Assembly (NCBI GenBank): GCA_017309275.1
Contig: JAFKLT010000066.1
Coordinates: 1-48,895 of the forward strand
Reading direction: 5' to 3'
Length of the DNA stretch: 48,895 nucleotides
From: Sphingomonadales bacterium
GTDB lineage: Bacteria; Pseudomonadota; Alphaproteobacteria; Sphingomonadales; Sphingomonadaceae
In this document: positions 1 through 48,895 of the stretch, in pieces
How positions within the stretch are numbered: the first letter of the stretch is position 1
Layout: each line of letters starts with the position of its first letter
Made by a program: the position numbers and the translations under genes
Notes under the pieces: generated by a model
What the model was told of the DNA's origin: nothing
What the model saw: the letters and a program-made list of their open reading frames with translations, nothing else
Database searches by the model: none

Positions 1-252
1 TTCTCACGACTGCGCGCGCCCACCACATTGCGTGGTCCAGATCGGGGAACGCACAGCGCACAGCGCACAGCGCACAGGGCTGAACTTTCCTGAACTTTGG
101 AATGGAGTAAACTCCGCTCTCCCCCCTTTCCCACATTATCCGGCGATGCTCCATACGCACCGATGGAACGGAACGCCCCGCACACAGGCCGATTTCGTTC
201 GGGCGATCGTGCATTCGATGCGGCGCGTCTGCCGCTCCAAGCCAAAAAATAA
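1..252. other. Non-coding stretch downstream of katG
   Basis: I see no supported gene here. The open frame running through it on the plus strand has no ribosome binding site, has atypical composition and runs into the antisense of katG. The stretch contains the two short direct repeats listed separately and ends at the katG terminator. A gene to the left of the window may end or start nearby, but none enters it recognisably. Confidence 0.5.
51..77. repeat. Short tandem repeat (GCACAGC x ~3.9)
   Basis: The 7-base unit GCACAGC is repeated three full times with a nearly complete fourth copy. It is followed at 81-100 by a second small direct repeat, TGAACTTTCC TGAACTTTGG. Both lie in a stretch (1-252) in which I see no convincing gene on either strand. 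The repeat could be a slippage-prone microsatellite. No function is visible. Confidence 0.7.
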
Positions 253-288
253 GGCCCGCCCCCGGGCCCATGTCCCCGGGGGCGGGCC
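253..288 (-). terminator. Rho-independent terminator of katG
   Basis: A perfect 14-bp inverted repeat (253-266 with 275-288, GGCCCGCCCCCGGG and its complement) surrounds an 8-base loop. Read on the minus strand, the stem is followed directly by TTATTTTTTGG, a good U-tract, about 60 bases after the katG stop codon. The T-run is only on that side, so it acts on the minus-strand transcript. Confidence 0.9.
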
Positions 289-348
289 GCGACCCGTCGC
301 TGTTCGGTCGGGACCGACGCGCAGCTCTGTCGCGCCGGTCCCGGCTTG

Positions 349-2850
<2,502 letters not shown>

Positions 2851-2881
2851 TATGACGCGGAACGACAGCAGGAGAAGCAAA

Positions 2882-3028
2882 GTGGCTAACAACCCGAACG
2901 ACCAGCAGCGCCAGCGCGACGAGGAACAGCGTCGCAAGCAGCAGCAACAGCAGGGCGGACAGAACCGCCAGCCGGGTAGCGAGGACGATCGCCTTCAGCA
3001 GGATCGCGACCGTAAGCAGCAGAGCTGA
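2882..3028 (+). CDS. Gln/Arg-rich microprotein, hypothetical
   Basis: A 48-residue protein starting at GTG 2882, four bases after an AGGAGAAG ribosome binding site (2870-2877). An in-frame ATG further upstream at 2851 has no such site. The protein is extremely rich in Gln, Arg, Asp and Asn, with a run of five Gln, and has no hydrophobic segment. It should be soluble and probably disordered. A rho-independent terminator follows 20 bases after the stop, which supports a real transcription unit. I do not recognise the family. It could be a stress-related or nucleic-acid-interacting small protein, but nothing here proves that. Confidence 0.6.
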   Translation: MANNPNDQQRQRDEEQRRKQQQQQGGQNRQPGSEDDRLQQDRDRKQQS

Positions 3029-3047
3029 CGATCCCGCTTGAACGAGA

Positions 3048-3074
3048 AAGGGCCGCCCTGTCGGGGCGGCCCTT
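3048..3074. terminator. Terminator between microprotein and TonB receptor
   Basis: A perfect 11-bp stem (3048-3058 with 3064-3074, AAGGGCCGCCC and its complement) has a 5-base loop and is followed by TTCCGTTTTG on the plus strand. The A-rich left flank gives a weaker U-tract on the minus strand. It lies between two convergent genes, so it may terminate both. Confidence 0.85.
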
Positions 3075-3104
3075 TTCCGTTTTGCGATGGTCAGGCGGCG
3101 TTGA

Positions 3105-5639
3105 TCAAAAGCTGAATTTGACCGTTCCGCCCCACGTCTGCGGATCGCCAACCTGCCCGGCGATCAGGCCGGTGTTGCCGGGGGCGACCTGCAACAGATC
3201 GATATAATTCACGTCGAAAGCGTTACGGACCCAACCGAAGATGTCGAAACCCTCGCTCCGGAAACCGATACGGAAGTTGGTCAGGGCATAGCCCTTCACC
3301 TCGGTATAGATCGACGGCGACGCGTTCGAATTCCAGGTCGAACGATAATTGCCGTCGACGCCCAGATAGATCTGCCCTTCCTTGGCCAGCAGCGTGACCG
3401 GCGCATTGGCCTCGGCCCCGTAAGAGAAAGCCCATTTCGACACGCCCGGAAGACGCTGGCCGGAGATGTCGCATTGACGCGGGCTCAGCGCGCCGGGGAC
3501 ACCCGGCTGCGAATAGTCCGGCGTCGCATTGGACGGCTGGAGCGTCCCGCCCGACAGTTCCGGCGGACAGGGTGCGTTGGTGAACTTCTTGTACTTGGCG
3601 TCGGTGTAGGCACCATTGGCGTAAGCGGTGAACCGGTCGCTGGCGACCAGCTTCAGGTCCGCCTCGATGCCCTGGGTCCGCACCTTGTCGGCATTGGCCA
3701 GATAGCCGCGCACCGTCCCGAACTGACCGCCGTTCACGGTCGCCTGGAAATTCTTGATGTCGGTGCGGAAAGCCGACAGGTTGAACGTCGCCCGGCGATC
3801 GAGGAACTGGGTCTTCAGGCCCACTTCGAAATGGTTGATCGATTCGGGCTTCACCGTGCTGGCGTCGTAATTGACGGTGTTGTCGGCGTTGAGCGGTAGA
3901 CCGTTCTGGTTGATGCCCAGCGTCTTGAAGCTCTTGGCATAGGTCGCATAGGCCAGGACATCCCGTGCGACCTTGTAATTCACGTTGAAGTCATAGGTGA
4001 AGTTCCAGGCGCTGTCCGACGGAGCGCTGATCTGCGGCTGGTAAATGCCGCACTGCGCCGCCAGAACCGATCCCGCAGCCGGCGTGGGCGTACAGGAAAT
4101 GACGTTGCCCGCGCCGTTCGTGACGACGCGCTGATAAAAGCCCGACTTCTTGTCATAGTTGACGCGCGCGCCGGGCTGGATGGTCAGGGCGTCGGTCACC
4201 TTCCAGCTGAGCTGGCCGAACAGCGCCGCGCTGGTGCTCTTCAGATACTGCGTGTTGGTGGCGGTGAGGCCGTTCAGCACGCTGGGGTCGTCCGCCAGCG
4301 CGCCGGTCAGGCTCCACTTGCTGGCATCGGCGCCCTGCTGTTCGGTGCCCTGGGTGTCGATCCGCTGCTTGAAACCGAACAGGCCGACGACGAAGTCGAC
4401 CCGGTCGCCTTCGTAATTATAGCGGAATTCCTGGCTGTACTGATCCTGCTGCGAGGGATTCTGCGACTTGGAGACGATCGAAAGACCGGTGAAATCGCGG
4501 TCGTTCTCCGGCTTCCAGTCCCAGAAGCGCCAGGCGGTGATCGAGGTCAGCGTACCCGGGCCGACGTCCCACTTCACCCGCGCCGAAACGCCGCCGATCT
4601 TGTTGCCGGCGTTGAGGCTGGCGTCGAGATCGGTCAGGCGGGCATAGGGATTGGTGCTCGGCACCGCATAGTTGCGGCCAGGATTGGCGGCGTTCACGGC
4701 AGCGACCAGCGCGTCATACTGGCGCGTAAGCGCGCGCTGCGTCCGGCCCACACGAACATAGGTGGTGCCGCAGCATTCCGGATCCTGCTTGCTGTAGTCG
4801 CCCGCCAGCGTGATGCTGAGGTCGTCGTTGGGCTTGAACAGAAGCTGCCCGCGAAGGCCCAGATTGTCCTGCTCGTTGATCCAGCGGTCGCTCGTCACAT
4901 TATACAGCGTGCCGCGGCGACTGGTCGCCGCGATCGCGATGCGCGCGGCGATCGTTTCGGACAGCGGGCCGGAGACCGCCGCCTTTGCCTGGCGATAGTT
5001 GAGGTTGCCGACGCTGACCTCCGCGCGACCCTCGAAATCGAAGGTCGGCTGGTTGGTCGTGATGTTGATCGCGCCGGCCGTGGTGTTCTTGCCGTAAAGC
5101 GTGCCCTGCGGCCCGCGCAGAACCTCGACCTGCTCGACATCGAGGAAGTCGAACGTCGCGGCGGCGACGCGCGAATTATAGACGTCGTCGACATAGATAC
5201 CGACGCCCTGTTCGAAGCCATCGCTGGTGAGGCCGAACGGGACGCCGAGGCCGCGGATATTGACCGAGGTGTTGCGCGGGTTCGACGTATAGACCTGCAG
5301 CGTCGGCGCAAGCTGCTGAAGCTTCACGACGTTGAAGTTGCCCGTCGCCTCGATCGAATCGCCGCGGATGACCGAGATCGCGACCGGCACTTCCTGCGCC
5401 GTCTCCTGACGGCGGCGCGCCGTGACGATGATCACGTCGCCGCGATTTACATCGCCGTCAGCCTGGTCGGCGGCATCAACCGCGCCCGCAGCCGCCACTG
5501 CGACGGCCGCCCCGGCCCCCGCATCTTTCGCAGGCGCTTCCTCTGCGGCAGCCGGCGTGGCGCCGAACGCAAGGAGGAAAGAAAGTGTAAGGGCCGAAGC
5601 CTGCGCACGGCGGCGCACTGAGGGATATTTTGCGGTCAT
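3105..5639 (-). CDS. TonB-dependent outer-membrane receptor
   Basis: Outer-membrane active transporter of 844 residues. The signal peptide is at about 1-32 (ending PAAAEE). Next come a low-complexity Ala/Asp linker, a TonB box (DVIIVTARR) and a plug domain with the IRGLG and VEVLRGPQGTLYGKNTTAGAINI motifs. The C-terminal beta-barrel ends in KFSF. The plug type is that of the large sphingomonad FecA/CirA-like group, and the substrate cannot be read from it. It is downstream of a DUF2292 gene on the same strand with a 101-base gap and is probably co-transcribed. Because DUF2292/YezD proteins often sit near sulfur-assimilation genes, a sulfur compound is one possible substrate (inference). Confidence 0.93.
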   Translation of the reverse strand: MTAKYPSVRRRAQASALTLSFLLAFGATPAAAEEAPAKDAGAGAAVAVAAAGAVDAADQADGDVNRGDVIIVTARRRQETAQEVPVAISVIRGDSIEATGNFNVVKLQQLAPTLQVYTSNPRNTSVNIRGLGVPFGLTSDGFEQGVGIYVDDVYNSRVAAATFDFLDVEQVEVLRGPQGTLYGKNTTAGAINITTNQPTFDFEGRAEVSVGNLNYRQAKAAVSGPLSETIAARIAIAATSRRGTLYNVTSDRWINEQDNLGLRGQLLFKPNDDLSITLAGDYSKQDPECCGTTYVRVGRTQRALTRQYDALVAAVNAANPGRNYAVPSTNPYARLTDLDASLNAGNKIGGVSARVKWDVGPGTLTSITAWRFWDWKPENDRDFTGLSIVSKSQNPSQQDQYSQEFRYNYEGDRVDFVVGLFGFKQRIDTQGTEQQGADASKWSLTGALADDPSVLNGLTATNTQYLKSTSAALFGQLSWKVTDALTIQPGARVNYDKKSGFYQRVVTNGAGNVISCTPTPAAGSVLAAQCGIYQPQISAPSDSAWNFTYDFNVNYKVARDVLAYATYAKSFKTLGINQNGLPLNADNTVNYDASTVKPESINHFEVGLKTQFLDRRATFNLSAFRTDIKNFQATVNGGQFGTVRGYLANADKVRTQGIEADLKLVASDRFTAYANGAYTDAKYKKFTNAPCPPELSGGTLQPSNATPDYSQPGVPGALSPRQCDISGQRLPGVSKWAFSYGAEANAPVTLLAKEGQIYLGVDGNYRSTWNSNASPSIYTEVKGYALTNFRIGFRSEGFDIFGWVRNAFDVNYIDLLQVAPGNTGLIAGQVGDPQTWGGTVKFSF

Positions 5640-5740
5640 GGGACAATTTCCTGTTGCTCAATGGATGCACGAAAATTGCCACATCCGGCTGTCCGGTCTG
5701 CGGCAGTGTGGGGACAATCCCCGCTTGGGAGCTGTTGAAT

Positions 5741-5911
5741 TCAGTTGGGGTAGCGGTGCCGTTCGGTCACATCGACCTGCACCAGCCGTCCTTCGTGGAC
5801 GGTGAGCTGGATCGCGCCGAACTTCAGCTTTTCCAGCGCGTCGAGCACGGTCTGGACAGCACGCGGCGTCGCACCGCTTTCAACCTTCAGCTGTTCTTTC
5901 GGAGTGCTCAT
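5741..5911 (-). CDS. DUF2292 (YezD-type) small protein
   Basis: A 56-residue protein from ATG 5911 to TGA 5741, too short for most gene callers. After a polar N-terminus it has the family core: an alpha-helix (VQTVLDALEKLKFGAIQL), then a beta-strand pair with the typical turn (VHEGRLVQVDVTER). A purine-rich AAAGGCAGG lies before the start. DUF2292 proteins are found in many bacteria near sulfate or sulfonate uptake and sulfur-limitation genes; their biochemical role is unknown. Here it is the first gene of a unit with the TonB receptor. Upstream is a clear inverted repeat at 5959-5978 that may be its operator. Confidence 0.82.
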   Translation of the reverse strand: MSTPKEQLKVESGATPRAVQTVLDALEKLKFGAIQLTVHEGRLVQVDVTERHRYPN

Positions 5912-5958
5912 TGCCTGCCTTTCCCATTTTCGAGTCGGCGCAACCGTATCCTAAGTGT

Positions 5959-5978
5959 TTTAGTAGACAATCACTAAA
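5959..5978. promoter_or_regulatory. Inverted repeat, putative operator of DUF2292/TonB unit
   Basis: TTTAGT-N8-ACTAAA is a perfect 6-bp inverted repeat in an AT-rich island within otherwise GC-rich DNA. It lies about 50-65 bases upstream of the DUF2292 start and about 120 bases upstream of the divergent nitronate monooxygenase start. The position and symmetry fit a dimeric regulator overlapping a promoter. The regulator is unknown; a sulfur-responsive Rrf2 or LysR-type protein is a guess from the DUF2292 context. Confidence 0.45.
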
Positions 5979-6100
5979 TTTGCTTTCTGCGCCCAAAGGT
6001 GAAGTTGATGCGCCGAACGGATTCAGCCCCGCGACCAGCCGATGCTGTCCGTCGCCGAATGGATTGCGCCTGCAGGCCAAGGCTGGCAAAGGCGCATCCA

Positions 6101-7105
6101 ATGAGCAAAATTAACGATCTGATGGCGCGCGGAACCGAGCTTCTCGGGAGCGACCATGCCATATTGTGCGGCGCGATGAGCTGGGTCTCCGAGCGCAACC
6201 TGGTCAGCGCGATCAGCAACGCGGGCGGCTTCGGAGTCATCGCGTGCGGCGCAATGACGCCCGAGCTTCTCGACACTGAGATCGCAGCGACGAAGGCGCT
6301 CGCAACGCGCAATTTCGGCGTCAACCTGATCACGATGCACCCGCAGTTGTTCGACCTGATCGAGGTGTGCGCGAAGCACCAGATCGGCCACGTCGTCCTC
6401 GCTGGCGGCCTGCCACCGAAGGGAAGCCTGGAGGCGATCAAGGCCTCGGGCGCGAAGGTCATCTGCTTTGCCCCGACGTTGGCGCTGGCGAAGAAGCTGG
6501 TTCGGTCGGGCGTGGATGCGCTTGTCATCGAGGGAATGGAGGCCGGCGGCCATATCGGCCCGGTTTCGACGAGCGTACTCGCACAGGAAATCCTGCCGTC
6601 GCTCGCCGAGGAGGTGCCGATCTTCGTTGCCGGCGGCATCGGTCGTGGCGAGGCGATTGCCGGCTATCTGGAGATGGGCGCATCGGGCGTCCAGCTCGGC
6701 ACGCGCTTCGTCTGCGCTACCGAGAGCATCGCGCATCCCAATTTCAAAAAGGCCTTCATCCGCGCCTCCGCCCGCGACGCAGTCGCGAGCGTTCAGATCG
6801 ACCCGCGCCTGCCCGTCATCCCGGTGCGCGCGCTGAAGAACAACAGCACCGAAGCCTTCACCGCAAAGCAGCGCGAAGTCGCAAACCTGCTCGACGAGGG
6901 GTCGGTCGACATGATGGAAGCGCAGCTTCAGATCGAGCATTATTGGGCGGGTGCATTGCGCCGCGCGGTCATCGACGGCGACGTCGACGGCGGTTCGTTA
7001 ATGGCAGGGCAATCTGTCGGTATGGTAACGCAGGAAGATAGTGTTGCCGATATCATCGCAACTTTGGTGCAACAGGCCGAAGCCGCGTTGCGCGCTCGGG
7101 GTTGA
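6101..7105 (+). CDS. Nitronate monooxygenase / 2-nitropropane dioxygenase family
   Basis: FMN-dependent TIM-barrel enzyme of 334 residues. The family oxidises alkyl nitronates to carbonyl compounds and nitrite; relatives include the enoyl-ACP reductase FabK. The conserved EGMEAGGHIG motif places the catalytic His at 151, and AGGIGRGEAI (about 178-187) is the phosphate-binding loop. I place the start at ATG 6101 because homology begins there (SKINDLMARG) and AAAGG lies upstream. The 34 codons before it are in frame but look non-coding. It is divergent from the DUF2292/TonB unit. Its true substrate cannot be fixed, since most family members are detoxifying enzymes of unknown specificity. Confidence 0.9.
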   Translation: MSKINDLMARGTELLGSDHAILCGAMSWVSERNLVSAISNAGGFGVIACGAMTPELLDTEIAATKALATRNFGVNLITMHPQLFDLIEVCAKHQIGHVVLAGGLPPKGSLEAIKASGAKVICFAPTLALAKKLVRSGVDALVIEGMEAGGHIGPVSTSVLAQEILPSLAEEVPIFVAGGIGRGEAIAGYLEMGASGVQLGTRFVCATESIAHPNFKKAFIRASARDAVASVQIDPRLPVIPVRALKNNSTEAFTAKQREVANLLDEGSVDMMEAQLQIEHYWAGALRRAVIDGDVDGGSLMAGQSVGMVTQEDSVADIIATLVQQAEAALRARG

Positions 7106-7137
7106 AACCGCATAATATGGCGGTTGGGGAGAATATC

Positions 7138-7848
7138 ATGAATTTGTCGCGTAAGATCATTGTAGCCGGCCTGCTGGTGAGTGTTGCCGCCTGTGCGCCC
7201 AAGCCGGTCGCCCCGCCGCCGCCGCCTCCCCCGCCGCCGGTCGTCATCGTCATCCCGCCGCGTCCGCTGCCGCCGGGCAACGCGTCGCTGACGCAGATTC
7301 TGCCCGGTCGCGGCATCGACGGCCGCTTCGTGACGGCAAACCGCGACGTCGCCGGCGACCGTGCCTTCTGGCAGCTCAAGATCGGGCTGAACGTCGCCGC
7401 CATCGGCTGCCGCGGCACCGAGGAAGCAACGCTGGTGTCGGCCTATAACAACATCATCAAGGCGCACGCAAAGGCGATCAAGTCGACCGAGAAGACGGTC
7501 ATCACCGATCTTGGCAAGGCGAACAAGACGAACGGAATCAAGGAGCGCGATCGCCTCTCGACCCAGCTGTTCAACTATTTTGCGCAGCCGCCGGCCCAGC
7601 GCGCCTTCTGCGCGCGCGCCAACGAAATCGCGCAGCTCGTGTCTTCGACGCCGACGGCGCAGGTCGTCGCACAGGCGCCGGCGCATCTCGCGACGCTCGA
7701 TCAGCCTTTTGTCGATTTCTACGAAGCCTACGCCAAATATCAGCTCGACGCCGCGGAATGGGACGCCAAATACGCCACGCCGCCGGCGATCACGGCCGCA
7801 CCCGTCGCGACCCCGGCTCAGCCGGCTCCGTCAACCTCCGGCGTCTGA
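7138..7848 (+). CDS. Proline-rich lipoprotein, paralogue of next gene
   Basis: A 236-residue lipoprotein. The start at ATG 7138 follows GGGGAG. The lipobox SVAAC gives lipidation at Cys19, followed by a run of nine prolines that should make a rigid spacer away from the membrane. The remaining globular part shares distinctive blocks with the protein at 8204-8815: NRD..G..AFW.LKI.LNVAAIGCR, a helical region with AYNNII, LST.LFNYFAQPPAQR.FC, and a C-terminal LDQPFVDFYEAYAKYQ segment. Two conserved Cys are in these blocks. I do not recognise a named domain. It is probably periplasmic or outer-membrane-anchored, of unknown function. Confidence 0.85.
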   Translation: MNLSRKIIVAGLLVSVAACAPKPVAPPPPPPPPPVVIVIPPRPLPPGNASLTQILPGRGIDGRFVTANRDVAGDRAFWQLKIGLNVAAIGCRGTEEATLVSAYNNIIKAHAKAIKSTEKTVITDLGKANKTNGIKERDRLSTQLFNYFAQPPAQRAFCARANEIAQLVSSTPTAQVVAQAPAHLATLDQPFVDFYEAYAKYQLDAAEWDAKYATPPAITAAPVATPAQPAPSTSGV

Positions 7849-7868
7849 TATTCCACGACCTGACCAGC

Positions 7869-7895
7869 GCGGCTGTTGCATCGACGCAACGCCGC
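7869..7895 (+). terminator. Hairpin after lipoprotein gene
   Basis: A ten-base-pair stem with a single bulged T (7869-7879 with 7886-7895, loop ATCGAC) starts 20 bases after the stop codon at 7848. There is no run of T after it. It may act as a weak or Rho-assisted terminator, or stabilise the mRNA end. Confidence 0.4.
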
Positions 7896-8203
7896 GCCAG
7901 GTAAGATACGACTATTTCGTTCGGCTCGTCGCATTTCGTCCGGCGCGCTTCATATCCGCATGACGTCATGCCGCCGACAGGGCGGCCAGCCAGTCCAGGC
8001 CGGGCTCGAAAAGCGCAGGCATTCCGGCATTTCCGATCGATGATCGCTACGCCTCCGCATAGTGAGAAAAACGCTGCAGAACGGCCTTAGCATGGCGTTC
8101 ATGGTGAATTTGCGGCAACCTTTCGACTCTCCCCTGCCCCTTATCGTCAGCGTTGCCGGGACCGTCCGGCTTCGCTCGAAAGAGCCTTGGGGGAATTGGG
8201 AAC
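7896..8203. other. Intergenic stretch between the two paralogues
   Basis: About 300 bases follow the hairpin with no supported gene. Short open frames on both strands lack ribosome binding sites and recognisable content. The stretch presumably holds the promoter of the second paralogue, which has its own GGGGGAATTGGGA ribosome-binding region just before 8204. This suggests the two paralogues are transcribed separately. Confidence 0.4.
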
Positions 8204-8815
8204 ATGACCAGATGGATTGGACTCGCCGCGGCGTTCGCGGCGACCCTGGCTGCTGCGCCCGCAGCGGCCCAATATATGCCACAGGAGCCGCAGGCACCCG
8301 GCTATGCCGCACCGAACCTGCGCCTTCCGCCCCGCGACGAGCGCGGCGATTTCGTAACGCCCAATCGTGATTTGACCGGTCACGAGGCGTTCTGGAATCT
8401 GAAGATCGCGCTCAATGTCGCAGCTATCGGTTGCCGCCACGCGGGGTCGTTACAGCTGATCTCCGACTACAACGACATCATCGCACGGCACGGCGGCCTC
8501 ATCCGGACCACAGAGGCGGCCGTGATCGCACGTACCGGCGTCGCGGCGCGCGACAAGCTGTCGACCAGACTGTTCAATTACTTCGCGCAGCCGCCGGCCC
8601 AGCGCGAGTTCTGCCCGGTCGCGGGATCGATCGCGCAGCAGATCGGCGGAATGGATGGCGCCACCATGATGGCAAAGGCCCCGACGATGCTGGCTGATCT
8701 CGATCGACCCTTCGTCAATTTCTATCACGCCTATGCGCGCTATCAGGTCGACCTTGCCGCTTGGCGTAGCGGCCGGAGCGTACAAATGGCGGCTGCAAAT
8801 CCTGAACGAAAATAA
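8204..8815 (+). CDS. Secreted protein, paralogue of upstream lipoprotein
   Basis: A 203-residue exported protein with a classical signal peptide (residues 1-23, ending PAAAQ) and no lipobox. It shares several blocks with the lipoprotein at 7138: FVTPNRDLTGHEAFWNLKI, ALNVAAIGCR, LSTRLFNYFAQPPAQREFC and LDRPFVNFYHAYARYQVDL. The start is ATG 8204 after a GGGGGA-type site; the in-frame ATG earlier at 8153 would spoil the signal peptide. It ends 49 bases before ptsP and could be co-transcribed with it. Domain and function are unknown. The pair looks like a local duplication in which one copy stayed lipidated and the other became soluble. Confidence 0.85.
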   Translation: MTRWIGLAAAFAATLAAAPAAAQYMPQEPQAPGYAAPNLRLPPRDERGDFVTPNRDLTGHEAFWNLKIALNVAAIGCRHAGSLQLISDYNDIIARHGGLIRTTEAAVIARTGVAARDKLSTRLFNYFAQPPAQREFCPVAGSIAQQIGGMDGATMMAKAPTMLADLDRPFVNFYHAYARYQVDLAAWRSGRSVQMAAANPERK

Positions 8816-8864
8816 CGGTGGGGCAATAGCAACAGTGCGAAGCATCTGTTAGCAGGGTGGAGCG

Positions 8865-11168
8865 ATGACCAACGCTCCACCCCCTCCTTCGACCGCCGCC
8901 CAGTCGGCGCGCACGATCCTGACGCGGCTGCACGAAGTGATGGCCGCGCGCACCAATGCGCAGAGCAAGCTCAATCAGGTCGTCGGAATCATTGGCGAAT
9001 GCCTCGATAGCGAGGTCTGCTCGGTCTATCTTCTTCGCGACGGCGCGCTCGAACTTTATGCGACGCGCGGCCTGAAACAGGAGGCGGTGCACGTCACGCG
9101 CCTTGGCCTGGGCGAAGGTCTGGTCGGCACGATCGCCGAACAGATCGAGACGCTGAACCTCGACGAAGCGGCGGCGCATCCCGACTTTTCCTATCGCCCC
9201 GAGACGGGCGAAGAGCTGTTCCACAGCTTCGCAGGCGTACCGATCATCCGCCGCGAGCGGGCTGTCGGCGTACTCTGCGTGCAGCATGCCGACCCGCGGC
9301 GCTATGAAGAGATCGAGATCGAGACGCTGCAAACCGTCGCGATGGTGCTGTCGGAACTGATCGCCAATGCCGATCTCGTAGATACCGCCGCGCGCGCCGA
9401 TGCCGCCGCAGCGGATCAATCGGCACAGCGGCTGACGGGGCAAAAGCTCGTCGACGGCATGGGCGCCGGCGTTGCAGTCTGGCACCAGCCGCGCATTACG
9501 ATCGAACACACCGTCGCCGACGACATCGAGGCCGAGCGGCACCGCGTCTATGCGGCGTTCGACAAGATGCGCGAACAGATCGACCGGATGGCGAGCCAGG
9601 CCGAGTTCGGCGTCGGCGGCGAGCATGAAGAGGTCATCGAAACCTACAAGATGTTCGCGTACGACGAAGGCTGGTCGCGCCGCATCAACGAGGCGATCGA
9701 CAGCGGCCTTACCGCCGAGGCGGCAATCGAGCGCGTTCAGCAGCGTACCCGTATGCGCATGCGCCAGATCGACGATCCGTTGCTGCGTGACCGCATGCAC
9801 GATCTGGAGGATCTGTCGAACCGGCTGATCCGCATCGTGTCGGGCCAGATGGGCACCGCAGCGCAGATGGGCCTGCGGCATGATTCAATCCTGATCGCGC
9901 GCAATCTCGGCCCCGCCGAACTGCTGGAATATGACCGCCGACGCCTGAAGGGTGTGGTCCTGGAAGAGGGGTCACTCACCGCGCACGTCATCATCGTCGC
10001 GCGCGCGATGGGTGTGCCTGTAATCGGGCGCGTCAGCGACGTGCGGACATCAATCCGCGAAGGTGACCTGCTGCTGCTCGACGCGGGCGCGGGAACGGTA
10101 CAGGTCCGGCCGACACCCGCCGTGCAGGAAGCGTTCGACGCCAAGCTCGAAATCTCGCAAAAGCGCCGCGCGAACCTCGCCGCGCTGCGCGATCTTCCCG
10201 CGGTTACCAAGGACGGCGTACCGATCGAGCTGATGATCAACGCGGGACTGCGCGAGGACATTGCGGCGCTCGACTTGACCGGCGCGCGCGGCATTGGCCT
10301 GTTCCGCACCGAGTTCCAGTTTCTCGTATCGGCGACGCTGCCCGCACGCGAACGGCAGCAGCGCCTCTATCGCGACGTGCTGGACGCGGCAGGCGACCGG
10401 CCGGTGATCTTCCGAACCGTGGACATCGGCGGCGACAAGGCGCTGCCCTATATGAACACCGACACCGCGCTGGAGGAAAATCCGGCGATGGGTTGGCGTG
10501 CGCTGCGCCTCGCGCTCGAGCGTGAAGGCCTGCTCAAGGTGCAGGCGCGCGCGCTTATGGAGGCCGCCGCCGGACGGACGCTCAACGTGATGTTCCCGAT
10601 GGTGTCCGAACCCTGGGAATATGAAGCGGCGCGCGACCTGTTCGTCAGCCAGCGGGCGTGGCTCGCCAAGCATAACAAGAAATTGCCCGTCGCGATCCGT
10701 TACGGCGCGATGCTGGAGGTGCCGGGGCTGGTCGAAACGCTCGACCTGATGCTGCCGCACCTCGATTTCTTGTCGATCGGCACCAACGATCTGACGCAGT
10801 TCCTGTTCGCCGCCGATCGTGCCCATCCCAGGCTCGCCGAGCGCTATGACTGGCTGTCGCCGACGGTCATGCGCTATCTGGCGCGTGTCGTGAAGACCGT
10901 GGCGGGATCGAAGGTCGCGCTGGGCGTATGCGGCGAAATGGGTGGCCGACCGCTGGAGGCGATGGCGCTGCTCGGCATCGGCATCGAACGATTGTCGATC
11001 ACCCCCGCGGGCGTCGGCCCGGTCAAGGCCATGATCCGTTCGCTCGATCTCGCGGCCCTGCGCGCCGATATCGGAGCCATATTGTCGCAGCCGACGGCTG
11101 ATCCCCGCGGGCAATATCTCGACTGGGCAAGGAAGCATCAGGTCGATCTGGGCGATATCGAGAATTGA
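8865..11168 (+). CDS. ptsP: PtsP, enzyme I of the nitrogen phosphotransferase system
   Basis: First phosphotransferase of the nitrogen-related PTS: it takes phosphate from phosphoenolpyruvate and passes it to NPr. The 767 residues show a GAF sensor domain (about 20-170), the enzyme I N-terminal helical domain (about 180-340), a swivelling domain with the phospho-His at about 374 (GSLTAHVIIVARAMG), and a C-terminal PEP-binding barrel. The barrel carries GLFRTEFQF, NDLTQFLFAADR and the catalytic Cys in VALGVCGEMGG. The N-terminal GAF domain separates it from the sugar-PTS enzyme I. The GAF domain of such enzymes is known in other bacteria to sense glutamine. NPr and EIIANtr are not in this window. 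Confidence 0.97.
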   Translation: MTNAPPPPSTAAQSARTILTRLHEVMAARTNAQSKLNQVVGIIGECLDSEVCSVYLLRDGALELYATRGLKQEAVHVTRLGLGEGLVGTIAEQIETLNLDEAAAHPDFSYRPETGEELFHSFAGVPIIRRERAVGVLCVQHADPRRYEEIEIETLQTVAMVLSELIANADLVDTAARADAAAADQSAQRLTGQKLVDGMGAGVAVWHQPRITIEHTVADDIEAERHRVYAAFDKMREQIDRMASQAEFGVGGEHEEVIETYKMFAYDEGWSRRINEAIDSGLTAEAAIERVQQRTRMRMRQIDDPLLRDRMHDLEDLSNRLIRIVSGQMGTAAQMGLRHDSILIARNLGPAELLEYDRRRLKGVVLEEGSLTAHVIIVARAMGVPVIGRVSDVRTSIREGDLLLLDAGAGTVQVRPTPAVQEAFDAKLEISQKRRANLAALRDLPAVTKDGVPIELMINAGLREDIAALDLTGARGIGLFRTEFQFLVSATLPARERQQRLYRDVLDAAGDRPVIFRTVDIGGDKALPYMNTDTALEENPAMGWRALRLALEREGLLKVQARALMEAAAGRTLNVMFPMVSEPWEYEAARDLFVSQRAWLAKHNKKLPVAIRYGAMLEVPGLVETLDLMLPHLDFLSIGTNDLTQFLFAADRAHPRLAERYDWLSPTVMRYLARVVKTVAGSKVALGVCGEMGGRPLEAMALLGIGIERLSITPAGVGPVKAMIRSLDLAALRADIGAILSQPTADPRGQYLDWARKHQVDLGDIEN

Positions 11169-11234
11169 CCTCCCGAGTAATTGCTTCTCGGCAAATGTTT
11201 ATGATATGTTCTCCACTCGCAAGATGAGGAGAGA

Positions 11235-11654
11235 ATGATGAGCGAGTCCCCTGCCCGCGCCAGCGGCCAGTGCCATTGCGGCGCCATCCGCTATTCGATG
11301 CCGACGACCGTCGAACATCACGCGCTTTGCCATTGCGGCGATTGCCGCCGCCACGCCGGCGCGCCGATGGTCGGATGGGCTATGGTGAAAGAGGCCGATG
11401 TGGAGATGAGCGGCACCCCGAAAATCTATGCCTCGTCCGAGCATGGCCGTCGCCATTTCTGCGGAGATTGCGGAACCGGGCTCTTCTATACCAACGAGCA
11501 GATTTTCCCTGGCCAGATCGACGTCCAGTCGGGCACGCTCGACGACCCCGACCTGATCCCCGCCGGCGCTCAGATCCAGATCGCCGAACGGATCGGCTGG
11601 ATGGAAAAGCTGGACGAGATGCCCGCGTTCAACCGCTACCCAGGAATGGATTGA
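11235..11654 (+). CDS. GFA family zinc protein
   Basis: A 139-residue protein of the glutathione-dependent formaldehyde-activating (GFA/CENP-V) fold. The zinc ligands are all visible: GQCHCG (CxC), CHCGDCRRHAG and FCGDCGTGLFY (CxxC pairs). The start is ATG 11235 with GAGGAGAGA immediately upstream; the adjacent ATG 11238 is equally possible. Most single-domain GFA proteins have no proven role in formaldehyde metabolism, so I would not name it Gfa. It ends convergently with the serine hydrolase, with 60 bases between the two. Confidence 0.92.
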   Translation: MMSESPARASGQCHCGAIRYSMPTTVEHHALCHCGDCRRHAGAPMVGWAMVKEADVEMSGTPKIYASSEHGRRHFCGDCGTGLFYTNEQIFPGQIDVQSGTLDDPDLIPAGAQIQIAERIGWMEKLDEMPAFNRYPGMD

Positions 11655-11714
11655 GGCGCAGCGCGAAGGTTGGCGGTCCGTCGCGGAGCCGATCACCTTC
11701 GCCGGGAAGCAAGG

Positions 11715-13118
11715 CTAGCGTGCCTTTGCGTCGGCCGCGACGACGGCGGCGACAAGCTTTGCGATATCGAGGCGTTGCTTGTCGTCGTCATAGCCCTGTC
11801 GCACGATGATGAGCCGGTGCGACGGGATGACGATCAGATATTGACCGCGATTGCCGAACGCGCCGAACGCGTCCTCGGGCACGCCCGGCGACTTGTTGAG
11901 CAACCAGAAGCCAGCGCCATAGCCGAAGGCGCCCTCCGGCTGCGGGCCGCTGGGTGCCGTGACGAAGCTTCGCCAATCCTCGGGCAACAGGCGCCGCCCT
12001 TCCCACATCCCGTCATTCTGATAGAGCAAGCCCAGCCGGGCGAGGTCGCGCGCCGTCGTCCAGACCTGGCTGGAGAGGATATAATCGCCCTCCCCGTCAT
12101 GCTCGACCACGGTGCGCGTCATCCCGAGCCCGTCGAAAAACCTGCTGGGGTTCAGCAACCGGTCGGACCGGATCACCGCCGCGCGCTCGTTGATTGCGGC
12201 CTGCGCCTTGTCCTGCGCCGCCTTCAGCGACTGTACGGCAAGCAGCGTATCGTTGTTGGCATAACGAAAGCGACTGCCCGGCGGATTCAGAAGCGGCCAT
12301 TGGGTCGTCCACTGGCGCACCGACGCACCGCCCATATAGATGGCGTCGCTGCGATTTCCGGCCGTGTCGCTGGTGAGGCCGCTTGCCATGCGCATGAGTT
12401 GCTCGGTCGTGATGGCCGCGCGCGGGTCGCCGGGCGCCTGCCACTCGTCAATCATCGCGGGGCGCTTCACATCGATCCAGCCATTATGGGCGGCATAGCC
12501 GATCAGCGTCGCCGCCATCGACTTTGCTACCGAAAAGGTGCGCTGCGCGGTGTGAACATCGTGCCCGAGCGCATAGCGTTCGACGATGATCCTGCCATTC
12601 TTGACGATCAGCAGCGAACTCGTCCGCCCGCCGAAGCCATCCAGGTTCATCACTGCCTGTTCGTATGGCGTGTAGCCGCGCGGAATGGGGGCGCGGGCGT
12701 TGACATCTCCCCACGGCCACGCCTTGGCATCAAGATTGGGGCGCGGCTCGAAATAAGCGCCCTCCCGTGCTGACGACAGCGCGCCGATCGGCAAGGTGAC
12801 GCACCCTTCGCGCCCCCGCCACTCGGCAACGCGGGGAGGCATGTCGTCGCGATAAGTGACGCTGACCTTTTTCGCCTTGCCGTCGACGTCGGCCTTCAAC
12901 GCTCGAACATCGGACTCGATCTCGGGATAGATGCCCGTCAGCTCGTCGCGCTCGATCGCGTCGAGCGGCTTGCCGGCCCCGTTCCACAACGCCGAACAGG
13001 TGAACGCTGCCCGATAGCCGGCGGCCCAGGCGCGATTGATCTCGGCATTGGGATCAGCCGCGCGCGCCGGAAGCGCCGCGACCAGAAGCGCAAGCCCCGC
13101 GACAAATGCGCGTGGCAT
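11715..13118 (-). CDS. Beta-lactamase-family serine hydrolase, exported
   Basis: Secreted penicillin-binding-protein-like hydrolase of 467 residues. A signal peptide (1-21, ending PARAA) sets the start at ATG 13118; the longer frame upstream is the antisense/shadow of the preceding gene. The class C/EstB-type nucleophile motif is Ser196-Val-Ala-Lys199 (TFSVAKS) and the second motif is Tyr286-Ala-Asn288. A roughly 150-residue N-terminal extension precedes the catalytic domain. Two bases separate the start from the stop of the MmcQ gene, so it is the last member of the glycosyltransferase-rarA-mmcQ unit. Substrate unknown: esterase, D-peptidase or amidase are all possible. Confidence 0.92.
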   Translation of the reverse strand: MPRAFVAGLALLVAALPARAADPNAEINRAWAAGYRAAFTCSALWNGAGKPLDAIERDELTGIYPEIESDVRALKADVDGKAKKVSVTYRDDMPPRVAEWRGREGCVTLPIGALSSAREGAYFEPRPNLDAKAWPWGDVNARAPIPRGYTPYEQAVMNLDGFGGRTSSLLIVKNGRIIVERYALGHDVHTAQRTFSVAKSMAATLIGYAAHNGWIDVKRPAMIDEWQAPGDPRAAITTEQLMRMASGLTSDTAGNRSDAIYMGGASVRQWTTQWPLLNPPGSRFRYANNDTLLAVQSLKAAQDKAQAAINERAAVIRSDRLLNPSRFFDGLGMTRTVVEHDGEGDYILSSQVWTTARDLARLGLLYQNDGMWEGRRLLPEDWRSFVTAPSGPQPEGAFGYGAGFWLLNKSPGVPEDAFGAFGNRGQYLIVIPSHRLIIVRQGYDDDKQRLDIAKLVAAVVAADAKAR

Positions 13119-13119
13119 A

Positions 13120-13473
13120 TCAGGGCCTCGTGCCGAAATTCTGGCGTTGCGGCTTTCGGGCGCGATCCCACCACGCGCGGCGGATGACGTCGGCGATGCG
13201 TTCGGGGTCGTCCGCCCCGAAGCGGACGAGAAGCGCGTGCCAGCCTTCGTAATGCGGGGTCTGCCAAAAGGTGTCCGGATCGGTTTCAAGCAGGATTTCC
13301 TTCTCATCAGGCTTGCACATCACCGCAAAGCTGCCCGCCTCGCGCCCCGGCGACGCCAGCGCCTTGCCGTTGAGCTTGGGACAAGGCGTGCCGTAAAAGG
13401 GCAGCATCTCGACATCGGGAAGGCTGCAGGCAAAGGCAACGACGTCATCCCAATTGTCGAAGCGCGGGGACAT
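13120..13473 (-). CDS. MmcQ/YjbR family protein
   Basis: A 117-residue protein of the MmcQ/YjbR fold (CyaY-like, DUF419). Family features are an N-terminal helix, LPDVEMLPFYGTPCPKLNGKALA, a beta-sheet with FAVMCKPDEKEILLETDP, and the C-terminal WHALLVRFGADDPERIADVIRRAW helix. The start at ATG 13473 overlaps the rarA stop (TAATG), so translation is coupled. Family members are described as DNA-binding, but without a defined function. Confidence 0.9.
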   Translation of the reverse strand: MSPRFDNWDDVVAFACSLPDVEMLPFYGTPCPKLNGKALASPGREAGSFAVMCKPDEKEILLETDPDTFWQTPHYEGWHALLVRFGADDPERIADVIRRAWWDRARKPQRQNFGTRP

Positions 13474-14795
13474 TATCTTCCCCCAGCCTCGCGCCGCCGC
13501 TCGTCCCACCAGGCCATGCGCTCGGCGATCCGCTTTTCGAAGCCGCGATCGACCGGGCGATAAAGTTCGGCGGGCTGCATCTCGTCGGGCCAGTAATTGT
13601 CGCCCGAAAACCCTTCGGGCGCATCATGGTCATAACTGTACCCCGCCCCATAGCCCAGATCCTTCATCAGCTTGGTCGGAGCGTTCAGGATATTCGCGGG
13701 CGGCGCGAGGCTGCCGGTATCGCGCGCCGCCGCCCACGCCGCCTTCTGCGCCATATAGGCCGCGTTCGATTTGGGCGCGGTCGCGCAATAGAGACATGCC
13801 TGCACGATCGCCAACTCCCCCTCGGGCGAACCGAGAAATTGATAGGCGTCCTTCGCGGCCAGACACTGAACCAGCGCCTGCGGATCGGCGAGACCGATGT
13901 CCTCGCTGGCGAAACGGGTAATGCGGCGCAGCACGTAAAGCGGCTCTTCACCCGCAACGAGCATCCGCGCGAGCCAATAGAGCGACGCCTGCGGATCGGA
14001 CCCCCGCATCGCCTTGTGCAACGCGGAGATAAGATTGTAGTGCCCGTCACGATCCTTGTCGTAGACCGGCATCCGGCGATGCAGGAACTGCGCGAGCTCG
14101 CCGGGATCGAGCGGCGCTTCGATCGTCACCGAAAACAGCGTCTCGACCTGGTTGAGCAGGAAGCGCCCGTCGCCGTCGGCGCTCGCGATCAGAGCCGCGC
14201 GTGCTTCGTCGGTCACCGGCAACGCCTGCCCTACCTCTTCCTCGGCGCGCGCCACCAGCGTTCCGAGTGCCGCCTCGCCCAGCCGGTTGAGGACAAGCAC
14301 CTGCGCACGGCTGAGCAGCGCGGCATTCAAGGCGAAGCTTGGATTCTCGGTCGTCGCGCCGACCAGGACGACCGTGCCGCGTTCGACATAGGGTAGAAAC
14401 CCGTCCTGCTGCGCGCGATTGAAGCGATGGATTTCATCGACGAACAAGAGGGTCCGCTTTCCCGCCGCCGCCATTTTCTCGGCATCGGCGAACGCCTGTC
14501 GCAGGTCGGCGACCCCGGAAAAAACGGCCGAAAGCGGCGCGAAGCGCATCCCGACCGCCTGCGCCAGCAGCCGCGCGATCGTCGTCTTGCCGGTTCCCGG
14601 CGGGCCCCAGAGGATGATCGAGGAAAGCTGTCCAGCCGCGACCATGCGACCGATCGCGCCTTCGGGTCCGGTCAGATGCTCCTGCCCGACAACCTCGGCC
14701 AGCACCTTGGGTCGCAACCGTTCGGCGAGCGGCACCGGCCCGGCATCGCCTTCGCGCTGCGCCGGCGCATCGCCGCCGAACAGGTCGGCGGCCAT
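13473..14795 (-). CDS. rarA: RarA/MgsA, replication-recombination AAA+ ATPase
   Basis: AAA+ ATPase related to clamp loaders that acts at stalled replication forks. In the 440 residues, Walker A is GPPGTGKTT (Lys70) and Walker B is LLFVDEIHRFN (Asp120-Glu121). Sensor 1 is GATTENPSF. The C-terminal tetramerisation region carries ASDGDGRFLLNQ-like and DPQASLYWLARML motifs. The start at ATG 14795 overlaps the stop of the glycosyltransferase by one base (TGATG); the longer frame upstream is a shadow of that gene. Its coupling to a glycosyltransferase looks like dense genome packing more than shared function. Confidence 0.97.
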   Translation of the reverse strand: MAADLFGGDAPAQREGDAGPVPLAERLRPKVLAEVVGQEHLTGPEGAIGRMVAAGQLSSIILWGPPGTGKTTIARLLAQAVGMRFAPLSAVFSGVADLRQAFADAEKMAAAGKRTLLFVDEIHRFNRAQQDGFLPYVERGTVVLVGATTENPSFALNAALLSRAQVLVLNRLGEAALGTLVARAEEEVGQALPVTDEARAALIASADGDGRFLLNQVETLFSVTIEAPLDPGELAQFLHRRMPVYDKDRDGHYNLISALHKAMRGSDPQASLYWLARMLVAGEEPLYVLRRITRFASEDIGLADPQALVQCLAAKDAYQFLGSPEGELAIVQACLYCATAPKSNAAYMAQKAAWAAARDTGSLAPPANILNAPTKLMKDLGYGAGYSYDHDAPEGFSGDNYWPDEMQPAELYRPVDRGFEKRIAERMAWWDERRREAGGR

Positions 14796-15952
14796 CAGCC
14801 CGCGCGCCGCTGTTTCTGGCGGATCAGACGCAAATAGGTGTCGGCCACTGACTGGTTGATCGCATCCCATTGATAGGCGCCGCTTTCGACAAGCGCCGCC
14901 GCGCCGTGCGTCGCGCGCAGTTGCGGGTCGCGGCAGTAGAGTTCCAGATCGTCGGCAAACAGGCTGATCGCGCCCGGCGCGACGAGATATCCCGTCTGCC
15001 CATGCTTGACGATGCTCGCGCTGCCGGTCGCGCGGGCGGCGACCACGGGCAGGCCGCATGCCATCGCTTCGAGCGTCACGTTGCCGAAGGTTTCGGTGAC
15101 CGAGGGGTTGAAGAACATGTCGCACGAGGCGAGCGCGCGGGCGAGGTTCTCGCCGCCCTGAAAGCCGACGAACTTGGCGTCGGGAAGACGCGATTCGAAC
15201 CATTCGCCGGCCGGCCCCTCGCCGATCACGACGACCTGGTGCGGCACCTTGCGACGCTGGAGCTGGTCGATGGTATCGGCGAAGACGTCGAGCCCCTTTT
15301 CCATCACCAACCGGCCGAGGAAAGCGATTACGGGGACGTCGTCGGCGATACCCCACGACTGACGCCAGCCCATGTCGCGGCGACCGGGGTTGAAGACGTC
15401 GCGCTCGACGCCGCGGGCCCAGATGCCGATGTCATAGTTCATGCGCTGCTGACGGAGAACCTGAGCGAAGCTTTCGGACGGGGCGATCAGCGCGTCGCAT
15501 TTCCGATAAAGCTTGCGAAGCCACGCCACGACCAGCGGCTCGAGGAAAGAAAGGTTGTAGTACCGGAAATAGGTCTCGAACCGCGTGTGAACCGAGCAGG
15601 CAACGGGCAGCTTGCGGCGCCGCGCCCAGGCGGCCGCCTGCCGCGACACGCGGTCGGGGCTGGATATGTGAAGGATGTTCGGCGCGAACCTGGTGATGTC
15701 CTCCCGAACCCGTGACGAGAAATGCAACGGGATGCGATATTCGGGGCGATTGGGGATCGCCATCGAGGGAACGCTGACAAGGTCGCCGGTCGGCTCGAAA
15801 TCGGGGTCGGCAACGGTCGGCGAATAGACGCGCACCGCCGCCCCCTGGGCAAGCAAATAGCCGACAAGCCGATTGAGCGCCTTGTTCGCGCCGTCGACGG
15901 TCATGTTGTAATTGCCGCTGAACAGGGCGATGCGAAGGTCTGAAACTTCCAT
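14795..15952 (-). CDS. GT4-family glycosyltransferase (MgtA-like)
   Basis: A 385-residue cytoplasmic GT-B enzyme that would transfer a sugar from a nucleotide donor, probably to a lipid. The N-terminal domain starts RIALFSGNYNMTVDGANKAL. The donor-binding half has FLGRLVMEKGLDVF, VIGEGP and the E-x7-E motif (Glu287, Glu295 in ETFGNVTLE). This resembles MgtA/SqdX-type transferases that glycosylate diacylglycerol with mannose, glucuronic acid or sulfoquinovose. Sphingomonads make glycolipids in place of lipopolysaccharide, so a glycolipid role is plausible (inference). It lies 41 bases after corC and opens the rarA unit. Confidence 0.9.
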   Translation of the reverse strand: MEVSDLRIALFSGNYNMTVDGANKALNRLVGYLLAQGAAVRVYSPTVADPDFEPTGDLVSVPSMAIPNRPEYRIPLHFSSRVREDITRFAPNILHISSPDRVSRQAAAWARRRKLPVACSVHTRFETYFRYYNLSFLEPLVVAWLRKLYRKCDALIAPSESFAQVLRQQRMNYDIGIWARGVERDVFNPGRRDMGWRQSWGIADDVPVIAFLGRLVMEKGLDVFADTIDQLQRRKVPHQVVVIGEGPAGEWFESRLPDAKFVGFQGGENLARALASCDMFFNPSVTETFGNVTLEAMACGLPVVAARATGSASIVKHGQTGYLVAPGAISLFADDLELYCRDPQLRATHGAAALVESGAYQWDAINQSVADTYLRLIRQKQRRAG

Positions 15953-15993
15953 CCGGCTTCGCCTAGTCCTTTAGCCTTGCAAAGGCAATTGCG

Positions 15994-16932
15994 TCAGAAT
16001 TCCTCACGCTCCGGCGGCGCTTCCAGATCGACCACGACCGGCGGATGCAGGCGCAGGCGGTGGACGCGCTTTTCGTCGGCCTCGGTCACCTCGATGCGCC
16101 AGCCGCTCGGGTGGTGGAGTATCTCGCCGACTTGCGGCACATGGCCGGCCAGCACCGCGGCAAGACCGCCCAGCGTGTCGACATCTTCGTCGACATCGCC
16201 CAGCCGCGAGTCGATCGCTTCTCCGATGTCGTCGAGTTCGGCGCGTGCGTCCGCCTCCCAACACCCATTCTCGACCGGAGAGAATAGCGCGGTCGGTTCG
16301 TCGTCATGCTCGTCTTCGATCTCGCCGACGATTTCCTCGACCAGATCCTCGATCGTCACGAGGCCTTCGGTCCCCGAATATTCGTCGATCACGATCGCAA
16401 GATGGGTTCGCTGCGCCCGCATGTCCGCCAGCAGGTCGAGCACGTCCATCGATTGCGGAACATAGAGCGGCTGGCGGATCAGGTCGATCAGCGGCGGCGG
16501 CGCCTTTTTCGTGGCGAGTACCGCGAAGACGTCCTTGACGTGGATCATGCCGACCACTTCGTCCAGCGTCTCGCGATAGACCGGCAGACGGCTGTGCCCA
16601 GCATCGACGAAGATGGCGACCACATCGTCGAAGTTGGCGCTTTCAGGAATTGCGATGATCTCGCCGCGCGGTACCGCGACGTCGTCGACCGTCTGTTCCC
16701 CGAAGTGGAGGAGGTTGCGCAGCATCTTGCGCTCGATCGGGGACAGGTCGCCGACGACGCTGCTTCCGCGCCGCACCTCGCCTTCCTCTTCGGCCTCGTC
16801 GATTACATCCTCGATCTGCTCGCGAAGCGACGGTTCCTTTTCACCGCCGAACAGCAATGTCTTGAGGCCGGTCCACAGACCGGACCTACTGTCCTCTTCC
16901 GATCGGTTCGAAGACCCCTGGTCGTCGGGCAT
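15994..16932 (-). CDS. corC: CorC/YbeX-type CBS-domain protein
   Basis: A 312-residue soluble protein with two CBS domains (about 70-130 and 140-190: VPRGEIIAIPE, DAGHSRLPVYRE, GMIHVKDVF, LAIVIDEYSGTEGLVTIEDLVEEIVGEI). A CorC/HlyC C-terminal domain lies at about 215-300. It lacks the membrane DUF21 domain, so it is the short CorC form. The family has been linked to cobalt/magnesium efflux and, as YbeX, to ribosome metabolism; it normally follows ybeY. Start ATG 16932 lies 19 bases after the ybeY stop. Confidence 0.94.
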   Translation of the reverse strand: MPDDQGSSNRSEEDSRSGLWTGLKTLLFGGEKEPSLREQIEDVIDEAEEEGEVRRGSSVVGDLSPIERKMLRNLLHFGEQTVDDVAVPRGEIIAIPESANFDDVVAIFVDAGHSRLPVYRETLDEVVGMIHVKDVFAVLATKKAPPPLIDLIRQPLYVPQSMDVLDLLADMRAQRTHLAIVIDEYSGTEGLVTIEDLVEEIVGEIEDEHDDEPTALFSPVENGCWEADARAELDDIGEAIDSRLGDVDEDVDTLGGLAAVLAGHVPQVGEILHHPSGWRIEVTEADEKRVHRLRLHPPVVVDLEAPPEREEF

Positions 16933-16951
16933 GATGCTGTATGTTTCCCTG

Positions 16952-17458
16952 TTAATCCTGATCCGCATATGGATTGGCGATGCCCAGCGATGCAAGCGCT
17001 TTCACTTCAAGTGCCTCCATTGCCGTCGCGCTGACGTCGTCCATATGATCGTAACCGACTAGATGCAGCACCCCGTGGACCATCAGATGCGTCGCATGAT
17101 CCTCCAGCGAAACCCCCTTTTCCTCGGCCTCGCGCGCGCAAGTTTCGCGCGCAAGCACGATATCACCGAGTAGAATTTCGCCATCGTCGCTGTTCGACAT
17201 CGTCTCCAGCAGATCGGCCTGAACCTGCGGGAAGGACAGCACATTGGTCGGCTTGTCCTTGCCGCGAAAGTCGCGGTTGAGGGCGTGAACCTCGGTATCG
17301 TCGGTCAGCCGCACCGATATCTCGACGAGCGGCGCGGCGTCGGCGAGCGATGCGAACGGCGTCACCGCAAGCGCTGCGGCGGCCGCCTCCCCTGCCCGCA
17401 CTTCCCAGTCCAGCGTATCGGGCCAGGGCGTCGCCTCATGCGTCTCAACGCTCAGCAT
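16952..17458 (-). CDS. ybeY: Endoribonuclease YbeY
   Basis: Zinc-dependent RNase for 16S rRNA 3' maturation and ribosome quality control, 168 residues. The metal site H-x3-H-x5-H is intact (His128, His132, His138 in HGVLHLVGYDH). The NRDFRGKDKPTNVLSFP motif is also present. ybeY normally follows phoH directly. Here phoH is 7.7 kb away, with other genes on both strands between them, so ybeY needs its own promoter in 17459-17643 or read-through from the sigma-factor gene. Confidence 0.96.
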   Translation of the reverse strand: MLSVETHEATPWPDTLDWEVRAGEAAAAALAVTPFASLADAAPLVEISVRLTDDTEVHALNRDFRGKDKPTNVLSFPQVQADLLETMSNSDDGEILLGDIVLARETCAREAEEKGVSLEDHATHLMVHGVLHLVGYDHMDDVSATAMEALEVKALASLGIANPYADQD

Positions 17459-17643
17459 GCCGATTGCCGCCGGAAAAAAGTCGCGGAAAACTGCGCAACT
17501 TCACTCGCAAAACGCATTTTCTGCGGCGGAGTCATTCGGGAAACTATCATCGCATCGACGCTATAGCGCCACCGCCAAGTAGGACAGCGAAAAATCGAAC
17601 GAGGCCGCCGCCAGCGCCGCACCGCGGGCGTCGGACGGCGCAT

Positions 17644-18519
17644 TCAATGCATATGCTTCAGCTTGTCCGGATTGCGCATCACATAGATGCCCGTGATCCG
17701 GCCGTCCTCGATTTCCAGCGCCGTGGTCTGAAACTCGCCGTCGGCTTCGCGCGTGATGAAGCCCGGCAGGCCGTTGATCGTGCCGGTGTGAACAAGCGTC
17801 GAGGCATGTTTGGCAAAGAGCACGGCCAGACTGCGGTGCAGCGTCATGACGGTCTGATAGCCGAGCACGGGCACGACCGCCGCCGGGCGCTTGCCGCCGC
17901 CGTCGGACCACATGCCCACATCCGCGGCGAGGAGCTGGCCGAGCGCGGCCATGTCGCCGCTACGCGAGGCCGTGAAAAAGGCGTTGGCGATCTCCAGCCC
18001 CCGTTCCTTTTCCATCTTGTAGCGCGGGCGCGCGTCGCGAACGTGGCTCCGCGCCCGCGCGGCGAGCTGGCGCGTCGCGGCGGGATCGCGGTCGATCGTC
18101 TTTGCCACTTCGTCGAACTCGACGCCGAAGACGTCGTGAAGCAGGAAGGCCGCGCGCTCGAGCGGAGAAAGGCGTTCGAGCGCGAGCATCAGCGGCAGCG
18201 TGACGTCGTCCTCCTCTTCCTCCTCGACAAGGGGATCGGGAAGCCAGGGGCCGACATAGGTTTCGCGCTGCACGCGCGCGGACTTGATCTGGTCGAGGCA
18301 GAGCCGCGTCACGGTGCGGCGGAGAAAGGCCGCGGGCTCGCGCACCGCGCCGCGGTCGGTGCCGAGCCAGCGGATGAACGCATCCTGCACCACATCCTCG
18401 GCGTCGGCGACCGAGCCGAGCATGCGATAGGCGACGCGCGTCAGGAGCGGACGCAGCGGGTCGAAACTCGCCGCCGCGTCCACCGCGCCTTCGCCACCCT
18501 GGATGCCCGCGGACGTCAT
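17644..18519 (-). CDS. ECF41-family sigma factor with fused SnoaL-like domain
   Basis: Extracytoplasmic-function sigma factor of 291 residues. Sigma-2 is at about 20-90 (DAEDVVQDAFIRWL) and sigma-4 at about 115-165 (LERLSPLERAAFLLHDVFGVEFDEVA). The linker carries the ECF41 signature WLPDPLV (92-98) followed by an acidic EEEEEDD stretch. The C-terminal SnoaL/NTF2-like regulatory domain carries DGGGK (206-210) and NPDKL (283-287), both hallmarks of ECF41. In this group the fused domain replaces an anti-sigma factor. The start overlaps the stop of the carboxymuconolactone decarboxylase gene (TGATG), the family's typical partner and target. Confidence 0.95.
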   Translation of the reverse strand: MTSAGIQGGEGAVDAAASFDPLRPLLTRVAYRMLGSVADAEDVVQDAFIRWLGTDRGAVREPAAFLRRTVTRLCLDQIKSARVQRETYVGPWLPDPLVEEEEEDDVTLPLMLALERLSPLERAAFLLHDVFGVEFDEVAKTIDRDPAATRQLAARARSHVRDARPRYKMEKERGLEIANAFFTASRSGDMAALGQLLAADVGMWSDGGGKRPAAVVPVLGYQTVMTLHRSLAVLFAKHASTLVHTGTINGLPGFITREADGEFQTTALEIEDGRITGIYVMRNPDKLKHMH

Positions 18520-18977
18520 CAGGCCGCCTTCACCAGCACGCCGTTTTCGTACCAGAGGTCAAAGCCGACCGCGATACGGTTCCAGCCGTTGATGATGTTG
18601 ATCAGCAGCGTCAGGTGCACCTGTTCCTCCGCCGTGAAATGCGCCTCAAGCGCCTCTTTCGCGGCCTTCTGTGTGTGCCCTTCGGACAGGCGGGTCAAGG
18701 CGTCGGTCCAGGCCAGCGCGGCGCGCTCGCGATCGGTGTAGACGGGCGCTTCTTCCCACGCGGCCAACAGATAGATGCGCTGTTCGCTCTCACCATGCGC
18801 GCGGGCGTCGACGGTGTGCATGTTGATGCAGTTCGCGCAGCCGTTCAGAATCGACGAACGGATCTTCACCAGTTCGACAAGCGTCTTGTCGAGGCTCTTT
18901 TCGATGGCGAAGCCGGCGGCGGTCCACTGTTTCATCAGGGTCGGCGCGGCGGCGTAGGGATCGGTTACCTTGGTCAT
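18519..18977 (-). CDS. Carboxymuconolactone decarboxylase / AhpD-like protein, ECF41 partner
   Basis: A 152-residue helical CMD/AhpD-fold protein with the redox-type motif NGCANCINMHT (Cys47, Cys50, His54), as in alkylhydroperoxidase AhpD. The start ATG 18977 follows AAGGAGA at good spacing. It precedes and overlaps the ECF41 sigma gene. An exact ECF41 promoter pattern lies upstream (19011-19037). CMD, oxidoreductase or epimerase genes of this kind are the known targets of ECF41 factors. It probably reduces peroxides or disulfides, but the substrate is unknown. Confidence 0.93.
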   Translation of the reverse strand: MTKVTDPYAAAPTLMKQWTAAGFAIEKSLDKTLVELVKIRSSILNGCANCINMHTVDARAHGESEQRIYLLAAWEEAPVYTDRERAALAWTDALTRLSEGHTQKAAKEALEAHFTAEEQVHLTLLINIINGWNRIAVGFDLWYENGVLVKAA

Positions 18978-19010
18978 CTCAATGTCTCCTTCATGAGGTT
19001 GTACAGACAT

Positions 19011-19037
19011 GACGAGACGGCGCGGGCGCGTGTGACA
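19011..19037 (-). promoter_or_regulatory. ECF41-type promoter of the CMD-sigma operon
   Basis: On the minus strand TGTCACA (19037-19031) is followed by exactly 16 bases and then CGTC (19014-19011). This matches the published ECF41 promoter pattern (TGTCACA at -35, CGTC at -10). Transcription would start near 19004, giving a leader of roughly 27 bases to the CMD start at 18977. The sigma gene is in the same operon, so it should be autoregulated. Confidence 0.85.
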
Positions 19038-19186
19038 TGGCGCACGAAAAAATTTGGCTCGGGGCGCATTTTGTCGAACGGGCATCGAGCCAAGCCACGG
19101 GAAACATTATGTTTCGGATAATGCGCTTTTCCGCTTCCCGAAGCTGCATTAGCATCTCCCCATCTTTGGCAAGAGGGGGAGTGGTC

Positions 19187-19573
19187 ATGAAGTTTCTCGA
19201 TGGTTTCACCGAACAGGCCTATGCGTTGCTCCGCATCGTCGCGGGGCTGCTTTTCCTTGCGCATGGCGTGCAGAAATTCCTGAATTTCCCAGTCGCGTTC
19301 CCGATGCCGCTCAACCCCCTGCTGCAGGCGGCGGGCGCGATCGAGATCGTCGCGGGCGGCCTGATCGTCATCGGGCTGTTCACGCGCCCGGCGGCCTTCA
19401 TTGCGAGCGGCATGTCGGCCGTCGGCTATTGGATCGCCCATGGCAGCCAGGGCCCCTTTCCGATCGCCAACGGCGGCGAGACGATCGTGCTTTACTGCTT
19501 CCTGTTCCTGTTCGTCGCGACGCGCGGCGCCGGAATCTGGAGCCTCGACGCGGCGACCCGCAAATCGGCCTGA
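19187..19573 (+). CDS. DoxX family membrane protein
   Basis: A 128-residue integral inner-membrane protein with about four hydrophobic helices. The DoxX features are LLRIVAGLLFLAHGVQKFL near the N-terminus, AGAIEIVAGGLIVIGLFTRPAAFIASGM in the middle, and a final helix before a short hydrophilic tail. DoxX/YqjF proteins are often found with oxidative-stress or thiol genes. It is divergent from the CMD/ECF41 operon across a 209-base region, so shared control is possible. Start ATG 19187 follows AGAGGGGGAG. Confidence 0.92.
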   Translation: MKFLDGFTEQAYALLRIVAGLLFLAHGVQKFLNFPVAFPMPLNPLLQAAGAIEIVAGGLIVIGLFTRPAAFIASGMSAVGYWIAHGSQGPFPIANGGETIVLYCFLFLFVATRGAGIWSLDAATRKSA

Positions 19574-19580
19574 CAAAACA

Positions 19581-19608
19581 GGGGGCGATTCCTTGCGGAA
19601 CCGCCCCC
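19581..19608 (+). terminator. Putative terminator of doxX
   Basis: A GGGGGCG/CGCCCCC stem extends inward with TTCC/GGAA across one mismatch and a TTGC loop, starting eight bases after the doxX stop. No T-run follows, so it is a strong hairpin but not a textbook terminator. It lies between convergent genes. Confidence 0.5.
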
Positions 19609-19639
19609 AGGTACGGGCTTCACATGGTGGTGAAGTTGG

Positions 19640-20617
19640 TCAGAGCTTTTTGGTGTTCGCCTCGATCAGCTTTTTCGCTTCGGCGATCGCCTTGTCGGTG
19701 GTCAGCTTCTTGTCCTGAATCTCGTCGGCCATACCGAGCAGACGAGCGCTGATCACCGTGCCAGTCTCCGCCTCTTCCTGGATCGCGATGCCGCCCTTGG
19801 CGGCGGCGACGCGGTCCCATTCGGCGCGGACGGCAGCCCAATAATCCTTGGTGGCGGCCCAATAATCATCGGCCGCCTTCACGTCATAGTCCTCATATTT
19901 GATATAGGTGTTGAGGACATATTCCTGGACGATTGGCACCAGCTTGCCGTCCTTGATCCCCATCTTGGTATTGTCCTGCCAATGAACCCAGCCATCGGGC
20001 GACGGCTGGTGGCGGTTGATCGAAAAATAGCGGTCGTAGACAGGTTTCCGTACCGCGTCGCGGCGCGCCAGCGGACGCCAGGTCCAATTCGAGCGCCAGC
20101 GGCGGATACCGGCCTGCGTTTCGAACTGACCCCAGCCGCCATAGCGCGGGGAGTCGTCGACCTGCCACACGGTCTGCGACCAGCGGCCGGTCCGCATCTT
20201 TTCGGGGACGTCTTCCCACGACCATTGGTTGCGGTCCGAATAGACCAGCACCTTGGCGGGTTCATATTCCCAATCCTGGCGCCAATGCTTTATGATATGG
20301 CTCTTGCCCTCGTCATCGGTGATGACCAGCATATGCTGAAGCACGATCTTGCGGCCCGTGTCCTCGATCACGCGGACGACCTCGTTACCCCCCGAACGCT
20401 TGGGTTCCAGCGGGGTATAGTCGGGGTCCCAGCGCGTCGATTCCTGCATGTTGAAGCTGACGCGGTAATTGCCTGCCATCGCCAGGATGTCGGCGCGGTC
20501 GGCCTCGAAATTGGCAGCCGCCTCGGTCGCCGCGATCGGCGGATGCGCATAGGCGGCGACAGGAAGCGCGGCGGTTGCGAGCAGCAAGCCGGCGGCGATC
20601 TTGCGATAGATGTTCAT
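19640..20617 (-). CDS. DUF6607 family exported protein
   Basis: A 325-residue exported protein with a signal peptide (about 1-24, ending AAYAHPP). It is rich in Trp and Tyr, with repeated YWAA segments near the C-terminus (ADDYWAATKDYWAAVRAEWDRV). The central part (VLQHMLVITDDEGKSHIIKHWRQDWEYEP) matches what I know as DUF6607, a family found beside TonB receptors for heme or hemoglobin. It lies 19 bases downstream of the receptor gene and is almost certainly co-transcribed. The role is unknown; a periplasmic or surface protein handling heme or porphyrin would fit the context (inference). Confidence 0.85.
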   Translation of the reverse strand: MNIYRKIAAGLLLATAALPVAAYAHPPIAATEAAANFEADRADILAMAGNYRVSFNMQESTRWDPDYTPLEPKRSGGNEVVRVIEDTGRKIVLQHMLVITDDEGKSHIIKHWRQDWEYEPAKVLVYSDRNQWSWEDVPEKMRTGRWSQTVWQVDDSPRYGGWGQFETQAGIRRWRSNWTWRPLARRDAVRKPVYDRYFSINRHQPSPDGWVHWQDNTKMGIKDGKLVPIVQEYVLNTYIKYEDYDVKAADDYWAATKDYWAAVRAEWDRVAAAKGGIAIQEEAETGTVISARLLGMADEIQDKKLTTDKAIAEAKKLIEANTKKL

Positions 20618-20636
20618 GGGTGCAGTCCTTCTGTTT

Positions 20637-22964
20637 TTAGAAGCGGTAGCTCAGCGACACGCTCGCATTACGGCCGGGCTGGGTATAGGCATCCGTGACG
20701 GCCGAGGTGGACGCGAGGCCGCGAACGTCGCTCCACCAGGCATATTTCTTGTCGAGGATATTGAAGACGCCGCCGCGCAGGGTCAGCCCGTCCATCAGGC
20801 GAACGAAGGCGGTCGCGTCGAGGATGGTGAAGGCGTCGGGCCGGAAACAGGTCGAGCCGCTGCAGACCGTCGTCGGACGGCCGAGGTCGTCGACGCCGAC
20901 GGTCCGCGACACTTCCTTGCGCGCACTGTGCGTCATGATGACCTGGCCCCCGAAACGCCCGTTCGGCGCACGATAGCCGAGGCCGGCGACCAGCTTGAGC
21001 GGGTCGATCGACTGGAGCGGCAGCCGCTCAAGCCCGAGCCCGGTCTGGGTCCCCGTCGCATAGGATAGGGCGAGCGTCGTATATAGGCCGGACGACGCTC
21101 GCCCCTCGAAACGCGCCTCGGCCCCCTTGACCCGGACACGATCGAGATTCACGAATTGGAAGATTGCGGGGTCGTTGGGCAGGAAGCTGCCGCTGACCTG
21201 TTCCTGGCTGATGAAATCCTTGTAGCGCGCCGAAAAGGCGGTGACGTCCAGGCTGACGGCATTGCTGGTGAAGCGCAGTCCGCCCTCGAAGCTCTCGCTG
21301 CGTTCCGGACCCAGGTCGGGGTTCGGAATCGAGGTATAGCCCGACGCGATGTTGGAGAAGAACTGGTTCACCTGCCCCGGTTCGGGCGCCTTGAACCCCG
21401 TCGCATAGTTGGCGAACAGCCGCACATCATCGGTGATCTTGAAGACCGCGCCGAATTTCGGCGACAGGCGCGAGCCGTCCTGCTTCGCGCCGGCAAAGGT
21501 CGGCAGCAACGGATCGTCGTCGGGCGACAGGTCGTACCAGTCGAAGCGCAGCGCCGGATAGAGCAGCAGACGGCCCTCGGCGATCGAGATTTCGTCGCCG
21601 ATGAACAGACCGGCCCGCGTATATTCGGTGGTCGGGAAAGCGCGCGTCGGGAACGTCTCGCCGAACGGCGGCACCGTGCCGTCGCGCAGGCCGCGCTGGC
21701 GGGTCTTGCTGATATCGCCGCCGAAGACGAGCCGGTGCCCGATCGCGCCGGTGGTGAAATCCGCGCGCGCGTCGGCGGCGGCGCCGATCACGCGGTTTTC
21801 AAAGGTGTTGAGGCGGGTGCGGTCGGCCGCGGGGGTGCGGTCTTCCTCGGTATATTGATTGTCCTCGCCGTCCTGCCAATAGAGCGCGACGCGGGCGAAA
21901 TCGATCGTGCCCTCGCCTTCCCAGCTCCAGTCGAGCGACACGCGCTTGCGCTCGCCGGTATCGAAGCCCTCCAGGCGATCGACGCTGGCGGTGACGACGC
22001 CCAGTGCGTTGCGCGTCGCGGTCACCCCGGTCAGCCCGTTGGTATAAAGGTTGGTGCCCAGATATTCGCCCGTCAGGCGCAGCTTGTGGCCGTTCGCGGG
22101 ATCATAGACGATGCGCGCGAGCGCGGCGTTCGAGCGGCCGTCCTGCGGGTTCGGCAGCGTACGCTGCGGCCCGGTGCCCGCGACGAGGCCCGAGGTCAGC
22201 GTGCCGGTGAGCGGATTGGGAAGGACGACGCCCGGGTTCGTGCCCTTGTTGTCGAGTTCCTGCCAGTCGCGGCGGGTGTAGGCGGCCATGACGGACCAGT
22301 CGCCGCTGCGCCCCGCGAGGATCGCGGTCTCGCTGAACTCCTTGTCGCTGCTGCTGTAACCGGCGCGCAGAAGCCCCCCGATATCCTTGCCTTCTGCGAG
22401 GAAGTCCGACGGGTCGGAGGTGATGAAGCTGACCGCGCCCGCCAGGCCGTCGCTGCCGTAGAGCGCCGACGACGGACCGCGCAGGATTTCGACCGACTTG
22501 ACGAGACCTAGGTCGACATAGTCGCCGCGCCCGGCCGCCTGCGCGCCGAAGCTGAAGCCATCGGGGACGCGGACACTGTCGACCTGGATCAACACGCGGT
22601 TGCCGCCGATGCCGCGGATGTTGAAGCTGTCGTTGCCGGCGCGGCCGGTCGCGCCGAGGGCCGCGCCGAAACGCGCGGGCTGGCGCTGGACGCTGACGCC
22701 GGGTTCGAAGCGGACGAGGTCGCGAATGTCGGTGACCATCTCGTCGGCGATCTGCTCGTCGGTCTTGACCGTCACGGTGACCGGCAGGTCTTCGGCATTG
22801 GTCGCGATGCGCGTCGCGGTGACGACGATCTGCGTCTTGCGGGCAAGCCAATAGTCGCCGTCATTGTCCTGTGCGAAGGCCGGCTGCGCGACGGCAGCAA
22901 GGGCCAGGCCAAGCGCGCTTCCAGCCGCTAGGCGGGTGGCGGACGACGCATATCGGATAGTCAA
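20637..22964 (-). CDS. TonB-dependent heme/hemoglobin-type receptor
   Basis: A 775-residue outer-membrane receptor. The signal peptide ends at about residue 31 (AFAQDN). The TonB box is QIVVTATR, and the plug has FNIRGIGGNRVLIQVDSVRVPD and VEILRGPSSALYGSDGLAGAVSF. The plug layout, with ESVEIL/RGPSSALYGSDGLGG-like motifs, is that of the hemoglobin/transferrin/lactoferrin receptor group (HmuR, HutA). The barrel ends in SLSYRF. The start at ATG 22964 has AGGGGA upstream. Two Fur-box-like sequences lie at 22983-22999 and 23047-23065, so iron repression is likely. It is followed by the DUF6607 gene. Confidence 0.93.
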   Translation of the reverse strand: MTIRYASSATRLAAGSALGLALAAVAQPAFAQDNDGDYWLARKTQIVVTATRIATNAEDLPVTVTVKTDEQIADEMVTDIRDLVRFEPGVSVQRQPARFGAALGATGRAGNDSFNIRGIGGNRVLIQVDSVRVPDGFSFGAQAAGRGDYVDLGLVKSVEILRGPSSALYGSDGLAGAVSFITSDPSDFLAEGKDIGGLLRAGYSSSDKEFSETAILAGRSGDWSVMAAYTRRDWQELDNKGTNPGVVLPNPLTGTLTSGLVAGTGPQRTLPNPQDGRSNAALARIVYDPANGHKLRLTGEYLGTNLYTNGLTGVTATRNALGVVTASVDRLEGFDTGERKRVSLDWSWEGEGTIDFARVALYWQDGEDNQYTEEDRTPAADRTRLNTFENRVIGAAADARADFTTGAIGHRLVFGGDISKTRQRGLRDGTVPPFGETFPTRAFPTTEYTRAGLFIGDEISIAEGRLLLYPALRFDWYDLSPDDDPLLPTFAGAKQDGSRLSPKFGAVFKITDDVRLFANYATGFKAPEPGQVNQFFSNIASGYTSIPNPDLGPERSESFEGGLRFTSNAVSLDVTAFSARYKDFISQEQVSGSFLPNDPAIFQFVNLDRVRVKGAEARFEGRASSGLYTTLALSYATGTQTGLGLERLPLQSIDPLKLVAGLGYRAPNGRFGGQVIMTHSARKEVSRTVGVDDLGRPTTVCSGSTCFRPDAFTILDATAFVRLMDGLTLRGGVFNILDKKYAWWSDVRGLASTSAVTDAYTQPGRNASVSLSYRF

Positions 22965-22982
22965 TTTTATTCCCCTGCAGAT

Positions 22983-22999
22983 TTGCGACTGACTCGCAA
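22983..22999. promoter_or_regulatory. Fur-box-like inverted repeat upstream of heme receptor
   Basis: TTGCGA-CTGAC-TCGCAA is a perfect inverted repeat 19 bases upstream of the receptor start. It resembles proteobacterial Fur sites of the TTGCGAnTnnnTCGCAA kind that often precede iron-regulated TonB receptors. The nearby fur gene (28390-28812) supports this. The identification rests on resemblance only. Confidence 0.5.
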
Positions 23000-23046
23000 T
23001 AGCGCCCCATTAAGAGCGCAAAGCGCATCGGTCAACAATTATGCTA

Positions 23047-23065
23047 TTGCGACTCGTTTTCATAA
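23047..23065. promoter_or_regulatory. Second, degenerate Fur-box-like site
   Basis: TTGCGACTCGTTTTCATAA begins like the first site (TTGCGACT) and has a degenerate right half. It sits in the AT-rich centre of the divergent region, about 95 bases before the TIR gene start. It could extend Fur control or bring the TIR gene under it. Low certainty. Confidence 0.3.
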
Positions 23066-23158
23066 TTTGCCCGCTGGCGCCGGGCGCTCTCGATCCAAAC
23101 AAGCGCATTGCCCCGCCCCGCGCCGCGCGGCATGATGCTGCCGGGGGAACGGGGATTG

Positions 23159-24133
23159 ATGCCGCCACAGGTCTTCATCAGCTATTCGTCGAAGGACCGC
23201 ATCGTCGCCAACATGGTGTGCGCGCTGCTGGAAGAGCGCGGACATCGGTGCTGGATCGCACCGCGCGACATCCTGCCCGGCACCTCATGGGGGGAGGCGA
23301 TCATCGACGGGCTGAAGGCCTCGACCGTGTTCGTCCTCGTCTTTTCCAGCCACGCCAACACGTCGCCGCAGATATTGCGCGAGGTCGAACGCGCGGTGCA
23401 CCTGGGCCTGCCGATCATCCCCTTCCGGATCGAAGACGTCGTCCCCGAACGCAGCCTGGAATATTTCATGAGCGTGCCGCACTGGCTCGACGCGCTGTCG
23501 CCGCCGGTCGAAAATCACATCGCCAAGCTGGGCGACGTCGTCGCCGCGCTGATCGCCGGCCCGAAAGACGCCTATGTCGCCGGCAAACCGCGCGGCACCA
23601 AGCGCCTGTCGTGGAACAATGCGCTGGTCCGCGCGACCGCCGGCGGCGCGGTGCTGGCGCTGTTGCTGCTCGCGGCATGGCTGGGCGGACTGACGCCGCC
23701 GGATTCGGCGATCGGCTGGATCGCGCCGTTGCTCGCGCTGGCGATCCCGGCGGCTGTCGTCGGCAGCGGACAGGTCAAATGGTGGCTGAAACGCCCCGTC
23801 CAGGCGGCGCTGCTCGCACTGCTGATAGCCGCCGCGGGCCTCTATGGCTGGGCGTCCTCCGCCTATGTCATCGCGGGCGAGAATGGCGCGCCGCTGGTGC
23901 GGGGGACCGAATGCACGCCCGACGCGCGGCTGGTGTTCGAAAGCGAATGCCCCGACCTGCCCTCCGATGCGCTGGCCGACGCCGCCTATGATCCCGCGCA
24001 GCTGTGGACCGCGGCGTCGATCGGCCGCGTCCGGCTGATGCTGGGGGCGTCGTGGGCGGTGATTGCCGCCGCGGCGGCGCTGTTCGTTGCGGCATGGCTC
24101 GGCGGGCCGCGCCGGTTGAAGCAGGAGGAATAG
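23159..24133 (+). CDS. Membrane-anchored TIR-domain protein
   Basis: A 324-residue protein. Residues 1-135 are a bacterial TIR domain: VFISYSSKD at the start, HRCWIAPRDILPGTSW (BB loop region), VFVLVFSSHANTSP and a helix with Glu75 (SPQILREVERA), the position of the catalytic Glu in NAD-cleaving TIR domains. About four transmembrane helices follow (161-178, 186-202, 214-232, 295-314), with a likely periplasmic loop 236-293 holding two Cys (252, 264). The start ATG 23159 follows GGGGGAACGGGG. It overlaps no gene upstream but is tightly coupled to the next gene. It may act in signalling or defence; no nuclease or other effector domain is present. Confidence 0.9.
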   Translation: MPPQVFISYSSKDRIVANMVCALLEERGHRCWIAPRDILPGTSWGEAIIDGLKASTVFVLVFSSHANTSPQILREVERAVHLGLPIIPFRIEDVVPERSLEYFMSVPHWLDALSPPVENHIAKLGDVVAALIAGPKDAYVAGKPRGTKRLSWNNALVRATAGGAVLALLLLAAWLGGLTPPDSAIGWIAPLLALAIPAAVVGSGQVKWWLKRPVQAALLALLIAAAGLYGWASSAYVIAGENGAPLVRGTECTPDARLVFESECPDLPSDALADAAYDPAQLWTAASIGRVRLMLGASWAVIAAAAALFVAAWLGGPRRLKQEE

Positions 24134-24134
24134 C

Positions 24135-25088
24135 ATGCGGATAGCGACCGTGAGCGCGATTTCGCTCGCACTGGCGGTGCCCGGCGTCGCACGGGCACAA
24201 ACGCCGCCCGACGCGGCGACGCTGAAGGCGATCGAGGCCGAGGTGCCGCGGCAAAGCTGGTATCCCGACGGCTATTACGACGTCCGCATCGCGGCGGAAT
24301 CCGAACAGGGCGAAACCAAGGGAACGTCCAAGGATCTGCTCGGCGACTGGAACGACGGGCTCGGCAAACGCTATGATGTGATCGATTGCAGCGCGGAGTC
24401 GCCGAACGCGCTGGAGGTCGATCCCGTCACCGCGCGCTATGGCTTCGTCGCGAGCGAGGTCGCGCGCCTGCGGTCGGACTTCCGTCGGCTCAAATTCCCC
24501 GCCGCCCTCTATGCCGAACCGCTGCTGGCGTTCGAAAAGGCAAAGATCGAGGAAGCGACCAAGGGCCCCGACCCGCAGGTCGAGGCCGCGCGCTATGCCG
24601 AACGGGAGGCCGCCTATGCCAAGGCCGAACGCGAGGGCCGCGACCCGCCGCCGCCGCTCGAGGACAGCTCGGGCGGCGACGAAGAGGTGGGCGACGATTA
24701 TGAAGATCCCTATTTCGCGCTCGCAAAGGCGGTCGAGGCGAATCGCGAACGGTCAGCACCCAAATTGCCGAAGGTCGTCGCCGAAGGCGGCTGCGGCGCC
24801 GGCGGCGCGGGGCCGATCATCGTCAAGACGATGCCCCCGCAGGGCGAGGTCCTGCTGGTCAACGCATTCGCCTTCAAGGTCTGCACGCGCAAGGTGCCCG
24901 ACCCGTGGGATCGGTTCGCCTGTAAATGGACCGAGATCGAAACCGGCGTCGAAAAGAGCCTGGCCGGGCGCTATGTCTATCAGGTACGCTGGCCCGACGG
25001 CACGGTGCGCAAGGGGACGCGCGACATCGTTCCCGAATATGATACCGACCAGGCTGTGACGGTAACCTTCAAGAAGACCGGCAGCTAG
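24135..25088 (+). CDS. Exported partner of TIR protein, unknown
   Basis: A 317-residue protein with a signal peptide (1-21, ending ARAQT). The start codon is one base after the TIR gene stop, and its AGGAGGA site (24123-24129) is inside the TIR gene's last codons, so translation is coupled. A charged/proline-rich segment (about 155-195: EGRDPPPPLED, GGDEEVGDDYEDPY) separates an N-terminal helical half from a C-terminal half with four Cys and a final beta-rich part (GRYVYQVRWPDGTVRKGTRD). No known domain is recognised. It is likely periplasmic and could contact the Cys-containing outer loop of the TIR protein (inference). Confidence 0.85.
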   Translation: MRIATVSAISLALAVPGVARAQTPPDAATLKAIEAEVPRQSWYPDGYYDVRIAAESEQGETKGTSKDLLGDWNDGLGKRYDVIDCSAESPNALEVDPVTARYGFVASEVARLRSDFRRLKFPAALYAEPLLAFEKAKIEEATKGPDPQVEAARYAEREAAYAKAEREGRDPPPPLEDSSGGDEEVGDDYEDPYFALAKAVEANRERSAPKLPKVVAEGGCGAGGAGPIIVKTMPPQGEVLLVNAFAFKVCTRKVPDPWDRFACKWTEIETGVEKSLAGRYVYQVRWPDGTVRKGTRDIVPEYDTDQAVTVTFKKTGS

Positions 25089-25094
25089 GGCCAC

Positions 25095-25117
25095 CGGCTC
25101 CGCTGTGCGGCGCCGGA
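25095..25117. terminator. Hairpin between convergent genes
   Basis: CCGGCTCCGC-TGT-GCGGCGCCGG forms a nine-pair stem with one mismatch, seven bases after the stop of the TIR partner gene and 26 bases before the phoH stop. There is no T-run on either side. It probably marks the end of both convergent transcripts. Confidence 0.45.
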
Positions 25118-25142
25118 TCATTACGACCCGGCGTGTCGCAAA

Positions 25143-26147
25143 TCAGGACCCGGGCCCCTCATAGGCTTCGACGATCCGCCCGACGATCGGGTGGCGGACG
25201 ACGTCGGCGCTGGTGAAGCGGCTGACGTTGATGCCCTCCAGCCCCTCCAGCCGGTCAACCGCATCGGCGAGCCCCGAACTGGCGGGCAACGGCAGATCGA
25301 CCTGCTTCGGGTCGCCGCAGATCACCATGCGGCTGTTCATGCCGAAGCGGGTAAGGAACATCTTCATCTGCGGGATCGTCGTGTTCTGCGCTTCGTCGAG
25401 GATGATGAAGGCATCGGCGAGCGTCCGTCCACGCATGAAGGCGAGCGGCGCAATCTCGATCTCCCCGCTCGCGATGCGGCGCTCGACCTGCTCGGCGGGC
25501 AGGCAGTCGTGCAGCGCGTCGTAGAGCGGACGCAGATAGGGATCGACTTTTTCCTTCATGTCACCGGGCAGAAAGCCCAGCTTTTCACCGGCCTCCACCG
25601 CGGGACGCGACAGGATCAAACGCTGCACGCTGCCGGTGATGAGCTGCGCCACCGCCTGCGCGACGGCAAGATAGGTCTTGCCGGTCCCCGCCGGGCCGAG
25701 CGCGAAAATCACGTCGTCGCGCGCGAGCGCCTGCATATAGGGGACCTGCGACGGCGCGCGCGGGACGATCGTCTTCTTGCGCGTACGGATCATCACCGCC
25801 GGCGTTTCATTCGCGTCGTGGCGGATGATGCCGTCCAGCGTCGGTTGCGCCGACATCGAGATGACGCCGTCGACCATGCCGCTGTCGACCTCCTGCCCCT
25901 GTTCGATGCGGTTATACAGGTCGACGAGTACGTCGCGCGCGCGGGCGGCGGCCTCTGCCTCACCCTCGATCTGAACGCGATTGCCGCGCGCGGAGATATA
26001 GACGCCCAGGCGGTTCTCGATCGCGACCAGATTCCGGTCGAACTCGCCGAAGAGGATGCCCAAAAGCTGCGTTCGCTCGAATTCCGCGGTCAATCGGACG
26101 CGGTCGCCGGGTTCGGCGGGGGTTGCGGCGAGCGGGCGTTTGGACAT
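25143..26147 (-). CDS. phoH: PhoH family ATPase
   Basis: A 334-residue PhoH-like ATPase linked to RNA metabolism. The N-terminal KH-like part (about 20-80) has LGILFGEFDRNLVAIENRLGV. Walker A is GPAGTGKT (151-158) and Walker B is FIILDEAQNT. ATG 26147 overlaps the miaB stop (TGATG), which fixes the start better than the TTG one codon earlier. The PhoH domain couples with YbeY in many bacteria. Here the gene after phoH on this strand is not ybeY, because a 7.7-kb block intervenes. Confidence 0.96.
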   Translation of the reverse strand: MSKRPLAATPAEPGDRVRLTAEFERTQLLGILFGEFDRNLVAIENRLGVYISARGNRVQIEGEAEAAARARDVLVDLYNRIEQGQEVDSGMVDGVISMSAQPTLDGIIRHDANETPAVMIRTRKKTIVPRAPSQVPYMQALARDDVIFALGPAGTGKTYLAVAQAVAQLITGSVQRLILSRPAVEAGEKLGFLPGDMKEKVDPYLRPLYDALHDCLPAEQVERRIASGEIEIAPLAFMRGRTLADAFIILDEAQNTTIPQMKMFLTRFGMNSRMVICGDPKQVDLPLPASSGLADAVDRLEGLEGINVSRFTSADVVRHPIVGRIVEAYEGPGS

Positions 26148-27487
26148 CAAGCCTCCTGCAATTGGCGCAAAATCGCGCCCAAACTATTCGGACCTGCCGA
26201 AGTGATTTCGACGTCGACCATATCGCCGATCGCCAGGCCGGGCGCGGTGACGTGCACCGACTGAAGCCACGGCGACTTGCCGATGAGCTGGCCGTCGAGC
26301 TTGCCCTTGCGCTCCAGGAGCAGACGCGTCGTACGCCCGACGGTCGCCTGATTGAACGCCTGCTGCTGTTCGTTGAGCAGCGCCTGCAACCGCTGGAGCC
26401 GGTCATGCATCACCGCCTCGTCGACCTGTTCGTCCATCGTCGCCGCGGGGGTACCCGGGCGGCGCGAATATTTGAAGCTGTATGCCATAGCATAGCGGGT
26501 CGCGCGGACGATATCGAGCGTCGCCTCGAAATCCGCCTCGTCTTCGCCGGGGAAACCGACGATGAAATCGCCCGAGATCGCGATGTCGGGACGCGCGGCG
26601 CGGACGCGCTCGATGACGCGAAGATAGCTGTCGACGCTGTGGCTGCGGTTCATCGCGGCCAGGATGCGATCGCTGCCCGCCTGAACCGGCAGGTGGAGAA
26701 AGGGCATCAGCTTGTCGATCTCGCCATGCGCGGCGATCAAACCGTCGGTCATGTCGTTCGGATGGCTGGTGGTATAGCGGATACGCTCGAGACCGTCCTC
26801 CCGCGCGAGTGCGCGGATCAGCCCGTCCAGCCCGATGGCGCGCCCGCGCTCATCCTCGCCGTCCCATGCGTTCACATTCTGCCCCAGCAGCGTGATTTCG
26901 CGGACGCCGACGGCGACGAGCGCCCGCGCCTCGGCGATCAGGTCGGCAAAAGGCCGGCTGATTTCGGCACCGCGCGTGTAAGGCACGACGCAATAGGTGC
27001 AGAATTTGTCGCATCCCTCCTGCACGGTCAGGAAAGCGGTCGGACGCTGGCCGCCCGCACGCTTTGGCAGCGCGCCGAACTTGCTTTCCAGCGGCATGTC
27101 GAGGTCGATCGCCTTCTCGCCCTTTGCGGCGCGCGCGATCAGTTCGGGCAGGCGGTGATAGGCCTGCGGACCGACGACGACGTCGACGCTGGGTGCGCGC
27201 CGCGCGATCTCCGCTCCCTCGGCCTGCGCGACGCAGCCCGCGACGGCGATGGTCGGACGGCTGCCGTCCTCGCGCTTCAAACGGCCGATATCCGAATAGA
27301 CTTTTTCCGCCGCCTTTTCGCGGATGTGACAGGTGTTGAGCACGACAAGGTCGGCATCGGCGCCGTCGGCGGCGGGAACATAGCCCTCTGCGCCCAGCAC
27401 TTCGGCCATGCGCTCGCCGTCATAGACGTTCATCTGGCAGCCGAAGGATTTGACGTGAAAGGTCTTGGCGGGAGGGGTAGCGGTCAT
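26147..27487 (-). CDS. miaB: tRNA methylthiotransferase MiaB
   Basis: Radical-SAM enzyme that adds the 2-methylthio group to N6-isopentenyladenosine 37 of tRNAs. It has 446 residues. The N-terminal UPF0004 domain carries three cluster Cys (17, 53, 85), the radical-SAM domain has Cys159-x3-Cys163-x2-Cys166 ([16 protein letters not shown]), and a C-terminal TRAM domain is present. I chose ATG 27487 because homology ([11 protein letters not shown]) begins shortly after; the 31 codons upstream look non-coding. It is coupled to phoH by a one-base overlap. Confidence 0.97.
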
Positions 27488-27536
27488 GCAGCTCCGATAG
27501 AGGAAGGAAGCGCGGAAATGAAGGGGATTCGGCCCG

Positions 27537-28418
27537 TCATGCGGCAGGCTGATCCGCTTCGTAGCGCACCGGCGCGACATTGTGAGGAAAAGGCCGGAGC
27601 GGCTTGCCGAGCGTAGCGACCAGCGCGTCCTCGATCCGGCGGCGCGCCTCCGCCGTTATGGCCTTGCGACCCGGAAAATCGCGCGGATGAAAAGGCTCCA
27701 GAAAATGGATGTGCAGCCTGAAGGTGCCGGGACGCGCCAGGATACGCTTGGCATTGTCGATCCCCGCCTCGACCCCGATCCAGCCGATCCATTCCGCCAG
27801 CGGCCCGTAATCGAGCATTACGGGCTGGACCAGGACCGCGGGCGGCGGCGGTTCGAGCACCTGCATCATCGACGTCTTGAACGGCAGCAGCGACTGGCCG
27901 TCGGTCGTCGTCCCTTCGGGAAAGACCGTCACCGACCAATTGTCGGCCAGCGCCTCGCGCAGGCGGTTGATCTGGTCGGCGACCCCGCCGCGATCCTCGC
28001 GGCTGACGAAGACGGTGCGGTTGAGGCGGCAAAGCCAGCCGATCACCGGCACGCGCCCCAGCTCGGCCTTGGCGACGAACGCGGTTCCGCTCGCCCCCGC
28101 CAGCGACAATATGTCAACCCAGCTGACATGGTTCGAGATAAAGAAGACGTCGCGGCGAAGCGGCGTGCCGTGCTTGGTCACGCGCGCACCGACGATCCAG
28201 GCGGCCAGGAACAGGAACAGCTTCGGAAACGGCGAGCCGTAGCTGATGATCCGGTACAGATAATGGAGCGGCACCAGGATCAAGAGCGAGAGGAAAAGCA
28301 ACAGCACCCGGAACAGGATGCGCGCTTTCCCCCTCAGCGAAATGGGTGCCGGCTGGCCCGCCGCGATTGCGGCGCGCTGAGCAACTGGGTCAATCCTTGC
28401 GGTCGAGCCGGACGCCAT
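27537..28418 (-). CDS. 1-acyl-glycerol-3-phosphate acyltransferase family
   Basis: A 293-residue membrane-associated acyltransferase for phospholipid synthesis (PlsC) or a related acyl transfer. Motif I is NHVSWVD (His97, Asp102), motif III is FPEGTTTDG (Glu168), and a hydrophobic helix at 34-52 anchors it. The start ATG 28418 lies inside the 3' end of fur (29-base overlap), so the two genes are coupled. OlsA-type ornithine-lipid acyltransferases share these motifs, so the exact acceptor is open. Confidence 0.92.
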
Positions 28419-28812
28419 AAAGCTCCATGCGATGGTCGACCAGGCGGAAGCCCAGTCGCTCGGCGATGACCCGCTGCAACGCCTCGAGTTCGGGATCGAC
28501 GAATTCGATCACCTTGCCCGTTTCGACGTCGATCAGATGGTCGTGATGCGCCTCGGGTGCCGCTTCGTACCGCGATCGCCCGTCGCCGAAATCGTGACGG
28601 TCGAGAATCCCCGCCTCTTCGAACAAGCGTACGGTGCGATAGACGGTGGCGATCGAGATGCCGCTGTCGATCTTCGACGCGCGTTCATACAGCGTCTCGA
28701 CATCGGGGTGATCCTCCGAATCGGAGATCACGCGCGCGATGATTCGGCGCTGCTCGGTGATGCGCAGCCCCTTTTCGTGGCACAAGGCTTCAAGGTCGAT
28801 GGTACCGGACAT
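28390..28812 (-). CDS. fur: Ferric uptake regulator Fur
   Basis: A 140-residue metal-responsive repressor. The N-terminal winged helix (LCHEKGLRITEQRRIIARVI, ATVYRTVRLFEEAGIL) and the dimerisation domain with HHDHLID are clear. The CxxC structural-zinc motif of E. coli Fur is missing: the LICLDCGKVIEF region reads LIDVETGKVIEF. That is common in alphaproteobacterial Fur. ATG 28812 has GGAAAGG upstream; the longer frame upstream adds only non-conserved residues. It likely regulates the heme receptor at 20.6-23 kb. A Mur (manganese) role cannot be excluded from sequence alone. Confidence 0.93.
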   Translation of the reverse strand: MSGTIDLEALCHEKGLRITEQRRIIARVISDSEDHPDVETLYERASKIDSGISIATVYRTVRLFEEAGILDRHDFGDGRSRYEAAPEAHHDHLIDVETGKVIEFVDPELEALQRVIAERLGFRLVDHRMELYGVRLDRKD

Positions 28813-28887
28813 GCGGGCCTTTCCTGCATTGATGCAGTCGGATCTATATTCTTCCAAAACCGTATAAGCACGCCCCGCCGATAGGAC

Positions 28888-28916
28888 AAGGGCGGCACCT
28901 CGCGGAGCCGCCCCTT
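28888..28916 (-). terminator. Putative terminator of mucR
   Basis: A stem of AAGGGCGGC with GCCGCCCCTT (one bulged C) spans 28888-28896 and 28907-28916, with a 10-base loop. On the minus strand it follows the mucR stop by about 24 bases and is followed by GTCCTAT, a poor U-tract. It probably separates mucR from fur, which would then have its own promoter. Confidence 0.6.
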
Positions 28917-28939
28917 GGGTCGTGCCTGGACGAAGCGGA

Positions 28940-29371
28940 TCAGACCTTGCGACGCTTGCGGCCGCCGCCGCGGCCCTTGGTGCCTAGGCCGATTTCCTTG
29001 GCCAGCTCGCGACGCTTTTCGGCATAGCTGGGGGCGACCATCGGATAGTCGGCCGGAAGGCCCCATTTCGCGCGATAATCGTCGGGCGTCATGCCGTAAT
29101 GCGTCATCAGGTGGCGGCGCAGCATCTTCAGCTTCTTGCCGTCCTCAAGACAAACGATGTGATCGGGCTTTATCGACGCGCGGATCGAGACGGCAGGCAC
29201 CGGCTTTTCCTCGACGACCGGCTTTTCGCCAAGATTGGCGAGCGCGGCGTGCACATTGTTGATCAGAAGCGCCAGGTCGGAAATCGCGACGCTGTTGTTG
29301 CTGACGTGCGCGGCGACAATATCGGCGGTCAGCGTGACCAGCATTTCATTCGTGTCGGATTGATCGGCCAT
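28940..29371 (-). CDS. MucR/Ros family transcriptional regulator
   Basis: A 143-residue alphaproteobacterial regulator of exopolysaccharide, motility and symbiosis or virulence genes in relatives. The N-terminal oligomerisation region (about 1-55) is followed by the Ros-type zinc finger C-x2-D...H-x4-H (HIVCLEDGKKLKMLRRHLMTHYGM) and GMTPDDYRAKWGLPADYPMVAPSYAEKR. A basic tail ends KGRGGGRKRRKV. The second Cys of the classical finger is Asp, as seen in some relatives that may bind DNA without zinc. It might influence the polysaccharide genes at 41-47 kb (inference). Confidence 0.94.
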   Translation of the reverse strand: MADQSDTNEMLVTLTADIVAAHVSNNSVAISDLALLINNVHAALANLGEKPVVEEKPVPAVSIRASIKPDHIVCLEDGKKLKMLRRHLMTHYGMTPDDYRAKWGLPADYPMVAPSYAEKRRELAKEIGLGTKGRGGGRKRRKV

Positions 29372-29495
29372 GGCTTTATTTGTTCCTGTCCTTGAGCACT
29401 TGCGACAAGGGCGCCGAATATTGGCCGCCCGCGCGCGTTGCGGACATTCATGCCATTTCGGATGAATTCCCGCAATGGCCTTCCCGGCCGAACTT

Positions 29496-29987
29496 TCAGC
29501 CTATGCCTTGTTCTTGGACACCAATACTGGTCCGGCGCATCGTAATCGCATCGCGAACAACGCCATCACCACCGCGATAATAAGCATTGCGGCGACCACA
29601 TTCCGAAAAACCCGACCGTTCGTAAAGATGAATCGCGTCATTGTCGGCGCGCATCTCAAGGAAATAATCGTCTGCGCCCTGCCCTTTTGCCCAGGCCTGC
29701 CAATCATCCATCAGCGCCGCCCCGACGCCGCGGCCGCGCCACGCGGGATCGACCGCCAGCAGCAGCAATTCGCTCTCCGGCCCAGCGATGCGCGCCGCCG
29801 AAAAACCGCACGGCCGCTCGCCGTCCCACGCAAGGCATACCCGCGCCGACGGCAGCGCGAACAGGGTCAGCAGCTGCGCCGTGCTCCAGGCCTCGCCATA
29901 AGCGGCGTCGAAGGCCGCATCCATGACCCGCATGACCGACGAAATATCGCCGACGCGCGCGGTGGCGAGGCGAATGTCACTCTCCAT
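29496..29987 (-). CDS. rimI: RimI-type GNAT N-acetyltransferase
   Basis: A 163-residue GNAT enzyme expected to acetylate ribosomal protein S18 at its N-terminus, or other N-termini. The acetyl-CoA binding loop is LAVDPAWRGRGVGAALMDDW (R-x2-G-x-G). The end carries the typical EMRADNDAIHLYERSGFSECGRR. ATG 29987 overlaps the tsaB stop (TGATG), the classical tsaB-rimI pairing. Confidence 0.92.
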   Translation of the reverse strand: MESDIRLATARVGDISSVMRVMDAAFDAAYGEAWSTAQLLTLFALPSARVCLAWDGERPCGFSAARIAGPESELLLLAVDPAWRGRGVGAALMDDWQAWAKGQGADDYFLEMRADNDAIHLYERSGFSECGRRNAYYRGGDGVVRDAITMRRTSIGVQEQGIG

Positions 29988-30631
29988 CACGCGGCCACCA
30001 TCGGCTTGGCGTCAGGCGCGCGGCCATAGATCGGGCTGGGGTCGGCGAACAGCGCAGCGGGCGGCAGCGCCGCAAAGGCGCGCGCATCGGGCAGCGCCGA
30101 AAGCGCCCTGCCCGTCCCGCGCCGCGCCACGAACGGCTCCGCGCGATTGCCGACGACCAGCGCATCATCGGCCAGAATCGCCTCGTCGGGCAGCAGCGAG
30201 CGAAGGTCGGCGCGCGGCGACAGGTCGGCGGCGAACGGCTGGACGAACCATTGGCCGTGCCCGCCTTCCATCACGACGAGCGCGCCGCCTTCCGCCGCAA
30301 TCTCCCCGGCCGCCGCCGCAGCGACGAGCGCGAGGGTCGAAAAGCCATAGGCGGGGATGCCCCATCCCAGCGCGAGCGCGCGCGCCGCGGCGACGCCGAT
30401 GCGGACCCCGGCAAAGCTGCCCGGCCCGCACCCGACGAAGATCGACGCCGCCCGGCCGCCGTCCGCCAGTTCGGCGATCAGCGGAACCAGCCGCTCGGCA
30501 TGGCCGCGACCGATCACCTCGTGACGAAAATCGAGAACATGGCCGCCCTCCACCAGCGCGACCGAACAGGCCTCGCTGGCGGAATCGATGACCAGCCGTC
30601 GGCCGTCAGACGATGCAATTGAAGCGGTCAA
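29987..30631 (-). CDS. tsaB: TsaB, tRNA t6A modification subunit
   Basis: Partner of TsaD in making threonylcarbamoyladenosine at tRNA position 37. The ASKHA-fold features are present: [18 protein letters not shown], then [13 protein letters not shown], and [25 protein letters not shown]. The start is uncertain. No ATG is near the family start; TTG at 30631 fits homology, and ATG at 30676 would add 15 residues. Either way it overlaps the end of the nitroreductase gene. Coupled to rimI downstream. Length about 214 residues from the TTG. Confidence 0.9.
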
Positions 30632-31199
30632 AGCCGGGGCGCGGGCTGCGCTCGAAGATGGTCGCGGGATCGCCATAGCCGAGCGTCGAGATGAAGTTGC
30701 TCTTCACATTGGGCGTATCGGCGAAAAAGGCCTGGTCGACCGCATCGTTGCTGAAACCCGACATCGGCCCGGTATCGAGGCCGAGCGCGCGCGCGGCCAG
30801 GATGAAATAGGCGCCCTGAAGGCTGGAATTGCGGAATGCGGTCGCATGCGCGAGCGCGTCATTGCCCTTGAACCAACTCCGCGCGTCGGCGTGCGGAAAG
30901 AGTTCGGGCAGATGCTCGTAGAATTCGGTGTCCATCGCGATGATCGCGGTAACCGGCGCGCTCAATATCTTTTCGCCGTTCGCGGGCATCGCCAGCGCCG
31001 CGAGCTTCTGCTTCGCCTCGTCCGATACGCACCAGACGATCCGGGCGGGCAGCGCGTTCGCGCTGGTCGGGCCGTATTTCACCAGGTCCCAGATCGCGTG
31101 GAGCTGCGCTTCCGACACCGGCTTGTCGAGATAGCCGTTATAGGTGCGCGCCGTACGAAACAGCTGGTCGAGGGCGCTGTCGGAAAGCGACTCGCTCAT
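30606..31199 (-). CDS. RutE/malonic semialdehyde reductase-type nitroreductase
   Basis: A 197-residue FMN-dependent nitroreductase-fold protein. The family signature [39 protein letters not shown] and the [26 protein letters not shown] segment match RutE/HadB-type reductases. These act on malonic semialdehyde in pyrimidine degradation or on related substrates. No other rut genes are nearby, so its physiological role here is open. It lies between the NifU-type gene and tsaB on the same strand. Confidence 0.92.
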
Positions 31200-31221
31200 C
31201 GGCTTGATCTCCTTGGGTGGG

Positions 31222-31797
31222 TCAGACGGCGTGGACGGCCGTCACTTCGGGCACATAATGTTTCAGGAGCGACTCGATGCCATTCTTCAGCGTCGCCGTC
31301 GAGGAGGGGCAGCCGGCGCAGGCGCCCTGCATCTTGAGGTACACATTCCCCTTGTCGAAACCGCGATACACGATGTCGCCGCCGTCGTTCGCGACTGCCG
31401 GACGGACGCGCGTCTCGATCAGTTCCTTGATCTGCTCGATGATGTCGGCGTCGGCCGGATCGTCGGCGAATCCCTGATCCTCGCCCGGCACCGAGATGCC
31501 TGCCGCGCTGGCCGGATGGAACAGCGGCATGTCGGCAAGGAAATGATCCATGACGATACCGAGTATATCGGGTTTCGCATCGGACCATTCGGCCCCCGGC
31601 GCGATCGTTACCGAGACGAAATCGCGGCCGAAAAAGACGCCGGTGACGTCGCCGAGCGCAAAAAGCGCGGTCGCGAGCGGCGAAGCCTCGGCCTCCTCGG
31701 GACTTGCGAAGTCGCGGGTGCCCGCTTCCATCACCGCCCGGCCGGGCAGGAATTTCAGCGTCGCGGGATTGGGCGTCGATTCGGTTTCGATCAGCAT
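31222..31797 (-). CDS. NifU family Fe-S scaffold protein (NfuA-like)
   Basis: A 191-residue Fe-S carrier that passes clusters to target proteins such as MiaB-like enzymes. The N-terminal Nfu-N domain ([17 protein letters not shown]) is followed by the C-terminal NifU domain with the cluster-binding CxxC in GACAGCPSS. The start is ATG 31797 by homology; ATG 31806 is the alternative. It is 22 bases upstream of the nitroreductase gene. Confidence 0.94.
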
Positions 31798-31860
31798 AGG
31801 GCGCATGTGGGGCGCAAAGCCCCTTTGTGCAAGATGGGTTGCATCGGCTAGGGCCCGCTT

Positions 31861-32733
31861 ATGCGCCATTTCACGCATTTCGCCGCCATCGACTGGTCGG
31901 GCGCGCGCGGACCGCGCCAGCCGGGGATCGCGCTCGCGGTCGCAAGCGGTAGGGCCGCCCCGGCGCTCGTGCGACCGGGGCATATCTGGTCGCGCGGCGA
32001 AATATTGGCGTGGATCGAGGAAGCGCAGGCGTCGGACGCCGACATGCTGATCGGTTTCGATTTTTCCGCGGCCTTCGCTTTCGCCGATCGCGGCGCCTAT
32101 TTCCCCGAATGGGCCGACAGCCCCGCCGACCTGCGCGCGCTGTGGACGCTCGTCGAAGCGCTCACTGCCGAAGACCCGCACTTTCAGATCGACGGCTTCC
32201 TCTCGCACCCCGAGGCGCGGCGGCATTTCCGCCACGCGCGCGGCGATGTCGGCGATATGTTCGAACCGGGCGCGGGCCGGCTGCGCGTCGTCGAACAGCA
32301 TCAACGCGCGACCAGGCAGGCGGCCAGCGTCAGCAACTTCAACCTCGTCGGCGCAGCGCAGGTCGGCAAGGCCAGCCTCGCGGGAATGCGGTTGCTGCAC
32401 CGGTTGCGCGGCCGCGTTCCGCTCTGGCCGCTCGACCCAGTGCCCGCGAAAGGACCGCTGCTGGTCGAAATCTATACCAGCCTCGCCGCACGCGCTGCCG
32501 GCGTCGCCGCTGGACGCAGCAAGGTTCGCGACGGCGGGGCACTGGACGCAGCACTCGCGGCGCTCGGTTCGCCACCGATCGGCATGGAGGGACCGGTGAT
32601 CGATCATGCGAGCGACGCGCTGTTGACCGCGGCCTGGCTGCGCACGATCGCGGGAGACAGCGCCCCCTGGTCACCCGCCCCGCTGACCGACCGGTTGGCA
32701 CGCACAGAGGGCTGGACTTTCGGCATCCTGTGA
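31861..32733 (+). CDS. DUF429-like RNase H-fold protein, hypothetical
   Basis: A 290-residue soluble protein, divergent from the NifU-type gene. The spacing of acidic and aromatic motifs resembles predicted RNase H-like nucleases of the DUF429 kind: AAIDWSG at the N-terminus, LIGFDFS in the first third, LLVEIYTSLAA, and IDHASDALLTAAWL near the end. These would place catalytic acidic residues at Asp11, Asp65 or so, Glu in EIY and Asp in the last motif. The match is by pattern only. It ends 79 bases before tRNA-Thr. Substrate unknown. Confidence 0.8.
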   Translation: MRHFTHFAAIDWSGARGPRQPGIALAVASGRAAPALVRPGHIWSRGEILAWIEEAQASDADMLIGFDFSAAFAFADRGAYFPEWADSPADLRALWTLVEALTAEDPHFQIDGFLSHPEARRHFRHARGDVGDMFEPGAGRLRVVEQHQRATRQAASVSNFNLVGAAQVGKASLAGMRLLHRLRGRVPLWPLDPVPAKGPLLVEIYTSLAARAAGVAAGRSKVRDGGALDAALAALGSPPIGMEGPVIDHASDALLTAAWLRTIAGDSAPWSPAPLTDRLARTEGWTFGIL

Positions 32734-32812
32734 CCCCGCGCCGCCTTTCGCATTTTCTCTACGTCAGATATTTCCATCCGACCGGAAAATGCTCTAGGGG
32801 GGCGCCAACAAC

Positions 32813-32888
32813 GCCGGCTTAGCTCAGTTGGTAGAGCAACCGCCTTGTAAGCGGTAGGTCGTCAGTTCGAGTCTGACAGCCGGCACCA
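32813..32888 (+). tRNA. tRNA-Thr (UGU)
   Basis: A 76-base cloverleaf. The acceptor GCCGGCT pairs with AGCCGGC and the discriminator A and 3' CCA are encoded. The D-arm is GCTC...GAGC and the anticodon stem is ACCGC/GCGGT with the loop CTTGTAA, giving anticodon TGT. The T-arm contains GTTCGAGTC. It reads ACA threonine codons. A GC-rich hairpin follows at 32904-32938. Confidence 0.97.
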
Positions 32889-32903
32889 CCACCCCCGATC
32901 ATC

Positions 32904-32938
32904 GCGCCCGACCGCGCCCGTTGCGGTCAGGCGGGCGC
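32904..32938. terminator. Hairpin after tRNA-Thr
   Basis: GCGCCCG-ACCGC pairs with GCGGT and CGGGCGC around a seven-base loop, with a four-base bulge on the 3' side. It starts 16 bases after the tRNA and overlaps the stop region of the convergent DUF885 gene (32927). It may terminate the tRNA transcript, although no T-run follows. Confidence 0.45.
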
Positions 32939-34753
32939 AGCGATCCAGCGGTCGACCTGCGCCTCCAGCACCGGCAGCGGCACCGATCCGCGCCCCAGCA
33001 CGATCTCGTGGAAAATCTTCTGGTCGTAACGGTCGCCGAGCGCGGTCCTGGCCTTTTCGCGCAGCGCCAGGATGCGCTGCATGCCGACCTTGTACGAGGT
33101 TGCCTGCCCCGGCGTGACGAAGTAGCGGCGGATTTCCGAGCGGATCTTGCCGATCGGCTGCGGCGAATTGGCGGTGTAATAGGCCAGCGCCTGCGCCTCG
33201 CTCCACCCCTTGGCGTGAATGCCGGTGTCGACGACCAGGCGGATGGCGCGCCATATTTCGCGGCCGAGCCGGCCGAAATCGCTGTAGGGATCGGTATAGA
33301 AGCCCATCTCTTTCGCGAGCCGCTCGACATAGAGCGCCCAGCCTTCGCCATAGGCGCCGTAGAAATAGTTTTTCCGGAACTCGGGCGTCCCGGTCATCTC
33401 CTGCGCCAGCGCGATCTGCATGTGATGGCCCGGATGGCCTTCGTGATAGACGGTCCCCTCGATCTCATAGGTCGGCGTCGCGCGCGTGTCGGCGAGGTGG
33501 ACATAGAAAATGCCCGGCCGCGACCCGTCGAGCGCCGCGGGCGAATAATGCGCCGCGCCGCCCGGCTCCTCGCGAAAGGCCTCGACGCGCTTCACGATCA
33601 GGTCAGCCTTGGGCAGCCGGCCGAACTGTTCGGGCAACCGTGCGCGCATGCCGGCGAGATAGGCCTCGGCCATCTTGAGATAGGCGGCGCGGCCGACATC
33701 GTCGTTGGCGACATAGAAACGATCGTCGCTGCGCAGAAAGACGAAAAACTCCTCCAGCTTGCCCTCGAACCCGATCGTCGCCTTCAGCGCCTCCATCTCC
33801 GCGCGGATGCGCGCGACTTCGGACAGGCCGAGGTCGTGAATTTCGTTGGCGGTCATGCCCGTCGTGGTCTGAAGTCGCAGCATCGCATCATAATAGGCCG
33901 CGCCGTCGGGCAGCGCCCCGGCACCGCGCGGTTCGGCATCAGCCGCGGCGCGATCGGCCTGGAGCCATGCCAGCAGGCGGCCATAGGCGGGCTTCAGCGC
34001 CCCGGTCATCGCGGCCGCAACGCGCGCGGTAAAGGCGTCGGCAGCCGCCGCGTCGATCTTCCCCGCGGTCACCAGGCCAGCCGCCTTTTCCTTGGCGTCG
34101 GCGAACAGCGCATTGTCGGCACCGCCATCATAGGGCGCGCCGCTGGTCAGCCGTCCGACCAGTTCGACCGACTGGTCATAGGCGAAGCCCGGCATGCGAA
34201 TGCCCTTCGCCGCCGATGTCTTGGCGCGGTTCAGATAGATGTCGAGCGTCGGACCGAGCGCGGCGACGCGCGCGACATAGGCCTCCATATCGGCGGGCGT
34301 GTCGACGCGATGCTGGTTGACCAGGAAGTTGGGAAGGCCGGTGTGCGGGCCGTTTCGATCGAAGATATAGCCGTGGCTGCGCCATTTGGTCGTCGCCTCG
34401 GCACGTTCGAGTTCGAGCGCCCACATGTCATAGGATACGCGGGCATCCGGACCAAGCGCCGCCCGGCCGAAGCGCTTTTTCATTTCTGCGACATTGCCGC
34501 GCCGCCATGCGAGCCGCGCTTCGGCGGCGGCATCGCTGGGATCGGTGAACCGGTCCTGCTGCTCCTTGCGCCCCAGGCCGGTGAGTGCTTCGGGATCGAG
34601 CGCCAGTTCGGCCTCAAACGCCGCATCCAGAAAGGCGGTCAGCGCCGCGTCGCTCGCGCCGCCCTTACCCACTGCTCCTGCCGCGCGCGCTGCCGGTGCC
34701 GCAAATACGCTGCTCGCCAGCGCCAGTGAAAATTCCCGTCGTGATAGCCGCAC
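32927..34753 (-). CDS. DUF885 family metallopeptidase-like protein, Tat-exported
   Basis: A 608-residue exported protein. GTG 34753 is the best start: it has AGGAAAGGGG at good spacing and gives an N-terminus LSRREFSLALASSVFAAPAARAA that reads as a twin-arginine signal. The longer frame upstream lacks a signal at its end. The catalytic-looking motif is His437-Glu-Gly-His440-Pro-Gly-His443-His444 with the downstream Glu470 (GEGW), typical of DUF885 zinc peptidases related to M32-type folds. No substrate is known. It is divergent from the LysR gene. Confidence 0.9.
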   Translation of the reverse strand: MRLSRREFSLALASSVFAAPAARAAGAVGKGGASDAALTAFLDAAFEAELALDPEALTGLGRKEQQDRFTDPSDAAAEARLAWRRGNVAEMKKRFGRAALGPDARVSYDMWALELERAEATTKWRSHGYIFDRNGPHTGLPNFLVNQHRVDTPADMEAYVARVAALGPTLDIYLNRAKTSAAKGIRMPGFAYDQSVELVGRLTSGAPYDGGADNALFADAKEKAAGLVTAGKIDAAAADAFTARVAAAMTGALKPAYGRLLAWLQADRAAADAEPRGAGALPDGAAYYDAMLRLQTTTGMTANEIHDLGLSEVARIRAEMEALKATIGFEGKLEEFFVFLRSDDRFYVANDDVGRAAYLKMAEAYLAGMRARLPEQFGRLPKADLIVKRVEAFREEPGGAAHYSPAALDGSRPGIFYVHLADTRATPTYEIEGTVYHEGHPGHHMQIALAQEMTGTPEFRKNYFYGAYGEGWALYVERLAKEMGFYTDPYSDFGRLGREIWRAIRLVVDTGIHAKGWSEAQALAYYTANSPQPIGKIRSEIRRYFVTPGQATSYKVGMQRILALREKARTALGDRYDQKIFHEIVLGRGSVPLPVLEAQVDRWIAAPA

Positions 34754-34941
34754 CGGACCCCTTTCCTCGCTTCCAGGAATTGGCGGTACCGCGATTGATG
34801 CACGCGGGCCAAGGCCAAAATCGCGATTTTCAAAGACAATCATTCCGCTTTCATTCGATCATTTGGGCAATAGATTGGCGCCGACAGCCGCCCGCGCCAT
34901 CCAGTCGCCGGCGGCCCCTTTTCGAATGATGGGCGTGAACG

Positions 34942-35838
34942 ATGGAAATGGCGTGGCTTGAAGACTTCGGTGCCCTGATCCGTGTCGGGAATTTCTCGCG
35001 CGCCGCGTCGGAGCGTTGCGTCACCCAGCCGGCCTTCAGTCGCCGCATCCGGGCTCTGGAAGAGTGGCTGGACGTCGAACTGGTCGACCGCAGCACGCAC
35101 AAGATGACGCTGACTCCCGCCGGCGAACGCTTTTCCGTGATCGCCGAGACGGTTCTGCGCGACATCGAACATGGCCGGCGCGAGGTGCAGGAGATTGCCG
35201 GCACCTCGGCCTCGACGATCAAGATGCTGGTCACCCATGCCCTGGCGCTCAACTTCTTTCCGCAGTGGCTCGCGACGCTGCAGGCAATGACGGATTCTGA
35301 GATCCCGATCCAGTTGACCGCCGACAATATGGGCGCATCCGAAAATATAATGCTGACCGGCAAGGCGCATTTCTGCCTGTGCTATTTCTATCCGGGCGCC
35401 GCGTCGGTGCTCGACGGCGCGGGCTTCCAGTCCATCTCCCTCAGCCCCGACGCACTCGTTCCGGTCAGCGCACCCGGTGCGGACGGCCAGCCGCTGCATT
35501 CGATCGAGGGCAGCGCGGGAGGCACCGTCAATCTGCTCGCCTATGGCGCGGGATCGGGCATGGGTCGCATCGTGTCGGCGATGTTCGAAACGAACCCCAT
35601 GCCCGTCAGCTTCGCACCGGTCTTCACCTCGCACACGCTGGTCCTGGCGCGCATGGCGCGCGACGGCAAAGGCTTGGCATGGCTACCCCTCAGCATCGTT
35701 GCCGACGATCTGGCCAAGGGCTCGCTGGTCCGCGCGGGCGACGCAGCCTGGGATATTCCGGTCGATGTCCGCCTGTACCGGCCGCGCAGCCGGCAATCGC
35801 AGTCGGCGGAGGCATTCTGGAAACTGGCCGCGAATTAG
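34942..35838 (+). CDS. LysR-type transcriptional regulator
   Basis: A 298-residue regulator. The N-terminal winged helix (about 1-60) is AWLEDFGALIRVGNFSRAASERCVTQPAFSRRIRALEEWLDVELVDRS, and the C-terminal substrate-binding fold completes it. It lies before the HAD-PLP enzyme-RidA set on the same strand (206-base gap) and is divergent from the DUF885 gene across 188 bases. Either side could be its target; D-amino-acid-related effectors fit the downstream genes (inference). Confidence 0.93.
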   Translation: MEMAWLEDFGALIRVGNFSRAASERCVTQPAFSRRIRALEEWLDVELVDRSTHKMTLTPAGERFSVIAETVLRDIEHGRREVQEIAGTSASTIKMLVTHALALNFFPQWLATLQAMTDSEIPIQLTADNMGASENIMLTGKAHFCLCYFYPGAASVLDGAGFQSISLSPDALVPVSAPGADGQPLHSIEGSAGGTVNLLAYGAGSGMGRIVSAMFETNPMPVSFAPVFTSHTLVLARMARDGKGLAWLPLSIVADDLAKGSLVRAGDAAWDIPVDVRLYRPRSRQSQSAEAFWKLAAN

Positions 35839-36044
35839 CCCTCATCCCTTCCGTTCGCGCGGCGTCGCCGCAGCAATGCTTACGGACAGGCATGAAACCA
35901 TCAGCAACGGGCATTAGCCGACGCAACAGGCTCCTTTTAATCGCTAATCACCTCGACGCGACATGACCGAAAGCGCCCGGCAGCGGGCGCTGGACGATGC
36001 GCGCTCGAATTTGGAACGGCGTGACGGGACCTGGATTACAGAAT

Positions 36045-36674
36045 ATGAAACAAATCGCATCCATCGAAGCCGTGCTCTTCGACCTGCTTACCGCACTTCT
36101 CGACTCGTGGTCGGTCTGGAACCATGCAGCCGGGTCGAGCGACCAGGGCATGCGCTGGCGCCGCGCCTATCTGGAACTGACCTATGGATGCGGCGCCTAT
36201 CGTCCCTATGAGGATCTGGTGCGCGAAGCCGCGTCGATTGCGGGTGTGCCCGTGTCGGCGGCCGACGCGCTGACCGAACACTGGGATACGCTGCGCCCCT
36301 GGCCAGAGGTTCCCGGAATATTGCGCGGCCTCAGCGAGCGCGGCATCAAGCTGGGCGTCGTGACGAACTGTTCGGTCGCGCTGGGGCGTCAGGCCGCGGA
36401 GCGCGTCGGCGTTCCCTTTTCCACCATCGTGACGTCCGAGGAATCGGGTTTCTACAAACCGCGGCCCGAATCCTATCGCGCGGCGCTCGACCGGCTCGGC
36501 ACTGATCCGGCGCGGACGCTTTTCGTCGCGGGGTCGCCCGCCGACATTCCAGGCGCCGCCGGTGTCGGCATGCCGGTGTTCTGGCATAATCGGGCGGGAC
36601 TGCCCTTCGTCGCCGATGCGGCCCGTCCCTTTCTCATCGCCGATACGCTAGATCCGCTCGCGACACTCGTGTGA
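36045..36674 (+). CDS. HAD-superfamily hydrolase
   Basis: A 209-residue cap-bearing HAD protein of the 2-haloacid dehalogenase branch. The nucleophile is Asp13 in LFDLLTALLDSW. The second Asp of phosphatase motif I is absent (Leu). Motif II is VVTNCS, the motif III Lys is Lys138 (YKPRP), and motif IV is reduced (AGSPADIPGA). A phosphatase role is less likely than a haloacid- or amino-acid-related hydrolysis. Start ATG 36045 has only a weak ribosome binding site. Fifteen bases separate its stop from the next gene. Confidence 0.88.
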   Translation: MKQIASIEAVLFDLLTALLDSWSVWNHAAGSSDQGMRWRRAYLELTYGCGAYRPYEDLVREAASIAGVPVSAADALTEHWDTLRPWPEVPGILRGLSERGIKLGVVTNCSVALGRQAAERVGVPFSTIVTSEESGFYKPRPESYRAALDRLGTDPARTLFVAGSPADIPGAAGVGMPVFWHNRAGLPFVADAARPFLIADTLDPLATLV

Positions 36675-36688
36675 AGGATTCGACCAAT

Positions 36689-37819
36689 ATGTTCGAAGGA
36701 TTGAATACGCCGCGCCTGGTCCTCGACGCGGACCGTGTGGAGCGCAACGCCGCCCGCATGCGCGTTCGCTGCGGCGAATTGGGCGTGACGCTTCGCCCGC
36801 ATGTAAAGACCGCCAAGTCGACCGACGTCGCCCGCATCGCCGCCGATGGCGAGCAAGGACCGATCACCGTCTCGACGCTGGCCGAGGCCGAGCATTTCGC
36901 GGCGGCGGGCTGGCGCGACATTCTCTACACCACGGCAATCGCCCCTGCGAAGCTGGCGCGTGCCGACCGTATCCAGCGCGAGCACGGCGCACGGCTGCTG
37001 TTCGTCCTCGACGACCGGGAAGCTGCCGCGATGATCGGGAAAGAGGCCGCCGCGCTCGGCGCGTGCTTCGGCATCCTGATCGAGGTCGATTGCGGCGAAC
37101 ATCGCAGCGGCGTCGAGCCCGAATCCGAAGAGCTTCTCGCCATCGCCGACACGATCGGCGCCTGCGCGCCGCACCTGGAGCTGATGGGTGTGATGAGCCA
37201 CGCCGGGCATTCCTACGCGTTCGACGACCGCGCGGCGATCGCCGCGCTGGCCGAGGTAGAGCGCCATGCGGCGGTCGCGTCGGCCGAATTGCTGCGCTCG
37301 CGCGGCTACCCCTGCCCCATCGTCAGCGTCGGTTCGACCCCCACCGCGCTGTTCGCCGACCATCTGTCGGGCGTTACCGAAGTGCGCGCGGGCATCTATC
37401 TGTTCTGGGATCTTGCCCAATTGTCTCGGGGAATCTGCGCGCAGGACGATCTGGCGGTTTCCGTGCTCGCGACAGTAATCGGCCACCAGCGCCACGGCCC
37501 CAGCCTGATCCTCGACGCCGGCGCGCTCGCCCTGTCCAAGGACGTCGGCGCCAACCGCTTCATGCCGGAGGCTGGCTATGGGCTGGTCTGCGACGCCGAC
37601 ACGCTGGCGCCCTACGGCACGTTGGCGGTCACGGTCGTGCACCAGGAACATGGCAATGTGCCTGTCCCCGACGAAAGCTGGTTCGCGCGACTCCCGATCG
37701 GCAGCGTCGTGCGAATTCTGCCCAACCACGCCTGCCTGACCTGTGCAGCCTATGTTTCCTATGATGTATTGCGCGCCGGAGAAGCGGTCGGCCAATGGCC
37801 GCGCACCGGCGGATGGTAA
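36689..37819 (+). CDS. D-serine dehydratase / D-threonine aldolase-like PLP enzyme
   Basis: A 376-residue fold-type III PLP enzyme. The N-terminal alanine-racemase-like barrel carries the PLP Lys40 in RPHVKTAK. The C-terminal DSD1 domain has the metal ligands His347 and Cys349 (LPNHACLT). Family members deaminate D-serine, cleave D-threonine, or dehydrate D-threo-3-hydroxyaspartate, and need a divalent metal. The start at ATG 36689 is preferred over GTG 36671 because GAAGGAT lies before it. It sits between a HAD hydrolase and RidA, which suggests that its product is an unstable enamine. Confidence 0.92.
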   Translation: MFEGLNTPRLVLDADRVERNAARMRVRCGELGVTLRPHVKTAKSTDVARIAADGEQGPITVSTLAEAEHFAAAGWRDILYTTAIAPAKLARADRIQREHGARLLFVLDDREAAAMIGKEAAALGACFGILIEVDCGEHRSGVEPESEELLAIADTIGACAPHLELMGVMSHAGHSYAFDDRAAIAALAEVERHAAVASAELLRSRGYPCPIVSVGSTPTALFADHLSGVTEVRAGIYLFWDLAQLSRGICAQDDLAVSVLATVIGHQRHGPSLILDAGALALSKDVGANRFMPEAGYGLVCDADTLAPYGTLAVTVVHQEHGNVPVPDESWFARLPIGSVVRILPNHACLTCAAYVSYDVLRAGEAVGQWPRTGGW

Positions 37820-37833
37820 ATTCGGAGATCGGC

Positions 37834-38229
37834 ATGAACGTTCGGAAAATGACAGAGATACGCTGCGCGGAGGCCCCGCCCCCCGGCGGACATTATGCGC
37901 AGGCGATGCTGCACGGCGACACGCTTTATGTCTCGGGCCAGCTCGGCGTGACCAGCACGACCCCCGACGCCGACAATGTCCCGATTGCGGAGCAGGTCGC
38001 GTTCGCGCTGAACAACATTGCGGCGATCGGCCGCGTCGTCGGCGCACAGGTCGACGATATCATCCGGTGCACCGTCTATGTCGCCGACATCGCGCATTGG
38101 GACGATGCGAACCGCGCCTATGCCGCCTTCTTCGGGTCGCACCGCCCCGCGCGCTCGATCGTTCCCTGCGGCGCGCTCCACTTCGGCGCGCTGATCGAGA
38201 TCGAGGCCGTCATCGCCGTAAATTCCTGA
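37834..38229 (+). CDS. RidA-family enamine/imine deaminase
   Basis: A 131-residue YjgF/YER057c/UK114 protein that hydrolyses reactive 2-aminoacrylate-type enamines to keto acids. Family features are PPGGHYAQAMLHGDTLYVSGQLG, the central DDIIRCTVYVADIAHW and the active-site Arg in RPARSIVPCGAL, with Glu in EIEAVIAV. The ATG 37834 follows CGGAGAT, 15 bases after the PLP enzyme stop. Its place directly after a predicted amino-acid dehydratase fits detoxification of that enzyme's enamine product. Confidence 0.93.
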   Translation: MNVRKMTEIRCAEAPPPGGHYAQAMLHGDTLYVSGQLGVTSTTPDADNVPIAEQVAFALNNIAAIGRVVGAQVDDIIRCTVYVADIAHWDDANRAYAAFFGSHRPARSIVPCGALHFGALIEIEAVIAVNS

Positions 38230-38337
38230 GGACGCTGCGCGGAGATTCATCGCAGATTAGCAACTGCTCTCCGATATTGCGGTTGCCAATTGGGCAGGAG
38301 GCGCGACTGCTGCGTCACCGCGATGACAGGATCCGAC

Positions 38338-39936
38338 ATGCCGCAACCGAACGGTACGATACCGATCCCCGACGACGAGGACCTGCGCCTCGCCGCGGTC
38401 GAGCGCTACAAGCTCGGCGGAATCGGGCGCGAGCCGGCGTTCGACCATATCACGCGGCTGGCGGCCGAGCTGTTCGACGTGCCGATGTCGGTCGTCTCGA
38501 TCATCGGGTCGGACATGCAATGTTTTCGCGGCGCCTGCGGCCTCGATTCGGACGGCACCCCGCGCGATGTGGCCTTCTGCGCCTTCGCGATCCTCGACCC
38601 CGAGGTTACGGTGGTGCCCGACGCCATCGACGATCCGCGTTTTGCGAACAATCCGCTGGTGCTGGGCGATCCCTTCATCCGTTTCTACGCAGGCGCGCCG
38701 CTGCGCGTCGGCGGGCAGCCGGTCGGCACCTTGTGCCTGATCGATACCAAGCCCCGGCAATTCGGTGCCGACGAGCGCAAGCGGCTCGCCGATCTGGCGC
38801 GCACCGTCGTCGACCTGATCGAACTTCGCGTTCAGCGTTTCGCGACCGAGGATCACCGCCGCAAGCTCGACGAGGAGCGTGAGCTCCTGAAGCTGACGGT
38901 CGAGAATGTCAGCGAGGGCGTCGCGCTGTTCGACGGCGACCTGCGGCTGATGCTGTGGAACGAAGATTTCGTCGACCTGCTCGGCTATCCGCGAGGCGCG
39001 GTGAAGGAGGGGATCGAAGCGGCCATCCTGGTCGAGCGGATCGCGGCGAGCGGCGCGCTGGGCTCGGGTGATCCGGCGCAGATTACCGCCGGACTGATGG
39101 CCTCGATCCGCACGACCGAAAGCCGCCGTCTCGACCTGACCGGTCCCAACGGCCGGACGCTCGAGTTCTGGCGCAAGACGCTGGCCGACGGCCGCTTCAT
39201 CGCGACGGTTCGCGACGTGACCGACGAGCGGCAGATGGCGCGGATGAAGGACGAGCTGGTCTCGACTGTCAGCCACGAACTGCGCACGCCGCTGGCGGCG
39301 ATCGTCGGCGCGGTCGGTCTGCTCGATGCCGGCGCGGCCGGTCCCCTCGACGCCAAGGCAGCGCGGCTCGTCACGCTGGGCAAGAAGAATGCCGAGCGGC
39401 TGACCGAACTCGTCAACGACCTGCTCGACATGGACAAGCTGCAATCCGGCCGCATGCCCTTCCGCTTCGAGGCGCAGGACCTAGGCGCGCTGCTCGCCGA
39501 AGCGGCTGAGCAGAATCAGCCCTATGCCGATCGATACCATGTGACATTCGCGCTCGATTTGCCCGGTGCACCGCTGATCGTCCCCGTCGACCGGACGCGG
39601 CTGTTCCAAGTCATCACCAACCTTCTGTCCAACGCCTGCAAATTCTCGCCCGCCGGTTCGACCGTGCACCTGTCGCTGCGGCGCGAAGACCCGCACGCCT
39701 GCATTCGGGTGCGCGATGCCGGACCGGGGATCGGCCCGGCCTTCCGCCATCGGCTCTTCACCCGTTTCGCGCAGGAAGAGGGCGAGCATCAGGCGGGCCA
39801 CGCCGGAACCGGCCTAGGCCTGGCGATCAGCAAGGCGATCGTCGATGCGCATGACGGATCGATCGCACTCGATGAAACATTTGCCGACGGCGCGGCGTTC
39901 GACATCTGTCTGCCGCTGGTCCGCGGCGCCGTTTGA
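38338..39936 (+). CDS. GAF-PAS sensor histidine kinase
   Basis: A 532-residue cytoplasmic kinase with no transmembrane helix. The GAF domain is at about 30-165, the PAS-like domain at about 185-298, HisKA has the phospho-acceptor His313 (STVSHELRTPL), and HATPase carries NLLSNACKFSP, DAGPGIG and GTGLGLAISKAI. I prefer ATG 38338 (AGGAT upstream) over ATG 38323. It is followed ten bases later by a CheY-like regulator, its likely partner, and then by the GH113-like gene. Confidence 0.93.
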   Translation: MPQPNGTIPIPDDEDLRLAAVERYKLGGIGREPAFDHITRLAAELFDVPMSVVSIIGSDMQCFRGACGLDSDGTPRDVAFCAFAILDPEVTVVPDAIDDPRFANNPLVLGDPFIRFYAGAPLRVGGQPVGTLCLIDTKPRQFGADERKRLADLARTVVDLIELRVQRFATEDHRRKLDEERELLKLTVENVSEGVALFDGDLRLMLWNEDFVDLLGYPRGAVKEGIEAAILVERIAASGALGSGDPAQITAGLMASIRTTESRRLDLTGPNGRTLEFWRKTLADGRFIATVRDVTDERQMARMKDELVSTVSHELRTPLAAIVGAVGLLDAGAAGPLDAKAARLVTLGKKNAERLTELVNDLLDMDKLQSGRMPFRFEAQDLGALLAEAAEQNQPYADRYHVTFALDLPGAPLIVPVDRTRLFQVITNLLSNACKFSPAGSTVHLSLRREDPHACIRVRDAGPGIGPAFRHRLFTRFAQEEGEHQAGHAGTGLGLAISKAIVDAHDGSIALDETFADGAAFDICLPLVRGAV

Positions 39937-39945
39937 GGGGAGCCC

Positions 39946-40326
39946 ATGACGATCCGCATTCTCTATGTCGATGACGAGCCTGATCTCCGCGAAATCGCGG
40001 TCATGTCGCTCGAACTCGACCCGGAATTCGAAGTGCGCGACTGCTCGACCGGCACGGCGGCGCTCGCCGAAGCCGCGACGTGGCAACCCGCGCTCGTCAT
40101 GCTCGACGTGATGATGGCGGGGCTCGACGGTCCCGAGACGAGCCGGAAACTCCGCGAGCAGAAAGAGACCGCGCATATCCCCTTCGTCTTCATCACGGCG
40201 CAGGCGCAGGCGAACGATATCGAGATGCTGATGGCCGAGGGTGCGCGGGCGGTGATCCCAAAGCCGTTCGATCCCGCGACGCTGGCGCAGACCGTGCGCG
40301 GACTGCTGACCGATCGCAAGGGTTAG
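39946..40326 (+). CDS. CheY-like single-domain response regulator
   Basis: A 126-residue receiver domain with no output domain. The acidic pair Asp9-Asp10, phospho-acceptor Asp54 (LVMLDVMM), Thr (FITAQ) and Lys (IPKPFDP) are all present. It is encoded directly after the histidine kinase and five bases before the next gene, so it is likely phosphorylated by that kinase and acts through protein contact. An Hpt protein at 47401-47727 could be part of the same relay (inference). Confidence 0.95.
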   Translation: MTIRILYVDDEPDLREIAVMSLELDPEFEVRDCSTGTAALAEAATWQPALVMLDVMMAGLDGPETSRKLREQKETAHIPFVFITAQAQANDIEMLMAEGARAVIPKPFDPATLAQTVRGLLTDRKG

Positions 40327-40330
40327 GCCG

Positions 40331-41353
40331 ATGCCGGTCGACCGGCGCAGCCTGTTGGCGGCCATCGCCGCCGCCTCGCTCGCACCGGCATGGAAGGCCA
40401 AGGCAATCACCCGCGACGCGCTCCACGGTTTCAACCTGATCGAAACGCCCGAGGCGCCCTTCGGCAGCGAGGCCGCCGCGCGCTCGATGCGCGACATCGC
40501 CGCCCTCGGCGCCAATTGCGTCGCGCTGATCCCCTTTCTCTGGCAGTCCTCGGCATCGAGCGCGGAGATCGTCCTTGGCGACGCGCTGCCGCCCGACCGG
40601 CTCCGAGCCGGCATCGCCCAGGCACGCGCTGCGGGCCTTTCGGTGGTGGTCAAGCCGCACATCTGGGTGCCGCACGGCTGGGCGGGCATGGTCGCGCCGC
40701 GCGGCGAGGCCGATTGGTGCCGCTGGTTTTCCGATTATCTTGCCGCGATCCTGCCGCTGGCCCGCCTCGCGGCGGAGGACGGCGCGGCCGCGTTCGTCGT
40801 CGGAACCGAAGTACGCGGGACGGTCGCGCGCTCCGAATGGCGCGAGCTGATCGCCGCCGTCCGGTCGGTCTTTCCGCGCCGACTGACCTATGTCGCGCAC
40901 GGCGCCGACGAGGCGGAAAAGATCGCCTTCTGGCGCGACCTCGATGCGGTCGGCGTGTCGCTCTATCCCGCGCTCGGCGCGGCGCGCGACAAGGGCGCGT
41001 GGCACCGCGCGATGGCGGCGGAACTTGCGCGGGTGCGCGCCGTCGCGTCGCGCGCGGACCGCCCCGTCTGGATCGGCGAAATCGGCCTGCGCTCCGCTGC
41101 CGACGCCACGAAGAAGCCGTGGGAAAGCGCCGAGGAGCGCACGGCCGCCGCCGACCCCGAACTACAGGCGCACGTAATCGGCGCCTGGCTGCACGAATTG
41201 GCGGCTATCGTCCCCGAAGCGCTGCTCGTCTGGCGGTGGTTCAGCGATCCCGATGCGGGCGGCCGCGCCGACACCGACTTTACCGTTCAGGGCAAGCCCG
41301 CCGCCGACGTCCTGCGCGCTTATTGGCTCAAAAGCGGTACCAGAGCCCGGTAA
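40331..41353 (+). CDS. GH113-like glycoside hydrolase, exported
   Basis: A 340-residue TIM-barrel protein. It starts with a short RRSLLAAIAAASLAPAWKAKA export signal, possibly twin-arginine. The barrel carries HGFNLIE, LGANCVALIPFLWQ, the catalytic acid/base Glu160 (VVGTEVRG) and the nucleophile Glu250 (WIGEIGLRS), as in GH113 beta-mannanase-type enzymes. It follows the response regulator by five bases and overlaps the 3' end of the convergent beta-barrel gene by 26 bases. A role in trimming or releasing the polysaccharide made by the opposite operon is a reasonable inference. Confidence 0.85.
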   Translation: MPVDRRSLLAAIAAASLAPAWKAKAITRDALHGFNLIETPEAPFGSEAAARSMRDIAALGANCVALIPFLWQSSASSAEIVLGDALPPDRLRAGIAQARAAGLSVVVKPHIWVPHGWAGMVAPRGEADWCRWFSDYLAAILPLARLAAEDGAAAFVVGTEVRGTVARSEWRELIAAVRSVFPRRLTYVAHGADEAEKIAFWRDLDAVGVSLYPALGAARDKGAWHRAMAAELARVRAVASRADRPVWIGEIGLRSAADATKKPWESAEERTAAADPELQAHVIGAWLHELAAIVPEALLVWRWFSDPDAGGRADTDFTVQGKPAADVLRAYWLKSGTRAR

Positions 41354-42122
41354 TCACGCCCCGTTCGCGCAGCGCGTTCTTGCCGCCCAGCGTCGCCAGT
41401 CCGCCGATCTGAAACGACAGATGGTCGTCGATGTCATAGACCGTGCTCAGATAGGCGTTGTGATAACGGTAGGAGTTGAAGACCCCCTGGCCCGCGCCGT
41501 CGGAGAAGGTGTTAAAGAGCTGGCCGATGACCTGCAGCTTCTTCGCGGGCCGGACGCCCAGCGTGACGTCGGCATGATATTCGTTCGGCGGGTCGCCGGC
41601 GCGCAGGCGATACCCGCCCTGCAGATCAACAAAGGCGTCGGTCTGGCCAAGCTTGAAGCCCTTTCCGACCAGCGCGCGGAAATCATATTCGGCGTCGGTG
41701 CTGCCGACCTGCGCCAGGCTGTCGGTGCGCTTCTTGCCGGGAATGCGGGCCGTGCCCTGCACCGATGCGACCCAGCCGTCGCCGTGCGCGACGCGATAAC
41801 GCGCGCCAAGCTCGGTATAGCCGAGGCCGGATGTGTCGGCCCCCGGCCCCTCGATCCCGACGTGACGGAAACTGGGATTGACCATCAGCGTCAGATCGTC
41901 GGTTACGCCATATTCGATCAGCGCATAGGCCTCCAGCTTCTCATAGTCGCTGATGTCGATGGTATCGCCGTTGCCGTCATAGCCCTTCGTGCTGTTCGAA
42001 TAGACGCCGGTGACGATCACCTGCCCCTTGCCCGCCTCCTGCGTCCAGGCCGACGCAAGCGCCGTTCCGGGCAGGATCAGTGCCGCCAGCGCCGCGAGTG
42101 CGATTGCCGTCTTCTTCATCAT
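41328..42122 (-). CDS. Outer-membrane beta-barrel-like protein
   Basis: A 264-residue protein with a signal peptide (about 1-24, ending ALASAW). Amphipathic strands run throughout and it ends with the outer-membrane C-terminal signature GLWYRF. No family name is recognised with certainty; the layout resembles small transporter-like barrels of unknown substrate. ATG 42122 (or 42119) overlaps the stop of the receiver/GGDEF gene. Being last in the polysaccharide operon, it is a candidate for the outer-membrane exit of the polymer (inference). Confidence 0.85.
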   Translation of the reverse strand: MMKKTAIALAALAALILPGTALASAWTQEAGKGQVIVTGVYSNSTKGYDGNGDTIDISDYEKLEAYALIEYGVTDDLTLMVNPSFRHVGIEGPGADTSGLGYTELGARYRVAHGDGWVASVQGTARIPGKKRTDSLAQVGSTDAEYDFRALVGKGFKLGQTDAFVDLQGGYRLRAGDPPNEYHADVTLGVRPAKKLQVIGQLFNTFSDGAGQGVFNSYRYHNAYLSTVYDIDDHLSFQIGGLATLGGKNALRERGVITGLWYRF

Positions 42123-43081
42123 TCGCTTCCTATGCTGATGGCCTGATTGCCGCCGTTGCGCATCGCCTCTTCTCCGCTCGCGATCATGTGCGACGGCAAA
42201 CGAAGCAGCGCCTCGGCACGGGCTTCGCCGACCACCGTCGACACGCGGACATGGTCGTGATCGGGCGAGCTGCCGTGCGCGAGTTGCAGCGCGGCGAGCC
42301 GCCGATGCGCGTCCTCGGCCATAGCGTGGAGCAGCGCCCCCGTCGTCCCCGGCGCGACGACCAGAAACTGACCGTCGCCGAAATAGCCGAGCGTCGCCGC
42401 CAGCGGTGCGTTGAGCGTGCCGAACTCGCGGCCGAGGCGGCGGAGCAACTGCTCGGCCGCGACCGGACCATTTTCGGCGCGGTATGCCGCCAGGCTGTCG
42501 ACCGTCAGGAGCAACAGCGCGGTGCCGAGGCCGCCGTCGGCCGCCGCCCGGATATGCGCATCGACCGCCTCGCGGTCGGGCAGTCCGATCGCCTCGTCGA
42601 TGCGATAGGTCTTTGCAGGCGCCTTGCCGCTCGCCTGCGCACGCAATTCGGCCTCGCGCGCGTGGCGCCGGTCGATCTCGCGCTTGAAACGCAGCGACGA
42701 CCGAACGCGGGCAAGCAGTTCGATCGGGTTGATCGGCTTGGTCACATAATCGTTGGCGCCGGCGACGAAGGCCTGGTTCAGCACCTCCACGTCGGACTGG
42801 CCGCTGACCATCAGGATCGGAATGTCGCGATAGCGCCGCGACGAACGGATACGCGCGCAGGCCTCGACCCCGTCGACGCCCGGCATCACGATGTCGAGCA
42901 GGACAAGGTCATAGGCCGGCGGTTCGTCAGGGTCGCCGTCGAGGCCCAGCAGTTCATAGGCCTGCTCGGCCGATGCCGCCGCCTTGACCACGTCGAATTC
43001 GCCCTCGGCGAGCGCGGCCAGCGCGATTTCGCGGGCGTCCTCGCTGTCGTCGACCAACAGGATATGGGCCACCTGGGTCAT
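42119..43081 (-). CDS. Receiver plus degenerate GGDEF regulator
   Basis: A 320-residue regulator. The receiver domain (1-130) has Asp11-Asp12, phospho-acceptor Asp63 (LVLLDIVMP) and Lys (YVTKPINP). After a helical linker (135-160) the C-terminal part (165-300) looks like a GGDEF fold, but the signature is replaced by FGDGQF. It should not make c-di-GMP and could instead bind a ligand or partner. Within the polysaccharide operon it may sense phosphorylation and control the synthase. Confidence 0.87.
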   Translation of the reverse strand: MTQVAHILLVDDSEDAREIALAALAEGEFDVVKAAASAEQAYELLGLDGDPDEPPAYDLVLLDIVMPGVDGVEACARIRSSRRYRDIPILMVSGQSDVEVLNQAFVAGANDYVTKPINPIELLARVRSSLRFKREIDRRHAREAELRAQASGKAPAKTYRIDEAIGLPDREAVDAHIRAAADGGLGTALLLLTVDSLAAYRAENGPVAAEQLLRRLGREFGTLNAPLAATLGYFGDGQFLVVAPGTTGALLHAMAEDAHRRLAALQLAHGSSPDHDHVRVSTVVGEARAEALLRLPSHMIASGEEAMRNGGNQAISIGSE

Positions 43082-44523
43082 TGAATGTCTCCGGATTGGG
43101 TGCGCGACCAGACGCGCCAGCCCTGATGATCATAGGTCAGGCGATAGCCTGGCGCGCCTTGCGCATAGAGAGCGGGGAAGATGCGCGTGACCAGATCGTC
43201 GCTCTCCCCCGGCTGGTGCTGACGAACCGCGACATGCGGTGCGTCCAGTTCGCGCTTCAGGATCGCGACGGTGAAGGCCGGATCGGTCGCTGTGATCAGT
43301 CCGCGGGTCGCTCCGCGCGCAGTGACCACCGCCGGATGCGCGATCGCGTCGATCATCACATCGTCGCGTCCGGCAAGATATTCGCCAAGGTCGGCTTCGG
43401 GCGTGGTGCCCGCGATGCGGCTACCGAACAGCGCATCCAGCGCCGGCCGGATCGCCGCAATGTTGGTCAGCGTGATGCTGAGCGCGATCAGCAGGCCGAT
43501 CGCCATCAGCGCCGCCGTACGAAGCGCCCGAGCACGCTCGATCGGCCAGCGCGCCGAAACGACCGCCGCCGCGGCAACGGTCGGCGCCAGCGCACCGATC
43601 GCGCTCGACGAAAGACCAAGGATAGCCAGCAGCGCCGCCGCAAGCATCATCGTTCCCAAAAGCGCGCCCGCCGCCGCCTGTAGCGGGCGACGCGTGCTGA
43701 CGCGCAGGATCATGCCCGGCACGATCACCATCGTACCGATCACCCCCGCGCCGCACGCCGCAGCGACCAGCCACCAGGGCTGGCTGCTCCACCGGGCCGC
43801 CTGCAGAAACTCGGGCGTCACGAAGGCGAGCGGATCGTGGAGCAGGATCCACGACACGATGCAGAAGGCAAAGATCGAAAAGAGCAGCGGGAACAGCAGC
43901 ACCGTATAGACGCTGACATAGAAGCGCTGGAGCATCTGCGTCGGCACCGACAGCAACAGAAAGGGCACCGCCGAAACCGCGATCACCGCACCTTCCAGAT
44001 TGGTAAAGGCGAGCAGGGGCAGCGACAGCGTCAGCGTGATCAGGTCGTTGACCCCGCCCGTCGCGCGAAACCCGAACAGCCCGAGGCCATAGAGCCATAC
44101 GCCCCACAACAGGAGCATCGCCTCCGGCCCGCTCGCGACCGAAAACAGCGCGAAGGGATGCAGGCAGAACAGCAGCGCAAGGAAAACGACCGCCTCGACC
44201 TCGAAGCGCGCGCGGCGCATCGTGACGATATAGGCGACCAGGAATCCCCCCGCGAGCCCGGCGGTCAGCAGCGCCGGCGCCGCGATCCCGATCAGCGCCG
44301 CGAACGGCTCGACGATCGACAGCAGCACATAGGGCAGCGGCGGATAGGCGGCGAGCAGCGTCGCAAGATCGGCCTTTCCGTTCATCCCCAGCATCGCGCG
44401 GCCGGCCAGCGCCGCCGTGTCGGCGGGCCACAGGTTCGCCCGCGCCAGCCACAGCGATGCCAGCGCCGCCAGCAGGCCAAAGCCGATGATGGTCAGCCGG
44501 GCGCGGGTCAGGTGCGCGGTCAT
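43078..44523 (-). CDS. Polytopic membrane protein of polysaccharide operon
   Basis: A 481-residue inner-membrane protein with about ten transmembrane helices and a soluble C-terminal stretch (about 410-481). The pattern resembles GT-C/DUF2029-type glycosyltransferases: an Asp near the N-terminus in a loop (LWPADTAALAGRAML) followed by ...AAYPPLPY. The match is weak. The start at ATG 44523 overlaps the GT2 stop (ATGA); the frame upstream is a shadow. It may polymerise or modify the glycan, or help translocate it. Confidence 0.82.
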   Translation of the reverse strand: MTAHLTRARLTIIGFGLLAALASLWLARANLWPADTAALAGRAMLGMNGKADLATLLAAYPPLPYVLLSIVEPFAALIGIAAPALLTAGLAGGFLVAYIVTMRRARFEVEAVVFLALLFCLHPFALFSVASGPEAMLLLWGVWLYGLGLFGFRATGGVNDLITLTLSLPLLAFTNLEGAVIAVSAVPFLLLSVPTQMLQRFYVSVYTVLLFPLLFSIFAFCIVSWILLHDPLAFVTPEFLQAARWSSQPWWLVAAACGAGVIGTMVIVPGMILRVSTRRPLQAAAGALLGTMMLAAALLAILGLSSSAIGALAPTVAAAAVVSARWPIERARALRTAALMAIGLLIALSITLTNIAAIRPALDALFGSRIAGTTPEADLGEYLAGRDDVMIDAIAHPAVVTARGATRGLITATDPAFTVAILKRELDAPHVAVRQHQPGESDDLVTRIFPALYAQGAPGYRLTYDHQGWRVWSRTQSGDIQ

Positions 44524-46406
44524 GCCGTCGGCTCCGGCTTCAGCGCCTCGGCGACTTCCATCGCCGTATGTTTCGAAATGCCGTGCTGGGTCTTTTCCCA
44601 ATAAAAGGGTTTGGTGATGAGCTGCCATGCCCCTTTCCACGAGGCGATCGACAGCAAGACCCAATACCAGATGACGGTAATGCTATAGGGCGCGAGCTTC
44701 ACCCACTGCCGCCGGAAGGGCGCGAGCATCATCAGAAAGATGAACATGCCGTTGCCGAGCAACAGGTTGAGCAGGCTCATGTAGAGCAGGATCGGCGGAA
44801 AGACGAGGTCGAAGCCGCTGGTCTGCGTAATGATCCAAAAGGCGAAGACGCCCCAGAAGATCGGGTTGAGCAGCCCCGACAGCACCGTGCCGCCGATGAA
44901 GGCGACGAAGCCCAGCGTGCCGAGCGGCCCCACCGTCTTCATCAGGTGCAGCGGTCGCCGCGTGTGAACGAGGCAGGTCTGCATATAGCCCTTGATCCAG
45001 CGCGAACGCTGCCGGATCCAGTTGGTCTGCGAGACATTGGCCTCTTCGAACGTCGTCGATTCCACCAGGCGGACGCGATAGCCCTTCTGTGTCATGCGGA
45101 TGCCCAGGTCGGCGTCCTCGGTGACGTTGAACGGGTCCCATGCGTGCAGTTCGCGCAGCACGTCGATCTTGAAATGGTTCGACGTCCCGCCCAGCGGGAT
45201 CGGGATGCCCAGGCGTTCCAGCCCCGGCAGCATCAGGTCGAACCACAGCGAATAGTCGAGCGTGAACATGCGCGTCAGCCAGTTCTCCGACGCGTTATAA
45301 TAGTTCAGCCGGCACTGGACGCAGGCGACCTCGGGCCCCGACCGGCGAAAGGCCGCGACGACCTTGCGCAGTTGGTCGGGCTCGGGCTTGTCCTCTGCAT
45401 CGAAGATGACGAGATAGTCGCCGCGCGCATAGCGCAGCGCATAGTTGCATGCCTTCGGTTTGGTCTGAGGTTGCGACGCGGGGACGCGGATGATCTCGAA
45501 GATGCCCTCCAAACCCAGGCGTTTCGCGGCGTCGATCGTTTCGTGATCGCCCTCCTCCAGCACGATCTTGATGTCGAGCTTGGCCAACGGATAGTCGAGC
45601 TTGCGCAGCGCGCCCGCCAGGATCGGCAGCACCTCGGGCTCGCGGAACATGGGGACCAGGATGGTATAGATCGGCAGATCGTCGTCGCGCAGCAGCCGCG
45701 CCTCGGCATCGAGCGCTTTCATGCGGGTGCCCTGGCGGCGACCGCCGGCCCAGACCAGAAAGCCCTTGAAGATGAAATTGCCCAGATAGAACAGGCTCAT
45801 CACCGCATTGACGATGATCAGCGTGACGATCGGCGACCAGGCGAGGCCCGCGACGAGGATGGTCAGGAATAGCCATGCCGCCGCGATCTGCGCGCGGGTA
45901 AACACCGTCTGCGCCGACATCTCGGGATCGGTGTCGGCCAGCTCATAGACCGCGCGGTGCGAGTGGCTGCTGCCGAAGGCGCGCTGAAGCGACCACAATA
46001 TGTCGAACTTGGCCGTGACGACCAGATCGACGTCGCGCCCCCAGCGGCGGCGGATATACAGCATCGCCTCAGGTCCGGGGCGTGCGGTCGCGATGACGAG
46101 GCGGCCGTCGCGGCTTCGCCACGGCATCGTCAGCTCGCGCATATAATCGTCAACCTCGGCCTCGTTCAGCAGCTCGGGGTCGGGCGGATCGTTGCGCAGG
46201 TCGACGAAATCGATGCCGAAGCGCTGCGCGAGCGCGGTGTAATAGGCGATCGGCGTGATCCAGCGCCGCGCCATCAGCACGTCGGACAGCGAGGCGTCCC
46301 ACGCCTCCACCAGGTCGACGGCCTCGTCGAACTGCTTCAGCGTGATCAGCCCCCGCTCGACCAGAAAGTCGCCGGTCCAGGTATCGCTGGCGGTCAGGCG
46401 CGTCAT
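44520..46406 (-). CDS. MshEN-GT2 polysaccharide synthase (NfrB/BcsA-like)
   Basis: A 628-residue synthase. Residues 1-145 are an MshEN/GspE-N-like domain (GDFLVERGLITLKQFDEAV, LSDVLMARRWIT, FGIDFVDL), which in NfrB- and MshE-type proteins binds c-di-GMP. Two membrane helices (about 173-215) precede a processive GT2 domain with the acidic motifs EEGDHE (285-290), FDAED (335-339) and VTED (428-431) and the QxxRW motif (QRSRW, 466-470). Further helices follow. There is no PilZ domain. ATG 46406 overlaps the BcsB-like stop (ATGA). It should polymerise and export a glycan across the inner membrane. Confidence 0.93.
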   Translation of the reverse strand: MTRLTASDTWTGDFLVERGLITLKQFDEAVDLVEAWDASLSDVLMARRWITPIAYYTALAQRFGIDFVDLRNDPPDPELLNEAEVDDYMRELTMPWRSRDGRLVIATARPGPEAMLYIRRRWGRDVDLVVTAKFDILWSLQRAFGSSHSHRAVYELADTDPEMSAQTVFTRAQIAAAWLFLTILVAGLAWSPIVTLIIVNAVMSLFYLGNFIFKGFLVWAGGRRQGTRMKALDAEARLLRDDDLPIYTILVPMFREPEVLPILAGALRKLDYPLAKLDIKIVLEEGDHETIDAAKRLGLEGIFEIIRVPASQPQTKPKACNYALRYARGDYLVIFDAEDKPEPDQLRKVVAAFRRSGPEVACVQCRLNYYNASENWLTRMFTLDYSLWFDLMLPGLERLGIPIPLGGTSNHFKIDVLRELHAWDPFNVTEDADLGIRMTQKGYRVRLVESTTFEEANVSQTNWIRQRSRWIKGYMQTCLVHTRRPLHLMKTVGPLGTLGFVAFIGGTVLSGLLNPIFWGVFAFWIITQTSGFDLVFPPILLYMSLLNLLLGNGMFIFLMMLAPFRRQWVKLAPYSITVIWYWVLLSIASWKGAWQLITKPFYWEKTQHGISKHTAMEVAEALKPEPTA

Positions 46407-47404
46407 GCGGCGGCCTCCGAAACCTGCGGCCTGGGCAAGCGGCGATAGACGAAGAGCAGGAAAGCCGAGGCGATCAGCCAGAAACCGAGCAGGCCGAACC
46501 GCCAGATCATCATCCGCCGCTCGCCACCATAAGGGTCATAACCGCCCGGATAGTCGATGCGCACTGCGCGGTGGTCGCGCAGCGTCGAAAAGGCCATCGC
46601 CCGGCCACCGGCGTCGAACAACGCAATATCTCCGTCGCTCAGGTCGAGTTCGGACGGCAGGTCGCCCTCCCCCGGCCGCACCCAGATCAGCGGCCGGTCG
46701 CGGCCGCGCAATATCTGCACCACGGTCATGCGAGCGAGCGCGTCGGGTGCGAAGATGACCGGCCCGTCCTCGCGCAACAGGCGCACCGGCCCGTGATCGA
46801 AGCGGATCATCGGCGCGGTGCCGGGTGGCGGGCTGTCGCCGACATGGATGCTTGCCCGCGCGCTGGGATCGAGCGGAGCCGCCGGTGCCAGCGCCGCGCG
46901 CACGACCGCGGAGAGCGCCTGCTCGCGCGGACCCGGTGCATGGACGGCGATGCCGGCGCGATAGGCGGTGACGAGCTGGGAGAAATCGTCGACCTCGGCC
47001 TGCGGCTTGCCCAGGCGAAAGCGCAGCGGCGTCACCGGGCGGATCGCCGCGAGCTGGGCGTCGCAATCCTTTGCGCAGCCACGAACCGACGCCGCGATCT
47101 CGATCTGGTTGCGCGTCGACAGCAACCGGTCCTGAAGCGGCACGTCGACGACCGTGACCTTGCCCCGCGACGCGCGGTGGCGCGCGATCACCATGCCGTT
47201 GATCGCGATGCTGATCCAGGTATCGCGCGCCAGCGATCCGACCCCGCGCGCGTCGATTTCGACCCGCGCGGCGGTGGGCCGGCTGTCCGCGGGAAGCGTC
47301 CGCAGGTCGAGGCCGTAGTGCGACACGGCCACGCGCGCCTCCGCCATCGGTGACAGGAAGGCCGCCGTCAGCAGGGCGAGAGCGAGGACGATCCGATCGA
47401 TCAT
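46403..47404 (-). CDS. BcsB-like periplasmic membrane-anchored subunit
   Basis: A 333-residue protein with a signal peptide (about 1-23), a periplasmic beta-rich region with two Cys (GCAKDCD) and one C-terminal transmembrane helix (about 298-318). The position just before a cellulose-synthase-like GT2, and the single C-terminal anchor, resemble BcsB of cellulose synthase, but at under half its length. The family is not certain. It probably carries the nascent glycan through the periplasm (inference). Confidence 0.82.
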   Translation of the reverse strand: MIDRIVLALALLTAAFLSPMAEARVAVSHYGLDLRTLPADSRPTAARVEIDARGVGSLARDTWISIAINGMVIARHRASRGKVTVVDVPLQDRLLSTRNQIEIAASVRGCAKDCDAQLAAIRPVTPLRFRLGKPQAEVDDFSQLVTAYRAGIAVHAPGPREQALSAVVRAALAPAAPLDPSARASIHVGDSPPPGTAPMIRFDHGPVRLLREDGPVIFAPDALARMTVVQILRGRDRPLIWVRPGEGDLPSELDLSDGDIALFDAGGRAMAFSTLRDHRAVRIDYPGGYDPYGGERRMMIWRFGLLGFWLIASAFLLFVYRRLPRPQVSEAAA

Positions 47405-47727
47405 TCGGCGCGTGCTTCGCCGATCATGCGGGTGATGTCCGATGCCGCGCCGCGCACGCTGCGGACCTCTTCGGCGGTCAGCGGACCGCCCGATCGCAGC
47501 ACGCCGAGGATGATCTCGTCGGCCTCGCGCGCACGCAGGCCGATGTCGGGATAACCGATCGAAGCGGCGGTGCCGGCGATATCGTGAAAGACGAAGCGCA
47601 AGTCGCTGAGATCACTGCCCACATGCTGGTCGACCCTGTCGAGGATCGGGGCCAGGTCGGCGACTCTCTGTGCGGTACGCGCGAGATAGCGGGGGCCGAT
47701 AGCGGCCATTTTTTCGGCGAAACTCAT
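47401..47727 (-). CDS. Hpt (histidine phosphotransfer) protein
   Basis: A 108-residue helical Hpt domain with the phospho-His motif FHDIAGTAASIG (H-x3-G-x-A). ATG 47727 follows GAGGT; a longer frame starts at 47769. It is the first gene of the polysaccharide operon and overlaps the BcsB-like gene (ATGA). It could pass phosphate between the kinase at 38.3 kb and the receiver at 42.1-43.1 kb, coupling a signal to glycan export (inference). Confidence 0.85.
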   Translation of the reverse strand: MSFAEKMAAIGPRYLARTAQRVADLAPILDRVDQHVGSDLSDLRFVFHDIAGTAASIGYPDIGLRAREADEIILGVLRSGGPLTAEEVRSVRGAASDITRMIGEARAE

Positions 47728-47998
47728 GGGTCGCACCTCGACCTTTCTCAACGCCCCCCTTCCTCGCAAGAGTAGAAAAACTGGGTAAACAAACGTTTAA
47801 GACATGGCCGCAATCGGTCGCCGCAGGCCACGAGCGGCCGCCCGGACCGCACGGCCGGGCGATCCGGCACGCGACCGCACCTTCGATTCAACCGATTAAT
47901 TTCGCCTGGTATCATCCACCTGAAGGATGAGGCTCATTCCATTTCCAGGAAGTGCGCGCCCGGCCGCGCGCCCGACGCACGCCGCAAACACGCGGCTC

Positions 47999-48027
47999 TT
48001 GACCGCGACGCCGCGTCGTCCCACATT
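47999..48027 (+). promoter_or_regulatory. Candidate promoter of the 24-codon gene
   Basis: TTGACC (47999-48004) is followed after 17 bases by CACATT, giving a plausible sigma-70 pair with a weak -10. It would place the transcription start near 48034, about 30 bases before the ATG. This is a pattern match only. Confidence 0.4.
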
Positions 48028-48063
48028 CCGCTAATCGTTCAACGACAGAAAGGAGGTGGTCTG

Positions 48064-48138
48064 ATGTCTCATTGTCACATGCCGCGTGCGGCGAAGTATG
48101 AGAGCCTGACCTCCACCGCGGGGGTCCTGCTCGCCTGA
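48064..48138 (+). CDS. 24-residue micro-gene with perfect Shine-Dalgarno
   Basis: A 24-codon reading frame (ATG 48064 to TGA 48138) preceded by AAGGAGGT (48050-48057), fully complementary to the 16S rRNA tail, with a six-base spacer. The peptide begins MSHCHMPRAAKYES and ends TSTAGVLLA. It has two His and one Cys close together near the start. A strong GAAA-tetraloop terminator follows (48162-48191), and no gene on the same strand follows within the window, so it is not a leader for a downstream operon. I do not recognise it. It could be a small protein, a peptide hormone-like product or a small regulatory RNA with a short frame. Confidence 0.7.
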   Translation: MSHCHMPRAAKYESLTSTAGVLLA

Positions 48139-48161
48139 GCCGGCCGCGTTGGCTGACAATG

Positions 48162-48191
48162 GAAAGGCCGTCCCGAAAGGGGCGGCCTTTC
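48162..48191 (+). terminator. Terminator of the micro-gene
   Basis: A 13-bp stem (GAAAGGCCGTCCC with GGGGCGGCCTTTC, one G-T wobble) closes a GAAA tetraloop and is followed by ACTTTTCGG on the plus strand. It lies 24 bases after the micro-gene stop and 22 bases from the convergent outer-membrane factor stop. Confidence 0.9.
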
Positions 48192-48213
48192 ACTTTTCGG
48201 GGCATGCGACCGA

Positions 48214-48895
48214 TCAGCGTCGCTCGACCATCCCGCCGCCCAGCGCGACATAGAGCGTCACCAGATTATCGGCCTGCGCGCGTCGCAGTTCGATCAGCGC
48301 CTGCTCGGACGCGAACAGGTTGCGCTCGGCATCCAGCACCTCGAGATAGGTCGAAACGCCTTCGCGATAGCGTTTGCGCGCCAGGTCGGCGATGCGCCGC
48401 GTCGCCAGCGTGCCGCGTTCCTGCGCCTCGACCTGCTCGGCCAGATAGCGCCGGCCCGCCAGCGCGTCGGCGACCTCGCGAAACGCGGTCTGGATCGTCT
48501 TTTCATAAGTGGCGATGGCGATATTCTCGCGCGCCTCGGCAACGGTCAGATTGCCCTTGTTGCGCCCGAAATCAAAGATCGGCAGGCTGATCGTCGGGCC
48601 AAAGCTCCACGTCAGACCATTGTTTCCAAACAGATTGTCGAGCGATCCCGACGCAAAGCCGACATTGCCGGTGAGCGAGATCGACGGGAAAAACGCCGCC
48701 CGCGCCGCGCCGACATTCGCGCGCGCCGCGCGAAGCTGTTCCTCGGCACCGACGATGTCGGGCCGCGCGACGAGCAGGTCCGACGGCAGACCGGCGGAGA
48801 GCACCGGCGGCTTCGACTGCGCGGCAAGCGGCAGCGGAGCGGGCAGATCCGCCGGAAGCGGACCGCCGACCAGCACGGCAAGGAAATTGTCGCTC
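48214..48895 (-). CDS. RND efflux outer-membrane factor, C-terminal part (NodT/OprM family)
   Basis: The C-terminal 226 residues or so of an outer-membrane channel of tripartite RND efflux pumps; the N-terminus lies beyond the right edge. Family features are PSDLLVARPDIVGAEEQLRAARANVGAARAAFFPSISLTG, SFGPTISLPIFDFGRNKGNL and the helical TYEKTIQTAFREVADALAGRR and RYREGVSTYLEVLDAERNLF segments. It converges on the micro-gene and shares the terminator region. Confidence 0.92.
   Translation of the reverse strand, partial: SDNFLAVLVGGPLPADLPAPLPLAAQSKPPVLSAGLPSDLLVARPDIVGAEEQLRAARANVGAARAAFFPSISLTGNVGFASGSLDNLFGNNGLTWSFGPTISLPIFDFGRNKGNLTVAEARENIAIATYEKTIQTAFREVADALAGRRYLAEQVEAQERGTLATRRIADLARKRYREGVSTYLEVLDAERNLFASEQALIELRRAQADNLVTLYVALGGGMVERR

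Follow-up and report, generated by a model that had tools for sequence, protein, structure and literature searches.

A Xag/Sfz-type exopolysaccharide synthase locus of a Sphingomonadales bacterium with phosphorelay genes and an altered MshEN domain

Described systems related to the locus

The XagABCD system of Xanthomonas, reportedly described by Tao et al. in 2010, has in one cluster a barrel (XagA), a GT2 with an MshEN domain (XagB), a polytopic protein (XagC) and a GH113 glycoside hydrolase (XagD), all of which it shares with the locus analysed here. The raised biofilm of a Xanthomonas rpfG mutant is reported to be reduced by deletion of xagA or xagB (PMC3609779). The stalk clusters of iron oxidisers, sfz1-sfz5 of Mariprofundus and sfb1-sfb4 of Ferriphaselus, share the BcsB-like protein, the MshEN-GT2, the polytopic protein and the GH113 (PMC8250860, PMC4643136), and in Mariprofundus we found a barrel homologue too, matching Sfz5 in position and in size range. 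NfrB, with NfrA and YbcH in E. coli, likewise joins a GT2 to an MshEN domain and has an exopolysaccharide output, but its MshEN lies at the opposite (C-terminal) end, its partners are others, and its c-di-GMP binding has been shown (PMC8669469). In the cellulose synthase BcsA-BcsB, the GT2 synthase works with a periplasmic partner of the BcsB type. PMC5013675 presents MshEN as a c-di-GMP receptor of high affinity and wide distribution.

Organization of the locus

In the window, the 48,895-nucleotide stretch analysed here, six genes on the minus strand form an operon (47727-41328) in which all five junctions are ATGA overlaps, with the genes and order given by an earlier, sequence-only reading. 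The operon begins with an Hpt phosphotransfer protein (47401..47727; ATG start at 47727; FHDIAGT around the histidine; PF01627 25.0 bits, cut-off 24.6) and a short BcsB-like periplasmic protein of 333 aa (46403..47404). These are followed by an XagB/Sfz2-type GT2 polysaccharide synthase with an N-terminal MshEN domain (44520..46406), an XagC/Sfz3-type polytopic protein of predicted GT-C fold (43078..44523), a REC protein with a catalytically dead GGDEF domain (42119..43081) and, by homology, a putative XagA-like outer-membrane barrel with a signal-peptide-like start and a C-terminal WYRF (41328..42122). Three plus-strand genes (38323-41353) convergent with the operon were not part of the first proposal and belong to the same system. 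They encode a GAF-PAS-HisKA-HATPase histidine kinase (38323..39936, from the first ATG of the ORF), a single-domain response regulator (39946..40326; PF00072 79.1 bits) and a GH113 glycoside hydrolase, the counterpart of XagD/Sfz4 (40331..41353; PF22612 116.8 bits; catalytic Glu160 and Glu250). The same convergent trio accompanies the operon in L054, L056, L058 and L067. The operon genes occur together again in other genomes, as the proposed synteny check required, and thus the arrangement is more than chance; related loci also carry phosphorelay parts inside the operon, as the window does with its Hpt and REC proteins.

The GT2 domain (PF13632, 86.4 bits) has DAED, TED and QxxRW motifs that are invariant across the ten rows of alignment A1, and the MshEN domain (PF05157, 54.0 bits at residues 63-149) lies N-terminal to it, where it had been placed from the sequence. 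The protein (P0003) is an orthologue of XagB/Sfz2, with 48-57% identity over ~600 residues to the GT2s of Xanthomonas and Mariprofundus loci (54-56% to XagB). Together with the BcsB-like protein, the polytopic protein, the barrel and the neighbouring GH113, it matches the Xag and Sfz/Sfb clusters, and this synteny identifies the locus as a Xag/Sfz-type cluster and upholds its description as a polysaccharide synthase operon. In a plasmid search, relatives of the GT2 occurred in 3 of 72,556 records, the best at 61.6% identity.

The sequence-only reading did not recognise the combination as one already described. For the synthase core this does not hold, as the Xag/Sfz/Sfb type is in print (PMC3609779, PMC4643136, PMC8250860), and a wholly undescribed system is rejected; no account of a phosphorelay within such an operon, or of its link to the changed MshEN site, turned up in searches of open-licence papers. 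The new element is the control of the synthase and not its core. In 12 Xanthomonas loci we found none of the REC/dead-GGDEF, Hpt or kinase genes that the window has. The Xanthomonas gene order also differs, and no BcsB-like ORF stands beside the GT2, although one locus (L079) has one beyond the GH113. In the Mariprofundus and Ferriphaselus stalk clusters neither kinase nor Hpt was found, and the one REC ORF seen, in L093, is distant.

Other identities were considered and rejected. The GT2 is not an NfrB orthologue, since its domain order is reversed and it reaches 22.1 bits on NF008411 (cut-off 1170); the earlier reading had drawn the same distinction from the position of MshEN and the partners. 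It is not a cellulose synthase BcsA either (CelA model 43.2 bits, cut-off 699.1): no PilZ domain appeared in the domain scan, the BcsB is short, and the partners include a predicted GT-C-fold protein and a GH113. The Caulobacter HmrABCX relay, as far as it is set out in PMC11481889, is not the same system.

Accessory proteins

Searched against PDB sequences, the profile of the BcsB-like protein had no match at E 10 and that of the polytopic protein three weak, unrelated ones; both proteins were assigned by their predicted folds, the BcsB-like one tentatively. The window BcsB-like protein scores 10 bits on PF03170 (cut-off 21) and is not among the 29 of 37 alignment rows that match this family at E 0.01. 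The 22 best Foldseek matches of its predicted structure are BcsB chains, with low TM-scores (0.24-0.36), and it is half the length of most relatives, which have ~630-860 aa between stops. The polytopic protein is predicted to have the fold of the GT-C superfamily. Enzymes of this superfamily typically use an acidic residue of the first outer loop for catalysis. Within residues 24-66 of the polytopic protein, where the alignment is uncertain, Asp/Glu occupies at most 52% of the 48 rows in any column, and this apparent lack of a conserved acid makes it doubtful that XagC-type proteins are ordinary catalytic GT-C enzymes. The barrel matched no Pfam family above cut-off and is homologous to the barrel adjoining the Xanthomonas GT2.

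The MshEN ligand site

The system had been called c-di-GMP-responsive, which is the weak part of the earlier description because the c-di-GMP site of the MshEN domain is eroded in the window; judged by its residues, the domain probably does not answer to this ligand in the usual way. The ligand-site region (46221..46379, minus strand; 53 residues, 10-62 of the GT2) keeps 5 of 14 site positions, the register having been compared with that of 5htl and PilF chains, and scores 30.2 bits on the curated motif model NF053729 (cut-off 38). WTGD replaces RLGD, and Gln32, Arg38, Gly40, Gly47 and Gln61 are substituted, so that the region departs from the two 24-residue RLGxx..G..L..L..Q motifs given for the receptor in PMC5013675. 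All ten A1 rows carry WTGD, though L042 reads CTGD; such conservation looks more like repurposing than drift.

Relatives were compared as the best 80 of 568, unevenly drawn, and the clade counts concern these 80; frequency searches used E limits of 0.001, 1e-60 and 1e-80. In a quickly built GT-domain tree that excludes the MshEN columns, all rows labelled as having the REC gene (REC+) fall in one mostly alphaproteobacterial clade of 48 rows (SH-aLRT 99; 47/48 REC+, with the labels of L038-L040 taken from near-identical named loci). The mean site score is 6.3/14 in 35 REC+ rows versus 9.8/14 in 42 REC- rows; these rows do not include L069, L070, L073 and L104, whose motifs contain gaps. Arg9 is kept in 0/35 versus 13/42 and Gln32 in 4/35 versus 32/42; REC- rows are thus often without Arg9, and also without Gln61 (present in 5/42). 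When 20 hand-chosen rows were scanned with NF053729, none of the eight REC+ rows outside Niveispirillum reached the cut-off, which nine of the ten REC- rows exceeded; L102, at 37.1, is barely below. In four REC+ rows, from Niveispirillum and one Azospirillum-labelled MAG, 9-10/14 positions remain, and the two of these that were scanned gave 53.7 and 51.9 bits. The Paraburkholderia row L075 falls within the REC+ clade and lacks a REC gene between the polytopic and barrel genes; its score is 43.8. Apart from the Niveispirillum sister branch and this one Paraburkholderia, the c-di-GMP site of the REC+ clade is, by its motif residues, eroded. The site is better kept in XagB (10/14; 44.3 bits in L084) and near-canonical in the stalk clusters (12-13/14 in six Mariprofundus-type rows, 11/14 in Ferriphaselus; 59.3 bits in M. 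ferrooxydans PV-1).

Nine of the REC- rows (Acetobacteraceae, other Rhodospirillales, Devosia and Bauldia) have eroded sites and no REC protein, and therefore erosion does not need the relay. An independent-pairs test of REC gain against site erosion offers 2-3 pairs only, so phylogeny cannot demonstrate REC gain as the cause; the apparent link rests on few independent events.

Phosphorelay components

The REC domain of the window protein scores 89.1 bits, and its GGDEF region, with the motif GDGQF, 21.1 bits (cut-off 23.8). Among the best 80 of 568 relatives, the REC aspartate is present in 42/42 REC proteins and a GG(D/E)EF-type motif in 0/42, which rules out an active diguanylate cyclase. 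The REC gene lies directly 3' of the polytopic-protein gene in 41 loci of this set, whose 43 REC+ loci and 42 REC proteins count some species twice. A small Hpt ORF was found by iterated profile 5' of the BcsB-like gene in 21/43 REC+ versus 0/43 REC- loci; the histidine region aligns clearly in 19 of the 21 and poorly in L061 and L063, and L032 and L050 are one species. A separate Hpt gene was not seen in 22/43 REC+ loci, four of which (L046, L069, L070 and L073) begin inside or just before the GT2, so that upstream genes are not visible. Fused Hpt matches in L033 and L048 (18.0 and 23.6 bits) are under the Pfam cut-off of 24.6, and the regulator of L056 additionally has an Hpt domain (30.8 bits). 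Where more than 5 kb is available on both sides, a kinase is present in 17/34 REC+ versus 0/33 REC- loci of the same set, and half of these REC+ loci show none. In L108, L111 and L115, a single gene 3' of the polytopic one was scanned, and no other regulator was found.

GH113 and the candidate polymer

Both catalytic Glu residues are present in 45/45 GH113 rows. Within the set of the best 80 of 568 relatives, GH113 was found in only 18/43 REC+ loci. Six Xanthomonas genomes each contain a single GH113, which lies in the xag locus. Two Xanthomonas GH113s are reported to be endo-mannanases and a Phenylobacterium GH113 of clade 2 to have no activity (PMC9032380). By analogy with the two endo-mannanases, and from the sole GH113 of the xag loci, the polymer may be a beta-mannan.

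Proposed mechanism and alternative explanations

Phosphorelay control fits the window locus better than c-di-GMP control, and on balance we favour the view that the locus represents an alphaproteobacterial branch of Xag/Sfz exopolysaccharide synthases whose control has shifted to a phosphorelay. The GT2 would make the polymer, probably beta-1,4-mannan or glucomannan, and extrude it across the inner membrane, where the BcsB-like protein would take it up in the periplasm. The GT-C-fold protein would be an accessory, probably non-catalytic, the barrel could serve as the exit, and the GH113 could trim or release the polymer. The order of phosphotransfer that we infer would run from the kinase (38323) and single-domain regulator (39946) to the Hpt (47727) and on to the REC domain of the dead-GGDEF protein. 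The synthase would be the target of this protein, and the simplest way would be for it to dock on the altered MshEN domain of the GT2, which would no longer need c-di-GMP. In its full form, with the phosphorylated REC protein docking on a repurposed MshEN, replacing c-di-GMP and directly switching a processive GT2 that makes beta-mannan, the proposal is tentative.

It is rather doubtful that the synthase still answers c-di-GMP through a non-canonical MshEN mode, with the relay as a second layer, as in the sequence-only reading. The MshEN fold is kept (54.0 bits on PF05157), as are Gly11, Gly18, Leu39 and Leu58, and 20 GGDEF domains in the genome score above cut-off; in MshE, single changes of charged residues are mild, one of Arg9, Asp12 or Gln32 costs at most fivefold, and several Leu-to-Ala variants are still stabilised by c-di-GMP (PMC5013675). 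The window, however, has lost both Gln, both Arg, Gly40 and Gly47, has Thr for Leu10 and falls under the NF053729 cut-off, and the same source reports that G40I and G11L abolish stabilisation and that changing any one conserved hydrophobic residue costs more than tenfold (PMC5013675). The REC/dead-GGDEF protein might instead act away from the synthase, on transcription, localisation or another partner, leaving the MshEN remnant a structural role only. Its contact with the synthase is itself a proposal, and the nine rows with an eroded MshEN and no REC protein agree with such a separation, but we regard it as unlikely given the overlap of the REC gene with its neighbours in the window, its position after the polytopic gene in the 41 loci, the invariant WTGD of A1 and a domain scan that shows no DNA-binding domain. 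Degenerate GGDEF receptors are known, and a GGDEF-like region is retained in the 42 aligned proteins. Nevertheless, it is very improbable that the dead GGDEF is a GTP or c-di-GMP receptor bringing in the second messenger by another route, as the GG(D/E)EF-type motif is absent throughout and an RxxD I-site, sought by eye at its usual spacing, is missing from the window protein (P0005).

The clade keeps its MshEN domain with the ligand site rewritten, beside a dead GGDEF protein, which suggests that control of a surface-sugar machine changed hands in evolution. If the docking proposal is true, a protein contact would have taken the place of a second messenger, in one lineage and on one and the same regulatory domain. 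A natural series, near-canonical in Mariprofundus, intermediate in Niveispirillum, rewritten in sphingomonads, and above cut-off without REC in Paraburkholderia, lets one ask how the control of polysaccharide synthases is rewired. The comparison also suggests assignments for parts of the iron-stalk cluster that PMC8250860 leaves open: Sfz2 would have a near-canonical MshEN site, the Sfz3 family a GT-C fold and Sfz5 a barrel, and the polymer would perhaps be a beta-mannan.

Gene content and kinship of the cluster

We read the window system as a putative Xag/Sfz-type synthase with a rewritten c-di-GMP site and an in-operon phosphorelay, whose predicted output is a dead-GGDEF protein. On the minus strand, six genes span 47727 to 41328 and overlap by ATGA at every junction, which bears out the five-to-six-gene overlapping operon of the sequence-only reading. 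The first three encode an Hpt protein (beginning at 47727), a BcsB-like protein of 333 residues (46403-47404) and a GT2 protein of 628 residues (N-terminal MshEN domain; GT2 motifs DAED, TED and QxxRW). Next come a polytopic protein, 481 residues long if translated from the ATG at 44523, then a REC/degenerate-GGDEF protein and lastly a barrel protein (ending at 41328). In the window, as in two near relatives (L041, L042), the BcsB-like protein has roughly half its normal length; the remaining part aligns with the C-terminal half of BcsB. Convergent with the operon, and not included in it as first described, are three closely spaced genes on the plus strand, whose products are a histidine kinase with GAF and PAS domains, a single-domain response regulator and a GH113 glycosidase.

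The GT2 alignment was scanned against one genome per species (84,980 species); among the matches listed, at least 568 of at least 593 stretches encode a relative. We compared the neighbourhoods of the best 80 of the 568. Among these, Xanthomonas has the order barrel-GT2-polytopic-GH113, and Mariprofundus and Ferriphaselus have BcsB-like-GT2-polytopic-GH113, with a barrel homologue behind GH113 in Mariprofundus. According to the available text of the sources, these loci correspond to xagABCD and to the stalk clusters sfz/sfb, respectively (PMC3609779, PMC4643136, PMC8250860). Judged by sequence, the window operon is an Xag/Sfz-type cluster. The combination had not been recognised as described; in the literature available in part, that stands for the control, which is the novelty here, and fails for the synthase core, as the Xag/Sfz synthase is already in print.

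The genes for the BcsB-like, GT2, polytopic and REC proteins occur together in 6/6 further genomes of the family (barrel in four, GH113 in three), so the synteny proposed as a check is conserved. In L093-L095, L099 and L101, 318-322 aa ORFs homologous to the window barrel lie downstream of GH113 at the Sfz5 position; this placement makes Sfz5 the probable XagA-like barrel in the stalk cluster. In the excerpts at hand, Koeksoy et al. (PMC8250860) assign no function to Sfz3 and Sfz5, and Kato et al. (PMC4643136) describe two Ferriphaselus genomes as having no xagA-like gene.

Close orthologues (at least 66% identity over at least 600 residues) occur in 7 of 199 family genomes, and in 6 of 396 order genomes at E 1e-60, own genome included in both; the order search found none in the 18 other same-genus genomes among those listed. 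At E 1e-80, GT2 relatives occur in 34/385 class and 68/398 phylum genomes. Given these frequencies, the system is widespread but patchy.

Polymer

The GH113 protein matches solved endo-beta-1,4-mannanases, and both catalytic glutamates are present in 45/45 GH113 rows. Part of PMC9032380 reports that the X. campestris and X. citri GH113 enzymes are endo-mannanases and that a member of their clade from Phenylobacterium had no activity. Six Xanthomonas genomes each have exactly one GH113 match, within the xag locus coordinates. From this single copy in other species, and not by accession, we infer that the two mannanases are XagD. We tentatively suggest that the polymer may be of beta-mannan type, at slightly less than even chances. 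Neither xagD nor xagB appeared among the listed open-licence papers.

The MshEN site

MshEN domains hold c-di-GMP via two 24-residue motifs (PMC5013675, in the portion available). With the register set against 5htl and PilF chains, the window retains 5 of 14 site positions (Gly11, Gly18, Leu29 as Val, Leu39 and Leu58) and scores 30.2 bits on the curated NCBIfam c-di-GMP motif (cut-off 38), although a score under the cut-off would be no proof that binding was lost. The operon had been proposed as a candidate c-di-GMP-responsive system, and that does not fit these residues. Trp10, Thr11, Gly12 and Asp13 are invariant in ten aligned rows, where the motif has RLGD; such invariance suggests that WTGD is a new motif and not the result of drift. 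In a wider set, L042 reads CTGD.

The site was scored in 77 rows with a complete motif, from the window and the best 80 of 568 relatives (four dropped). On average, 35 rows whose locus has a REC/dead-GGDEF gene (REC+) keep 6.3 of 14 positions, versus 9.8 in 42 rows lacking it (REC-). Twenty rows, hand-picked to cover the tree, were scored on the NCBIfam motif. For the REC+ rows outside Niveispirillum, besides the window, values were 28.9 bits for L041, 24.3 for L044, 34.9 for L048, 21.9 for L056, 25.6 for L060, 21.8 for L064 and 37.1 for L102. Two Niveispirillum rows with REC exceed the cut-off (L068, 53.7; L074, 51.9). REC- rows gave 43.8 (L075), 43.6 (L077), 44.3 (L084), 62.6 (L092), 61.1 (L096), 62.7 (L098), 58.9 (L118) and 60.2 bits (L119); L106, also REC-, had no match to this motif. 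The stalk-cluster GT2 of Mariprofundus ferrooxydans PV-1 (L094:8968-9417, REC-) has a near-canonical site at 59.3 bits; the available text of PMC8250860 examines RxxD and RxxxR motifs, not the MshEN site. In Mariprofundus-type L093 and L099, tblastn aligns GT2 residues 12-63 twice in tandem, a doubled MshEN-like N-terminus.

Among the best 80, the association of REC with an eroded site comprises just 2-3 independent pairs, too few for statistics. Four rows (Niveispirillum and an Azospirillum-labelled MAG) combine REC with a largely kept site, and nine have an eroded site without REC (Acetobacteraceae, other Rhodospirillales, Devosia, Bauldia). The Rhodospirillales and Devosia/Bauldia homologues with eroded MshEN and no REC protein are in L105-L111, L114 and L115. 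REC- rows seldom keep Gln61 (5/42) or Arg9 (13/42). We found no report of c-di-GMP binding by a XagB protein in the open-licence papers listed for this question, as far as their text was available; PMC4624772, also seen in part, goes no further than naming a c-di-GMP-binding protein as a likely product of operons like xagABC.

The putative phosphorelay

Clade counts here concern the best 80 of 568 relatives, and the REC+ loci counted include some species twice. A quick tree built from GT columns alone places the rows labelled REC+ in one 48-row clade (SH-aLRT 99), in which L075 (Paraburkholderia) is the sole REC- row. The relay, on this tree, is apparently the property of one clade. The REC aspartate is kept in 42/42 REC/dead-GGDEF proteins, and a GGDEF-type motif is left in none of the 42. 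A search of upstream ORFs shorter than 260 aa, out to 4.5 kb, gave a separate small Hpt gene in 21/43 REC+ versus 0/43 REC- loci. In L033 and L048, which are without such a gene, the C-terminus of a divergent hybrid kinase matches REC and also, at 18.0 and 23.6 bits and so under the 24.6 cut-off, Hpt; a REC-Hpt protein in L056 exceeds that cut-off at 30.8 bits, and this locus has a small Hpt gene too. Where more than 5 kb is available on both sides, a kinase is present in 17/34 REC+ versus 0/33 REC- loci. GH113 is found in 18/43 REC+ loci, and L054, L056, L058 and L067 share the window-like convergent kinase-regulator-GH113 arrangement. L075 (Paraburkholderia rhynchosiae) has no REC gene between its polytopic and barrel genes; lying within the REC+ clade and exceeding the cut-off for the c-di-GMP motif, it offers a natural test case.
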